Below are positions 1-37,234 of a stretch of 37,234 bases of DNA, one piece after another (within the stretch, counting starts at the first letter, position 1; the number at the start of each line of letters is the position of its first letter). Both the position numbers and the translations under genes were made by a program. The notes beneath the pieces were generated by a model, which saw nothing but the letters and a program-made list of their open reading frames with translations, had not been told where the DNA came from and did no database searches. This stretch comes from a virus, in the IMG/VR virus record IMGVR_UViG_3300049007_000007, positions 1-37,234 of that record; one strand, 5' to 3'.

Positions 1-211
1 CGTCGGGCGGCGGCGCGACCGGCTCGCCGCCGAGCGACTCGACCTGCTGGCGCGACGCCTCGACGTCGCCGGCGAGCCGCTCGATCATGGCCTCGGCCAC
101 GGCCAGCCGTTCGCCGGCGTCGTTGGGCTGGCGGCTCTCGTGCCAGGCCACGACCAGCAGGGCGACGACGAGCGCCAGGCCGATGGCCTTGGCCGTCCGG
201 TCAGTCCGCAT
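1..211 (-). CDS. Small N-terminally anchored membrane protein, 3' end cut by window edge
   Basis: This gene starts with ATG at 211 and runs off the left edge after 70 codons. Residues 9-22 form a hydrophobic segment (AIGLALVVALLVVAW), giving a single N-terminal membrane anchor. A hydrophilic, probably coiled-coil stretch follows (residues 33-60) and then a Pro-rich end. An AAGG stands about 9 bases upstream of the ATG. The start lies 11 bases inside the end of the preceding coiled-coil gene. Its position, last in a cassette of endolysin, holin-like protein and small coiled-coil protein, suggests a lysis accessory such as a second holin or spanin-like factor. That role is inferred from context only. 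Confidence 0.6.
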   Translation of the reverse strand, partial: MRTDRTAKAIGLALVVALLVVAWHESRQPNDAGERLAVAEAMIERLAGDVEASRQQVESLGGEPVAPPPD

Positions 212-359
212 CGGGCCCGCCTTCGAGGCGGACGACCCGGTCGGTGAGCTCGGAGACCTGTCGCTCGAGGGACTCCCTCGTGGCCTTCGCCTCGTCGCGG
301 ATCTTGTCGAGCTTCCGGTCGAGCGCGGCGATGCGGTCGTCAGCCTCGTCCTGGGTCAT
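201..359 (-). CDS. Small coiled-coil protein of the lysis cassette (52 aa)
   Basis: The ATG at 359 is preceded by GGAGG at a spacing of 7 bases, which fixes the start. The 52-residue product is almost entirely charged and helical, with heptad-like hydrophobic spacing over residues 10-46, and has no membrane segment or cysteine. It overlaps the end of the holin-like gene by 20 bases and the next membrane-protein gene by 11. Short proteins of this kind are common after the holin in actinophage lysis cassettes, but no function is established. It may pair with the adjacent membrane proteins through its coiled coil. Confidence 0.65.
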   Translation of the reverse strand: MTQDEADDRIAALDRKLDKIRDEAKATRESLERQVSELTDRVVRLEGGPDAD

Positions 360-636
360 CGGGCAGCCTCCGCAGGACTTCCTCGAGCAGCCGAGCGAGC
401 GTGCTGGCGGCCGCCGTGAACTCGGCGAGCACTGGCACGATCCGCTCCTCGTGCTGGCGTAGGAGCTCGTCGCGCTGGGCCTCGGCGCGCTCCTTGTCCT
501 TGATGAGCTGCTGCACCGAGGGCCTGGTCCAGAGCCAACCCCCGAGCAGGGCCACCAGCACGAGGCCCAGAACGCCGTACTGGATCAGCGCGGCGATGGG
601 CTCCCCCGGCGGAGGGGCCGCCTGAGCAGGCCACAC
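340..636 (-). CDS. Holin-like membrane protein (98 aa)
   Basis: The GTG start at 636 has GAGG about 6 bases upstream. The first 15 residues are Pro/Ala-rich. One strong transmembrane segment spans about residues 19-37 (IQYGVLGLVLVALLGGWLW), followed by a long charged helix with coiled-coil character (residues 45-90). Size, topology and position immediately after the endolysin fit an actinophage holin or holin-like protein that permeabilises the membrane and lets the amidase reach the wall. With only one clear membrane segment it would be a class III-like holin. A role as a lysis regulator is an alternative. The assignment rests on synteny and topology. Confidence 0.65.
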   Translation of the reverse strand: MWPAQAAPPPGEPIAALIQYGVLGLVLVALLGGWLWTRPSVQQLIKDKERAEAQRDELLRQHEERIVPVLAEFTAAASTLARLLEEVLRRLPDDPGRG

Positions 637-647
637 CTACGCCCTCG

Positions 648-1550
648 TCAGCCCTCGGCCGGGTCGGGCTCGAGGGTGTCGATGGAGTCGAGCCACGCCT
701 GCTCGAACGTGTGGGGCTTGGGCCGGTCGTGGCCGTGGTGGCTGAACGTGCCGGCGGTGCTCGCGCCGAGGAACGCGGCAAGGTGGACCGCGTTCCAGCC
801 GTGCAGGAGGCGCTTGGTCTGCTGGTCGGAGTCGACCAGGTAGACGGGCCCGGAGCCGGCCCACGCGACGATCGGCTTGAGCTGCTTGAGCCCGACCTGG
901 CCGCCGACGATCTCGCCGACGACGCGGCGGAGGGGGTGGCCGTCGGTGTCGAGGCGCTCCGTCAGCTCGTCGAGGATCTTGTCGACGTCGGCGTCCGTGA
1001 GGGGCATGTCGTCCTCCTGGGGCGGTGGGGTAGGCGTGCCGCCGGCGGGCTGGCCGCGGTGGACCCAGCCGTAGATGGCATTGCCGGGGCACTCGGTCGG
1101 CTTCCAATCGCGGTGGCCGTTGCGGCCCGGGCCGGCGCCGCCGTGAGCGTCGAGCCAGTCCATGCCGGCGCGCATGGCCCGCTCCCCGTCGGGGGTGAAG
1201 GCGTCGCCCTGGCCGCCGAGGTAGCAGAGGGCCAGCGCCCGGTTGTTGCCGTCGTTCGTGCCGTTGGCCGCGGTCCGACGGCCGGCCCAGCGGCCCTCGA
1301 ACACGTAGCCGTGGGGGCACGGGAGCCCCGAGTAGGCGATGTCCTGCCAGCCGCGGGTGTCCATGTGGAAGTTCTGGATGCCGCGCACGACGGAGAAGCA
1401 GGCGGCGTGGTCCCACGGGTAGCCCATGTGCGGGCCCTCCCAGTGGGCGGTGGTGCCGAACGTGGCGTTGACCTCGCTGGTCGACCGGGGCGCCCGGGCG
1501 CCCCACTCGGACCGGCGGATCAGCTTGACGCCGCGGCCGATGTCGATCAC
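648..1550 (-). CDS. lysA: Endolysin, N-acetylmuramoyl-L-alanine amidase (Amidase_2/PGRP type)
   Basis: The 300-residue protein cleaves the bond between muramic acid and the stem peptide of peptidoglycan at lysis. The start is taken as the GTG at 1550, which overlaps the TGA of the preceding gene (GTGA). An in-frame extension to 1640 encodes only Arg/Pro-rich shadow sequence. The amidase domain spans about residues 8-165. It opens with the family motif RRSEWGAR, and the zinc ligands are His36 (TAHWEG) and, in GHRDWKPTECPG, His146 and Cys154. After a Pro/Thr linker (170-180) a C-terminal region (183-300) follows that I do not recognise; it may bind the cell wall. No mycolate esterase (LysB) sits beside it. 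Confidence 0.93.
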   Translation of the reverse strand: MIDIGRGVKLIRRSEWGARAPRSTSEVNATFGTTAHWEGPHMGYPWDHAACFSVVRGIQNFHMDTRGWQDIAYSGLPCPHGYVFEGRWAGRRTAANGTNDGNNRALALCYLGGQGDAFTPDGERAMRAGMDWLDAHGGAGPGRNGHRDWKPTECPGNAIYGWVHRGQPAGGTPTPPPQEDDMPLTDADVDKILDELTERLDTDGHPLRRVVGEIVGGQVGLKQLKPIVAWAGSGPVYLVDSDQQTKRLLHGWNAVHLAAFLGASTAGTFSHHGHDRPKPHTFEQAWLDSIDTLEPDPAEG

Positions 1551-1747
1551 AGGAGACCCGCCTGGTCGGCCTCGATCGCCACGTGGAGCGCGAGCAGGTC
1601 CCCGGGGACGTGGGGGTCCTCGTCGTCGCCCTCGCCCCACCCGGCTGCGGCCAGAGCGTCGAGGTCGGCGGGGTCGACGCCCTCGAACCCGGGCGGCAGC
1701 TCACCGGTCGGTTCCTGACCTGCCTCGGGAACGCTGGGGTCGCTCAC
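1547..1747 (-). CDS. Small acidic protein upstream of endolysin (66 aa)
   Basis: A 66-residue acidic protein starts at GTG 1747, and its stop overlaps the endolysin start by 4 bases. It has no membrane segment, cysteines or recognisable motif, and is rich in Gly, Asp, Glu and Pro. The tight coupling to the endolysin and the position after the tail genes suggest expression with the lysis cassette. The copy of the 13-base repeat at 1767-1779 lies 20 bases upstream of its start, and no clear Shine-Dalgarno sequence is present. Function unknown. Confidence 0.55.
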   Translation of the reverse strand: MSDPSVPEAGQEPTGELPPGFEGVDPADLDALAAAGWGEGDDEDPHVPGDLLALHVAIEADQAGLL

Positions 1748-1766
1748 GAGGGGATGCTCACGCCCG

Positions 1767-1779
1767 GGTGGGGCGCGCT
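1767..1779 (-). repeat. Intergenic 13-base repeat, copy A
   Basis: This is the first of three perfect copies of a 13-mer that reads AGCGCGCCCCACC on the coding strand and GGTGGGGCGCGCT on the plus strand. It fills the short gap between the 144-aa tail protein and the 66-aa gene. Here the copy can form a small hairpin (CGCCC, 5-base loop, GGGCG). The 20-base neighbourhood matches copy B at 19 of 20 positions. It may be a terminator, a processing site or a binding site. Confidence 0.6.
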
Positions 1780-1782
1780 AGC

Positions 1783-2217
1783 TCACACGACCTCGTAGAT
1801 CACCACGATGAGGCCGGTGTGGATGTTCCGCAGATCCATGCTCGCCGGGAGCGTGGCCACCAGCTTGAGCGTGTGCGAGCCGGCGGATCCGAGGGTGCCG
1901 CGCCACTGCTGGCTGGCGGTGACCCGGTCGGTGGCGGCGGCCGCCTGGAAGAGCGCCTCGGGGGACTGGATACTGCTGTCGACGCTGAGCTTGCACCGGC
2001 CGAGGTTCGTGGTGGCGCCGGAGAGATCGAGGTCCGCGGCGGCCGTGGCCAGGTAGACGGCGTTGTCGGTTTCGGTCGTGAGGCTGATCGACGCGCCGGG
2101 GACGTCGGAGTCGGTGACGGACCCGCTGAGTAGGGCGTTGGAGGTCACGGAGTACGTCTTGGGCTGCAAGCGGTTGAGGCGGGCGGCGGTGACTCGCTCA
2201 CCGGCGAGGATGGGCAT
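1783..2217 (-). CDS. Putative tail-associated structural protein (144 aa)
   Basis: The gene lies directly after the large minor tail gene. The N-terminus (MPILAGERVTAARLNRL) resembles the lead-in of many actinophage tail-fibre or structural proteins, in which a short helix precedes a beta-rich domain. The remainder is rich in Ser, Thr, Ala and Val with a beta pattern (residues 20-144), no signal peptide and no cysteine cluster. This fits a small fibre, a fibre tip or a virion decoration protein. It is the last gene of the tail module before the lysis cassette. The function is inferred from position and composition, and no enzyme motif is visible. Confidence 0.6.
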   Translation of the reverse strand: MPILAGERVTAARLNRLQPKTYSVTSNALLSGSVTDSDVPGASISLTTETDNAVYLATAAADLDLSGATTNLGRCKLSVDSSIQSPEALFQAAAATDRVTASQQWRGTLGSAGSHTLKLVATLPASMDLRNIHTGLIVVIYEVV

Positions 2218-2226
2218 GCGGTTCTC

Positions 2227-5200
2227 CTAGAGAGCGGCTCGCCACGGGTGGGCGAGCGAGACGGCCGCCCCGGCCGGGTGGGACTTCTCGACGCCGTTGG
2301 TGGCGCGGGTGACGGTCCATGTCTGCCGGTCGCAGCGCAGCGCGACGACGGCGCCGAGCGTGGCGCCCGGGGCGCCGCCGGTCACTACGAACGATCCCGC
2401 CGCGACGTCGGCCGCGGTCGCCTGGACGGCGTAGGCCCACACGATCCCCTGGTCGTCGCCGAGCGTGCTCGATGGCTCGCCGATCTCGGTCGTGCCGGCG
2501 ATGGTGGCGACCGAGGTCCAGTCGTCGCTCTTCCACCCGATCCACAGGACGAGGCACCGATCCTCGTCGATCGCCAGGGCCGGGTACGCGATGTCCTGGC
2601 CAAGGCCGAGCATGTTGGCCGCACCGACGATCAGGTTCTCGGCGTTGCCCCATCGGCCGTTGAACCGGTAGATCTGCGCGGAGCAGGTGGCGCCGGCGGC
2701 GCCACCTGTGAAGGTGATCGTGGGGGCGCTCTCGGAGGCGTCGGCGATCTTGAGGAAGAGCTGGACGTTGTCCGTCGTGTCGTCGCCGGCGGTGGGCGCG
2801 AACACGGGGACGCGGGTCCAACCAGCTGGCGTGTTGGGGACGCCCACGCCCAGGTTCCGGATCGCGGCGGGCATCACCATCAGGTTCCCGGCCGCGACGT
2901 TGGGCGGGAGGCCGGGAGTCACGCTGGCGTTGTTCGCGTGTGCCGCGGTGCCGGCGCCGCCAGCTCCGCCGAACGGTGTGGACGGGGCGATGTCGATGAC
3001 GGTCACCTCCTCGCCGCCGACCTCGACGTCGAAGGGGAACTCGGCGTCGTCGGTGGTCCACATGGGCCCGTCGGTGACGGCGACGTCGAAGCTGGTGTCG
3101 ACGGCGTCGATCGCCTCGTGGAGCACGGAGCCGGCGGTGTCGGCCCGGCCGAGCACCAGGTCCTCGACGACGCCGACCTCCCACGCTCCCGCCGGGTGGC
3201 CGTTGAGGTTGACCTCCCAGGACTCGGCGCTGATGACTTCGCGGTAGCCGTCGAGCAGCTGGTCGACCTCGCTGGCGTGGTAGTCGAGCGGCAGGTTCTC
3301 GACCCGCACCAGGTCGCCTGGCGCGGTGTCGACCCAGTCGTCGATCAGCGCCAGGGTGTCGGTGTTCTTGCCGAGCTCGGCCGTGAACCCCGGGTACCGG
3401 TAGTCAGGCCAGGTGCCGACGTGGAGGCGCCAGGCGGCCTGGTGGGGCAACTGGGCGTCCGTGTGGGCGTTGATCGTCTCCGCGCCCTCGTAGAGCCCGT
3501 TCGTGTCGATCGAGTCCTGGTCGATGGCCTGAGCGGACGAGCCGTTAACCCGCGAGACGGTCTGGTCGTTCACGAGCGCCTGGTCGTCGTCCACGGGCTC
3601 GAACGGGTTCATGATCCCGGCGTCGACCGTGAGGGCGGGCGCCTGGTTGTGCAGCGTCTCGTGGCTCCGGTAGTGCAGGCCAAGCAGCTCGCGCTGTTCC
3701 GACAGCACGCCGCGGTCGACCGCCACGCACTCGTCGATCAGGGCGAGGAGGGCGGCCGGGCGCTGGCGGCCCATGGCCTGCGCGCTCTGGAGCAGCTCGC
3801 TGGGCGACGAGTACCCGTACGGCCCGTCGATGTTGATCGGGACGCCTTCCTCCTCGCACAGCCGGAAGATCCGCTGGGCGGCCAGCTCACCGACCCAGCC
3901 GCTGTCGGCCGGGGCGAGCCAGAACAGGTTCGTGTCCACGGTCACCCAGAAGTGAGCGAAGCTGATCCCGTCGGGTGGGGCCGTCATGCGGTTGACCAGC
4001 TCCCGCACCTTGCCCACGGTGCCCGCGACCGTCCCGCTGGTGACGAAGCCCGGGCCGCTGGGGTTGGGCGTCCACGAGAACTCCCAGTCCACGTTGGCGC
4101 CGTCCTGGACCGCCTGCAGGTGCAGCAGGCTCCACGCGTTGAGCTGCCGGTCGTCGGACGCGAGGACCGTGGTGATGATCGCGTTGCCCTCGACGTCGAA
4201 CCCGAACACCGTCGTCCCTGCGGTGTTCGTGACGATGTGCCACTCCCGGACGGTGCCGGTGGTGCGGATGACCTGCAGGCGGGTAAACGCCGGGCTCGTC
4301 TCAAGGGTCTCCATGCGGAGGAACCAGCTGACGCCCCAGTTGTTATTGGACGGCGCCGTGTAGTCGGGCACGGGCGCGTCCCACCAGCCGGGCTGAGCGC
4401 TCGCGACGCCGGCGGAGACGTCGGCCCCGCCGGCCAGGCTCGTGTCCCCGGTGCCGAGCGCGAACTCGAAGCTGGGGCGCAGCGGCTCGCCGCCCGGGAG
4501 GGCCGGGGCGCCGACCTCGGCGTCGTTGCCGTCCTCGAGCGGCCAGCCCGCGATCACGCGGGCACTGTTCCGCTTGGCCATGGCCATGCGGTAGATCGCG
4601 GAGCGCAGCGGCTTGTCGCGCTGGCGCATCCGGCGCAGCACGCCGGCGATCGACAGCTCGGCCTGGGCGGTGCCGGGGACGCCGTTGCCCGGCCAGGTGG
4701 GTGCGACCGTGCCGATCTCCCCGAGGAACCGGGTGCTGACGCCGGCGGCGATGGCTGCGGGCGCGTTGATCGTCCAGGTCTTGGGGGACGCGGCGGTGTC
4801 GGTGAACGAACCGTCGCCGGGCGTCTGGGCGGTGAAGTCCGGGTCCGCGAGGATCGTGCCCGTGTGGTCGCCGGACCGGAACCGGAAGCGGCGCACGGCG
4901 CCCGGGTAGGGGCCGCTCGTGGGGATGTCGCTCGCCCGGCCGATCGCGAGGGCCGCCGTGCCGGCGAACACCGAGGTCGTACCGACGCCCACCCAGGGGT
5001 CGCCGAGCAGGTAGGCGTCGGGGTCGGCCTCGAGGTCCTCGATCGTGCCGCCCGGGACGGCGTAGAAGCTGACCTGGTGGCCGCCGTCGCCGTCGTCGAC
5101 GTCGAGGTGCCAGCCGACCGTGAGCCGGCCCGCCAGCGGGCACGGGGTACCGAACGTCGGGGCCGCGTTCGGCATCTCGTCGACGCCGTCCTCGGACCAG

Positions 5201-5694
5201 AAGAGAATCAGGTGGCCGTGGAAGAGCATGAACGTCCACGACCGCTCGTCGCCGGCGCCCTCCCACTTGTTGACGAGGTCGTACACCTGCTGGTCGGGCG
5301 GGTTGCGCAGCGGGGCCAGGACCTCAAGCGCACCCCAGTGGTCGCCCGTGACGTCGAGCGACGCGTGGTCCGGTGTCGAGGCCGACGAGCTGGCGGCGCC
5401 CGTCAGAGCGAGGAACGGGTCGCCGACGTCCATCGTCACCCGGACCGGTGTGCCGCGGCCGAAGTGTGGCCAGTGAGGGCTGAGCGGGTTCCGGGTGGAT
5501 AGCGCCTGGTCGCCGTTGTCGAGCGTGACGTTGACCGACGCGGGCTGGACGTTGCCGCCGTCGTCCTGACCCGCCCGGATGCCGATGCTGCCGCCGGTGG
5601 CGGTCCGGTCCGTGAGGTCGGTCCAGTCCCACGCGAGCGGGTCCTGGGAGCGGTCGGCGCCGATGGCCGCCTCGAGCTTTGGGTGGAACGTCAC
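2227..5694 (-). CDS. Large minor tail protein / tail tip-fibre protein (1155 aa)
   Basis: The start is the GTG at 5694, overlapping the tape measure stop (GTGA). The N-terminal 95 residues look like the distal-tail/baseplate domain that follows the tape measure in actinophages. Two beta-rich, LamG-like segments occur at about residues 130-270 and 430-590. These are the sort of modules that bind carbohydrate. Residues 900-1100 form another Gly/Ala/Thr-rich beta domain. The C-terminus (TWTVTRATNGVEKSHPAG) is a recurrent end of actinophage tail proteins. No separate distal tail, hub or fibre gene of large size follows in the window, so this one protein may combine baseplate, fibre and receptor-binding roles. 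Confidence 0.8.
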   Translation of the reverse strand: MTFHPKLEAAIGADRSQDPLAWDWTDLTDRTATGGSIGIRAGQDDGGNVQPASVNVTLDNGDQALSTRNPLSPHWPHFGRGTPVRVTMDVGDPFLALTGAASSSASTPDHASLDVTGDHWGALEVLAPLRNPPDQQVYDLVNKWEGAGDERSWTFMLFHGHLILFWSEDGVDEMPNAAPTFGTPCPLAGRLTVGWHLDVDDGDGGHQVSFYAVPGGTIEDLEADPDAYLLGDPWVGVGTTSVFAGTAALAIGRASDIPTSGPYPGAVRRFRFRSGDHTGTILADPDFTAQTPGDGSFTDTAASPKTWTINAPAAIAAGVSTRFLGEIGTVAPTWPGNGVPGTAQAELSIAGVLRRMRQRDKPLRSAIYRMAMAKRNSARVIAGWPLEDGNDAEVGAPALPGGEPLRPSFEFALGTGDTSLAGGADVSAGVASAQPGWWDAPVPDYTAPSNNNWGVSWFLRMETLETSPAFTRLQVIRTTGTVREWHIVTNTAGTTVFGFDVEGNAIITTVLASDDRQLNAWSLLHLQAVQDGANVDWEFSWTPNPSGPGFVTSGTVAGTVGKVRELVNRMTAPPDGISFAHFWVTVDTNLFWLAPADSGWVGELAAQRIFRLCEEEGVPINIDGPYGYSSPSELLQSAQAMGRQRPAALLALIDECVAVDRGVLSEQRELLGLHYRSHETLHNQAPALTVDAGIMNPFEPVDDDQALVNDQTVSRVNGSSAQAIDQDSIDTNGLYEGAETINAHTDAQLPHQAAWRLHVGTWPDYRYPGFTAELGKNTDTLALIDDWVDTAPGDLVRVENLPLDYHASEVDQLLDGYREVISAESWEVNLNGHPAGAWEVGVVEDLVLGRADTAGSVLHEAIDAVDTSFDVAVTDGPMWTTDDAEFPFDVEVGGEEVTVIDIAPSTPFGGAGGAGTAAHANNASVTPGLPPNVAAGNLMVMPAAIRNLGVGVPNTPAGWTRVPVFAPTAGDDTTDNVQLFLKIADASESAPTITFTGGAAGATCSAQIYRFNGRWGNAENLIVGAANMLGLGQDIAYPALAIDEDRCLVLWIGWKSDDWTSVATIAGTTEIGEPSSTLGDDQGIVWAYAVQATAADVAAGSFVVTGGAPGATLGAVVALRCDRQTWTVTRATNGVEKSHPAGAAVSLAHPWRAAL

Positions 5695-8171
5695 TGGTTC
5701 GGTCCGAGCGCGGCCTGGACGTTCCCGCCGAACGCCTGCTGGATCTTCTGGCGGAGCCAGCGCAGGAAGAGGTCGTCGCCGCCGGTGAGGTCGATCTCGA
5801 GGCGCATCGTCTCGCCGTTCACGGTGAAGTTCCCGCCGCTGGATCGGCCGGAGCGGGCGGGCGCAGGCGCCGGGGCCTGCCCACCGCCGCCGGCGGCGCC
5901 GCTGAGGTACCCGCGGGCCTTCAGCCAGCCGAGCGCCTGGTCCTCCTTGATCCCGGCCGGCAGGGCGACGTCCTGCCCGGTGGCGAGGATCCGGGCCCGG
6001 GGCTTGCCGGCCTTGAAGTAGAAGTCCCAGGTGCGCTGCCCGCGGGGCCCGGTGGGCGACGTGTTAAGCGTGCTCCCCTGGGCGGCCATCTGGCGGGCCT
6101 GATTGTTCGGGATGACCTTGGTGCCGGGCGCCAGGTTCATGAGCTCGGCGCCGCGGTCGCCGACGACCGCCATGCCGGACCGGATGCCGCCGGCGGCCAG
6201 GTACGGGATGTTCGGCGTCCCGATGGTGAAGCTCGGGATGTTCGGACCGGGGCCCGGGATGTCGTAGCCGCCGAAGGAAATCTCGAAGTTGTTCCACATG
6301 CGGATCAACGCGTTGATCGCCGATTTAAAGGCATCGGTGATCCCGTCCCACATGCCCGAGGCGGCCGAGGCGATGCGGCCAGGCAGGCCGGTGAAGAAGC
6401 CGAGCACGTCGTTGAACCGGGCGACGATCCAGTCCTTCACGGCGCCGGCGCCGGCCTTGATCTTGTCCCAGTGGGAGGTGATGAGGAGCACGGCCCAGCC
6501 GATCGGGCCGGTCAGGATGCCGAGCAGCAGGGGCCAGTTGTCCTTGACCCAATTGAAGACGTTCGAGATCCAGCGCTTGATCGTGTCGAAGTGGATGATG
6601 ACCAGGGCTGCAAGGGCCGCGATCGCGACGCCGAGCAGGATGATCGGCGCCATCGCCAGGAGGGTCGCGATGGCAGCGGCGCCGGCCGAGATGGCCCACG
6701 AGATGAACGCGGGCACGAGGAAGGTGAGGATCGCGATGCCGATCCCCTGCAGGACCGGCTGGTTGTCCGCCAGCCAGTTCGCGAGCCCGGTCAGGGCCGG
6801 GAGCAGCACGGCGCCGAGCACGTCGCTGATCCGCATCAGGATCGGCTCGAGGAAGTCGAGGCCGGTGTCGAGCACGGCCGCCTTGAGCCGCGACAGGGCC
6901 ATCACGAGCTCGCCCAGCTGGGGCATGATCGGCCCGAAGACGCGGCCGATGGTGCCCGCGACCCGCTCGATCGTGTCGCGCAGCCCCGCGAGCAATGAGC
7001 CGACGATCCCGAAGACCTGGGCGAGCATCTCGCTGCCCCGGGCGGACTGCAGGAACCGGTCGAACCGGCCCGTGAGCTCCTCGACGCGGGTGAGCAGGCC
7101 ACCGGTCTGAATGCCCATGGCACCCCAGACCGTCTGGCCGATCGAGCCGATGTCTCTGAGGATCCGGCCGACCTGGGCGCCGGTGTCGATGAGCGACCGG
7201 ACCTTGTCGATCCCGCCTTGGATGAACTCGGCGAGGCGGCCGGTGCGCTCGGCCTCCTGCATGAAGGTCGCGAGGCGGGCGGTGGCGCCGCCGAACCCGT
7301 CGGTCAGCTGGGGCAGGAAGGTGGAGCCGACCGTGATGAGCGGGAGGAACGCCTGGACGAGGCTGCCGACGCCGGTCGCGACGTTCGTGATGGCGTCGCG
7401 CACGTGGACCAGCGAGGCGAACACGGCCTGGGCCGTCGACGGCATCGCGAGGAACGAGGCGATCCCGTTGGCGACCTGGCCGAACGTCCGGGCGACGTTG
7501 CCCAGGACGGCCTGCATCATCGGGAGGTAGCGGTCGGCCAGCGGCTGCACGCTGTCCACGAGCGGCGCGAAGAAGTTCTCCTGGACGGTGCCCTTGAGCT
7601 CGTCGAGCCGGCCCTTCAGCCCAGCGATGTCGCGCACGACGTTCCGGGCCGATGGGGACAGGCCCTGCAGGGCCTCGTTGAACTTCTCGGTGTCGCCGCT
7701 CAGCCCGGCCGACAACGCGTCACCGACGCCGGACAGGGCGATCTTCACGGCGCCGAGCGCGACCGCCGCGGCGACGCCGGCGGCCGGCAGGAGCGCGAGC
7801 CCGGCGGCGAACCCGTGGGCGAGCTTGGCGGCGCCGGACGCCAGCGTGGACGCGACGACCCCGATGAACTGGGCACCGAACGCGGCGGCGGCCGAGCCCG
7901 CGACGCCCTTCAACATCGCCGGCGAGAGCAGCTTCGCGAGGCCGCGGCGGATCCCGCCCGCGATCTTGCGGCCGATCTCTACGCCGTTGGAGTCGGCCTG
8001 GCTGCCGCTGCCCTTGCCGGCGCCGGCGACGAACCGGCCGAGCTCGTCGCGCTGGCGGCCGGTCTCCTTCTCAACGTCGCGGGTGAAGCGACGAAAGCGG
8101 GCTCGGGACGAGGCGAGGCCGGCCTCGGACCGGTCCCGGGTCTTGACGACGATCTCGACGTCGTTGCTCAC
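5691..8171 (-). CDS. Tape measure protein (826 aa)
   Basis: The GTG at 8171 overlaps the stop of the frameshifted GT chaperone. The protein is long and mostly helical, with a hydrophobic Ala/Gly/Val region at about 85-150 and strong membrane-type segments at about 476-527 and 547-565, followed by amphipathic helices. The motif AAGGIRSGMAVVGDRGAEL (about 659-677) is the Gly-rich tail segment common to tape measures, and a Gly/Pro-rich linker at 757-780 precedes a small C-terminal domain. It sets tail length during assembly and is ejected with the DNA. At roughly 1.5 angstroms per residue a tail near 120 nm would be expected. Position after the tail chaperones confirms the call. Confidence 0.93.
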   Translation of the reverse strand: MSNDVEIVVKTRDRSEAGLASSRARFRRFTRDVEKETGRQRDELGRFVAGAGKGSGSQADSNGVEIGRKIAGGIRRGLAKLLSPAMLKGVAGSAAAAFGAQFIGVVASTLASGAAKLAHGFAAGLALLPAAGVAAAVALGAVKIALSGVGDALSAGLSGDTEKFNEALQGLSPSARNVVRDIAGLKGRLDELKGTVQENFFAPLVDSVQPLADRYLPMMQAVLGNVARTFGQVANGIASFLAMPSTAQAVFASLVHVRDAITNVATGVGSLVQAFLPLITVGSTFLPQLTDGFGGATARLATFMQEAERTGRLAEFIQGGIDKVRSLIDTGAQVGRILRDIGSIGQTVWGAMGIQTGGLLTRVEELTGRFDRFLQSARGSEMLAQVFGIVGSLLAGLRDTIERVAGTIGRVFGPIMPQLGELVMALSRLKAAVLDTGLDFLEPILMRISDVLGAVLLPALTGLANWLADNQPVLQGIGIAILTFLVPAFISWAISAGAAAIATLLAMAPIILLGVAIAALAALVIIHFDTIKRWISNVFNWVKDNWPLLLGILTGPIGWAVLLITSHWDKIKAGAGAVKDWIVARFNDVLGFFTGLPGRIASAASGMWDGITDAFKSAINALIRMWNNFEISFGGYDIPGPGPNIPSFTIGTPNIPYLAAGGIRSGMAVVGDRGAELMNLAPGTKVIPNNQARQMAAQGSTLNTSPTGPRGQRTWDFYFKAGKPRARILATGQDVALPAGIKEDQALGWLKARGYLSGAAGGGGQAPAPAPARSGRSSGGNFTVNGETMRLEIDLTGGDDLFLRWLRQKIQQAFGGNVQAALGPNQ

Positions 8172-8775
8172 GAGCCGGCGCCCGGGGTCGGCGGGTCAGG
8201 GCGCCCGAGCGCCTCGATCTGCACGAGGCGCAGCAGCTCGGCATCCTCGTCCATCAGGGTGGCGTACGTGTAGCCACCGAAGCGCTCGAGCAGCGTGCAC
8301 ACGAGCTCGGCGTGGGCTAGCTCGTGGGGCTTGGCGACGACGGTTCCATCGGCAGCGACGCCTCCAGGGACGGCGCGCCATCGGCCGATCGCTGACCTAA
8401 AGGGGCGGCCACCCCGCCGACTGCCTCCATCCAGGCGCTGATGATCTGCATCACGAACTCGAGGTCCTGGGAGTAGAGGCCCTCGACGGTGGCCGGGACT
8501 GGGCGCACCTCACCGGTCGGCTCGCCGTCGTCGTCGAGGATCGGCTCCTCGAGGTTCCAGGACACGAGCGCCTTGCCGAACCCGGCGAACAGCTGCCCGA
8601 CCGCCTTGGTCTCATCGGCCGTCAGCGAACCGGTGCCGCGCTCGACGACGCTCGCGAGCCCGATGAGCTCCACGAGCGTGCCGACGGGGACGGACCGGGC
8701 TCGGACCTCGAGCCCCTCGAACTCCGGGTCCTCGAAGGTGAGCCGGTAGGTCTTGCTCTGGCGGACGAATCCCAT
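8168..8775 (-). CDS. Tail assembly chaperone GT fusion made by -1 frameshift (202 aa)
   Basis: The downstream part of the chaperone has no start of its own. It lies in the -1 frame relative to G and is open from before the slip site to a TGA at 8168 that overlaps the tape measure start. Slipping at CCCTTTA after codon 126 adds 76 residues (beginning RSAIGRW, ending PTPGAGS) to give 202 residues. The extension contains a helical core (HAELVCTLLERFGG...LMDEDAELLRLVQIEAL) with protein-like composition. GT fusions bind the tape measure and recruit tail tube subunits, as shown for lambda. The coordinates given span both frames; the slip falls at 8398-8404. Confidence 0.82.
8317..8775 (-). CDS. Tail assembly chaperone G-like protein (152 aa)
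   Basis: This is the zero-frame product of the tail assembly chaperone locus, starting at ATG 8775 and ending at TAG 8317. Residues 8-115 have the mix of beta and helix seen in actinophage G-type chaperones (YRLTFEDPEFEGLEVRARSVPVG). The last 26 residues after the slip site are low in complexity, as usual for sequence read in the non-extended frame. It lies between the tail tube genes and the tape measure, the invariant place for these chaperones. It should be made in excess over the frameshifted form. Confidence 0.82.
   Translation of the reverse strand: MGFVRQSKTYRLTFEDPEFEGLEVRARSVPVGTLVELIGLASVVERGTGSLTADETKAVGQLFAGFGKALVSWNLEEPILDDDGEPTGEVRPVPATVEGLYSQDLEFVMQIISAWMEAVGGVAAPLGQRSADGAPSLEASLPMEPSSPSPTS
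8398..8404 (-). other. Programmed -1 ribosomal frameshift slip site CCCTTTA
   Basis: On the coding strand the sequence reads C CCT TTA in the zero frame, a perfect X XXY YYZ heptamer. TTT and TTA are scarce in this GC-rich genome. The zero-frame codons are Pro125 and Leu126 of the G protein. The -1 frame is open from before this site to the tape measure start. A self-complementary ATCGGCCGAT lies about 8 bases downstream and could act as a stimulatory hairpin. Confidence 0.8.
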
Positions 8776-8795
8776 CGCTCTGCGCTGCCGCCTGT

Positions 8796-9203
8796 TCAGG
8801 CCCACGTAGGGACGGTGCCGTCGGCGAGCGACGCCGGCGCCGACCAGGTGAGCGAGCCGTCGTCGCCGCGGGTGAGCGAGTAGTCCGTGACGACCATCTC
8901 GGTCGCGAGGGTCTGGCCCGAGATCACGTTCGTGAACGTCCGGGCGACCGACGTCGACGGCACGGTGCGCAGCACCGTGTGGGCCTGGTTGGCGGCGTCG
9001 TTGAAGACGCCGTTCAGCGTGTAGCTGCAGTCCGCCAGCAGGAGCAGGCGCTCCATGGCCGACTTGTCGATGCCCGTCGTGTTCTGCACCTCGCGGGGCG
9101 TCGCGAACTCGAAGTTCGTGATGTCGTTGCGGATGTCCCGGGGCGTGCCACCGCTGTCGTCCACCGACAGCGAGGTCCACCCGAGACCGGTCTCCTTGGC
9201 CAT
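8796..9203 (-). CDS. Tail tube-like protein, copy 2 (135 aa)
   Basis: A 135-residue protein with a GAGGAAGG ribosome-binding site about 10 bases before its ATG. It is a shorter paralogue of the 249-aa gene at 9726-10475. Both begin MAK(E/Q)TGLG, share the motif TGIDK(S/E)AMERL near residue 43 and carry RGDDGSLT followed by an aromatic residue near the end. The position directly upstream of the tail chaperones is that of the major tail (tube) protein. One of the two paralogues is probably the tube subunit. The other may be a decorated tube form or a tube initiator or terminator. Which is which cannot be told from sequence. Confidence 0.75.
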   Translation of the reverse strand: MAKETGLGWTSLSVDDSGGTPRDIRNDITNFEFATPREVQNTTGIDKSAMERLLLLADCSYTLNGVFNDAANQAHTVLRTVPSTSVARTFTNVISGQTLATEMVVTDYSLTRGDDGSLTWSAPASLADGTVPTWA

Positions 9204-9228
9204 GGGCCTGGTCCTTCCTCTGGGTCAG

Positions 9229-9726
9229 TCAGCCGCGCTGGTGCGCGGTAGCGAGCTGGTCCTGGTGCTCGGCGAAGTCCTCGAGCCAGTCGGCCGCCCG
9301 CGCGTGCTGGCGGGGCGCGGCGCCGCGGGGGTTGCCGCGCCAGTCGCCCTCGCGCACGACGTAGAGCTCGGGCCGCTCGAGCGGCACCTGGTGCGTGGCG
9401 AAGCACTCCTGGCCGGGCGGGAACGTGAACACGGTCATCGGGCCCTCGCGGGCCTCGATGTAGCGGCGGGGCCCGTTGACGGCGTGGTGGCCGCCGGCCA
9501 GCTCGAGGGAGACAGACCGGCACTCGGAGCGGATGTAGGCGGCCTGGCGCATGCCGAGGTCCGTGCGCTCATCGATGACCGTGCGCCATCCCTCGCGGCA
9601 CTGCTCGCAGTCGACCTCGGCGCAGGCGGCCGGCCGGAAGTGCGTCGAGAGCGGGGAGGCGACCTGGTACGTCTTGTAGGCCTCGGCTGGCCCGACGGGC
9701 TGGATGCGGTTGAGCGGGCGCTGCAT
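9229..9726 (-). CDS. Conserved phage protein with cysteine cluster between tail tube paralogues (165 aa)
   Basis: ATG at 9726 overlaps the stop of the upstream tail protein (TGATG). The 165-residue product carries a possible metal-binding cluster Cys35-x4-Cys40-x2-Cys43, with Cys69 and Cys108 further on. The middle (residues 83-110) reads as a beta sheet with FTFPPGQ. The C-terminal 35 residues are Arg/Ala/His-rich. Proteins with this layout recur among actinophage tail genes, but no function is known to me. It separates the two tail-tube-like genes. It could be a structural connector or an assembly factor. Confidence 0.65.
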   Translation of the reverse strand: MQRPLNRIQPVGPAEAYKTYQVASPLSTHFRPAACAEVDCEQCREGWRTVIDERTDLGMRQAAYIRSECRSVSLELAGGHHAVNGPRRYIEAREGPMTVFTFPPGQECFATHQVPLERPELYVVREGDWRGNPRGAAPRQHARAADWLEDFAEHQDQLATAHQRG

Positions 9727-10475
9727 CAGAAGGTCACCTCCGTGAGGTTGCGGACCACGACGACGACGAAGTCGATCGACGTGTAGGTGCCGGTGATCGA
9801 GGCCCGGATCCACTCCTTGACGTTCTCGGTGCGGCCGGTCTCGATGCGGTGGGCGCCGACGTCGGTGATGGTCGGGAACGCGGCCCCGGTGATCGGGGCG
9901 TAGGCGTCGCCGGCGCCGTCATCGTCGCTGTCCTCGAGCACGATGTCGGCGTCGGTCCCGTCGAACGCCAGCACCTGCAGGTACGCCTGGAGGCCGAAGT
10001 CGGTGGCGGCGCCGGCGCCGTCGTCGAAGCCATCGAGGTCCTCGGCGCCGGTGGAGGTGTGGATGCCGGCCGTGAGGTTGTGGCCCCACTCGATGCCGAA
10101 CCCGTTGGCCTGGGCGTTGACCGTGAAGGTCAGCGAGCCGTCGTCGCCGCGGGAGGGGTCGTAGCCGATCTGCTTCCCGAGGAGCGAGGCGGCGTGCCCG
10201 CCGAGCGCGACGCCGCGCAGGTACGTCAGGATCCGGTCCGCGACAGGCAGCGCGGCCAGCACGGGGTGCGCCTGGTCGGTGGCGGGGTTGAAGTAGGCGG
10301 TGAACTCCATCTGGCCGTCGCGGAGGCCGCCCAGGCGCTCCATGGCCTCCTTGTCGATGCCGGTGACGGGCAGCGGTTCGTTGCCGCCGCCGATCCCGCC
10401 GAGCGAGCCGATGTCGCCTGAGAGGTTGAAGCCGTCGACGTAGAGGCGGTCGCCGAGCCCGGTCTGCTTGGCCAT
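9726..10475 (-). CDS. Major tail (tube) protein candidate, long paralogue (249 aa)
   Basis: This 249-residue protein has GGAAGG about 9 bases before the ATG, and the leader GGAAGGAC is shared with its paralogue at 8796-9203. Shared landmarks are the N-terminus MAKQTGLG, TGIDKEAMERL (about 38-48), a QAHPVL segment and RGDDGSLTF (about 109-117). Residues from about 118 onward form an extra beta-rich domain (LQVLAFDGTDADIVLEDSDDDG... to RNLTEVTF) absent from the short copy. It probably forms the tail tube that conducts DNA, with the C-terminal domain exposed on the tail surface. The location downstream of the connector genes agrees. Confidence 0.78.
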   Translation of the reverse strand: MAKQTGLGDRLYVDGFNLSGDIGSLGGIGGGNEPLPVTGIDKEAMERLGGLRDGQMEFTAYFNPATDQAHPVLAALPVADRILTYLRGVALGGHAASLLGKQIGYDPSRGDDGSLTFTVNAQANGFGIEWGHNLTAGIHTSTGAEDLDGFDDGAGAATDFGLQAYLQVLAFDGTDADIVLEDSDDDGAGDAYAPITGAAFPTITDVGAHRIETGRTENVKEWIRASITGTYTSIDFVVVVVRNLTEVTF

Positions 10476-10478
10476 CGC

Positions 10479-10784
10479 TCAGTCCTTCCGTTCGATCGCG
10501 AGGCCGGGGATGCCGAGCCCGAAGTCGGGGTCGGACGAGGCCGGGCGGATGGGGGCGCGCAGCTCGGTCTCGTCGACCGAGCACATCGGCTGGTTGGGTG
10601 ACACGCCGGCGGGAACGCCGATCCACCGGAACCGCTCGTCGCAGTCCGTGCAGCGCACCCGGACCTCGGCCATGTAGTGGTTGGGCAGCCCCGTGTCGTT
10701 CCCGGGGTCGTCCTGGCCGATGCGGACGACGTCGACTTCGGCGGCGAAGTTCTCGTGCGGGCAGGGCCGGTCGGGGTCGATCAC
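10479..10784 (-). CDS. Zinc-ribbon-like phage protein of the connector module (101 aa)
   Basis: A GTG start at 10784 overlaps the stop of the upstream gene (GTGA). The 101-residue product contains Cys8 with His10, a CTDC pair at 45-48 in VRCTDCDERFRWIGVP, and Cys68. This gives a zinc-ribbon-like arrangement of one clear CxxC pair plus scattered ligands. Similar short proteins with a 'CxxCxxxFRWIG' core occur in many actinophages between head-tail connector and tail tube genes. No enzymatic motif is present. A structural or assembly role is likely, from location only. Confidence 0.65.
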   Translation of the reverse strand: MIDPDRPCPHENFAAEVDVVRIGQDDPGNDTGLPNHYMAEVRVRCTDCDERFRWIGVPAGVSPNQPMCSVDETELRAPIRPASSDPDFGLGIPGLAIERKD

Positions 10785-11239
10785 GGGGCCTGGTCCCAGA
10801 TGTCGTTGACGATGAGCGGCAGGGTGATGTCCATGACCCGGAAGAGGCGGCCGTCCTGGTTGAGGTAGCCGGCCTGCGCGGATAGCGGCACGCCTGCCTG
10901 GCCGAGGAGGTCGACGTTCCGGATCCGGCCGTCGAGTGTGAAGTCGCCCGAGTAGGCGCCCATCAGGTCGATCGTGGCCGTGAGGACCGCGGGGTCGATC
11001 GCGTCCTGGGGCTCCTGGACCATCGGCGTGTAGATCCGGTCCCGGAGCTCGATCCGGCCGGTCGTCGTGGCCAGCCCGGAGCCGCGGGGCACGGGGGCGA
11101 TCGCCTGGACCCACACGGCGGCCGTGAGGCCCTTGCCGGGGGCGGCCTTGGGCTCGTGGCCGTTGACCTTCTCGAAGTGCCCGGACGCCATCGCGTGGGA
11201 CACGACGGCGCCGAGGATGCCTTCGATGTCGACGGCCAT
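10781..11239 (-). CDS. Putative tail terminator / tail completion protein (152 aa)
   Basis: The ATG at 11239 overlaps the stop of the gp10-like gene (TGATG) and the stop overlaps the next gene by 4 bases. The 152-residue protein is compact with an N-terminal helix, then alternating strands (YTPMVQEPQDAIDPAVLTATIDLMGAY, residues 70-96). This is compatible with the small alpha/beta fold of tail terminators. In siphovirus order (connector, stopper, gp10-like, terminator, tube) this is the expected position of the protein that caps the tail tube and joins it to the head. The call is positional; no diagnostic motif exists for the family. Confidence 0.6.
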   Translation of the reverse strand: MAVDIEGILGAVVSHAMASGHFEKVNGHEPKAAPGKGLTAAVWVQAIAPVPRGSGLATTTGRIELRDRIYTPMVQEPQDAIDPAVLTATIDLMGAYSGDFTLDGRIRNVDLLGQAGVPLSAQAGYLNQDGRLFRVMDITLPLIVNDIWDQAP

Positions 11240-11625
11240 CAGCTCATCCTCCGAAGGAAGCGCTGCAGGACCCGCTCGGCTATCGCGGGAACCAGCTGCT
11301 CGAGGCGGTGGCGGGCCCGACGGAACGCGAAGTAGCCCTTGAACCGGGTCGTCTTGTTGCGGGAGCCGACGCCCTCGAGCCAGGGGCCGTAGACGATGCC
11401 CCGGTCGTGGACCACGACGTCGGGCGCGGCACGCTCGACGACGAGCTGGGTCTCGTAGTACGGCGTCGGGTGGCGGATGCTGGCGTCGAGGATCGTGTGG
11501 ACCTCCGCGAGGCCCTGCTTGCCGACCTCGAGCTGGACGGCGTCGACGTAGTCGCGGGCGGCGCGGTCCGCGCGGCCGTCGAAGAGGGGGCCGCTGCGGT
11601 CGACGTCGACGTGGATCGTGGGCAT
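11239..11625 (-). CDS. HK97 gp10-like / minor capsid-tail joining protein (128 aa)
   Basis: The 128-residue protein starts at ATG 11625, coupled by TGATG to the upstream head-tail connector. It shows the features of the gp10-like family: a short N-terminal strand, a long helix (ADRAARDYVDAVQLEVGK), a beta segment (TPYYETQLVVERAAPDVVVHD), and the conserved YGPWLEGVGSRNKTTRFKGY block (79-98) followed by a basic C-terminal helix. Family members are head-tail joining or tail completion proteins. Its neighbours are the connector upstream and a tail terminator candidate downstream. Confidence 0.8.
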   Translation of the reverse strand: MPTIHVDVDRSGPLFDGRADRAARDYVDAVQLEVGKQGLAEVHTILDASIRHPTPYYETQLVVERAAPDVVVHDRGIVYGPWLEGVGSRNKTTRFKGYFAFRRARHRLEQLVPAIAERVLQRFLRRMS

Positions 11626-12686
11626 CAGACAGCGCCGATCCGGGCCTTGCGGCCGTAGTCCGTGTAGGCGCGCCTGCGGAGGTCGGCGAGGGCGGCGCCT
11701 CGGGCCTCGCGTTCGTTGTCGCCGGCGCCGACCGTGCGCGCGTAGCCGGACTGCTCCTGCTCGACCTGGGCGATCGCCTCCGCGATGCACAGCGCGCCGA
11801 TGACAGACGGCGGCCGCCAGGCGACCACCGGCGCGGCGTCGCCGTGCGCCGCCGCGGTCGTGCCGAGCACGCCCCGCTCGACGGTGAGCCGGCGGGGCAC
11901 GTAGATGTCGGCGCCGGCCGTGTGAGCGGCCAGCACACTGCCATCCCACGCGCGCTTCACCACCAGCTGGTCGCCGGCGACGTCGACGACCAGCATGCGC
12001 TCGGCGTCGATCAGGACGACCTCGCCGGCGTGGAACGCCGAGCCGGTCGTGACGGCGACCAGCACGCTGTTCGCCTGGGCCGTGAGCCCCGGGGCTCCGA
12101 GGTTCTGCCCCGAGTCCAGCCAGGTGCGCCCGGCGACGACCAGGCGCTCGGTGCCGACGCGCAGCAGCGACCCGACCCCGACGAGGGCCCCGTCGGTGAC
12201 GTCGACCGTGGTCGTGGAGGCGTCGGCGACCGCAGCCTCGAGGGCGCCGGCGGGAACCTCGTCGAGGCGGCACCCCGCCCACAGGCCGGTGATGGAGATG
12301 TCGCGCTGGTGGGACCCGCCGCCGCCGAACGACGCTGGCCCGTCGAGGTCGAGCTGGACCTGCGTGTAGGGCGCCTCGTCGAGGTCGTCGGACCGGCGGA
12401 GGAAGTAGTGGGCGGGGTCGATCACCGTGCCGCCCGACGACAGCGTGGTGATCGAGATCAGCTCGTTGCTGTCGAGCCAGAGCCGCCACGGGCGGGCGTA
12501 CTGCTGGTTCGGCCAGTCGAACCGTCGGGTGGCGACCTCGGGGTAGAAGCGGCGGTGGAGCGCACCCTCGAGGTCGCGGGACGCGGTGGCGATGGCACGG
12601 TCGACCTGCGCGTCGTCACGCGCGGTCAGCTTGGAGTCGAGGGCGCCCTTGACGTCCTCGCGTGTCGCGTACCAGATGTTCGCCAC
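11625..12686 (-). CDS. Head-to-tail connector/adaptor protein (353 aa)
   Basis: The GTG at 12686 is used as the start (MANIWYATREDVKGAL). The N-terminal 50 residues (ATREDVKGALD...AIATASRDLEGALHRRF) match the helical pattern of phage head-tail adaptors of the gp6/gp15 type, which add to the portal ring. The middle (residues 75-260) is beta-rich and unusually long for an adaptor. The C-terminus (PPSVIGALCIAEAIAQVEQEQSGYART...ALADLRRRAYTDYG, 290-347) returns to helices. The whole resembles the long connector proteins of actinophages. An AAGG 12 bases upstream is a weak ribosome site. Confidence 0.75.
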   Translation of the reverse strand: MANIWYATREDVKGALDSKLTARDDAQVDRAIATASRDLEGALHRRFYPEVATRRFDWPNQQYARPWRLWLDSNELISITTLSSGGTVIDPAHYFLRRSDDLDEAPYTQVQLDLDGPASFGGGGSHQRDISITGLWAGCRLDEVPAGALEAAVADASTTTVDVTDGALVGVGSLLRVGTERLVVAGRTWLDSGQNLGAPGLTAQANSVLVAVTTGSAFHAGEVVLIDAERMLVVDVAGDQLVVKRAWDGSVLAAHTAGADIYVPRRLTVERGVLGTTAAAHGDAAPVVAWRPPSVIGALCIAEAIAQVEQEQSGYARTVGAGDNEREARGAALADLRRRAYTDYGRKARIGAV

Positions 12687-12753
12687 GTCCCGTGCCTTGC
12701 TTTCTGGCCAGCCACCAGCGGTGGCAGGATCGGCGCCGGGATCGTCCCGCCCC

Positions 12754-12766
12754 GGTGGGGCGCGCT
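12754..12766 (-). repeat. Intergenic 13-base repeat, copy B
   Basis: The second perfect copy of AGCGCGCCCCACC (coding strand). It overlaps the TAG stop of the 58-aa gene and opens the 78-base gap before the connector gene. Here it forms the best hairpin of the three copies: CGCCCC, loop ACC, GGGGCG. It is preceded by a GC-rich tract. No U-run follows. Confidence 0.6.
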
Positions 12767-12941
12767 ACCCGCCCGAGGACCCGTCGGGCCGCCAGCCGTC
12801 GAACGGGCAGAACAGGACGCCGTCCGGCCCGGCCTCGAGCGGCTCGCCGTCGTTCGGGCACGCCGCCGGCGGGCTGGCGCGCTCGGCCCGGGCCTCCTCG
12901 GCCGCCTCACGGGCGATCGACAGCAGCTGCTCCCATGCCAT
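12765..12941 (-). CDS. Small conserved phage protein, MAWEQLLSI family (58 aa)
   Basis: A 58-residue protein from ATG 12941 to TAG 12765. It begins MAWEQLLSIAREAAEEARAE, a helix, and carries two CPxDG knuckles, CPNDGEPL at 28-35 and CPFDGW at 45-50. These form a minimal zinc-ribbon-like repeat. Small proteins with the same helix plus double CPxDG layout are widespread in actinophages just before the head-tail connector. The function is unknown. Apparent upstream extension of this frame is the shadow of the hydrolase gene. Confidence 0.72.
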   Translation of the reverse strand: MAWEQLLSIAREAAEEARAERASPPAACPNDGEPLEAGPDGVLFCPFDGWRPDGSSGG

Positions 12942-12943
12942 CG

Positions 12944-13681
12944 CTACGTGCGGTCCTGTGCGTGGGCGAGCAGCCAGCGGGCCTGGGCGGCGGCGTCGAT
13001 CGCCGGGTAGATCTGCGCGGTGTCGTGGCTGCGGGCGCCGAGCGACACGGCCTGCATGCCGGTCGCGGCGACGAACGGGGCGATGTCCTCGCTGTAGGGG
13101 ACGAGGGGGTCGTTGGACGAGTAGTAGATCCGGCAGCGGCCGGCGATCGGGACGATCCGGGCGGTGTTCGCCATCGGGTCCCGGTCGGCGGCGTTGGCCG
13201 CCCAGCCGCCCGATCCGTCGTACGCGTCGTCCATATCGTCCGCGAGGACCGATGACCGGTCGTAGACGTGCTGCAGCGCCACGCCAGGGACGCGCAGCAC
13301 GACACCGCCGACACGGGTCGGGTTGCGCCAGCACCAATTGAGAGCCCCGGCGCCGTTCATGGAGTCGCCGATCCACGAGATGCGCCGGACGTCTGCGGCC
13401 CAGCGCTCGACCGCCCAGGCGATGGCGTCGTCGACCGCCTCGAGGAAGTCGTCGTTGCACCAGGCGAGCCCGGCGAAGTCGACGGCGACGACCACGAACC
13501 CGAGGCTCGCGAGATAGTCGAGGTCGCGGCGGAACGCGGGCGGGCTGTAGACCCATGCGTCGTCGCCGCCGCCGTGGCCGACCAGGACGAGCGGCCCGCC
13601 GGCCCGGTAGCCGTTGGCGGTGATGACGAGGTGCTTCTCGTCCGCCCGGTAGGCACCAACGCCGAGGCTGCGGTGGCTCAC
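12944..13681 (-). CDS. Alpha/beta hydrolase in the head-connector operon (245 aa)
   Basis: The GTG at 13681 overlaps the stop of the preceding structural gene (GTGA). The 245-residue protein is a complete alpha/beta hydrolase. It has an oxyanion HGGG-type motif (GHGGG, residues 35-39), a nucleophile elbow GDSMNG with Ser107, a candidate acid Asp191 (SSNDPLVP) and a candidate His219 (ARSHDTAQ). There is no signal peptide or membrane anchor. It is likely an esterase or depolymerase. Embedding among capsid and connector genes suggests it may be packaged in the virion, perhaps acting on acylated host surface polymers. A cytoplasmic role is also possible, and the substrate is unknown. Confidence 0.82.
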   Translation of the reverse strand: MSHRSLGVGAYRADEKHLVITANGYRAGGPLVLVGHGGGDDAWVYSPPAFRRDLDYLASLGFVVVAVDFAGLAWCNDDFLEAVDDAIAWAVERWAADVRRISWIGDSMNGAGALNWCWRNPTRVGGVVLRVPGVALQHVYDRSSVLADDMDDAYDGSGGWAANAADRDPMANTARIVPIAGRCRIYYSSNDPLVPYSEDIAPFVAATGMQAVSLGARSHDTAQIYPAIDAAAQARWLLAHAQDRT

Positions 13682-14241
13682 CCGACCTCCTGCGCGTACA
13701 GGCCCGTGGGGTCCGATGCGGCGCCGTTCGGGGTGATGTTGCCCGTGACCCCGAACGCGAACAGCTGGTAGTCGCCGTGCTGGCCAGCGGGGATGCGGGC
13801 GAACGGCTCGCACGACACGGCGGACCCGGCGCCGATCCCCTGCTCCTGGGACCGGCCGACCGCCTGCGTGAGCGTGGTCGAGCCGACCGCGGCGATCGCC
13901 AGGCCGCGGAGGCTGTTGGCCGCCGACTGGATGATCGTCGAGTGGCCCCGCAGGTACACGGTCCCGGACCCAGGCGGGATCGTCACCACCGTGCCGCTGA
14001 GCGCGTGCAGCGTGAAGGCGAACGCATCGCCGGCGAACGGGCCGTGCGTGGTCTCGACCTCAGCGGAGTCGATCTCGTTCGAGAGCGCCGGGTGCTGGCG
14101 GATCGCGCCGCTGATGTGGACGTCGCCGGCGACGTGGAGATCGCCGTCGATCGCCAGGTCGCTGTCGGTCAGCGTGTGGGTCGTGTGGGGCGGCGGGAGG
14201 TCCCGGTTGGTGGCGCCGCTGTGCTTGGTGGTCTTGGGCAC
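13678..14241 (-). CDS. Putative virion structural/fibre-like protein (187 aa)
   Basis: The start is placed at GTG 14241 (MPKTTKHSG), where protein-like sequence begins; further upstream the frame is Arg/Pro-rich shadow. The motif LAIDGDLHVAGDVHISGAI (about 28-46) is a short beta-helix-like repeat of the type seen in fibre and spike proteins. A compact beta-rich domain of about 130 residues follows (SGTVVTIPPGSGTVYLRGHS, TQAVGRSQEQGIG, DYQLFAFGVTGNI). It sits between a zinc-ribbon head protein and the hydrolase. A capsid decoration or head fibre protein is the best guess, and it may carry the hydrolase or share its promoter. Confidence 0.6.
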   Translation of the reverse strand: MPKTTKHSGATNRDLPPPHTTHTLTDSDLAIDGDLHVAGDVHISGAIRQHPALSNEIDSAEVETTHGPFAGDAFAFTLHALSGTVVTIPPGSGTVYLRGHSTIIQSAANSLRGLAIAAVGSTTLTQAVGRSQEQGIGAGSAVSCEPFARIPAGQHGDYQLFAFGVTGNITPNGAASDPTGLYAQEVG

Positions 14242-14252
14242 CGGCGGACCCG

Positions 14253-14885
14253 TCAGCCCGTCTCGGCGGAGGCCTCCGCAGGCACCGTGTCGTCGCCCTC
14301 GCCGGTGCCGGCCTGGGCCACCTCGACGAGGGTGCCGTCGTCGCCGACGACGTGTGTGCCGGCGTCGAGGGCGTCCTGCAGGACACGGAGCTCCCGCTTC
14401 GTCATGCCCTCGAGCGCGGCCCGGACCAGGCCCTGGTGGACCAGGTAGTCGACCCACAGCTCGTTGCGGGCGTTGGCCGACGGGCGGGACGGAGCGCCGT
14501 CCCCCGCCCCGCCCTCGGCCATGCCCCCCGGCACGGGCTCGTTGGGCTCGACGGTGAGCGTGCCGCCGTCGACCGGTGTCATCGGCTCACCGGCCCCGGG
14601 CTCACGCTCGACGTCGGCTGCCTCGAGGAGCAAGTCGGCGCCGGGCTCCGCCTCGAGCGGCAGCTCGACCACCGGCTGGTCGTCGGCCGGCGGGCGGAGC
14701 GTGGCGCTCGAGGGCCCGCCGTGCCTCGTGATCTTCGGGGACATCGGGTCCTCCTGGTCCTCGGGACGTGAGCCGAGCTCGTGGAACGTGGTGCCGTGGC
14801 AGCGGGGGCACCGGAACAGCCCGACGGCGTACCGCGTGCGGCACGGCTCGCCGTCGTAGGTGCCCTCGCAGACCCAGAGCGCCAT
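14253..14885 (-). CDS. Head-module protein with N-terminal zinc ribbon (210 aa)
   Basis: A 210-residue protein from ATG 14885. The first 30 residues carry four cysteines (Cys6, Cys15, CPRC at 26-29) that form a zinc ribbon. A long disordered acidic Pro/Glu/Gly region (45-135) follows, and then a helical segment (NELWVDYLVHQGLVRAALEGMTKRELRVLQDAL, 141-173). The final part is acidic. This composition suits a head assembly or scaffold-like adaptor rather than an enzyme. Its place among capsid accessory genes supports a structural or assembly role. Confidence 0.62.
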   Translation of the reverse strand: MALWVCEGTYDGEPCRTRYAVGLFRCPRCHGTTFHELGSRPEDQEDPMSPKITRHGGPSSATLRPPADDQPVVELPLEAEPGADLLLEAADVEREPGAGEPMTPVDGGTLTVEPNEPVPGGMAEGGAGDGAPSRPSANARNELWVDYLVHQGLVRAALEGMTKRELRVLQDALDAGTHVVGDDGTLVEVAQAGTGEGDDTVPAEASAETG

Positions 14886-14887
14886 GG

Positions 14888-15361
14888 TCAGGCCGCCACG
14901 ACCTCGGCGCCGTCGTCGAGCGGGACGTACACGAGCGACCACTTGGCGGCGCCGGTGTTGCTGGCGGCGCAGTTGAGGTCGATCGAGCCGACGTTGGCGA
15001 CGAAGGGCCGGGTGGGCCACACGGTGGCGCCGGCGTTGGCGCCGATCATGGCGTCGCCGAACACGCCCGTGATGCCGTAGAGGCACCCGACCTCGTCACC
15101 AGTGATGTCGAGCGTCGCGCAGACGTCGACCGTGGTCCCGGTCGTGGGGTTGGCCTGCAGCTTGGTCGCGTTGGCCTGGGCCTGGACGGCGGTCGTGACC
15201 TCGCCCACGATCCCGATCACCAGGACGCGGCCGCCCGTGACGGTGAAGAGGGCCTCGGCGGCGGTCTGCGGGAGCGTGTCGGTCGGGCGATCGACCCGGA
15301 TGCCCTGTGTGAGCTCCCGGGCGACGGGGTGGAAGCCCTGGGGCTGGAGCATGACGGTCAT
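14888..15361 (-). CDS. Putative capsid decoration / head protein (157 aa)
   Basis: The ATG at 15361 has AGGAGG about 10 bases upstream, a strong ribosome site that suggests high expression. A second in-frame ATG is residue 4. The 157-residue product is beta-rich with an Ala/Thr/Val/Gly composition (residues 33-157), as in head decoration proteins. The segment TVTGGRVLVIGIVGEVTTAV (40-59) resembles the opening of a beta-barrel. Three cysteines lack a metal-binding pattern. It lies two genes downstream of the major capsid protein, and a capsid accessory role is inferred. Confidence 0.6.
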   Translation of the reverse strand: MTVMLQPQGFHPVARELTQGIRVDRPTDTLPQTAAEALFTVTGGRVLVIGIVGEVTTAVQAQANATKLQANPTTGTTVDVCATLDITGDEVGCLYGITGVFGDAMIGANAGATVWPTRPFVANVGSIDLNCAASNTGAAKWSLVYVPLDDGAEVVAA

Positions 15362-15375
15362 GGCGTGTGGGCCTC

Positions 15376-15891
15376 CTACGCCTGCGGGTTGGCGAGGTTG
15401 GCGGGCGCCCGCTGCACCTCGAGGTCGCGCAGCAGGTACAGCACGGCGCCGAGCTGCGGGTTCGCGGCCGTGACGGCGACGTCGAGCGAGATCCACTCGA
15501 ACCCGTCGGCGAGCGAGGTGGCCTCGACCTCGATCACGAGGATCTGCTGCTCCTCGGCCGAGGTGCCGGCGCCGCCAGGGTCCGCGACCTCGGACGCGGC
15601 CGCCTGCGTGAACCGCGACCACGTCTCGTCCCCGTCGAGGCTGGCCTCGCGCTTGAGGTAGTAGTGGTCGATCACGTCGAGGTCGGCCGACGTGCCGCCG
15701 CTGGCGGCGGTGTGCTGGCGCAGGTCGAACGTCGGGTCGGCGCCGGCCGTGCCGGCGCCCTTGAACACGACAATCGTGCAGCCGCCGGCGTTCTTGAGGT
15801 GGACCCGGTTGCCGGTCGCACCGTTGGCGGTGTCGAGGTCGACCGGTGCGACGCCGGCGACGACATCGATCAGCCGTCCGAGAGCTTCCAT
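15376..15891 (-). CDS. Putative capsid accessory/structural protein (171 aa)
   Basis: The ATG at 15891 follows a strong AAGGAGG 5 bases upstream. It is the first gene after the major capsid protein, the usual place of a decoration protein. The 171 residues are beta-rich (ATGNRVHLKNAGGCTIVVFKGAG at about 25-47; ILVIEVEATSLADGFEWISLDV at 116-137) without membrane segments. The pattern of alternating strands separated by Asp/Gly turns fits a virion protein that binds the capsid surface or vertices. The gene has its own strong ribosome site beyond a hairpin after the capsid gene, which suggests independent control of stoichiometry. Confidence 0.62.
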   Translation of the reverse strand: MEALGRLIDVVAGVAPVDLDTANGATGNRVHLKNAGGCTIVVFKGAGTAGADPTFDLRQHTAASGGTSADLDVIDHYYLKREASLDGDETWSRFTQAAASEVADPGGAGTSAEEQQILVIEVEATSLADGFEWISLDVAVTAANPQLGAVLYLLRDLEVQRAPANLANPQA

Positions 15892-15933
15892 GGTTGCCTC
15901 CTTGGGCGGGGCGTGACTGCCACCCCTGGGTTG

Positions 15934-15965
15934 GCCCGGCCGGGGGCGTTACTGCCCGGCCGGGC
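15934..15965 (-). terminator. Strong hairpin downstream of the major capsid gene
   Basis: Two perfect 11-base arms, GCCCGGCCGGG and CCCGGCCGGGC, flank a 10-base loop, beginning 8 bases after the capsid stop codon. No U-tract follows. It may attenuate transcription or protect the 3' end of the capsid message. Confidence 0.5.
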
Positions 15966-15973
15966 TGGCGGGA

Positions 15974-17467
15974 TCAGGCGCGCTCGTCCAGCTGGACGAA
16001 CGGGGAGAGGGCGGGGCCGCCGTTCTGCGGCGTGATGGCCGACTGCAGCCAGGGCTTGCCGTCGACCCGCTGGATGATCCGGAACGACGTCTGGTCGTTC
16101 GCGAACCGGTAGTGCGGGGACGACATGGCGGACATGACCTGGCGGTCGCCGACCAGGTAGAAGCCGAAGTCGACGAAGCTCAGGTCGCCCAGGTCGCCGA
16201 GCACGCCGGGCGCCTTCTCCGTGAAGATCACAGGGCGGCCGAGGATCGTCATGGGCGGGCCCTGGACGCCGTTGTTGAGCCAGATCGCGGAGCCGCCCGT
16301 GCCCACGCTGAGCGCCATCGTGGCGAGCTCGGGGAACGTGTCGATGCTCGCGACCCACACGGCCCGGCCGAGGGAGCTGGGCAGCATGCGGGCGAACATC
16401 TTCACGATGTTCTCCCAGACGATGCTGTCGGCCGGCTGCCCAGCCTCCTTCGCGACCTGGACCGTGGCGTCGTTCCCGGCCGCCAGCGCGCCGAGCGGCT
16501 CGCCGACGCCGGAGCCCTTGAGGAACGCCAGGTCCTCGTAGAACGTCAGCGCCTCGGGGAACTTCTGGTCGATGAACGCCTGGAAGCTCATCAGGCTGTC
16601 GGAGATGAGCTCGTTGGGCACATGCGCCATCGCCGTGAGCTTCTTGGCGTCGAGCACGACCCGACCGAAGGTGGCCTGCGACTCCGTGAGTGCCGCGGCC
16701 TCCTCCGTCCAGTAGGCGACGATGCCGCCGAAGACGCTGTCGACGTTGCTCGTCGAGTCGATCGACGGGAACGGGACCCGCAGGGTCTCCATCGGCACGA
16801 CGAACGCCCGGGAGCGCACGACGGCCGTCTCGAGGGCGACGGACAGCATCTCGGAGCGCAGCGTCTCCGGGATCAGGAAGCCGCCCTCGCTCGGGACCGT
16901 CGACGAGAACGCGTTGCGGACCCGGTGCATCTTCGCCTGCAGGGAGGCGTCCCGGTTGGTGTTGTGCCAGATCGACTTGAAGTACTCGGCCGAGTTGGCG
17001 AACTCCTTGTCGATCTGGGCGCCCATGGCCTGGGGGTTGTGCAGCCCGTGGCGGGGGCTGCCGCCCACGCCGGGGGTGGCGGCCGCGGGGTTGAAGTTGA
17101 TGGGCGCCACGCCCTCCTCGCGGTGGTCCTTGAGCCACGCGGCGAGCACGCGCTGGGTCTCGTCGCGGACCTGGGTGGCGATCTCCTGGTCCTGGGCGAG
17201 CACGTTCTTGGCGTACGACCGGACGAAGTCGCCGAACCCGTCCTTCTGGGCGAACAGGGCGCGCATCTTCTTGGTGTCGGCCAGCATCTCCTCGAGCCCG
17301 GCCGGGCTGTCGGGGATCGTGATCCGCTCGGGCTCGGCGGTCGCGGTACCGGCCCCGCCGGCGGCGGCGTTGTTGAACGTCCGACCGACCTGCCAGGGCG
17401 CGAAGCCCATGTCGGTGAGCTTGGCCCGGACCCCCGGGCTGAGGGTGCTGGTACGGGTCTTGCTCAT
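15974..17467 (-). CDS. Major capsid protein, HK97 fold (497 aa)
   Basis: The ATG at 17467 overlaps the protease stop (ATGA) and has GGAGG 7 bases upstream. Residues 50-190 are helical and charged, the delta/scaffold region cleaved in HK97-type capsids. The mature fold begins near residue 190 with the family signature VPSEGGFLIPETLRSEML (191-208). Further on are PFPSIDS and the GGIVAYWTEEAAALTESQATF segment (248-268), typical of the HK97 E-loop and spine helix. The C-terminal half contains the A-domain and a conserved GRPVIFTEKAP. The protein forms the icosahedral shell. Its position after a ClpP-like protease fits. Confidence 0.95.
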   Translation of the reverse strand: MSKTRTSTLSPGVRAKLTDMGFAPWQVGRTFNNAAAGGAGTATAEPERITIPDSPAGLEEMLADTKKMRALFAQKDGFGDFVRSYAKNVLAQDQEIATQVRDETQRVLAAWLKDHREEGVAPINFNPAAATPGVGGSPRHGLHNPQAMGAQIDKEFANSAEYFKSIWHNTNRDASLQAKMHRVRNAFSSTVPSEGGFLIPETLRSEMLSVALETAVVRSRAFVVPMETLRVPFPSIDSTSNVDSVFGGIVAYWTEEAAALTESQATFGRVVLDAKKLTAMAHVPNELISDSLMSFQAFIDQKFPEALTFYEDLAFLKGSGVGEPLGALAAGNDATVQVAKEAGQPADSIVWENIVKMFARMLPSSLGRAVWVASIDTFPELATMALSVGTGGSAIWLNNGVQGPPMTILGRPVIFTEKAPGVLGDLGDLSFVDFGFYLVGDRQVMSAMSSPHYRFANDQTSFRIIQRVDGKPWLQSAITPQNGGPALSPFVQLDERA

Positions 17468-18651
17468 CTCACGGCCTCCGTGGGCTGGTCAGAGATCTCG
17501 GGGAACAGCAGGGCGTCGCGCAGCGAGTTGGCGAACTCGTCGATGCCGATGTGGCGGGCGGCCCGCAGGGGCTGGTCTGGGACGGGCGGCGGCGCCGGGG
17601 CGTCCCGGGTGGCGTCGAGCGCCGCGGAGCGGAAGACGTCGGGGTCGAACTCGAACGGCTCGTCCATCGCGGCCCGGATGGGCTCCGTGTCGACCTCGAA
17701 GGTGTCCTCGGCGGCGTCCAGCAGGCCGACCTTGAGGGCCGTCAGGTCGAGGTCGATGTCGTCGAAGATGCTCGGGTCGAGGCCGGCGGCGGGCGGCGGC
17801 TCCTCCGGGGGCGGAGGCGGGTGGCCGGCAGCGGGCGGATCCGGGTCGGGGTCCGGGGCGGGCGGCGGGTCGGCGGGCGGGTCGGCGGCCGTCGGCCGGG
17901 TCGCGATGACCGGCGCCGCGGGGGTACCGGTCGTGGCTTCGGCGTTCCGGAAAACCGACAGGTCCCACTGCGCGACCGCCGCATGGGCCCGGTTCTCCTC
18001 GCGCTTGGGCAGCGCCGCGACCTTGTCCGCCAGCCCCGCCTCGACGGCCTCGTCGGCGGAGTACCAGGTCTCCTCGCGCATGGCGGCCCGCCAGGACTTC
18101 ACGCCGCCGTTCGCCCGGTCGTTGTAGATCGAGGCGATGTTGTCGGACAGGCTGGCCAGCAGGTCCGCCATGGCCTGCATGTCGTCGGCGTTGCCGTAGC
18201 AGAGCCCGTTCGCGTCGTGGATCATCATCCGGGCGTTGCGGGCGATCGTGATGCTGTCGCCCGCCATGGCGATGAACGACGCCGCGCTCGCGGCGAGCGC
18301 CTCGATGCTGACCTCGACCGTGGCCTGGTGGGTGAGCAGGGCGTTGTAGATCGCGATGCCGTCGAAGACGTCGCCACCGGGGCTGTTGAGGTGCAGCACG
18401 ATCCGCGGGGCGGTGATGGCCTTGAGCTCGTCGACGAAGGCGCCGGCGGTGACGCCCCAGTAGCCGATCTCGTCGTAGATCCAGACCTCGGCCGTGTCGG
18501 CGTCGGTCTGGTTCTCGATCCGGTACCACTCGCGCCCGGGCTTGGCGGCGGGCCGGTTGCCGGGACGGGCCGCTGGCGCGGAGGCGCCGACGGTCAGCGA
18601 GTTCCAGATCACCGGCGCCGTCCGGCCGTCCACCTGCCCTCTGCTGGTCAC
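17464..18651 (-). CDS. ClpP-like prohead (head maturation) protease with long C-terminal extension (395 aa)
   Basis: The GTG at 18651 is used; a GTG at residue 14 is a possible later start. The ClpP-like domain spans about residues 42-215, with LHLNSPGGDVFDGIAIYN (87-104), the nucleophile Ser122 in EALAASAASF and His145 in MMIHDANG. In the position of the third residue there is Glu194 (REETWYSADEA). It cleaves capsid and scaffold during maturation. After residue 240 a Pro/Asp linker (258-290) leads into an acidic helical tail (to 395). Most family members lack this tail, and it may serve as a fused scaffold. Confidence 0.9.
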   Translation of the reverse strand: MTSRGQVDGRTAPVIWNSLTVGASAPAARPGNRPAAKPGREWYRIENQTDADTAEVWIYDEIGYWGVTAGAFVDELKAITAPRIVLHLNSPGGDVFDGIAIYNALLTHQATVEVSIEALAASAASFIAMAGDSITIARNARMMIHDANGLCYGNADDMQAMADLLASLSDNIASIYNDRANGGVKSWRAAMREETWYSADEAVEAGLADKVAALPKREENRAHAAVAQWDLSVFRNAEATTGTPAAPVIATRPTAADPPADPPPAPDPDPDPPAAGHPPPPPEEPPPAAGLDPSIFDDIDLDLTALKVGLLDAAEDTFEVDTEPIRAAMDEPFEFDPDVFRSAALDATRDAPAPPPVPDQPLRAARHIGIDEFANSLRDALLFPEISDQPTEAVR

Positions 18652-18671
18652 GGGCCGGAACGTACGAGTGA

Positions 18672-18684
18672 GGTGGGGCGCGCT
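18672..18684 (-). repeat. Intergenic 13-base repeat, copy C
   Basis: The third perfect copy of AGCGCGCCCCACC (coding strand), in the 45-base gap between the 76-aa gene and the protease. It ends about 20 bases upstream of the protease GTG, the same spacing that copy A has to its gene. The coding strand reads GAGGGCGGGGG just before it, allowing a GGGCG/CGCCC stem. Confidence 0.6.
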
Positions 18685-18696
18685 CCCCCGCCCTCG

Positions 18697-18927
18697 TCAG
18701 CAGACGGCCGTGGGGCGCACCGGGGCGGGGACGAAGACCTGGCCGCCGCGAGGCGGGTCGGCGATGCGGGCGGTGATGACGGCCGGGAGGCGGCGCAGGC
18801 CGAGGATGCAACGGCGGGCGTCGTGCCAGCTGGCGCCGGCGGGCAGGAGCTGGGTGCGCTCGACGAGGGCGCCGCGGTCGAGGAGGCGGACGACGATCGT
18901 CCAGCGGCGCGTACGGTTGGTGTGCAT
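18697..18927 (-). CDS. Small basic protein upstream of protease (76 aa)
   Basis: The start is ATG 18927, chosen because GGAGG lies 5 bases upstream; longer in-frame extensions are Pro/Thr-rich shadow. The 76-residue product is Arg-rich (RTRRWTIVVRLLDRG...WHDARRCILGLRRLPAVITARI) with two probable strands around one helix. It has no metal site or membrane segment. It is encoded between the regulatory cassette and the protease. It could be a small nucleic-acid-binding protein or an antitoxin-like factor, but there is no firm evidence for either. Confidence 0.5.
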   Translation of the reverse strand: MHTNRTRRWTIVVRLLDRGALVERTQLLPAGASWHDARRCILGLRRLPAVITARIADPPRGGQVFVPAPVRPTAVC

Positions 18928-18951
18928 CAGGCCCTCCAAGGGGTCTCGTCG

Positions 18952-18982
18952 GGCCCCGGGCAGTTCCAGCTGCGCCGGGGCC
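18952..18982 (-). terminator. Twelve-base-pair hairpin after the zinc-finger gene
   Basis: Left arm GGCCCCGGGCAG (18952-18963) pairs with right arm CTGC then CCGGGGCC (18970-18982), with one bulged base and the loop TTCCAG. It lies 34 bases past the stop of the zinc-finger gene and would insulate that cassette from the protease/capsid genes. No U-run is present, so the mechanism is uncertain. Confidence 0.55.
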
Positions 18983-19015
18983 GTCGTCTGGGTGGGATCC
19001 GGGAGTGGCCCGGGG

Positions 19016-19474
19016 TCAGGCGCGCAGGTCCAGGCGGTAGCTGCCCTCGTCGCCGGTGACGGGGTCGCGCAGCTCGACGGCGCGGTAGTCGTCGGCCTCA
19101 CTAGCGCTGCTCTCCAGCTCGACTGCCACGACGGTGGGCGCGTGGTCCGCGCCGACGAACGCCCGGTAGGGCGCCCCGATGGTCACGCCGGAGTAGTGCC
19201 CGTGCTGCTGGTGGCGGGCGTAGTCGGCGAGCGTGCCGCCGTACAGCTCACCGTCGACGGTCCACAGGTAGTAGCTGTCGGGCCGTTCCTCGGCCGGGCA
19301 GCACACCCGCTCGGCGCGCATCCCGGCGCCACGGGCGATGCCGACGCACGGATCGCACAGGGCGATGAGTCCGTCGCGCCCGTCCGGGTAGCTGTGCACC
19401 TCGCCAGCCATCCAGCGGGGCTTGTGGCACGACTCGCACTCGATGCGCTGGTCGTGATGGGTGGTCGAAGTCAT
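19016..19474 (-). CDS. Zinc-finger protein of a divergent regulatory cassette (152 aa)
   Basis: The start at ATG 19474 is preceded by no Shine-Dalgarno sequence. The -10 hexamer ends 7 bases before it, so the mRNA is probably leaderless. The N-terminus has two CxxC pairs (Cys13/Cys16 and Cys40/Cys43) forming a zinc finger, and Cys58-Cys59 lie just after. The rest (65-152) is alpha/beta with many Tyr, His and Asp (SYYLWTVDGELYGGTLADYARHQQHGHYSG). It is divergent from an HTH gene and followed by a strong hairpin, so it is a stand-alone unit within the head operon. It could be a partner, co-regulator or effector controlled by the HTH protein. Function unknown. Confidence 0.7.
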   Translation of the reverse strand: MTSTTHHDQRIECESCHKPRWMAGEVHSYPDGRDGLIALCDPCVGIARGAGMRAERVCCPAEERPDSYYLWTVDGELYGGTLADYARHQQHGHYSGVTIGAPYRAFVGADHAPTVVAVELESSASEADDYRAVELRDPVTGDEGSYRLDLRA

Positions 19475-19477
19475 GAG

Positions 19478-19523
19478 TGTCACGGTAGTGTTGACAGTCG
19501 CTTGTGTCAACAGATGAGTGACA
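19478..19523. promoter_or_regulatory. Twin palindromic operator (two TGTCA-N9-TGACA sites)
   Basis: Two 19-base palindromes of the form TGTCA-N9-TGACA occupy 19478-19496 and 19505-19523, separated by 8 bases. The whole array is symmetric about 19500.5, with inner arms TGTTGACA/TGTCAACA and outer arms GTGTCAC/GTGACAC. It covers the -35 and -10 elements of the divergent promoters, the right place for a repressor site. The adjacent HTH protein is the obvious candidate ligand. Confidence 0.75.
19482..19510 (-). promoter_or_regulatory. Promoter for the zinc-finger gene
   Basis: On the minus strand, TTGACA (19510-19505) is followed by 17 bases and TACCGT (19487-19482). Seven bases further is the ATG at 19474. 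Transcription would begin at or one base before the start codon, giving a leaderless mRNA. The -35 is a perfect consensus hexamer lying within the operator. Confidence 0.6.
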
Positions 19524-19530
19524 CTAGGGT
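19502..19530 (+). promoter_or_regulatory. Promoter for the HTH gene
   Basis: TTGTGT (19502-19507), 17 bases, then TAGGGT (19525-19530). The ATG at 19537 lies 6 bases beyond the -10, so the transcript would be leaderless. The GGAG directly abutting the ATG is too close to act as a ribosome site. An alternative -35, TTGACA at 19491-19496, has only a poor -10 partner (ATGAGT). Confidence 0.5.
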
Positions 19531-19536
19531 CGGGAG

Positions 19537-19764
19537 ATGGCCTGCTACCCGGTCGGCACGGGGGAGATCGCCACGATCCTCGGCGTTGAGCACCAGACCG
19601 TCCGCGCGTGGAAGACCCGCGGCGTGCTCCCGCCCGAGCGCTGGACGATCGGCGGCCGACCCGTGTGGGACCTGGTCCTCGACATCGAGCCGTTCGCAAC
19701 CGAGACCGGACGCCTCCCAGCCAGTTACGAGCGGCCGACGCCTACTGGCGCCACACCCCGGTGA
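19537..19764 (+). CDS. Small HTH DNA-binding protein, MerR/excisionase-like (75 aa)
   Basis: A 75-residue plus-strand protein starting at ATG 19537 without a usable ribosome site. Residues 7-30 (GTGEIATILGVEHQTVRAWKTRGV) form the helix-turn-helix, followed by a wing-like segment LPPERWTIGGRPVWDLVLDI (31-50). This is the layout of MerR-type/AlpA-like phage regulators. Its last 23 bases overlap the end of the portal gene in convergent orientation. It is divergent from a zinc-finger gene across a double palindrome that overlaps both promoters, so autoregulation and control of that gene are expected. It runs against the head operon, which suggests an acquired cassette. Confidence 0.75.
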   Translation: MACYPVGTGEIATILGVEHQTVRAWKTRGVLPPERWTIGGRPVWDLVLDIEPFATETGRLPASYERPTPTGATPR

Positions 19765-22000
19765 TGGTGCCCCGGCAGCGCTCCCGGCCCCTGCACGACA
19801 CGTAGCCACCGAACGCGCCGCCCGGGTAGCTGGCGAGCACCTGCTCGATTTCGGAGATGTTCCCGAGCCAGCGGCCGTCGACCTCGCGGCACGGCCCGCA
19901 GGTGTTCGTGTCGAGCACCTCGTTGGCGTACAGGGCGCCCTCGGGCGCGGCACGCAGCGTCGCGATGCGGCCCGCGTTCTGCGCCCCGGTGAGCGCCCCG
20001 CCGAGCAGCGGCCGGGGCCCGTCCGGCGACAGCGAGTCCAGGTGCTCCCGCACGGCGTCCGCCACGTCGTCCGGGGTGGCTTCCGGGCCGTTGGCCCGCA
20101 TGGCTGCGAGGGCGGCGCCGGCGGCGAGCTGCGCGGCCCGCACGGCGGCGACCACGAGGGCGACCTGGGCGATCAGCGCCTCGTCGGCCTCCTGCGGCGT
20201 GACCGGCACGCCCTGCTCGGCGGCCTCGTCCGCGACCTGCTCGGCAGCCTCCGCCGCGAGGGCGAGCATGGCGGCCTCGAGCGCAGCGGCGGTGGCGTCG
20301 GATCCGACGTCTAGCTCGGCCAGGTCGGCCAGGTCGCCCGACTCGGCGATCTCGCGGACGGCGTCGACGAGCTCGTCCTTCTGGTCGTCCTCGAGCCCGG
20401 TCCACTCCTCGAGGAGCTGGTCGAGCGCCTGCTCCCACGAGTCCTGCATGTGGGAGATGTCGGGGAGGTCCTCGGGGTCGAGGTCCGGGGGGTCGTCAGC
20501 CGCCCGGGGCCGGCGTCGAGGCGGGCGGGGGTGGCGGGCGTGGCCCGCGTGGCCCTGCAGGTGGGCCAGCACCCGGTCCACGACGGCGGCGTCGCTGGGC
20601 GGCTCCTCCTGGCCGGGCGCCGGCGGCGCCGGGGCGGCCTGCTCGGGGAGCTCGAACCCGAGCATGGGCAGGATCATCGGGGCGAGCGTCGGCGCGCCCA
20701 TCACGAGCTTGGTCAGCAGGTCCCGGTCGGGGTCGGCGCCGGGGAGGCCGTACGTGAGCTCGGGCAGGTCGAACGCCTCGAGCACCTCGGTCGGGTTGAA
20801 GCCGGCGTCGATCAGGAGCTGGGCCGCCGTGACCTTCGAGTCCCGCTCGGAGTTCTCCCGCTCGGAGTCCGCCGGCGTGGGGTCGTCGTAGTCGAACTCG
20901 AGGTCGCCCTGGCCGCCGAAGAGCGGCAGGAAGTCGTTGTTCAGGGCGCCCTTGATGCGCTCGAGGCGGGGCACCATGAGCCAGCGAGCGAAGACGACCT
21001 CGGCGGCCTCGGCGTTGGCCCGGTTGACGTCGTCGGTCGCGCCCAACATCGGCTTCGGGAACCCGAACGCCTCACGGATGATCTCGCGGCTGACGGATCG
21101 CAGCTCGGTGAACTGCATGTCCCGCATCGAGAACTTGCGGTCCTTCCACGTGCCCTGCTCGAGCACGGCGACCCGGTGGGCCTGGGCGACGCCCTGGTGC
21201 TGCTCGCGCCAGCGGGTCGTCATCTCCTTGAACTCGTCGTCCGAGAGCCGCTTGGCGACCTCGATGATCCCGCCGGGCTCGGCGGAGTTGAGGAAGAAGT
21301 TCCGGTTCCACTCGGCGCTGTAGCGCTCGGAGTCGAGGTCCGTGAGGATCGACTGGACGGGGCCCATCCCGCGGTAGGGGTCGAGCGGGTTCGGCATGCG
21401 CAGGAAGATGACGTCCGGCGGCTCGAGCGGGACCTTCTCGCCGTCGGGGCCCTGGTAGACGTAGCCGCTGAGGAAGTCGGTGGCTGACGGGACCGGCGAC
21501 ATCCGGTCGGGGCGCACAGGCCACAGCTCGAGCGGGAGCGGCGAGCGGGTGTCGCGGCCGACGATCCACCAGCCTTCGCCCGTGAGGTCGACGTGCTGCT
21601 GGAACGCCTCGACGAACTCCTGGCGGGTCATGAACGGGTTGGGCCGGTTCCAGATGTCGAGGGCGAGGTGGCTGGTGACCTCGGTGCGGTCCTCGGGTTT
21701 GCCGCTCTTCGCCTTGCGGTAGAGGCGCCAGTTGACCTGGGCGGTGCCGTTGCTGGTCCGGTTGACGATCGCGAAGAGTGTGCCGACGGAGCCCATGGCG
21801 CGCATCTGGGTCTCGGCGTCGTTCCGGTGGGCGACCGGGAACGACAGCCGGCCCGAGGTGTACGAGACGGGCGCCCGGTTGAGCACGCGGCCGATCTGTC
21901 CGAGCGGGGACCTCACGCCGGGCAGCGTGGCCGTGGCCTGGGGCGCGCCGGGCGCCGCCCGTCTACGCTCCGGCGAGCGGACGGACAGAAGGCGGGACAA
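19742..22000 (-). CDS. Portal protein fused to a MuF-like domain (752 aa)
   Basis: The longest reading has a TTG start at 22000; a GTG at 21916 (residue 29) is a possible alternative. Residues about 55-420 match the HK97-type portal family (FAIVNRTSNGTAQVNWRLYRKAKSG; FPKPMLGATDDVNRANAEAAEVVFARW; later LGFELPEQ). The portal forms the dodecameric vertex through which DNA enters. A Pro/Arg linker (about 455-500) and a long Ala/Glu-rich helical region lead to a C-terminal MuF-like head morphogenesis domain (about 660-752). That domain has Cys701, Cys704, Cys736 and Cys742 in DTNTCGPCREVDGR and SCRGRERCRG. Portal-MuF fusions are known in actinophages. Confidence 0.9.
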   Translation of the reverse strand: MSRLLSVRSPERRRAAPGAPQATATLPGVRSPLGQIGRVLNRAPVSYTSGRLSFPVAHRNDAETQMRAMGSVGTLFAIVNRTSNGTAQVNWRLYRKAKSGKPEDRTEVTSHLALDIWNRPNPFMTRQEFVEAFQQHVDLTGEGWWIVGRDTRSPLPLELWPVRPDRMSPVPSATDFLSGYVYQGPDGEKVPLEPPDVIFLRMPNPLDPYRGMGPVQSILTDLDSERYSAEWNRNFFLNSAEPGGIIEVAKRLSDDEFKEMTTRWREQHQGVAQAHRVAVLEQGTWKDRKFSMRDMQFTELRSVSREIIREAFGFPKPMLGATDDVNRANAEAAEVVFARWLMVPRLERIKGALNNDFLPLFGGQGDLEFDYDDPTPADSERENSERDSKVTAAQLLIDAGFNPTEVLEAFDLPELTYGLPGADPDRDLLTKLVMGAPTLAPMILPMLGFELPEQAAPAPPAPGQEEPPSDAAVVDRVLAHLQGHAGHARHPRPPRRRPRAADDPPDLDPEDLPDISHMQDSWEQALDQLLEEWTGLEDDQKDELVDAVREIAESGDLADLAELDVGSDATAAALEAAMLALAAEAAEQVADEAAEQGVPVTPQEADEALIAQVALVVAAVRAAQLAAGAALAAMRANGPEATPDDVADAVREHLDSLSPDGPRPLLGGALTGAQNAGRIATLRAAPEGALYANEVLDTNTCGPCREVDGRWLGNISEIEQVLASYPGGAFGGYVSCRGRERCRGTITGVWRQ

Positions 22001-22002
22001 CG

Positions 22003-22512
22003 ATGCGAGTGCAGCTGACCCATGTCGCCTACACGGGCGGCCACCCTGCGCACCCCAACCCGGTGAACGGGGTGGTGCTGTGGATCGACGACAACGGGAT
22101 CGACGTGCGCCGGTTCAGGTCGATGTTCACGATCTCGTGGCGGGCCGTGACAGACGTGAGCTTCGACGGGCCGGACCAGGTCGACCGGCGGGTCACGCTC
22201 ACGCGGGTGGCGACGATGGGACCGCTGGCCGCGGGGGCGAAGAAGCGCACGAGCGACGCTCACCTGCACGTCGTCACGGGCGGGTTCTCGGTCGGGTTCC
22301 AGGTGCCGAAGACGTCGGCCGGCGAGCTGCGCAGCAAGCTGGGCCGGTGGACCGCCCAGCTCGCACCGGCGCCGGCGGCCGCTCCTCCAGCGCCACCGCC
22401 TGCCGCTGAGCCGGTCCGGCAGGGTCCGCCGCCGGGCTGGTACGCCGACCCGGACGGCTCAGGTGCGCAGCGCTGGTGGGACGGCGTCGACTGGACCGAG
22501 CACCGACAGTAG
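22003..22512 (+). CDS. DUF2510 protein, plus-strand accessory gene (169 aa)
   Basis: The ATG at 22003 has AGAAGG about 10 bases upstream. Residues 1-115 form a beta-rich domain with one helix near the end (GVVLWIDDNGIDVRRFRSMFTISW; VSFDGPDQVDRRVTLTRV), reminiscent of small PH-like domains. A Pro/Ala linker (117-140) follows, and the C-terminus is a DUF2510 motif (GWYADPDGSGAQRWWDGVDWT, 145-165). DUF2510 is an actinobacterial motif usually found on membrane or envelope-related proteins, but no membrane segment is seen here. The gene starts 2 bases from the portal start and ends 5 bases from an opposing gene, so it is a self-contained island against the operon. It may be a lysogenic-conversion or host-interaction gene. 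Confidence 0.8.
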   Translation: MRVQLTHVAYTGGHPAHPNPVNGVVLWIDDNGIDVRRFRSMFTISWRAVTDVSFDGPDQVDRRVTLTRVATMGPLAAGAKKRTSDAHLHVVTGGFSVGFQVPKTSAGELRSKLGRWTAQLAPAPAAAPPAPPPAAEPVRQGPPPGWYADPDGSGAQRWWDGVDWTEHRQ

Positions 22513-22519
22513 TCGGCTC
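22498..22519. terminator. Small hairpin at a convergent gene junction
   Basis: CCGAC (22503-22507), loop AGTA and GTCGG (22512-22516), extended by GAG/CTC across a two-base bulge. It lies between the ends of two converging genes (22512 and 22518), where a bidirectional terminator would be useful. The stem is short and has no U-tract. Confidence 0.35.
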
Positions 22520-23024
22520 ACGCGCCCCGCGGGCCGGGTGACTTGCCGTACTCCCGGACGCTCCGGGCCCGGCGCTCAGCGGCGCGGCTCTGACGCCGGG
22601 CCTCCTCGTCCTCGTCCTCGACCAGTGTCCAGCTCTGGCCTGCCTCGATCTCGACGACGCACTCGATGACCTGGTCGGCCTTGGCCTCGGTGTCGCGCAG
22701 CGCCTGGTAGGCCTCCGTCGTGGCGAGCGTCGCAGCCGTCGTCAGGACACCCGTCGCGAGGATGGTCGTCGCCCGGTGCTTCAGGGCCTGGACGATCGCA
22801 TTCCCGACGGAGTGGTCCGGCGCCGCCATGCGCCACAGCTCGAGCTCGAGGGCCTCGGTGAGCGCTGCCATCTGGTCGAGGCGAGCCTGGGCCTCGCCCT
22901 TGCCCAGCGACGACCGCAACGCCTTCTCGATCGCCTCGCGGTGGTACTCGAGCAGCCCGCGCACGTGGCGGACGAGGTCTTCGGCCTTGAGCTCCCACGG
23001 CTCACGTTGGCGTGGTTGGGCCAT
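22518..23024 (-). CDS. Helical protein with possible membrane segment (168 aa)
   Basis: A 168-residue protein from ATG 23024. Residues 8-70 are a charged helical region, and 85-105 (HRATTILATGVLTTAATLATTEAY) are moderately hydrophobic and could be a membrane or buried helix. The C-terminus (135-168) is a highly charged Glu/Arg helix ending in a Pro/Gly tail. No known motif was found. It lies upstream of the portal but is separated from it by the plus-strand DUF2510 gene, with which it converges. It may belong to the terminase-to-portal gene run of small unknowns. Confidence 0.6.
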   Translation of the reverse strand: MAQPRQREPWELKAEDLVRHVRGLLEYHREAIEKALRSSLGKGEAQARLDQMAALTEALELELWRMAAPDHSVGNAIVQALKHRATTILATGVLTTAATLATTEAYQALRDTEAKADQVIECVVEIEAGQSWTLVEDEDEEARRQSRAAERRARSVREYGKSPGPRGA

Positions 23025-23063
23025 CGGGCGAGGCTACGGCGCTCGCTGGCGTCCCGATAGAGG

Positions 23064-23246
23064 TCAGCGCTCGCCTCGCCACGCCCGGCGGCGGTGCTCC
23101 GCCACGAGCCCGTCGTCGTCGAGCTCGACCCGCTGGCCGCATCCCGGACAGGTCCCCGACGGCTCGAACCGGTGGTGGCCGGTCCCCTCGCAGCGTCGGC
23201 TTCTCTGGCCGGGGATGGGCCGGCCGGACGGCTCGGGGTTGGTCAT
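23064..23246 (-). CDS. Small zinc-ribbon protein (60 aa)
   Basis: ATG 23246 begins a 60-residue product. Cys19, a CPGC pair at 33-36 (GTCPGCGQRVELDDDGLVAEHRR) and histidines (His24, His25, His51) form a zinc ribbon of a kind repeated in actinophages. No other domain is present and the C-terminus is basic. It may bind nucleic acid or act as a small adaptor. The frame upstream of this ATG is Arg/Pro-rich and is taken as non-coding. Confidence 0.62.
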   Translation of the reverse strand: MTNPEPSGRPIPGQRSRRCEGTGHHRFEPSGTCPGCGQRVELDDDGLVAEHRRRAWRGER

Positions 23247-23295
23247 CGGGAGGGGTCGACGTTGACCATGACCTGGGCATTCTGCCGCGGCCGGG

Positions 23296-23574
23296 TCAGA
23301 CCGGTGGCTGCACCTCGACCAGGTGGATCGGCAGGCCGCCCCACGTGGACAGCCAGAGCGTGCCACCGCGGGCGAGCTGGGCCAGCTCGATCTCGTCGAG
23401 CTGCCATGCGACGCGCAGGACCGGGGGCCCGCCGCGGCCCTCGGGGAAGGTGACGACCGCTGGGCACGGGACGACGTCGGGGCCCTCGGCCGGGCCGCCG
23501 ACCGTGACGACGCCGGCCGGGTCGGCGTCGGCCCAGAAGGCGAGCTGGGTGGGCGTGGGCTCGACGGGCCTCAT
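23296..23574 (-). CDS. Small hypothetical protein coupled to HIT gene (92 aa)
   Basis: The ATG at 23574 overlaps the stop of the HIT-domain gene (ATGA), so the two are likely translated together. The 92 residues have an acidic N-terminal half and a beta/alpha pattern (VLRVAWQLDEIELAQLARGGTLWLSTWGGLPIHLVEV, 52-88). No metal site or membrane segment is seen. The tight coupling may link it functionally to the HIT enzyme, but nothing in the sequence shows how. Function unknown. Confidence 0.65.
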   Translation of the reverse strand: MRPVEPTPTQLAFWADADPAGVVTVGGPAEGPDVVPCPAVVTFPEGRGGPPVLRVAWQLDEIELAQLARGGTLWLSTWGGLPIHLVEVQPPV

Positions 23575-23951
23575 GTCGCTCCCAGGAGCGCGGCCCAGGG
23601 CCACCGGCCGAGGCCGTCCTTGGGATTGCGAGGGATGAGGTGGACGTGCCAATGCATCACGGTCTGCGTCGCGGCCTCGCCGGCGCTGGTGATGACGTTC
23701 ACGCCGGCGGGCCCCAGGCGCCGGGCCATGATCCGGGTGACCGCGGCCACGCCGTCGGTAGTGATGGGGTCGGCCGTCAGGAACGACTCGGTGTGCACCC
23801 GGGGCACGATCAGGGTGTGGCCCTCGACGAACGGGTTGAGCGGCTGGAACGCGATCACGCTCGCGCCATCGAACGACAGGCCGCCGTCAGGCACCGCGTC
23901 ACCGATGGCGTAGGCGCAGAACGGGCACATGCGGTCGTCGGTGGTCGTCAC
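23571..23951 (-). CDS. HIT-family nucleotide hydrolase (126 aa)
   Basis: The GTG at 23951 overlaps the stop of the upstream membrane protein gene (GTGA). The 126-residue protein is a complete histidine-triad domain. It has an N-terminal CPFC pair (9-12), the nucleotide-binding region VIAFQPLNPFVEGHTLIVPRVHTESF (32-57) and the triad HWHVHLIPR with His100, His102 and His104, of which the middle histidine is the nucleophile. HIT enzymes hydrolyse or transfer nucleoside monophosphates from AMP-lysine, dinucleoside polyphosphates or related compounds. It is rare in phages and unexplained between terminase and portal genes; it could adjust nucleotide signals after infection. Confidence 0.88.
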   Translation of the reverse strand: MTTTDDRMCPFCAYAIGDAVPDGGLSFDGASVIAFQPLNPFVEGHTLIVPRVHTESFLTADPITTDGVAAVTRIMARRLGPAGVNVITSAGEAATQTVMHWHVHLIPRNPKDGLGRWPWAALLGAT

Positions 23952-24205
23952 CCGGGGGCCTCGCTCGGGTCGGTGAGGCGCTCGAGGACCAGGCCGAAGG
24001 CGCCGACGGCGATCAGGCCCCAGCCTCGGCCGAGCATGTCCCACACGCCGGCCGACATTGCGGCGAACGACCCGAGCGACATCGTGGCCGTGCGGGTCCG
24101 CCGGCCCCAGGCGGCCGCCCGCTGGCCCGCGGTCCGTGCCCGCTCGCGGACCTGGGGAGCGGTGTCGACAGCGAGCGCCCACGTGAGACGGAGCAGGTTC
24201 CTCAC
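23948..24205 (-). CDS. Small membrane protein (85 aa)
   Basis: The GTG at 24205 overlaps the stop of the preceding gene (GTGA), and the stop overlaps the HIT gene by 4 bases. Residues 44-76 (LGSFAAMSAGVWDMLGRGWGLIAVGAFGLVL) form one or two membrane segments, preceded by a basic stretch (QVRERARTAGQRAAAWGRRTR) that would face the cytoplasm. The protein ends in a short acidic tail. The coupling to its neighbours suggests a co-expressed group of four or five genes after the terminase. Function unknown. Confidence 0.65.
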   Translation of the reverse strand: MRNLLRLTWALAVDTAPQVRERARTAGQRAAAWGRRTRTATMSLGSFAAMSAGVWDMLGRGWGLIAVGAFGLVLERLTDPSEAPG

Positions 24206-24540
24206 GCGGTGCCCCGATCGATCGCCGAGAGCACCCGGTCGACCCGGGCGCGTTCGACCGCCAGGGCGTCCTCGAGGCGGGCCATCTCCCGCTCGGCCGG
24301 CCCCGGCGTGACGGCGGCCGCCAGCGCCTGCAGGGCCTCGACGGGGACCAGCAGCCCGTGGGACCGCGCCGAGGTGCCGGCCGGCGTGCGCTCGAGGATC
24401 GGGGCGCCGAACCGATCGGCGTCGAACCCGACGATCTGCTCGGCGCCGTCGTCGCCGAGCCGGCGGTACAGCACGACCCTGGCGGCGTCGAACCGGAGGG
24501 CGTCGAAGTCGTAGCCCACGTGGGCCCGCCACTCGCTCAT
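24202..24540 (-). CDS. Conserved hypothetical protein (112 aa)
   Basis: The start is set at ATG 24540 because GGAGG lies 9 bases upstream. A GTG two codons earlier (24546) overlaps the upstream stop, but its ribosome site would be too close. The N-terminal half is beta-rich (FDALRFDAARVVLYRRLGDDGAEQIVGFD, 12-40), and from residue 68 on a long helix with coiled-coil character reaches the C-terminus (PAEREMARLEDALAVERARVDRVLSAID). No catalytic residues are apparent. Similar small proteins occur after terminases in actinophages. Confidence 0.65.
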   Translation of the reverse strand: MSEWRAHVGYDFDALRFDAARVVLYRRLGDDGAEQIVGFDADRFGAPILERTPAGTSARSHGLLVPVEALQALAAAVTPGPAEREMARLEDALAVERARVDRVLSAIDRGTA

Positions 24541-24542
24541 CC

Positions 24543-24911
24543 TCACGCACCTCCGGTGGTCACGCGGGTCGGGTCGGGCCGCTCGACGTCGTCGTCCTCG
24601 GCGAACTCATCGGGCCGGTAGACGAGCGCCTGGTCGAAGCCCTCGGCGACCGTGACCGCGACGCCCGGCAGGCGCGTGGTCAGCTCCTGCTCGAGGTCGG
24701 CAATCTCGGCGTCGCTCAGGTGCCCGCTGGTCACGAGCACGAGGGTGTCGCCGGGCTGCACCACCACACCGTTCTGCAGCGACAGCTTGACCTCGACTTC
24801 GGCCCGTCCACGCCGGGTCGACGGGGGTGGCATCGGAGGCGGCCCGGACTTCACGACGGGCGGCGGCGCGTAGCCGCCAGGGATGTGCGGGTTCGGGGGC
24901 GTGGTGGTCAC
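24543..24911 (-). CDS. Hypothetical protein after terminase (122 aa)
   Basis: The GTG at 24911 overlaps the terminase stop (GTGA). The first 35 residues are Pro-rich and probably disordered. Residues 38-98 form a compact alpha/beta unit (AEVEVKLSLQNGVVVQPGDTLVLVTSGHLSDAEIADLEQELTTRLPGVAVTVAEGFDQALVY). The alternating pattern of strand, loop, strand, helix, strand is ordinary and no active site is evident. The C-terminal tail is acidic. Function unknown, but it is reliably coding and coupled to the terminase. Confidence 0.65.
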   Translation of the reverse strand: MTTTPPNPHIPGGYAPPPVVKSGPPPMPPPSTRRGRAEVEVKLSLQNGVVVQPGDTLVLVTSGHLSDAEIADLEQELTTRLPGVAVTVAEGFDQALVYRPDEFAEDDDVERPDPTRVTTGGA

Positions 24912-26407
24912 ATCAACCTCACTCGGGGTCGGGCGCCCAGGTCGCACTCCGCGACCACGTAGCGCATGCCGTCGCAGCCGTGGTCGTCGACCTTGAGCGG
25001 CTGGTCCTTACTGGGCTTCCCGTCCGGCGCCGGCGCCCAGATGTAGCCGGGGATCTCCTCGGCCGTGCTGGCGGGCTTCTTGGCGTCGACGAGCTCGGGG
25101 TCCCGCTCGACCACGGCGTCGCGGACGAGGAACAGGCGGGGCTTGCCGTCGCCGGCGGGCCGCAGGCGGGCCATGACGGCCTCGATCCCGTCCTTGACCG
25201 TCTTCGTGGCCGCAACGGTCGAGAGGCCGAGGTGCCGCTCGAGCGTGGCCCGGTCCTCGGCGTCGTGGTCGCAGATCACCGCCCGAGGCCGTGGCTCGAT
25301 CCACTCGCGGCGGCCGGCGGCCACCGCGTCCTTGATGTCCTCGCCCGGCACCTGGGCGACGCCCTTCACGGGGCGGGTCACGGCGGCGAGCGCGTCCTTG
25401 GCGTGGTCCTCGACCAGGCGACGGGTCCGGTAGATCTCGCGGTACAGGTAGAGCCGGCCGTCGGGGTCCTCGGCCCACCACTGGATCACGGTCGGGTTCG
25501 TGAACCCGAAGTCGACGGACCACCAGCGGGTCCAGTGCTTCGGGATGTAGAAGCGGTCGACCAGGTGGATGGCGGGGTCGTAGCCCTCGTAGATGACGCC
25601 CTCGGCGGCCACCCAGAGGCCGCGGCGCAGGCGGGCGTGGCGGACGCCCGTGAGCTTGTCGAGCTTGCCCTCGACGTAGTCGACGCCGGCGGGGGTGAGC
25701 TGGCCGGCGTCGTCGAAGAGAATCGGGTTGTCCTCGTGGCGAGACTCGAGCATCACGGTGTCGCCGCGATCCGATCGGACCTTGAGCCAGTGCGTGGGCA
25801 CGTCCGGGTTCGTGTCGGCGATCAGCTGCTGGAAGCTGACCTTCCCGTTGCGGAGCCGGGTGGTGAGCGCTTCCCAGTCCGTGGTGGTGAGCTCGATCGC
25901 CTCCTGGACGTAGATGGCGTCGTACTCGGACGACATGACCCGGGTCGCCCGGTCCATGCCACCGATCATCACGGCGGACCCGTTGTTGTAGCGGTACTGC
26001 GGGGGCTCCTCGGACGACCCGCCGTAGAACACGACGCTGCCGTTGGCGAGCAGCTCGGGCACGACGTGCTCGCGCCAGGTCACGAGGGCGGTGGAGCCGA
26101 GGCTGGCGAGCGTCTTGCGGACGATGAGGCCACGCATGCCGGGGTTGAGGAGGGCGAGCATGTTGAGCTTCTCGAGGCAGGCTCGGCTCTTGCCGGTGCC
26201 GGCCGGGCCCGAGACGAGGACCTCGGGGCGCCGGTCGTGCCAGAGCGCTCGGCATGCGCCGCGGGGTGCGTAGCTGTGGACGAGCTCGGCGGTGTCGGTC
26301 ACGTACGCCGGGCCTCGATCGCGGCCTGCTGCGCTCGGCGGCGGAGCCAGCGTCCGACCCGGCAGGTCGGGCGGGAGCACCTCGTCGGGCCGGATCGGCG
26401 GGGTCAT
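24908..26407 (-). CDS. terL: Terminase large subunit (499 aa)
   Basis: This protein is the packaging motor and headful nuclease that pumps DNA into the prohead through the portal. The N-terminal ATPase has Walker A GPAGTGKS (67-74), Walker B ending in catalytic Glu169 (AIYVQEA) and motif III ADTNP (197-201). The RNase H-like nuclease has Asp299 (SVDFGFTNP), Asp380/Asp382 (VICDHDAEDR) and DDHGCDGMRY (474-483). The start ATG at 26407 has no ribosome site, and the 226 bases before it hold inverted repeats. The gene is not directly coupled to the small subunit, because an unknown gene lies between them. Confidence 0.95.
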   Translation of the reverse strand: MTPPIRPDEVLPPDLPGRTLAPPPSAAGRDRGPAYVTDTAELVHSYAPRGACRALWHDRRPEVLVSGPAGTGKSRACLEKLNMLALLNPGMRGLIVRKTLASLGSTALVTWREHVVPELLANGSVVFYGGSSEEPPQYRYNNGSAVMIGGMDRATRVMSSEYDAIYVQEAIELTTTDWEALTTRLRNGKVSFQQLIADTNPDVPTHWLKVRSDRGDTVMLESRHEDNPILFDDAGQLTPAGVDYVEGKLDKLTGVRHARLRRGLWVAAEGVIYEGYDPAIHLVDRFYIPKHWTRWWSVDFGFTNPTVIQWWAEDPDGRLYLYREIYRTRRLVEDHAKDALAAVTRPVKGVAQVPGEDIKDAVAAGRREWIEPRPRAVICDHDAEDRATLERHLGLSTVAATKTVKDGIEAVMARLRPAGDGKPRLFLVRDAVVERDPELVDAKKPASTAEEIPGYIWAPAPDGKPSKDQPLKVDDHGCDGMRYVVAECDLGARPRVRLM

Positions 26408-26456
26408 CTGGGGCCGCCCGGGCGCCGCCGGTCATCACGAGCGGCGATGGCCGGCG

Positions 26457-26537
26457 TGCATATCCGGGGGCGTATGCAGGCCGGGTGCTGGGTCGATGCG
26501 CCCGGTTTCATGCAGAGCCGTGCATGGAATCTGCATA
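26457..26537. repeat. TGCAT-type inverted repeat cluster before terL
   Basis: The 226-base gap at 26408-26633 contains no convincing gene. In it are five TGCAT/ATGCA words, at 26457, 26474, 26510, 26521 and 26532. They form TGCATA-N10-TATGCA (26457-26478) and CATGCA-N6-TGCATG (26509-26526), plus a single TGCATA (26532-26537). A small CGGCG/CGCCG stem lies at about 26592-26604. The location between terminase genes makes a packaging site (pac/cos) or an operator plausible. Confidence 0.6.
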
Positions 26538-26633
26538 GCGCTCTGACCTGCGGGGACGCGTCAGAACAACTTGACAGAATGAGCGATCCCGGCGTTACGC
26601 CGCTCTCCCCCATCGCCGCCGCCGATAGCCGCG

Positions 26634-27218
26634 TCACGGAGCACCCGCGGTGTGGTTGGGGTCCACGAGCGCCATCGGGAGGGTGACGATCCCGAGGCGT
26701 CCCTCCGCCGTCACCTGGTGGACGTGGGGCTCCGGGTCGAGACAGGCCGGGCAGCCGTCAGGGTAGGTCGCCCACTGGTCTCCGTCGGGGTCGACAGCCA
26801 GCCTCCACCCGGACGGCAGGTCCTGCCACTCGACCTTCGCTCCGGGCGCCTCTCCGGCCCGCTCGCGAGCGGGCACCGAGCGCTCGTCATCGACGACGAC
26901 GGGCCGGCCGTAGAAGGTCGCCGCCAGCGAGCCCGCGGGCACGACCTCGAAGCGCACCCGCTCCCCTACCGGCTCGGCCGGCGCCAGCGGGTAGGTGGCG
27001 CGCAGCTCGTCCCGCTCGGCCGCGGTGACGTAGAGCGGCTCGGCGCGCTCCTCGGCGATCAGCAGCCGGGCCCGCCAGTAGGCGGCGTAGCGGTCCGCCG
27101 GCGTCCGGGTCGGCGTCCGGGCGAGCAGCAGCGCCGCGGCGATCGCGTCGCCCCGGCGCCGGCGGACGTCTGCCAGGAGGTCGCCGATGTCGGCGAGGGT
27201 CCACGAGACGTCGCTCAC
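26634..27218 (-). CDS. Unknown protein between small and large terminase genes (194 aa)
   Basis: The GTG at 27218 overlaps the stop of the small subunit gene (GTGA). The N-terminus (VSWTLADIGDLLADVRRRRGDAIAAALLLART) and residues 44-70 (YAAYWRARLLIAEERAEPLYVTAAERDEL) are helical. A beta-rich domain follows (RVRFEVVPAGSLAATFYGRPVVVDDERS), and the C-terminal section carries CPACLDPEPHVHQV (156-169), a CxxC plus two His that could bind zinc. The rest is unremarkable. It may be a packaging accessory from its position between the terminase subunits, but no relative is recognised. Confidence 0.7.
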   Translation of the reverse strand: MSDVSWTLADIGDLLADVRRRRGDAIAAALLLARTPTRTPADRYAAYWRARLLIAEERAEPLYVTAAERDELRATYPLAPAEPVGERVRFEVVPAGSLAATFYGRPVVVDDERSVPARERAGEAPGAKVEWQDLPSGWRLAVDPDGDQWATYPDGCPACLDPEPHVHQVTAEGRLGIVTLPMALVDPNHTAGAP

Positions 27219-27688
27219 CGGAGCTGGTCCAGGTCGACGCCCTCGACGTGGAACGTCACCACGCCGGTCGTGTTCAGCTTCACCGGCGAGTCGAGGCCCT
27301 CGAGCCGGGCCCGGCGCTCCATGATCCGCACGACCCGGTCGATCGCCTGCAGGGTCGGCCCGTCGTCCTCGAGCGCCTGGCCGGTCTCGTCCTGGACGAT
27401 CTTCCCGTGCGAAACGGTGATGTGCTTCCGGGTCATCACGTCCCACGCGGTCGCCTGCAGGGCGTCGAGCCGGGCGAGCTCGAGCTGGCGGAGTGTCTCG
27501 ACGGCTTCGGCCTGGTCGCGCAGGTGCTGCTCGATCGCCCGGCCGAGGTCCTGGCAGGCGGCCGCCGGCGTCGAGTAGCCGAGGGCCTCGGCGATGTGCG
27601 CCCAGGACTTCCCCTCGAGGCGCATCTGGGCGGCCTGGGTGCGGCGCTGGGCGATCTGGGGGCGCTGGGCCTTCTTCGGTCGGGCCAT
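27215..27688 (-). CDS. terS: Terminase small subunit (157 aa)
   Basis: ATG 27688 has GAGGA about 9 bases upstream. The basic N-terminus (MARPKKAQRPQIAQRRTQ) precedes a helix-turn-helix (AQMRLEGKSWAHIAEALGYSTPAAACQDLGRAI, about 20-52). The middle is a long helix (LRQLELARLDALQATAWDV) and the C-terminus carries a second helical stretch (IDRVVRIMERRARLEGLD), as in terS-like proteins that form rings on the packaging site. The gene comes first in the packaging module. It recognises the start of packaging and hands DNA to the large subunit. Size and layout match the family. Confidence 0.82.
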   Translation of the reverse strand: MARPKKAQRPQIAQRRTQAAQMRLEGKSWAHIAEALGYSTPAAACQDLGRAIEQHLRDQAEAVETLRQLELARLDALQATAWDVMTRKHITVSHGKIVQDETGQALEDDGPTLQAIDRVVRIMERRARLEGLDSPVKLNTTGVVTFHVEGVDLDQLR

Positions 27689-27691
27689 CGC

Positions 27692-27751
27692 TCACGTTCC
27701 TCGTGGGCTCACGTACGCCGTGATGGTCGGGGCGGTGTGGGGCGCGGTCAT
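27692..27751 (-). CDS. Possible coupling micro-ORF (19 aa)
   Basis: A 19-codon frame (MTAPHTAPTITAYVSPRGT) begins with an ATG overlapping the stop of the HTH gene (ATGA) and ends 3 bases before the terminase small subunit ATG. It may keep ribosomes moving between the two genes rather than make a functional peptide. The terminase gene has its own GAGGA site inside this ORF, so the ORF may be incidental. Confidence 0.25.
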   Translation of the reverse strand: MTAPHTAPTITAYVSPRGT

Positions 27752-28032
27752 GGGGCTTCGGGGTGGCCGAGGGTGATGCCGTCGATGTCGGGGTCGAGGT
27801 CGGCCCAGTGGGGCCAGATGTCGAGGGGGTGGAGGCCGACGCGGCAGGCCCAGATGTCGGCTTGGCGGGCGGTGAGGCCGCAGGTGCGGTAGCGGCGGAT
27901 CCAGCGTCGGGTGATGCCGACGGCGAGGTGGAGGCTCTTGGTGTCGGCGGGGTTGATGCCGAGGCGTCGGGCGAGGTCGGCGACGGCGAAGGGGCGGGGT
28001 GTGGGGCCGAGGGGCCAGCCGGAGCGCGTCAT
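27748..28032 (-). CDS. Small HTH-type protein (94 aa)
   Basis: ATG 28032 overlaps the stop of the replication gene (ATGA) and has GAGG 7 bases upstream. Residues 15-48 (FAVADLARRLGINPADTKSLHLAVGITRRWIRRY) form a helix-turn-helix. The second part (LTARQADIWACRVGLHPLDIWPHW, 53-76) has the pattern seen in actinophage HTH proteins, where the second helical pair ends in a W-x-x-W element. It is probably a DNA-binding regulator or replication accessory. It sits between the putative initiator and the packaging genes. Confidence 0.7.
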   Translation of the reverse strand: MTRSGWPLGPTPRPFAVADLARRLGINPADTKSLHLAVGITRRWIRRYRTCGLTARQADIWACRVGLHPLDIWPHWADLDPDIDGITLGHPEAP

Positions 28033-29042
28033 GTGCCGTCCTCGGGTGTGGGGTGGAGGGCGTTGCGGGCGTCGGCGATGCCGGCGAGGTTGCGCTGGGG
28101 GTCGGGGGGCTGGCGTGGGTCGGTGGGGCCGGGCATGGCGCCGATGCCGGGCATGAAGGGCGTGCCGTCTGTGGTGGTGCGCTCGGGCTCGGGCGGCTGG
28201 GCGCCGTTGGGTGGGCCGGGTGGTTCGAGGAGGTCGGCGAGCTGGGTCGGGGTGAGGGCGGGGTTGGCGAGTAGGTGGCCGTGGCCGGCCTGGTGGTGGT
28301 CGGCGAGCTTGCCGCGGCGGGTGGCGTCGCGGTGTCGGCGTGCGTTGTGGCGGCTGGGGTTCCGGTCGAGTTCGCGGTCGACGAGGAGCTCGACGGCGAC
28401 GGCGAGGCGTTCTTGGCGGTCGTCTGCGGTTCGGACTGGGTTGTCCACAGCGGCCGCCGGCTGGGCGGTGCCGCGTGAGTTACCAGGCTGCTTGTTGTCA
28501 GCATCTGCGTAGGTGGGAGGTGGGAGGAGGGAGGAGGGAGGTTCGGACTGCTGGTCCGGACTGGTGGTCGGAACTGGTAGTTCCAACTGGTGTGACGTGC
28601 GCATTCGCTGTGCTTCGGGGTGCGGCTGGCACCTCGGGCTGTCCCAGACGCTGGCTGGGATGTGCTGCACGGCGATGAGCCGCAGCTGGCGGCTCTGGAT
28701 GGCTCGCCAGGCGTTCCACATGCCGGCGAGCAGGTTCTTGTTCTTGAGCACGGTCCTGATGTCGTGCTTGACGAACGTGCGGATGAGCAGCTCGTCGGTG
28801 TGCCGGTCGACGACCACGAAGCGGCTGGCTTCGAGCTCGTCGATGGCAGCCTCGATGCTGTCGAGGGTGGTGTCGACGGCCAGCCGGGCCCACCTCTGCG
28901 GGAGGTAGTCGAGCAGGCCGATGAGGGTGAGCTTGGGCTGGCTGAGCAGCAGCGCGTACGCGCGTTGGGCGGCGCCGCCGAGCGCGAGCCAGTCCTGGTC
29001 GTCCCAGATGGTGACGAGCAGGAGCCCGTGGTCTCGGGGCAT
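28029..29042 (-). CDS. Putative replication initiator / primosome-type protein (337 aa)
   Basis: The 337-residue protein starts at ATG 29042. Residues 7-120 look like the winged-helix domain of phage replication organisers (LLLVTIWDDQDWLALGGAAQRAYALLLSQPKLTLIGLLDYLPQRWARLA; IDELEASRFVVVDRHTDELLIRTFVKHD). The rest is long, disordered and rich in Pro, Gln, His and Arg. Codon choice in the second half is C-rich. Within it, at 28512-28592, are four 7-base and four 13-base tandem repeats. Lambda O and similar initiators also carry their origin iterons inside the coding sequence. Origin binding is an inference; no helicase or primase motif is present. Confidence 0.62.
   Translation of the reverse strand: MPRDHGLLLVTIWDDQDWLALGGAAQRAYALLLSQPKLTLIGLLDYLPQRWARLAVDTTLDSIEAAIDELEASRFVVVDRHTDELLIRTFVKHDIRTVLKNKNLLAGMWNAWRAIQSRQLRLIAVQHIPASVWDSPRCQPHPEAQRMRTSHQLELPVPTTSPDQQSEPPSSLLPPPTYADADNKQPGNSRGTAQPAAAVDNPVRTADDRQERLAVAVELLVDRELDRNPSRHNARRHRDATRRGKLADHHQAGHGHLLANPALTPTQLADLLEPPGPPNGAQPPEPERTTTDGTPFMPGIGAMPGPTDPRQPPDPQRNLAGIADARNALHPTPEDGT
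28512..28592. repeat. Tandem repeats inside the replication gene, candidate origin
   Basis: On the plus strand 28512-28539 holds GGTGGGA twice and then GGAGGGA twice (a G-run array that could form a G-quadruplex). From 28541 to 28592 there are four consecutive 13-base units: GTTCGGACTGCTG, GTCCGGACTGGTG, GTCGGAACTGGTA and GTTCCAACTGGTG (9 to 11 of 13 matches between neighbours). A tract of direct repeats beside a purine-rich block inside an initiator-like gene is the layout of an iteron origin. Confidence 0.6.
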
Positions 29043-29240
29043 CTAGAGGGTGTCCCCGCGGTTGCGGCCCGCGACCCTGCGGGGCGGCCGCGGTGTGCCG
29101 GCCGTGGGGTCGGCGCCGGATCCGACGTCGGGGAGGTCGGCGGCGTCCCACCGGTCGATCTCGTCGCGGCGGTGCCAGTGCTTCGGGCGCCGCTTGCCCT
29201 TCGGCCTGTGCGGGCTGCGGCCCTTCTGTCGACGGCCCAT
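29043..29240 (-). CDS. Small basic protein (65 aa)
   Basis: The ATG at 29240 overlaps the stop of the zinc-finger gene (TGATG) and has GGAGG 8 bases upstream. The first 26 residues (MGRRQKGRSPHRPKGKRRPKHWHRRD) are extremely basic and probably bind nucleic acid. The rest is Pro/Gly-rich and ends in RPPRRVAGRNRGDTL. It lies just upstream of the replication gene and may bind DNA or RNA non-specifically. The TAG stop is immediately followed by the ATG of the replication gene. Confidence 0.6.
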   Translation of the reverse strand: MGRRQKGRSPHRPKGKRRPKHWHRRDEIDRWDAADLPDVGSGADPTAGTPRPPRRVAGRNRGDTL

Positions 29241-29800
29241 CAGGCGCTCCTCCTTCCTCGGTGGTCGTCCATGTCCTCGAGCAGCCGTGCGTCGGCCTCG
29301 ACGGGGTCGATGGCGCCAGTGGTGGCCGGCTCGTGCGGTTCGTCGTCGGTGCCGAGCGGCCATGCGAGCGACGTGCCCTCGGGGTCGTGGCCGGAGCTCG
29401 CGGTCCACCAGGCCGACTGGCGGTCCCGGCGGCGGGCGGCGAGCTCGGGCGCGAACCGTGAGGGCTCCCGGGCCTGCGGGCGGGGCGGGTGCGGGTCCGG
29501 CGCGGTCGCGTGCGCTTCGCCGCACACCCGGCAGGGGGCGTGCTCGTGCGGGACATGCAGCTGGGGCACGGGCGGCGCCGGCGGCCGCTGCGCCGGGTGC
29601 TCGCCCTTCGCCCACAGGGCCCGCTGCTCCGACATCTTGAGCCACCAGGCCCGGGTGCAGTTCGGGGCGACGAGATCGCAGTCGAGGCACCACCACCCGG
29701 CGGTCACCTCGCGGACGGCCCAGCTCGAGCAGCGGGCGCAGCGCGGTGCGGAGAACGCCATGTCGGGGCCGCCATCGTCGTACACCCCGTGGTCGGTCAT
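29240..29800 (-). CDS. Multi-zinc-knuckle protein (186 aa)
   Basis: A 186-residue protein from ATG 29800 (an internal ATG at residue 14 is possible). A first zinc ribbon is formed by Cys21/Cys24 (CARC) and Cys38/Cys41 (CLDC), and a CRVC pair at 90-93 lies further on, followed by His97. A Pro/His linker separates the zinc sites. The acidic C-terminal tail (LEDMDDHRGRRSA) is helical. It probably binds nucleic acid or a protein partner. It is overlapped by the basic 65-aa gene at its end, and the pair may work together. Confidence 0.65.
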   Translation of the reverse strand: MTDHGVYDDGGPDMAFSAPRCARCSSWAVREVTAGWWCLDCDLVAPNCTRAWWLKMSEQRALWAKGEHPAQRPPAPPVPQLHVPHEHAPCRVCGEAHATAPDPHPPRPQAREPSRFAPELAARRRDRQSAWWTASSGHDPEGTSLAWPLGTDDEPHEPATTGAIDPVEADARLLEDMDDHRGRRSA

Positions 29801-29862
29801 GCGGCCTCCCACTCGGGCCCGCCGGTGCTCACACCGAGGGCGGTGTGGCGGAGCGGGGTCAT
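29797..29862 (-). CDS. Micro-ORF linked by overlaps on both sides (21 aa)
   Basis: ATG 29862 overlaps the stop of the 47-aa zinc-ribbon gene and its own stop overlaps the ATG of the next gene, both as ATGA. The 21-residue product (MTPLRHTALGVSTGGPEWEAA) has no visible domain. The double coupling suggests it is translated. It may serve only to carry ribosomes from one gene to the next. Confidence 0.4.
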   Translation of the reverse strand: MTPLRHTALGVSTGGPEWEAA

Positions 29863-30002
29863 GGCGTCGTCCTTGCGGTGGCGCGGCAGTGCGCGCAGCG
29901 GTCGTTGGGGTTGCGGGGGTCGATGGGTAGGGCCAGCACCTGGCCGCAGGCGAGGCAGCCAGGCCGCTGGCCGTCGAGGTCGTCGATGTCCTGGGTGGGC
30001 AC
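29859..30002 (-). CDS. Small zinc-ribbon protein (47 aa)
   Basis: The GTG at 30002 gives a 47-residue product with CLAC (16-19) and CAHC (36-39) pairs separated by 16 residues, a clear four-cysteine zinc ribbon. The same frame is open upstream all the way into the DUF4326 gene at 30773, so fusion with that protein cannot be excluded. The intervening residues read like antisense of the plus-strand gene, and I prefer a separate start here. Its 3' end is coupled to the 21-aa micro-ORF. Confidence 0.55.
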   Translation of the reverse strand: MPTQDIDDLDGQRPGCLACGQVLALPIDPRNPNDRCAHCRATARTTP

Positions 30003-30773
30003 GGCCAGAGCACCGGGTCTGCTGGGTCCAACCTGGACGTCGGCAACGCACGGACGTACGTTCGTGTCGTGGTCGTTCTGGACTGGCACAAGACCTACGG
30101 CGGCTGGCACGGCCACCACTTCCGCGTGCCCGGCGACAGCCCCGAGTACGGGCCCGGGCTGCTCGCGGCGATCGTCGTGCGGCGCACGGACACTCTGTGG
30201 GTCGACGGCGACGACGGGCTCCAGCGTCCCCAGTTCGACGGGCACTGGTGGGCGGTGTTCGTCAACGACGGCCGGGGCGGCCAGTTCGAGGTCGGTGACC
30301 GGTGGGACTCGGAGGATGAGGCGAAGGCGGCGGCCGAGGCTCACGTCCCTCTCCTGAGCGTTGGCCAACTCGAGGAGGACGTCGGCGTGGCAGGGCTGGT
30401 CGAGCGGGCACCAGCACGCCAGGTCGTGACCGACGAGGTCGCCGAGGTAGTGCGTGCGGGTGTGCTCGCCGTCGAGGTCGGTGAAGGCGGCGTTCAGGCT
30501 CTGACGGAACAGGTCGATCGCGAACTCGGTCGCGGTGCGCTTCGAGTCCCACGCTCCCCAGCGGGCGCCGCTCTCTATGCCCCACTTGTCGACGTGGACG
30601 ACCGTCCAGAACGGGCCGGTCTCGGAGTAGCTACCCGAGCCGGGACGTCCTGCCGGGACGCGGTTCCTGCGGACGGCGTAGGGGTTGCGCCATCGGCTCG
30701 GCCGGGCGACTGAGACAGCGCCCTCGGGCTTACGCCAGCCCTTCGTGCGGCGCAGCTGGATGCGCTCAGCCAC
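29859..30773 (-). CDS. DUF4326-family protein, reading frame runs on through an opposing gene (up to 304 aa)
   Basis: The GTG at 30773 overlaps the upstream stop by 8 bases and has GGAGG 5 bases upstream. Residues 3-137 form a complete DUF4326 domain: IQLRRTKGWRKPEGAVSVAR, SRWRNPYAV, HYLGDLVGHDLACWCPLDQPCHADVLLELAN. A short conserved C-terminal part with CWCPLDxPCHADVLLELA is typical. The family normally ends here. In this genome no stop follows, and the frame continues for 167 more codons through antisense of the plus-strand gene and into the zinc-ribbon gene. GC at third positions drops after the domain end. The true 3' end is therefore uncertain. DUF4326 function is unknown. Confidence 0.72.
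   Translation of the reverse strand: MAERIQLRRTKGWRKPEGAVSVARPSRWRNPYAVRRNRVPAGRPGSGSYSETGPFWTVVHVDKWGIESGARWGAWDSKRTATEFAIDLFRQSLNAAFTDLDGEHTRTHYLGDLVGHDLACWCPLDQPCHADVLLELANAQERDVSLGRRLRLILRVPPVTDLELAAPAVVDEHRPPVPVELGTLEPVVAVDPQSVRAPHDDRREQPGPVLGAVAGHAEVVAVPAAVGLVPVQNDHDTNVRPCVADVQVGPSRPGALAVPTQDIDDLDGQRPGCLACGQVLALPIDPRNPNDRCAHCRATARTTP
30034..30062 (+). promoter_or_regulatory. Candidate promoter for plus-strand gene at 30069
   Basis: TGGACG (30034-30039), 17 bases and TACGTT (30057-30062) stand 6 bases upstream of the GTG at 30069, so the message would be leaderless. The palindrome ACGTACGT (30054-30061) overlaps the -10. The -35 matches the consensus at 4 of 6 positions. Confidence 0.4.
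30069..30713 (+). CDS. Plus-strand unknown protein; only first ~95 codons look coding
   Basis: A GTG at 30069 opens a frame that stays open to 30713. The first 95 residues are protein-like (WHKTYGGWHGHHFRVPGDSPEYGPG; FDGHWWAVFVNDGRGGQFEVGDRWDSEDEAKAAAEAHV) with G/C at nearly every third position. From about 30355 the frame runs antisense to the DUF4326 gene and codon quality collapses. The real stop is missing at the expected place, so the 3' end may be over-extended. No ribosome site precedes the start. It is a small beta-rich protein of unknown function, read against the main operon. Confidence 0.6.
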   Translation: MVVLDWHKTYGGWHGHHFRVPGDSPEYGPGLLAAIVVRRTDTLWVDGDDGLQRPQFDGHWWAVFVNDGRGGQFEVGDRWDSEDEAKAAAEAHVPLLSVGQLEEDVGVAGLVERAPARQVVTDEVAEVVRAGVLAVEVGEGGVQALTEQVDRELGRGALRVPRSPAGAALYAPLVDVDDRPERAGLGVATRAGTSCRDAVPADGVGVAPSARPGD

Positions 30774-30993
30774 CGTCGCCTCCGGGGAGGTGGTCGCCGA
30801 GCGTCTGGGTGAGGCCGACGTCGGCCTGGTAGCCGAGCCGCTCGTGCCACTCCCAGCGGTCGTCGTAGCAGGTGCAGTCGAAGGGCGGGTTGGTGCCGGG
30901 TGCGTCGTCGTGGACGGCGGTGCAGTTGCCGTGGTCGCCCGACCGGCAGGGCTCGCAGGCGGCCAGGTGCTGGCTCGGGGCGTGGCTACCCAC
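30766..30993 (-). CDS. Cysteine-rich small protein (75 aa)
   Basis: The GTG at 30993 overlaps the upstream stop by 8 bases (GTGGGTAG) and the stop overlaps the next start by 8 (GTGGCTGA). Cys13, Cys16, Cys24, Cys40 and Cys42 with several His give a compact metal-binding protein (CEPCRSGDHGNC; FDCTCYDD). This Cys/His arrangement with a central acidic patch is found in actinophage small proteins of unknown role. The C-terminal part is helical and Gly-rich. Confidence 0.68.
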   Translation of the reverse strand: MGSHAPSQHLAACEPCRSGDHGNCTAVHDDAPGTNPPFDCTCYDDRWEWHERLGYQADVGLTQTLGDHLPGGDGG

Positions 30994-31342
30994 GATCCCG
31001 CCCGAGGTTGCGGAGGTCGAACCCGTCGGCTGACCGGCCCTGCTTGTTGCCGGTCAGAGCGAGGTTGTAGATCTCCTCGATCCTGCGCGTCGCCTTGGCC
31101 ATTGCGGCCTCCTGGGACTCCTTGATCTTCGGAACGAGGTCGTCCATATGGCGACGCACCTCGTCGCTGATCTCCGCTCGGACGACGTCAGCCACCGCTG
31201 CCCTGGCGGCTTCGAGGTCACTCGCGAGGGCCTTGCGTTCGCGCCGGACCTCGCGCAGCTCGGAGCGGACCTCGCCCAGGACCTGCTTGGCTTCGGCGCT
31301 GGCGGCGGCGAGCTGGTCGACGAACGTCTCAAGCTCAGCCAC
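30986..31342 (-). CDS. Coiled-coil protein (118 aa)
   Basis: The GTG at 31342 overlaps the upstream DUF5131 stop by 8 bases (GTGGCTGA). Residues 2-95 are a long charged helix with heptad spacing (LETFVDQLAAASAEAKQVLGEVRSELREVRRERKALASDLEAARAAVADVV), likely a parallel coiled coil. The C-terminus is Gly/Arg-rich. There is no membrane segment or enzyme motif. It could act as an adaptor or oligomerisation partner for its neighbours, with which it is translationally coupled. Confidence 0.68.
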   Translation of the reverse strand: MAELETFVDQLAAASAEAKQVLGEVRSELREVRRERKALASDLEAARAAVADVVRAEISDEVRRHMDDLVPKIKESQEAAMAKATRRIEEIYNLALTGNKQGRSADGFDLRNLGRDRG

Positions 31343-32156
31343 GGGTCACCGCCTCGGGCATCTGGTCCCAGGTGCGCCCGTCGATGTGCCGGCCGTTGGC
31401 CTTCGGCGTCCGGCCGCCCCACTGCTTGAAGAAGAACGGGACACCGGCGTCGACGCAGCGGTCGCGGATCTCGTACACCCACACCGGGTCGACTGGGCGT
31501 GCGCCCGGCCCGGACTCACCGCCGGCGATCACCCAGTCGATGCCGGTGAGGTCGAGCGACGGGAGCGGCCCGAGGAGGGGCTCGAGGCTGAGGAACCGGA
31601 CGGCGGCCGGCGGAGCCCGGAGGTGGTCGGCCCGGAAGGTGTACCGGTCGGACTCGATCGACGTGCCCAGCCAGACGTTCGGGAGCGGCCAGGTCTTCGA
31701 CTCGTTCCAGCGAAGCTGGTGGTCGCGCCAGATCGGGCCGCCGTAGGCCGACCCCTCGTTGGCTGCCCACTCGGCGAGCACGTCGGCCATGCGCTGCGGG
31801 CGCTTCGTGAGCACCTGGAAGGTGTGCTGGCCGGCGGCCGCCATCGTCGCCCAGACCGAGCCGATGAACTCGATCGGCACGTCGCGATGGAACAGGTCCG
31901 ACATGCTGTTGACGAACACGCGGGCCGGCTTCCGCCAGTGCAGCGGGGCGTCCAGCGTGTCCGGGTGGACGCTCAGCCCGAAGCCGGGGCCGCTGGTGCG
32001 GGGGTCGCCGTCGGCCTGGTACTTGGCCTGGCCCATGGCCTTGAGCCGGCGGGCGAGGGTGAGGGCGTAGCAGTTGTCGCAGCCGGGCGAGACCCGGTCG
32101 CAGCCGGTGGTCGGGTTCCACACCCGGTCGGTCCACTCGATCGAGGTCTCAGCCAT
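31335..32156 (-). CDS. DUF5131 / phage Gp37-Gp68 family protein (273 aa)
   Basis: ATG 32156 lies 8 bases inside the ASCH gene (ATGGCTGA). The N-terminus carries the signature IEWTDRVWNPTTGCDRVSPGCDNCYA (6-31) with Cys19, Cys26 and Cys29. Later motifs are FVNSMSDLFH, QVLTKRPQRM, NVWLGTSIES, RFLSLEPLLG, WVIAGGESGPGARP and FFFKQWGG, which mark this family along its whole length. The fold is predicted to be a radical-SAM-like barrel with the three cysteines as a possible cluster site. The reaction is not known. It is paired with an ASCH protein, and a nucleic-acid or nucleoside modification role is possible. Confidence 0.9.
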   Translation of the reverse strand: MAETSIEWTDRVWNPTTGCDRVSPGCDNCYALTLARRLKAMGQAKYQADGDPRTSGPGFGLSVHPDTLDAPLHWRKPARVFVNSMSDLFHRDVPIEFIGSVWATMAAAGQHTFQVLTKRPQRMADVLAEWAANEGSAYGGPIWRDHQLRWNESKTWPLPNVWLGTSIESDRYTFRADHLRAPPAAVRFLSLEPLLGPLPSLDLTGIDWVIAGGESGPGARPVDPVWVYEIRDRCVDAGVPFFFKQWGGRTPKANGRHIDGRTWDQMPEAVTRG

Positions 32157-32721
32157 CGGTGACCGCCATGAGCTGCTCGGTGATGCGGGCCTGCTCGTCC
32201 TCGGTCGGGGTCCACGGGACGGTCTGCTTGCCGCGGGCCGAGACGGGCGTCAGGAAGGGCCGGACGTCGTCGAGCAGCCACGCCCACCGGCCAGCGGCGA
32301 AGACGCCGAAGGGAAGCTGAGCGGTGACGTCGCGGTGGGCGCGGGTGGACCGGTGGAACACCTCGGCCTGGTACGGACGGTTGTCAGCGCCGAGCCCGAA
32401 CAGCAGCACATCGCCGGTGCCGGGGTCACTGGTGTGGCCGTACGGCCACATCGGCACGCAGTCGACGAGCTGGGCGGTGGCCACGACGGCGCCATACGGC
32501 AAGTCGTAGATGCCGTAGCTGCGCTCGAGCCCGTCGAGGGCGTCGTAGGTGAGGTCCCACAGGTGGCGGTCGTGGTGCTTGTCGGCAGCGGTGTAGAGGC
32601 GGCGTCCGGCGTGGATGAGGATCGAGCCCCGGTAGTTGGTGCGTCGGTCGCGGGTCTCGATGGTCTTCACGCCGGCGGCGATGAGCGAGGCCCACGGCTG
32701 GTGGATCGTGAGGGCCTTCAC
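32149..32721 (-). CDS. ASCH-domain protein (190 aa)
   Basis: The GTG at 32721 overlaps the stop of the upstream gene by 4 bases (GTGA). Residues 1-110 form an ASCH domain: ALTIHQPWASLIAAGVKTIETR (3-24), YRGSILIHAGRR (30-41), YGAVVATAQLVDCVPM (76-91). The domain is related to PUA and binds RNA or modified nucleosides; some members are N4-acetylcytidine amidohydrolases. A further helical segment follows to the end. It is common next to DUF5131 genes in actinophages, and here it overlaps that gene by 8 bases. Confidence 0.88.
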   Translation of the reverse strand: MKALTIHQPWASLIAAGVKTIETRDRRTNYRGSILIHAGRRLYTAADKHHDRHLWDLTYDALDGLERSYGIYDLPYGAVVATAQLVDCVPMWPYGHTSDPGTGDVLLFGLGADNRPYQAEVFHRSTRAHRDVTAQLPFGVFAAGRWAWLLDDVRPFLTPVSARGKQTVPWTPTEDEQARITEQLMAVTDG

Positions 32722-32966
32722 CGCCGGGCCTCCGGCGTCAGCCTGCGGAGCGCGGCTAGGTAGGTGCGGGTGGCTTGGATGGCGCGCCGGTTGGTTGAGA
32801 GGGTGTCGCCGCCGGCGGCGTACTCGGTGGGCATGACGATCGGTCCGAGGGCATCGGCCCGGCTGATGTCGTTGGCGATCTGGTCCCAGTCGACGGTGTC
32901 GAGCAGCGTCGAGACGGTGCCGAGGACGCTGCCGGCGACCCGGATGTCGGACGTGCGGTCAGCCAC
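32718..32966 (-). CDS. Small hypothetical protein (82 aa)
   Basis: The GTG at 32966 overlaps the stop of the Ea22-like gene by 8 bases (GTGGCTGA), and the frame before it is shadow. The 82-residue product reads MADRTSDIRVAGSVLGTVSTL at its N-terminus, then a helix-rich body (LDTVDWDQIANDISRADAL; STNRRAIQATRTYLAALRRL). There is no Cys, membrane segment or catalytic motif. It could be a small DNA- or RNA-associated protein. Function unknown. Confidence 0.65.
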   Translation of the reverse strand: MADRTSDIRVAGSVLGTVSTLLDTVDWDQIANDISRADALGPIVMPTEYAAGGDTLSTNRRAIQATRTYLAALRRLTPEARR

Positions 32967-33816
32967 GGTGGGTCTCTTGGCGGTCGTGGGGGCAGCGGTG
33001 GTCGAGGTAGTGCTGGGCGATCGAGCGCAGGACCAGCAGCAGACGGTCCTCCTCACCAGCGCCGAGGTGACGCCACTTGCCGGTCGGCGTCTCGATCAGA
33101 TGCCAGAACCGGACGCACTGGGCACAGCAGGTGAGCGCCTCGGCGTCCACGGTGAAGCTGCCGGGCCCATCGGTGGTGACCTTGAGTAGGCCGAGGGCGT
33201 CGAGGACGGGGTCGGTGTGCTGGCACCCGGGGCGTGGGGCGCCGCCGAGCCGGTCCATGACCTTCTGCTCGACGCCGAGGGAGCGGAGCACAGGGACGAG
33301 CCGGTTCTGGAAGTCGCACCAGCGGTCGTGCAGTGCCCGGAGGCGCTCGATCTCGTCGAGCAGGGCGGGCAGGGTGTTGCGGGCCTCGGCGATCAGCTCG
33401 GCGTCGGGGTGGTCGACCCGGGCGACGTCGGACCGGTAGGGCTGCTCGCGGGCGGCCCAGGTGTTGGCCGGGCTGATGAACCCCCGGGGGTCCCACAGCC
33501 AGACCGTGCCCAGGTCCTCGGGCTTCGGGCAGCGGTAGCCCTCCCACAGGTCACCGTTGCCAGTGCGCTCGACCTCGGCCCACTTCGCCTGACACGAGTC
33601 ACAGGCCTCGAAGGTCAGGGAGACGGATTCGTCGTAGAGCTCGACGATGCACGGCTCGGATCGCTGGGCGGCGATGACCCGCAGCTGGCCGGAGTGGAGG
33701 GTGCAGAGTTCGACCTGGCCGTCGTCGTGGCCGCGCCAGCCCCAGGGGCCGGCGGTGGCGGCCTCGTGCAGATGGCGGAGGCGGGCGAGCCGCTCGGTGG
33801 TGATCGGGTCAGCCAC
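32959..33816 (-). CDS. Ea22/Ead-like phage protein with cysteine pairs (285 aa)
   Basis: The GTG at 33816 overlaps the J-domain gene stop by 8 bases (GTGGCTGA) and has AGGAGG about 6 bases before it. The N-terminus (RLARLRHLHEAATAGPWGWRG) and the block DHPDAELIAEARNTLPALLDEIERLRALHDRW (135-166) match Ea22-like proteins, common but uncharacterised in phages. There are additional cysteine pairs (CDSC at 72-75, CCAQC at 230-234) that may bind metal, and the C-terminus is helical with Cys/His. The function is not known. It may be an early-expressed accessory factor. Confidence 0.75.
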   Translation of the reverse strand: MADPITTERLARLRHLHEAATAGPWGWRGHDDGQVELCTLHSGQLRVIAAQRSEPCIVELYDESVSLTFEACDSCQAKWAEVERTGNGDLWEGYRCPKPEDLGTVWLWDPRGFISPANTWAAREQPYRSDVARVDHPDAELIAEARNTLPALLDEIERLRALHDRWCDFQNRLVPVLRSLGVEQKVMDRLGGAPRPGCQHTDPVLDALGLLKVTTDGPGSFTVDAEALTCCAQCVRFWHLIETPTGKWRHLGAGEEDRLLLVLRSIAQHYLDHRCPHDRQETHRG

Positions 33817-34480
33817 GGTCGGCCTCCTGGAGCAGCAGGTCGCGGGCCTCGGTGAGCCGCCGGAACGTGTCGGGGTCGCCGCCGGCGTCCGGGTGGTGCG
33901 TCTTCGAGGCGGCCCGCCAGAGGTCCTGAGCGGCGGCTGCGACCCCGCTGACGTCGGATACGCCGGTCAAGCGCCCGGCCGCCAAGGCGAGTAGGCGAGC
34001 GGCCTCCTCGACGGTCATGGCGGCGCCGACCGCCACGGGCCCGCCGGGCGGCAGGGCGCCGAACCCGGCGTACTGCTGGCCCCGCTCAGCGATCCCGTAG
34101 CGCTCGACCTTGCGCAGCGCCTCCAGCCCGAGGGCGATCGCCCGCAGGTTGATCTGCCACGACGGCGGCTCCCCCGCCCAGCGCGCCTCGAACGTGTCGC
34201 ACGGGTACGTGAGGACGCCGAGCCGGCGGGTGTCCACGGTGAGAATCACGCCGGGGTGGTCGACCCTGGCGCTCGAGCGGAGATGCCCATCGCGGCGAAG
34301 CTGGCCAGGCTGCACGTCGAGCTGCAGGTGGGCGGCGCGGGCGGCGATGTGGTCGAGCTCGCGGTGCAGTTGGTCGAGGGTCTGCTCGTAGGACCGCACC
34401 CGGAACGGGTTCGGCTTCCTCTCCCTGGGGACGCGCCAGCCGTCGGGCCAGACGTCGATCGGGCGGACGGTGAGGTCCAT
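33809..34480 (-). CDS. J-domain (DnaJ-like) protein (223 aa)
   Basis: ATG 34480 overlaps the upstream stop (TGATG). The first 150 residues are of unknown fold (LDQLHRELDHIAARAAHLQLDVQ; HPGVILTVDTRRLGVLTYPCDTF). The last 50 contain a J-domain core with the HPD tripeptide at 196-198 (LWRAASKTHHPDAGGDPDTFRRLTEARDLLL), which stimulates Hsp70 ATPase. The domain lies at the C-terminus, unlike in host DnaJ. Such proteins are common in actinophages and may recruit host DnaK to remodel replication or assembly complexes. Confidence 0.82.
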   Translation of the reverse strand: MDLTVRPIDVWPDGWRVPRERKPNPFRVRSYEQTLDQLHRELDHIAARAAHLQLDVQPGQLRRDGHLRSSARVDHPGVILTVDTRRLGVLTYPCDTFEARWAGEPPSWQINLRAIALGLEALRKVERYGIAERGQQYAGFGALPPGGPVAVGAAMTVEEAARLLALAAGRLTGVSDVSGVAAAAQDLWRAASKTHHPDAGGDPDTFRRLTEARDLLLQEADRG

Positions 34481-34638
34481 CAGCCGGCCTCGCTGTGGTT
34501 GAGGAGGCGGGCGGCGCGTTCGGCGTCGGCCTGCTTGGTGAACGTGGCGATGTCGGCCCAGGGGCCGTCGCCGGCGCAGCGCATCAGCGCGGTCTCGCCG
34601 CCGGCGACGATCGTGCGGGTCGCGTACCGGTCAGGCAT
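34480..34638 (-). CDS. Small hypothetical protein (52 aa)
   Basis: ATG 34638 overlaps the stop of the clamp/FtsK fusion by 8 bases (ATGCCTGA). The 52 residues have a beta/alpha pattern ([47 protein letters not shown]). Small proteins with TF...[11 protein letters not shown] ends occur in many phages and plasmids, where they probably bind other proteins. No metal site or membrane segment is seen. The stop overlaps the J-domain start (TGATG). Confidence 0.65.
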
Positions 34639-35602
34639 CGGTGAGCCCCTCATCCGCCAGGAGATGCTCGAGGTCGTCGGCGGTGGCGAGCACGGCCCGG
34701 GCCTTGGTCCCGTCGGCCGGGCCGACGACGCCGCGGGCCTCAAGCTCGTCCATGAGGCGGGCCGCCCGGGCGTATCCGACGCGGAGCTTGCGCTGCAGCA
34801 TGGAGGTCGAGCCGAGCTGCGAGGCGACGATGAGGCGGGCGGCCTGGTCGATCAGGCGGCCGTCGCCGCTCGTGGCGTCGGCGTCGTCGCCGTCGTCGGT
34901 GGGCTCCGGCCGGGGCTCCATCCGGTCGAAGTCCCAGCGGCAGGGCATGACGATGCCCTCGACGTGGGGGCGGGAGTGCTGCACGTCGACGTGCGCGGCG
35001 CCGATCTCGCCGCCGAGGCGGAGCGCGAGGACGGCGAAGTCGTGCCACTGGTGGACCTTGCAGAGCCGGCCGAAGATCTCGGGGCTGACCGCGACCCGAC
35101 CGGTGTCCGCTCCGCGGAAGCCGCCAAGGACCGAGCGCCAGGCGGGCCAGGGCCCGTCGTAGGACTGGAGGGTGAGGCGCTCGACGTCGGGCATCTCCAT
35201 GATGACGCTGTGGGCTTCGAGGCCGACGAGCTGGCCGGGGGCGGCGTTGCCGAGGACATTGAGGCGGAGGGTGATGTTGATCGGCTCGGCGCCGGTCTTC
35301 TCGCCTTCACCGGCGAGCTTGAGCGCGTGCTTGAGGAAGCCCTTGGCGCGGCCGTGGGGGTCCATCGCTGTGCCCGTGGAGATCGGCACCTCGTCCCAGC
35401 CAGGCGCCTCGGTGTCGGCGTGCTCGTGGTCCGTCACCCAGGCGGTGAGGAGCATGTAGCTGTCGGTGGCGACGAGGCGGACGCCGCCGGTGTGCGACTC
35501 GATGTGGACGGTTTTGGAGAGCGCGGGGTTCTCCTTGTCGCCGGCCGAGGCGAGGGCGACGGCGAGCCAGCCGCGGGCGAGGTCGCGGGCGTCGAAGATC
35601 AC
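34631..35602 (-). CDS. Sliding-clamp (DnaN-like) protein fused to an FtsK-gamma domain (323 aa)
   Basis: The GTG at 35602 overlaps the lipoprotein stop (GTGA). Residues 1-225 resemble the beta clamp of DNA polymerase [28 protein letters not shown] (32-56), [11 protein letters not shown] (170-180) and [13 protein letters not shown] (213-225). After an acidic linker (230-247) comes an FtsK-gamma winged helix (248-306), [46 protein letters not shown]. In FtsK this domain binds the 8-base KOPS sequence. Free FtsK-gamma proteins are common in actinophages, but a clamp fused to it is unusual. It may tether the clamp to oriented DNA sites or to the replisome. Confidence 0.82.
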
Positions 35603-35889
35603 GACCCGGTCTCGGCCGCCAGCACGCCACCCTCGGCGCAGTTGGGGTCGTTGGCCACGACGTCCAGCGGGTCCCTGTTGCCCCCGGTCACGCTGTAGAC
35701 GCCGTTGTCACCGATGCAGAACGCGGCGACATTGGGAAACCCGTCGCCGTTCGGCCAGACGGTGACCTCGCGGTCGGCCTGCTGGTCGACCGGGGCGTCA
35801 CCCTTCCCGCGGTCGTCGTTGAACTCCGAGCAGCCGGCCGTGGTGGCGATCGCTGCGACGGCGGCGAGACCGAGGATCGTGCGCTTCAT
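35599..35889 (-). CDS. Predicted secreted lipoprotein (96 aa)
   Basis: ATG 35889 overlaps the upstream stop (ATGA). The N-terminus is a lipoprotein signal peptide: basic MKR, hydrophobic [12 protein letters not shown] and lipobox TAGC with Cys20 as the lipid site. The mature part is acidic then beta-rich ([30 protein letters not shown]), with Cys58 and Cys84 that may form a disulfide. It would be anchored on the outer face of the membrane. Phage lipoproteins of similar size include superinfection exclusion proteins, so a role in blocking injection by other phages is a reasonable hypothesis. Confidence 0.78.
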
Positions 35890-36323
35890 GGGGTGGCTCC
35901 GTTCATTTGGTGGATCCGGCGAGACGAGCGGACCGAGGTGCGAACCTCGATGACGTCGCCGGCGAAGTCGAAGACGGTGGTCTGCGGGTTCAGCTCGGGC
36001 GCCGGCGCCGGTCCCGTACCGAACTCGAGGACGTGGGCGAGCCGGTGGGTCGCGGAGAGGACGCGCCAGCCGAAGCGGCGCAGGACCTCGGGGTCGGAGA
36101 TGTCGGGGCCGAAGCTGATGATGCCGGTGCGGATGGCGACGTAGGCCGGGCGGCCGTGCTGGACGACGCGGCCGACCCGGTTCACCTTCTCCTCGCGGGG
36201 ACCCCAGAGCCGGAACTCGAGGTACGTGGCGTTCTCTGGGCCGCGGACCCGCCACTCGGCCGTGCAGCCGTCGAGCGGCCGTTCGCTGGCCTCGACGCCG
36301 GCGGGCGGGGTGAGGCCGGTCAC
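35886..36323 (-). CDS. Hypothetical protein (145 aa)
   Basis: The GTG at 36323 overlaps the upstream stop (GTGA). The 145 residues are mostly beta-strand (CTAEWRVRGPENATYLEFRLWGPREEKVNRVGRVVQHGRPAYVAIRTGIISFGPDI), then a helical stretch (SDPEVLRRFGWRVLSATHRLAHVLEF), then another strand region (QTTVFDFAGDVIEVRTSV) and a basic C-terminus. I recognise no family. It is coupled to the lipoprotein gene downstream by ATGA. Confidence 0.6.
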   Translation of the reverse strand: MTGLTPPAGVEASERPLDGCTAEWRVRGPENATYLEFRLWGPREEKVNRVGRVVQHGRPAYVAIRTGIISFGPDISDPEVLRRFGWRVLSATHRLAHVLEFGTGPAPAPELNPQTTVFDFAGDVIEVRTSVRSSRRIHQMNGATP

Positions 36324-36496
36324 GCGCTCGTCCTCGGTGTGCCGGCTTCGGCCCGGATGGCGTCGGCGTGCCGCTTGGCGAGTGCCCACACGTCGGGCTC
36401 CGGCATGTCCTCGGGCATGGGGACGTGCAGGGTGACGGCGCCGTCGATCAGGCGACCGCCCTCGCGGGACACGGTGACCGAGACGATCAGCGTCAC
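36320..36496 (-). CDS. Small hypothetical protein (58 aa)
   Basis: The GTG at 36496 overlaps the stop of the winged-helix gene (GTGA). The 58-residue product reads MTLIVSVTVSREGGRLIDG, then TLHVPMPEDMPEPDVWALAKRHADAIRAEAG. The first half is two strands, the second a helix. It is too short to assign a fold with confidence. Coupling on both sides (GTGA) supports a real gene. Function unknown. Confidence 0.6.
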   Translation of the reverse strand: MTLIVSVTVSREGGRLIDGAVTLHVPMPEDMPEPDVWALAKRHADAIRAEAGTPRTSA

Positions 36497-36774
36497 GCTG
36501 CCTCGATCTGCTCGGCGAGCTGGCGGCCCGCTGCGGTGAGCCGGAACACCCGGCGGGCGGGCGCCCCGACGGGCTCGGCCAGGCCCTCGTGCAGCATCCA
36601 GGCCAGCGACTGCCAGTAGATGGCTGGCACCGTCGATCCCGGGGCGGTGTGAACGTCCCCGACGTCGGTGGTCAGGTTCGACTCGCGGAATACACGGTCC
36701 GAACGGTGGCGGGCGATGTAGAGCCCGACCGCAAGGGCGCTGCGTCGGGCCTTCGAGATCCTCGGGCCGGTCAC
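36493..36774 (-). CDS. Winged-helix-like protein (93 aa)
   Basis: The GTG at 36774 overlaps the stop of the DUF6349-like gene (GTGA). Residues 5-93 form a winged-helix pattern: basic first helix (SKARRSALAVGLYIARHRSDRVFRES), a second region ending IYWQSLAWMLHEGLAEPVG (52-70) and a wing strand ARRVFRLTAAGRQLAEQIEA. It is probably a small DNA-binding regulator. It belongs to the early gene run and could regulate it, but no operator was identified. Confidence 0.65.
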   Translation of the reverse strand: MTGPRISKARRSALAVGLYIARHRSDRVFRESNLTTDVGDVHTAPGSTVPAIYWQSLAWMLHEGLAEPVGAPARRVFRLTAAGRQLAEQIEAA

Positions 36775-37234
36775 GCGGCCTCCCCCTGGTCGGCCGGCAC
36801 GCCCATGTCCCACCATCCGAACTCAGGGGCCCAGTGGTGGCGGGTCGCGCAGCGGCCGCGCAGGGACCGGATCGGTCCCTTGGCCGCGTCCCAGCCCGGC
36901 ATCACGGCCTCGCACACCTCGGTGATGGCCTCGAAGGCCTTCTCTGCTCGCCGGCGGGCGGCGGGCGAGTCCGGGGCAGGTGGCCGCTCGACGATGGGAA
37001 GGTCGCGCCAGCCGGGCCACGCGTGTTCGACCGCTTCCTCGGCGGCGGTGTTCTCGTGGTTGGTCGCCGGGCCTTCCCAGTCGCAGCCGAGACAGGCGCC
37101 GCGGTAGAGCAGGTCGCCGACGGTGACGATGCCCCGGCCCATCGGACCCCACTCGCGCGTGTCGGTCTGGAGGACGGTGGCGAGGCACCGTTTCGTGACG
37201 ACGACCTGGTCGTCATCACCCAGCCCGGCGCCCG
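36771..37234 (-). CDS. DUF6349-like protein, 5' end cut by window edge
   Basis: The ATG at 37142 gives 123 residues, but the frame remains open and protein-like to the right edge (DDQVVVTKRCLATVLQTDTREWGP precedes that Met). The gene therefore probably starts outside the window. The visible part has CLGCDWEGP (a zinc-knuckle-like pair), then ENTAAEEAVEHAWPGWRDLP, a helix, and the conserved ITEVCEAVMPGWDAAKGPIRSLRGRCATRHHW typical of DUF6349 in actinophages. Its function is not known. The stop overlaps the next gene (GTGA). Confidence 0.72.
   Translation of the reverse strand, partial: GAGLGDDDQVVVTKRCLATVLQTDTREWGPMGRGIVTVGDLLYRGACLGCDWEGPATNHENTAAEEAVEHAWPGWRDLPIVERPPAPDSPAARRRAEKAFEAITEVCEAVMPGWDAAKGPIRSLRGRCATRHHWAPEFGWWDMGVPADQGEAA

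Follow-up and report, generated by a model that had tools for sequence, protein, structure and literature searches.

Gene organization of the hydrolase locus

In this work, the whole 37,234-nt stretch of the IMG/VR virus record IMGVR_UViG_3300049007_000007 was analysed, which is referred to here as the window. Its late genes lie on the minus strand in the order terminase, portal, protease, capsid, decoration-like protein, protein B, gene C, fibre-like gene, hydrolase, MAWEQ gene, adaptor and tail genes. The major capsid protein (15974-17467; phrog_10, 1.1e-45) is followed by a conserved, decoration-like small protein (15376-15891), conserved protein B (14888-15361) and gene C (14253-14885), which carries a zinc ribbon and a PKITRHGGPSS motif and matches a head-tail connector PHROG. 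The fibre-like gene (13678-14241, 187 aa) and the alpha/beta hydrolase gene (12944-13681, 245 aa) come next, and the small MAWEQ zinc-ribbon protein (12765-12941, 58 aa) and the head-tail adaptor (11625-12686; phrog_442, 3e-6) complete this part of the region, all of them on the minus strand. The hydrolase starts with GTG at 13681 and stops with TAG at 12946-12944. These coordinates agree with the earlier note, which left the strand unstated. The same note described the hydrolase as stop-start coupled on both sides. Upstream, the coupling holds in the form of a 4-bp overlap (GTGA) with the fibre-like gene, but downstream the MAWEQ gene begins after a 2-nt gap. A sigma-70 type scan of 11500-16200 found no promoter- or terminator-like site, a result of little weight for actinophage promoters. 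The nearest endolysin-like ORF (648-1640), named by inspection and with no Pfam hit, is 11.3 kb from the hydrolase, in line with the 11 kb proposed before for the distance to the lysis cassette. The G+C content of 72%, together with the relatedness to phages of Streptomyces and Gordonia, suggests that the host of this soil phage is an actinobacterium.

Catalytic residues and family of the hydrolase

Ser107 (TCC, 13363-13361), Asp191 (GAC, 13111-13109) and His219 (CAC, 13027-13025) were identical in all seven members of the hydrolase family in the alignment. In the AF2 model (pLDDT 85.4, pTM 0.86), Ser107 forms the elbow between strand 97-106 and helix 107-119, Asp191 lies past strand 183-187, His219 lies past strand 210-213, and a helical cap covers approximately residues 136-182. 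The nucleophile elbow, acid and histidine follow the canonical order on an alpha/beta fold, which places the protein in the alpha/beta hydrolase superfamily and bears out the intact triad reported previously. The Pfam match to Hydrolase_4 (1.9e-5) was just under the curated cut-off, and PHROG 789 (esterase/lipase) was matched at 4e-5. The PDB sequence search returned BphD-type, Hydrolase_4-type and monoglyceride-lipase chains. The top sequence matches were metabolic C-C hydrolases (BphD, HsaD) and general esterases, all far under the NCBIfam cut-offs. The GHGGG sequence, taken before as an oxyanion motif, is indeed present at residues 35-39, but as a motif it is not conserved, since Gly37 alone is kept in seven homologues and the equivalent segments of relatives read AHGLL, CPGLT, AHGYG and AEGYT. 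It is therefore no family signature, and the substrate class is not readable from it. The protein does not fall in the HGGG (hormone-sensitive-lipase type) esterase class. Because other contigs encode homologues that are 45-47% identical and retain the triad, the ORF is more than a chance reading frame, and judging from its sequence the product is probably an ester-cutting enzyme.

The fibre-like partner

The fibre-like protein consists of a variable N-terminus, which opens with the motif MPKTTKHSGATN, and a conserved beta-rich C-terminal domain. It matched nothing in Pfam or PHROG and had no convincing counterpart in the PDB. The AF2 model obtained for it (pLDDT 43) was too poor for interpretation, so that its nature as a fibre is inferred. 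The conserved domain found matches among viral contigs in L044 and L045 only, and none in the phage collection. The opening motif matches that of the resident gene C and of genes lying at the same place in relatives, i.e., in the interval between protein B and the adaptor, referred to below as the slot. Across 1.39 million residues of six-frame translation, the PKxTxxGGxT-type motif had 14 matches. Twelve are located in slot genes, and two of these twelve belong to the window, one in gene C and one at the fibre N-terminus.

Homologues of the hydrolase in other phages

A scan of viral contigs with the window hydrolase as a single protein gave no match. Two-sequence and larger alignments as queries retrieved the hydrolases of L044, L045 and L049, and the sole match in a scan of genome contigs was a weak one in a planctomycete. 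L044 and L045 are two further IMG/VR phages that are otherwise dissimilar to the window. Their hydrolases are 45-47% identical to that of the window, and in each of them a homologue of the fibre-like gene precedes the hydrolase with the same 4-bp overlap. In these homologues, the C-terminal ~135 residues are conserved and the N-terminus is swapped. Beyond this pair, the proteins of the window are matched poorly or not at all in the two contigs, with the portal of L044 at 23% and the tape measure of L045 at 48% over 214 residues. As far as can be read from the sequences, the fibre-like gene and the hydrolase are a portable linked pair that occurs in three phages. The L044 pair has connector genes on one side and a tail gene on the other, and its hydrolase carries a fused DUF4185-like domain (Pfam 3.6e-6, under the curated cut-off). 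In L045, the pair is located after the tail genes and directly before an amidase endolysin. The small gene upstream of the L045 pair matches a PHROG tail protein and is related to the equivalently placed gene in L044.

A search across the phage collection linked the L049 hydrolase with those of the Gordonia Kroosvirus phages (E=5e-8). The Kroosvirus esterase (e.g., MoontowerMania gp24) belongs to the same family, with ~31% identity and the triad shared with the window, and its gene is likewise located between capsid and head-tail adaptor genes. The order in Kroosvirus is capsid, two genes, the annotated major tail protein, gp23, the esterase gp24, the deacetylase gp25 and the adaptor, and in L049 it is a capsid gene, a 243-aa gene, the hydrolase and the adaptor. 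Both gp23 and gp25, which flank the esterase, have a common N-terminal domain of ~40 aa. Kroosvirus differs from the window by the added deacetylase and by the fibre-like gene, for which no homologue was detected there. Sequence comparison found no homology between this gene and those preceding the hydrolase in L049 and Kroosvirus, so all five lineages have the hydrolase in common, and three of them the fibre-like partner. We found no functional test of gp24 in the literature.

A variable slot between capsid and adaptor genes

Among the IMG/VR capsid relatives of the window, 19 contain the complete interval between gene B and the adaptor gene. The length of this slot varies from a few hundred bases up to several kilobases, and none of the 19 contains the window hydrolase there. 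The slot is either nearly empty or holds beta-helix, adhesin-like or other proteins, such as a beta-helix protein in L028 that matches a tail-spike PHROG and a pectate-lyase-like protein (weak match) in L022. In L008, a further relative beyond the 19, it contains a protein with Mtd_N and GDSL. The closest isolate by capsid protein, Streptomyces phage Dagobah (55%), has only small proteins in the slot, and the paper describing it was not found to report mass spectrometry of virions. It is probable that the slot in relatives holds other receptor-binding or surface-degrading proteins. Its cargo is not exclusively structural, as L006 also carries a DNA-methyltransferase-like gene there (by inspection). 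In four relatives (L006:13492-15240, L011:15019-17676, L013:5237-9208 and L028:16435-17079), slot proteins with lengths between 214 and 1323 aa end in the MAWEQ zinc ribbon, suggesting from sequence a shared docking or scaffold role for this domain. Two related-looking slot proteins of ~205 aa (L030:3190-3816 and L035:2330-2941) have a His/Lys-rich N-terminus and no Pfam hit. A PK[IT]TxHGGxTN-type motif recurs in slot genes of L004, L007-L010, L013, L017, L021, L022 and L030.

Proposed function of the hydrolase

We hypothesize that the hydrolase is a portable esterase module that is attached to the virion and acts on surface polymers as the phage enters its host, an interpretation that we consider fairly probable. 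The recurrence of this pair, or of its slot, in further phages makes it most likely that the enzyme is carried on the virus particle. The fibre-like carrier and the hydrolase would constitute a two-gene cartridge in which the hydrolase, with its start overlapping the carrier stop, is the catalytic half. The N-terminus of the carrier would be matched to the resident phage and anchor the carrier to the virion, the carrier would hold the hydrolase, and the PK[IT]TxHGGxTN-type motif is possibly the anchor signal. On host contact, the enzyme would cleave acetyl or acyl ester groups on actinobacterial surface polymers, and their removal could ease adsorption or access to the receptor. The deacetylase neighbour in Kroosvirus and the DUF4185-like fusion in L044 hint at a carbohydrate target. 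Several observations weigh against this interpretation, namely the missing matches and poor model of the fibre-like protein, the unrelated genes ahead of the hydrolase in L049 and Kroosvirus, the L045 pair immediately before an endolysin, and the metabolic C-C hydrolases and general esterases as top sequence matches. The earlier note proposed a head- or neck-attached depolymerase. The gene position in the window favours the head or neck, whereas the L045 pair, after tail genes and beside an endolysin, leaves room for the tail. The term depolymerase is loose, because such an esterase would more likely strip ester groups than cut the polymer backbone.

The hydrolase could also be a moron-type cargo that alters host metabolism or signalling in the cytoplasm after infection and merely occupies a tolerant intergenic slot. 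The methyltransferase-like gene in the slot of L006 and the cytosolic enzymes among the nearest solved relatives of the hydrolase are consistent with this. We regard it as unlikely, since the hydrolase start overlaps the fibre-like gene in three phages and the hydrolase recurs in capsid-to-adaptor or connector-to-tail intervals in four lineages. Moreover, the sigma-70 type scan revealed neither a promoter-like nor a terminator-like site for it, although this is weak evidence for an actinophage. Less probable still is a displaced lysis enzyme of the lysin B type, which would cut esters between lipid and cell wall at the end of infection. Lysin B is often distant from the lysis cassette in Gordonia phages (PMC5559632), and the L045 hydrolase immediately before the endolysin keeps this explanation alive for that phage. 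However, Kroosvirus encodes the separate annotated lysin B gp45 in its lysis region in addition to the homologue gp24, and linkage to lysis genes was observed in only one of five lineages (L045), the distance in the window being over 11 kb. The hhalign comparison with gp45 gave a probability of 0.9% and E 0.064 (single-sequence template). The window hydrolase is similar to lysin B, the mycolylarabinogalactan esterase, in being a serine hydrolase of actinophages, but it has no significant profile similarity to it, and neither a profile relation nor lysis-gene linkage in the window identifies it as a lysin B. The conserved fibre partner and the same slot elsewhere also give good support to the previous suggestion that it is not a lysis enzyme. 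The cutinase Pfam was absent among the results up to E 10, so the protein was not assigned to this family; bacterial cutinase/PET-hydrolase chains were marginal profile matches (E about 0.009). Finally, action on a phage structural protein during virion maturation, which the location in the late structural operon beside capsid and connector genes might suggest, is very improbable, because the hydrolase is missing from all relatives with the same capsid and connector genes and is thus not needed for assembly, and the L044 copy bears the DUF4185-like domain.

The job proposed for the virion-attached pair, ester-group removal from surface polysaccharide, resembles that of the esterase tailspikes of G7C, Moo19 and B2, whose esterase activity was measured (PMC11654681). 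Those proteins are tailspikes, whereas in the window the enzyme has the alpha/beta-hydrolase fold, its putative carrier is encoded by a gene of its own, and both genes lie between those for capsid and neck. For the streptococcal 5093 group, phages of Gram-positive bacteria, receptor-binding proteins that adopt an esterase fold have been described (PMC9863714). There, an esterase-like domain is likewise tied to the receptor-binding apparatus, but it is in one polypeptide at the tail tip and not in a gene pair of the capsid-neck region. The head fibres of phi29, P68 and 7-7-1 aid host contact, and the passages considered in these sources give them no enzymatic role (PMC9863714, PMC12796354). They are head-borne, as the window fibre might be.

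What is new here is the genomic context, i.e., the pair travelling together and the hypervariable slot. A bolder and more tentative idea, which we think rather doubtful, is that the pair forms a head or neck fibre with enzymatic activity. The portable carrier-plus-esterase cartridge would be displayed on the capsid or neck through a swappable N-terminal anchor, and its genes would occupy a slot that many actinophages dedicate to receptor binding, between the capsid and adaptor genes. The variable slot beside the capsid genes of these soil phages, probably actinobacterial, seems to accommodate modules for binding or degrading surfaces, and annotation focused on tails would overlook it. If this is right, such phages would have enzymes for host range and adsorption that have gone unnoticed. 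Since Kroosvirus isolates exist, the proposed virion-attached esterase is directly testable.

Other genes of the window

The tail-protein-like genes 8796-9203 and 9726-10475 are apparently paralogous, and they share the same two Dagobah genes as matches. A HIT-domain protein (23571-24182; Pfam 2.7e-12) is encoded between the terminase and portal genes. Furthermore, a DUF5131 protein is located at 31335-32156 (Pfam 3.6e-97), and the protein 34631-35602 contains an FtsK gamma domain (Pfam 5.7e-25).

Follow-up and report, generated by a model that had tools for sequence, protein, structure and literature searches.

Packaging loci beside terminase genes are a kind of phage element that is already known. 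The lambda-type cos site comprises cosN together with cosB, whose R sites bind the small terminase, plus an IHF site, and an HNH gene next to the terminase genes is a common partner of cos sites. Such sites have usually been mapped for each phage individually, from the sequenced ends of virion DNA. Phage SirDuracell is presumably a member of cluster E, which is consistent with its genus (Kostyavirus) and its end sequence. Its record terminates in CGCTTGTCA, which is given as the 3' overhang of nine cluster E phages in PMC11465865. Eight ATGCA sites (75753-75845) precede this end and are followed by a core sequence (75910-75920), which stops 53 bp short of the cos end at 75973. Redno2, which we take to be a cluster J phage in keeping with its genus and end, carries the core, then GTTCGA words and then an ATCC end. 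The overhang ATCC is listed for six cluster J phages in PMC3706429. The right end of BigNuz (Bignuzvirus) holds an HNH gene, a gene annotated as terS, the core and the genome end, and terL lies at the other end of the record. In four Streptomyces podophages, the CTCTGACCTGC 11-mer of the core lies approximately 360-410 bp outside a terminal repeat of 253-396 bp. In Dagobah, whose end was called by PhageTerm according to PMC7650747, a TGCAAA array runs to position 1165, which leaves 22 bp to the inner end of the 1187-bp terminal repeat.

We compared these systems with an IMG/VR virus record that is linear, 37,234 bases long and of 72% GC; its whole length is referred to as the window. Toward terL, the order of transcription is probable terS, gX, a gap at 26408-26633 and terL. 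The terL gene (24908-26407, minus strand) encodes the terminase large subunit and matched phrog_2 (E 2.3e-29) as well as Pfam Terminase_3 above the cut-off. The probable terS (27215-27688, minus strand) matched phrog_645 (E 4.4e-31); this family is called 'RNase E' in PHROGs, a label that looks wrong because the gene is, by position, the small terminase subunit. Between terS and the gap lies gX (26634-27218, minus strand), which encodes an unknown protein, overlaps terS by 4 bp and has a GC3 of 0.93. A terS homologue upstream of terL, often with a 4-bp overlap, was present in 83 of 112 entries, the window included. The viral contigs held no close relative of gX, and gX and terS were abandoned as search baits after the viral contigs gave no relatives. 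A PHROGs scan of 30 ORFs of the window found no HNH gene. Elsewhere in the window, a DUF4326 gene (29859-30773, E 7.4e-18) and a DUF5131 gene (31335-32156, E 3.6e-97) were clear.

The contig continues through the gap without a break. G+C codon periodicity was absent across 26400-26640, indicating that the gap is non-coding and that the initial annotation was right to call it gene-free. A 77-aa ORF (26404-26637, minus strand) occupies precisely the whole gap and reaches 4 bp into the gene on either side. It was rejected as a gene, as it lacked coding bias (GC3 0.72, compared with 0.95 for terL), and tblastn against 50,697 phage records gave no match at E ≤ 1. The gap thus provides non-coding DNA beside terS and terL, as at a cos site. 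A structured RNA was also considered and rejected, as an Rfam search of 26200-26900 gave no match, nor did searches of six core loci, and DNA folding was ordinary.

Within the gap, we confirmed five TGCAT/ATGCA words in 81 bases, starting at 26457, 26474, 26510, 26521 and 26532 (span 26457-26536), and their previously described arrangement could be read directly from the letters. Word 1 (TGCATA, 26532-26536, plus strand) stands singly. Words 2 (26521-26525, plus strand) and 3 (26510-26514, minus strand) form the right and left halves of CATGCA-N6-TGCATG, and words 4 (26474-26478, minus strand) and 5 (26457-26461, plus strand) form the right and left halves of TGCATA-N10-TATGCA. All five can be read as YATGCAS, and their centres are spaced 17, 36, 11 and 11 bp apart. 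The words had also been expected to be rare at this GC content, which did not hold: the whole window contains 22 of them, compared with a shuffle mean of 24.7, and what is unusual is their clustering alone. Five TGCAT words in 81 bp were reached in 1 of 1000 shuffles, but an equally extreme cluster of some 5-mer anywhere in the window arose in 44 of 200 shuffles. After this look-elsewhere correction, the TGCAT cluster alone is not significant, so no claim is based on the words by themselves. TGACA ranked second in clustering among the 5-mers of the window, with four copies in 81 bp from 19478; this cluster (19476-19560) has ACACT adjoining and lies approximately 200 bp beyond where the portal gene ends.

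The gap also contains the conserved core CTCTGACCTGCGG (26541-26553, plus strand), which is the window's only exact copy and lies on the strand opposite to terL. Its chance expectation was 0.004 in the window and 2.4e-5 in the gap. Word 1 lies 4 bp from the core, and all five words are on its terL side. The core was first spotted by eye in the arrays of relatives, and the counting came afterwards.

The SirDuracell end resembles the window in combining an ATGCA array with a CTCTGACCTGCGG core in a non-coding stretch, and in both the core lies on the strand opposite to terL. The core and the ATGCA array are accordingly shared with a cos end whose overhang is published (PMC11465865). The order differs: SirDuracell has words, core and end, whereas the window has its words on the terL side of the core, and terS follows the end in SirDuracell, whereas terS and gX precede the gap in the window. 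BigNuz resembles the window in the placement of the core between a terS-like gene and terL, but it has a second gene annotated as terS before terL, its core is on the terL strand, and its last 330 bp hold a single ATGCA word rather than an array. The likeness to a lambda-type cos site consists of short repeated protein sites, predicted in the window, beside a conserved element near the terminase genes; the words, core and host factor of the lambda type are unrelated to those of the window, whose cut and binding are putative. In Dagobah (word array) and the four Streptomyces podophages (11-mer core), the elements lie near terminal-repeat borders, whereas the window is known from its sequence alone.

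To assess where the core lies in other phages, we searched 50,697 named phage records. Two core queries gave 533 and 603 matches, totals that are swollen by the redundancy of the collection, and the reversed query matched 14 of the 50,697 records, all inside annotated genes. We sampled 60 of the 533 and 60 of the 603 records, spread over each set, and took one best place per record. The results showed that the core lay within 1 kb of a record end in 48/60 and 51/60 records (1.8 and 2.3 expected), or 99 of the 120 combined (approximately 4 expected), which include near-identical phages and a few phages twice. It lay within 250 bp of an end in 41/60 and 49/60 records, and the median core-to-end distance was 53 bp among sampled records with the core within 1 kb of an end; in 12/60 and 9/60 records the core was more than 1 kb from the ends. 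The ends that were read belonged to Cheoctovirus, Kostyavirus, Omegavirus, Bignuzvirus and Soupsvirus. The exact core was absent from the end segments examined of five further relatives, Xkcd426, Mischief19, phiSAJS1, Geonosis and YDN12. Measured from the right end, 1-mismatch cores lay at 2.7 kb in Xkcd426 and at 4.3 kb in Mischief19, and Xkcd426 and BabyGotBac had core matches in mid-genome. At the right end of Ramsey (L417), two cores form a facing inverted repeat with 28 bp between the 11-mers. In Immanuel3 (L269), TGACCTG words lie approximately 25-30 bp outside both terminal-repeat borders, a feature not kept in Abafar.

We also scanned viral contigs for GCTCTGACCTGCGG, which gave at least 80 loci, using the reversed core as control; in IMG/VR the two were compared by context alone. 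The consensus runs on beyond GCTCTGACCTGCGG as WWWYRC, and the reversed control had no such extension. Among the matches listed, the core lay in an ORF of at least 100 aa in 31/80 cases, compared with 69/80 control words. TerL was encoded within 1 kb of the core in 20/80 listed matches, 19 of them with the core upstream of TerL, compared with 1/80 and none upstream for the listed control matches. Eighteen of these 20 listed cores were on the TerL strand, unlike the core of the window. Three of the four TerL queries behind this proximity count were drawn from the core set, and the scan of flanking genes is the fairer test. That scan took 98 of the 125 ORFs flanking cores and 90 of the 192 from the control set; contig-edge ORFs, some short ORFs, L171:3065-5563, the L216 tape-measure ORF and list tails were dropped, and its tables cover the 25 commonest families. 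The 98 core-flanking genes included 13 of TerL families, 4 of terS families, at least 5 HNH and 6 RusA-like genes. The 90 control genes, a set that includes the ORF holding the control word whereas the core set has no such ORF, included two TerL families with one member each (1 or 2 TerL). These results indicate that the core is, in many phages, a marker of gaps at genome ends and close to terminase genes. A strong word cluster surrounded 12/85 viral-locus cores among the matches listed, compared with 47/2000 random places, so a word array is not a constant companion of the core. In phages of approximately 45% GC with a phrog_38 TerL (L206, L211, L175 and similar), TGTGA-N6-TCACA-like dyads stand between the core and terL. 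L180 (13282-13317) has a pair of facing cores that make up an inverted repeat, with 12 bp between the 13-mers.

To follow the words themselves, we examined relatives of the window's TerL, comprising the best 80 of 481 viral loci, 53 bacterial loci and named phages, of which Thermobifida phage P1312 was the top match (62% identity). Many relatives carried a dense array of a short, phage-specific word upstream of terS (GGTAG, AGTACC, AGATAC, AGTTGG, GAGCC, CGTGATA and others). Within this TerL family, strong arrays were present in the first kb upstream of terS in 16/58 loci, compared with 7/90 bins further up and 0/186 downstream of terL. The core, with at most 1 mismatch, lay within 60 bp of 11/41 strong arrays, compared with 14/1504 control stretches; two of the 11 (L095 and L099) are 1-mismatch matches and possibly due to chance. 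Both counts exclude 11 near-duplicate loci, L104 and L107-L112, and retain the related pairs L047/L072 and L053/L062; the position count further excludes loci that lack terS, whose terS is more than 2.5 kb from terL, or whose upstream DNA is shorter than 1 kb. The array of the window itself is below the strong-array threshold, is outside the 41 and lies after terS and gX.

At least three TGCAT sites in 120 bp were found in 13 relative loci, five of which were read. The clusters of L068, L073 and Dagobah are non-coding, that of L072 falls under a small ORF situated between terS and terL, and that of L036 is inside a gene. No core with at most 1 mismatch to CTCTGACCTGC was found in the first 6.8 kb of P1312, which include its terminase genes, and Dagobah (52% TerL identity) had no core at its ends. 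The Dagobah end sequence was tried as a second core and rejected; its exact 10-mer GACGGTCCGA also occurs upstream of terS in L016, L066 and L070, of which the last two have similar flanks. Dagobah (L272) also has a stronger second array at 38551-38738, GGTTCA in 12 copies, far from the ends and beside a RadB-like gene.

From these comparisons, we propose that the gap is probably the packaging-initiation (cos-like) locus of this phage, because its five words stand beside a core that, in the named phages sampled, lies mostly near genome ends. The initial annotation had suggested either a packaging site or an operator; its first suggestion gained comparative support through the core, which it had overlooked, and the operator is less supported. 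In the mechanism that we envisage, the TGCAT words would bind a phage-specific protein, most likely TerS (27215-27688), and TerS would load TerL at the gap. TerL would then cut the concatemer nearby, perhaps within 26481-26505, and package from there. As a guess, the candidate cut region is the imperfect dyad CCGGGTGC-N9-GCGCCCGG (26481-26505) between words 4 and 3, whose centre is 47 bp from the core; if the common core-to-end distance of 53 bp holds here, the cut would fall near this dyad. The dyad is not singled out, since the gap holds 13 dyads of this kind (mean 2.2, with none reaching 13, in 300 mononucleotide shuffles). The core was rejected as the cut itself, since Dagobah and the podophages are cut elsewhere. 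The reading of the core as an RNA leader or promoter was rejected because family members carry the core in either orientation with respect to terL. Since the end, neighbour, bacterial and orientation data include contrary cases, packaging sites are not the only places where the core occurs, and we put the packaging assignment of the gap at probable and no higher.

More tentatively, CTCTGACCTGCGG(WWWYRC) may be a genome-end element of unrelated tailed phages, possibly read by a host factor, to which each phage would add an array specific to its own TerS. The range of such an element might, equally tentatively, take in phages with cos ends and with DTR ends, both high-GC actinophages and those of 42-50% GC. 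Full-text searches of the open-licence literature with the core letters and topic words found no description of the core, and a phage-specific array joined to a core conserved across unrelated phages was likewise not found described there. A shared core with a phage-specific array would allow the packaging locus to be predicted from sequence, uncultured phages included, and would link each TerS to its probable site. A further question is what reads one asymmetric sequence of 13-20 bp across phages of many hosts.

Operator, replication and attP roles were each less supported than a packaging role. In the first, the words would serve a repressor or late activator as operators and would stand ahead of the head operon, from terL onward. 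The gap does lie at the start of the head gene run, the TGCAT words are paired as inverted repeats, and in the relatives L090, L094 and L101 arrays of spaced palindromes lie shortly before an ATG. No sigma-70-like promoter was found in the gap, although the consensus is a poor test for this GC content and host, and transcriptional control leaves the genome-end placement of the core and its mixed orientation to terL unexplained. We therefore regard an operator as unlikely. A replication origin, with the words as iterons, seems to us quite unlikely. Word arrays look like iterons, a protein encoded at 28029-29042, approximately 1.4 kb from the gap, has an N-terminal match to replication initiation families, and some cores adjoin primase or helicase genes (L217 and L209) or a relative of replication initiation proteins (L149). 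Against an origin, most sampled cores of named phages lie within 250 bp of an end, TerL families are the commonest neighbours of the core, and GC skew has no turn at 26.5 kb.

The words could also be arm-type sites of a tyrosine integrase at an attP, given that putative arm-type sites TGCATACg/tPuPy are reported for cluster J mycobacteriophages in PMC3706429. Cores were found beside integrases in L161, L207 and L226 and approximately 125 bp before int in Adephagia, and a primer for the phiJoe int-attP fragment, as given in PMC5311408, contains the core. An attP is nevertheless very unlikely here: the 37 kb record, which may be partial, has no tyrosine integrase (no PF00589 match), and the ATGCA array of SirDuracell sits at a genome end. 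Moreover, the words flank the core on both sides, unlike at a recombined attP, in two contigs of bacteria that presumably carry integrated phages, L085 (165 kb; 1-mismatch core) and L105 (1.1 Mb). A chance cluster in a functionless spacer would fit the 44/200 shuffles and the ordinary DNA folding of the gap (z -0.20), but the core and the words coincide here and recur together at the SirDuracell end, which makes chance most improbable.

The occurrence of the core beside integrases and in bacterial chromosomes calls for a reason of its own. In nine actinobacterial genomes (G001-G009), which were picked for carrying relatives and not at random, we counted 51 copies of CTSTGACCTGCGG, compared with 6 of the reversed pattern, and 20 of 21 fetched bacterial copies were outside predicted ORFs. 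A core inside a tRNA was considered and rejected, since no tRNA was found in the window and ARAGORN placed one at 2 of 20 bacterial core loci. At L276, a tRNA-like sequence was seen by eye just before the core, and ARAGORN reported none. The two ARAGORN tRNAs among the 20 loci (L273-L292) lie approximately 160 bp (L286) and 100 bp (L291) from the core.
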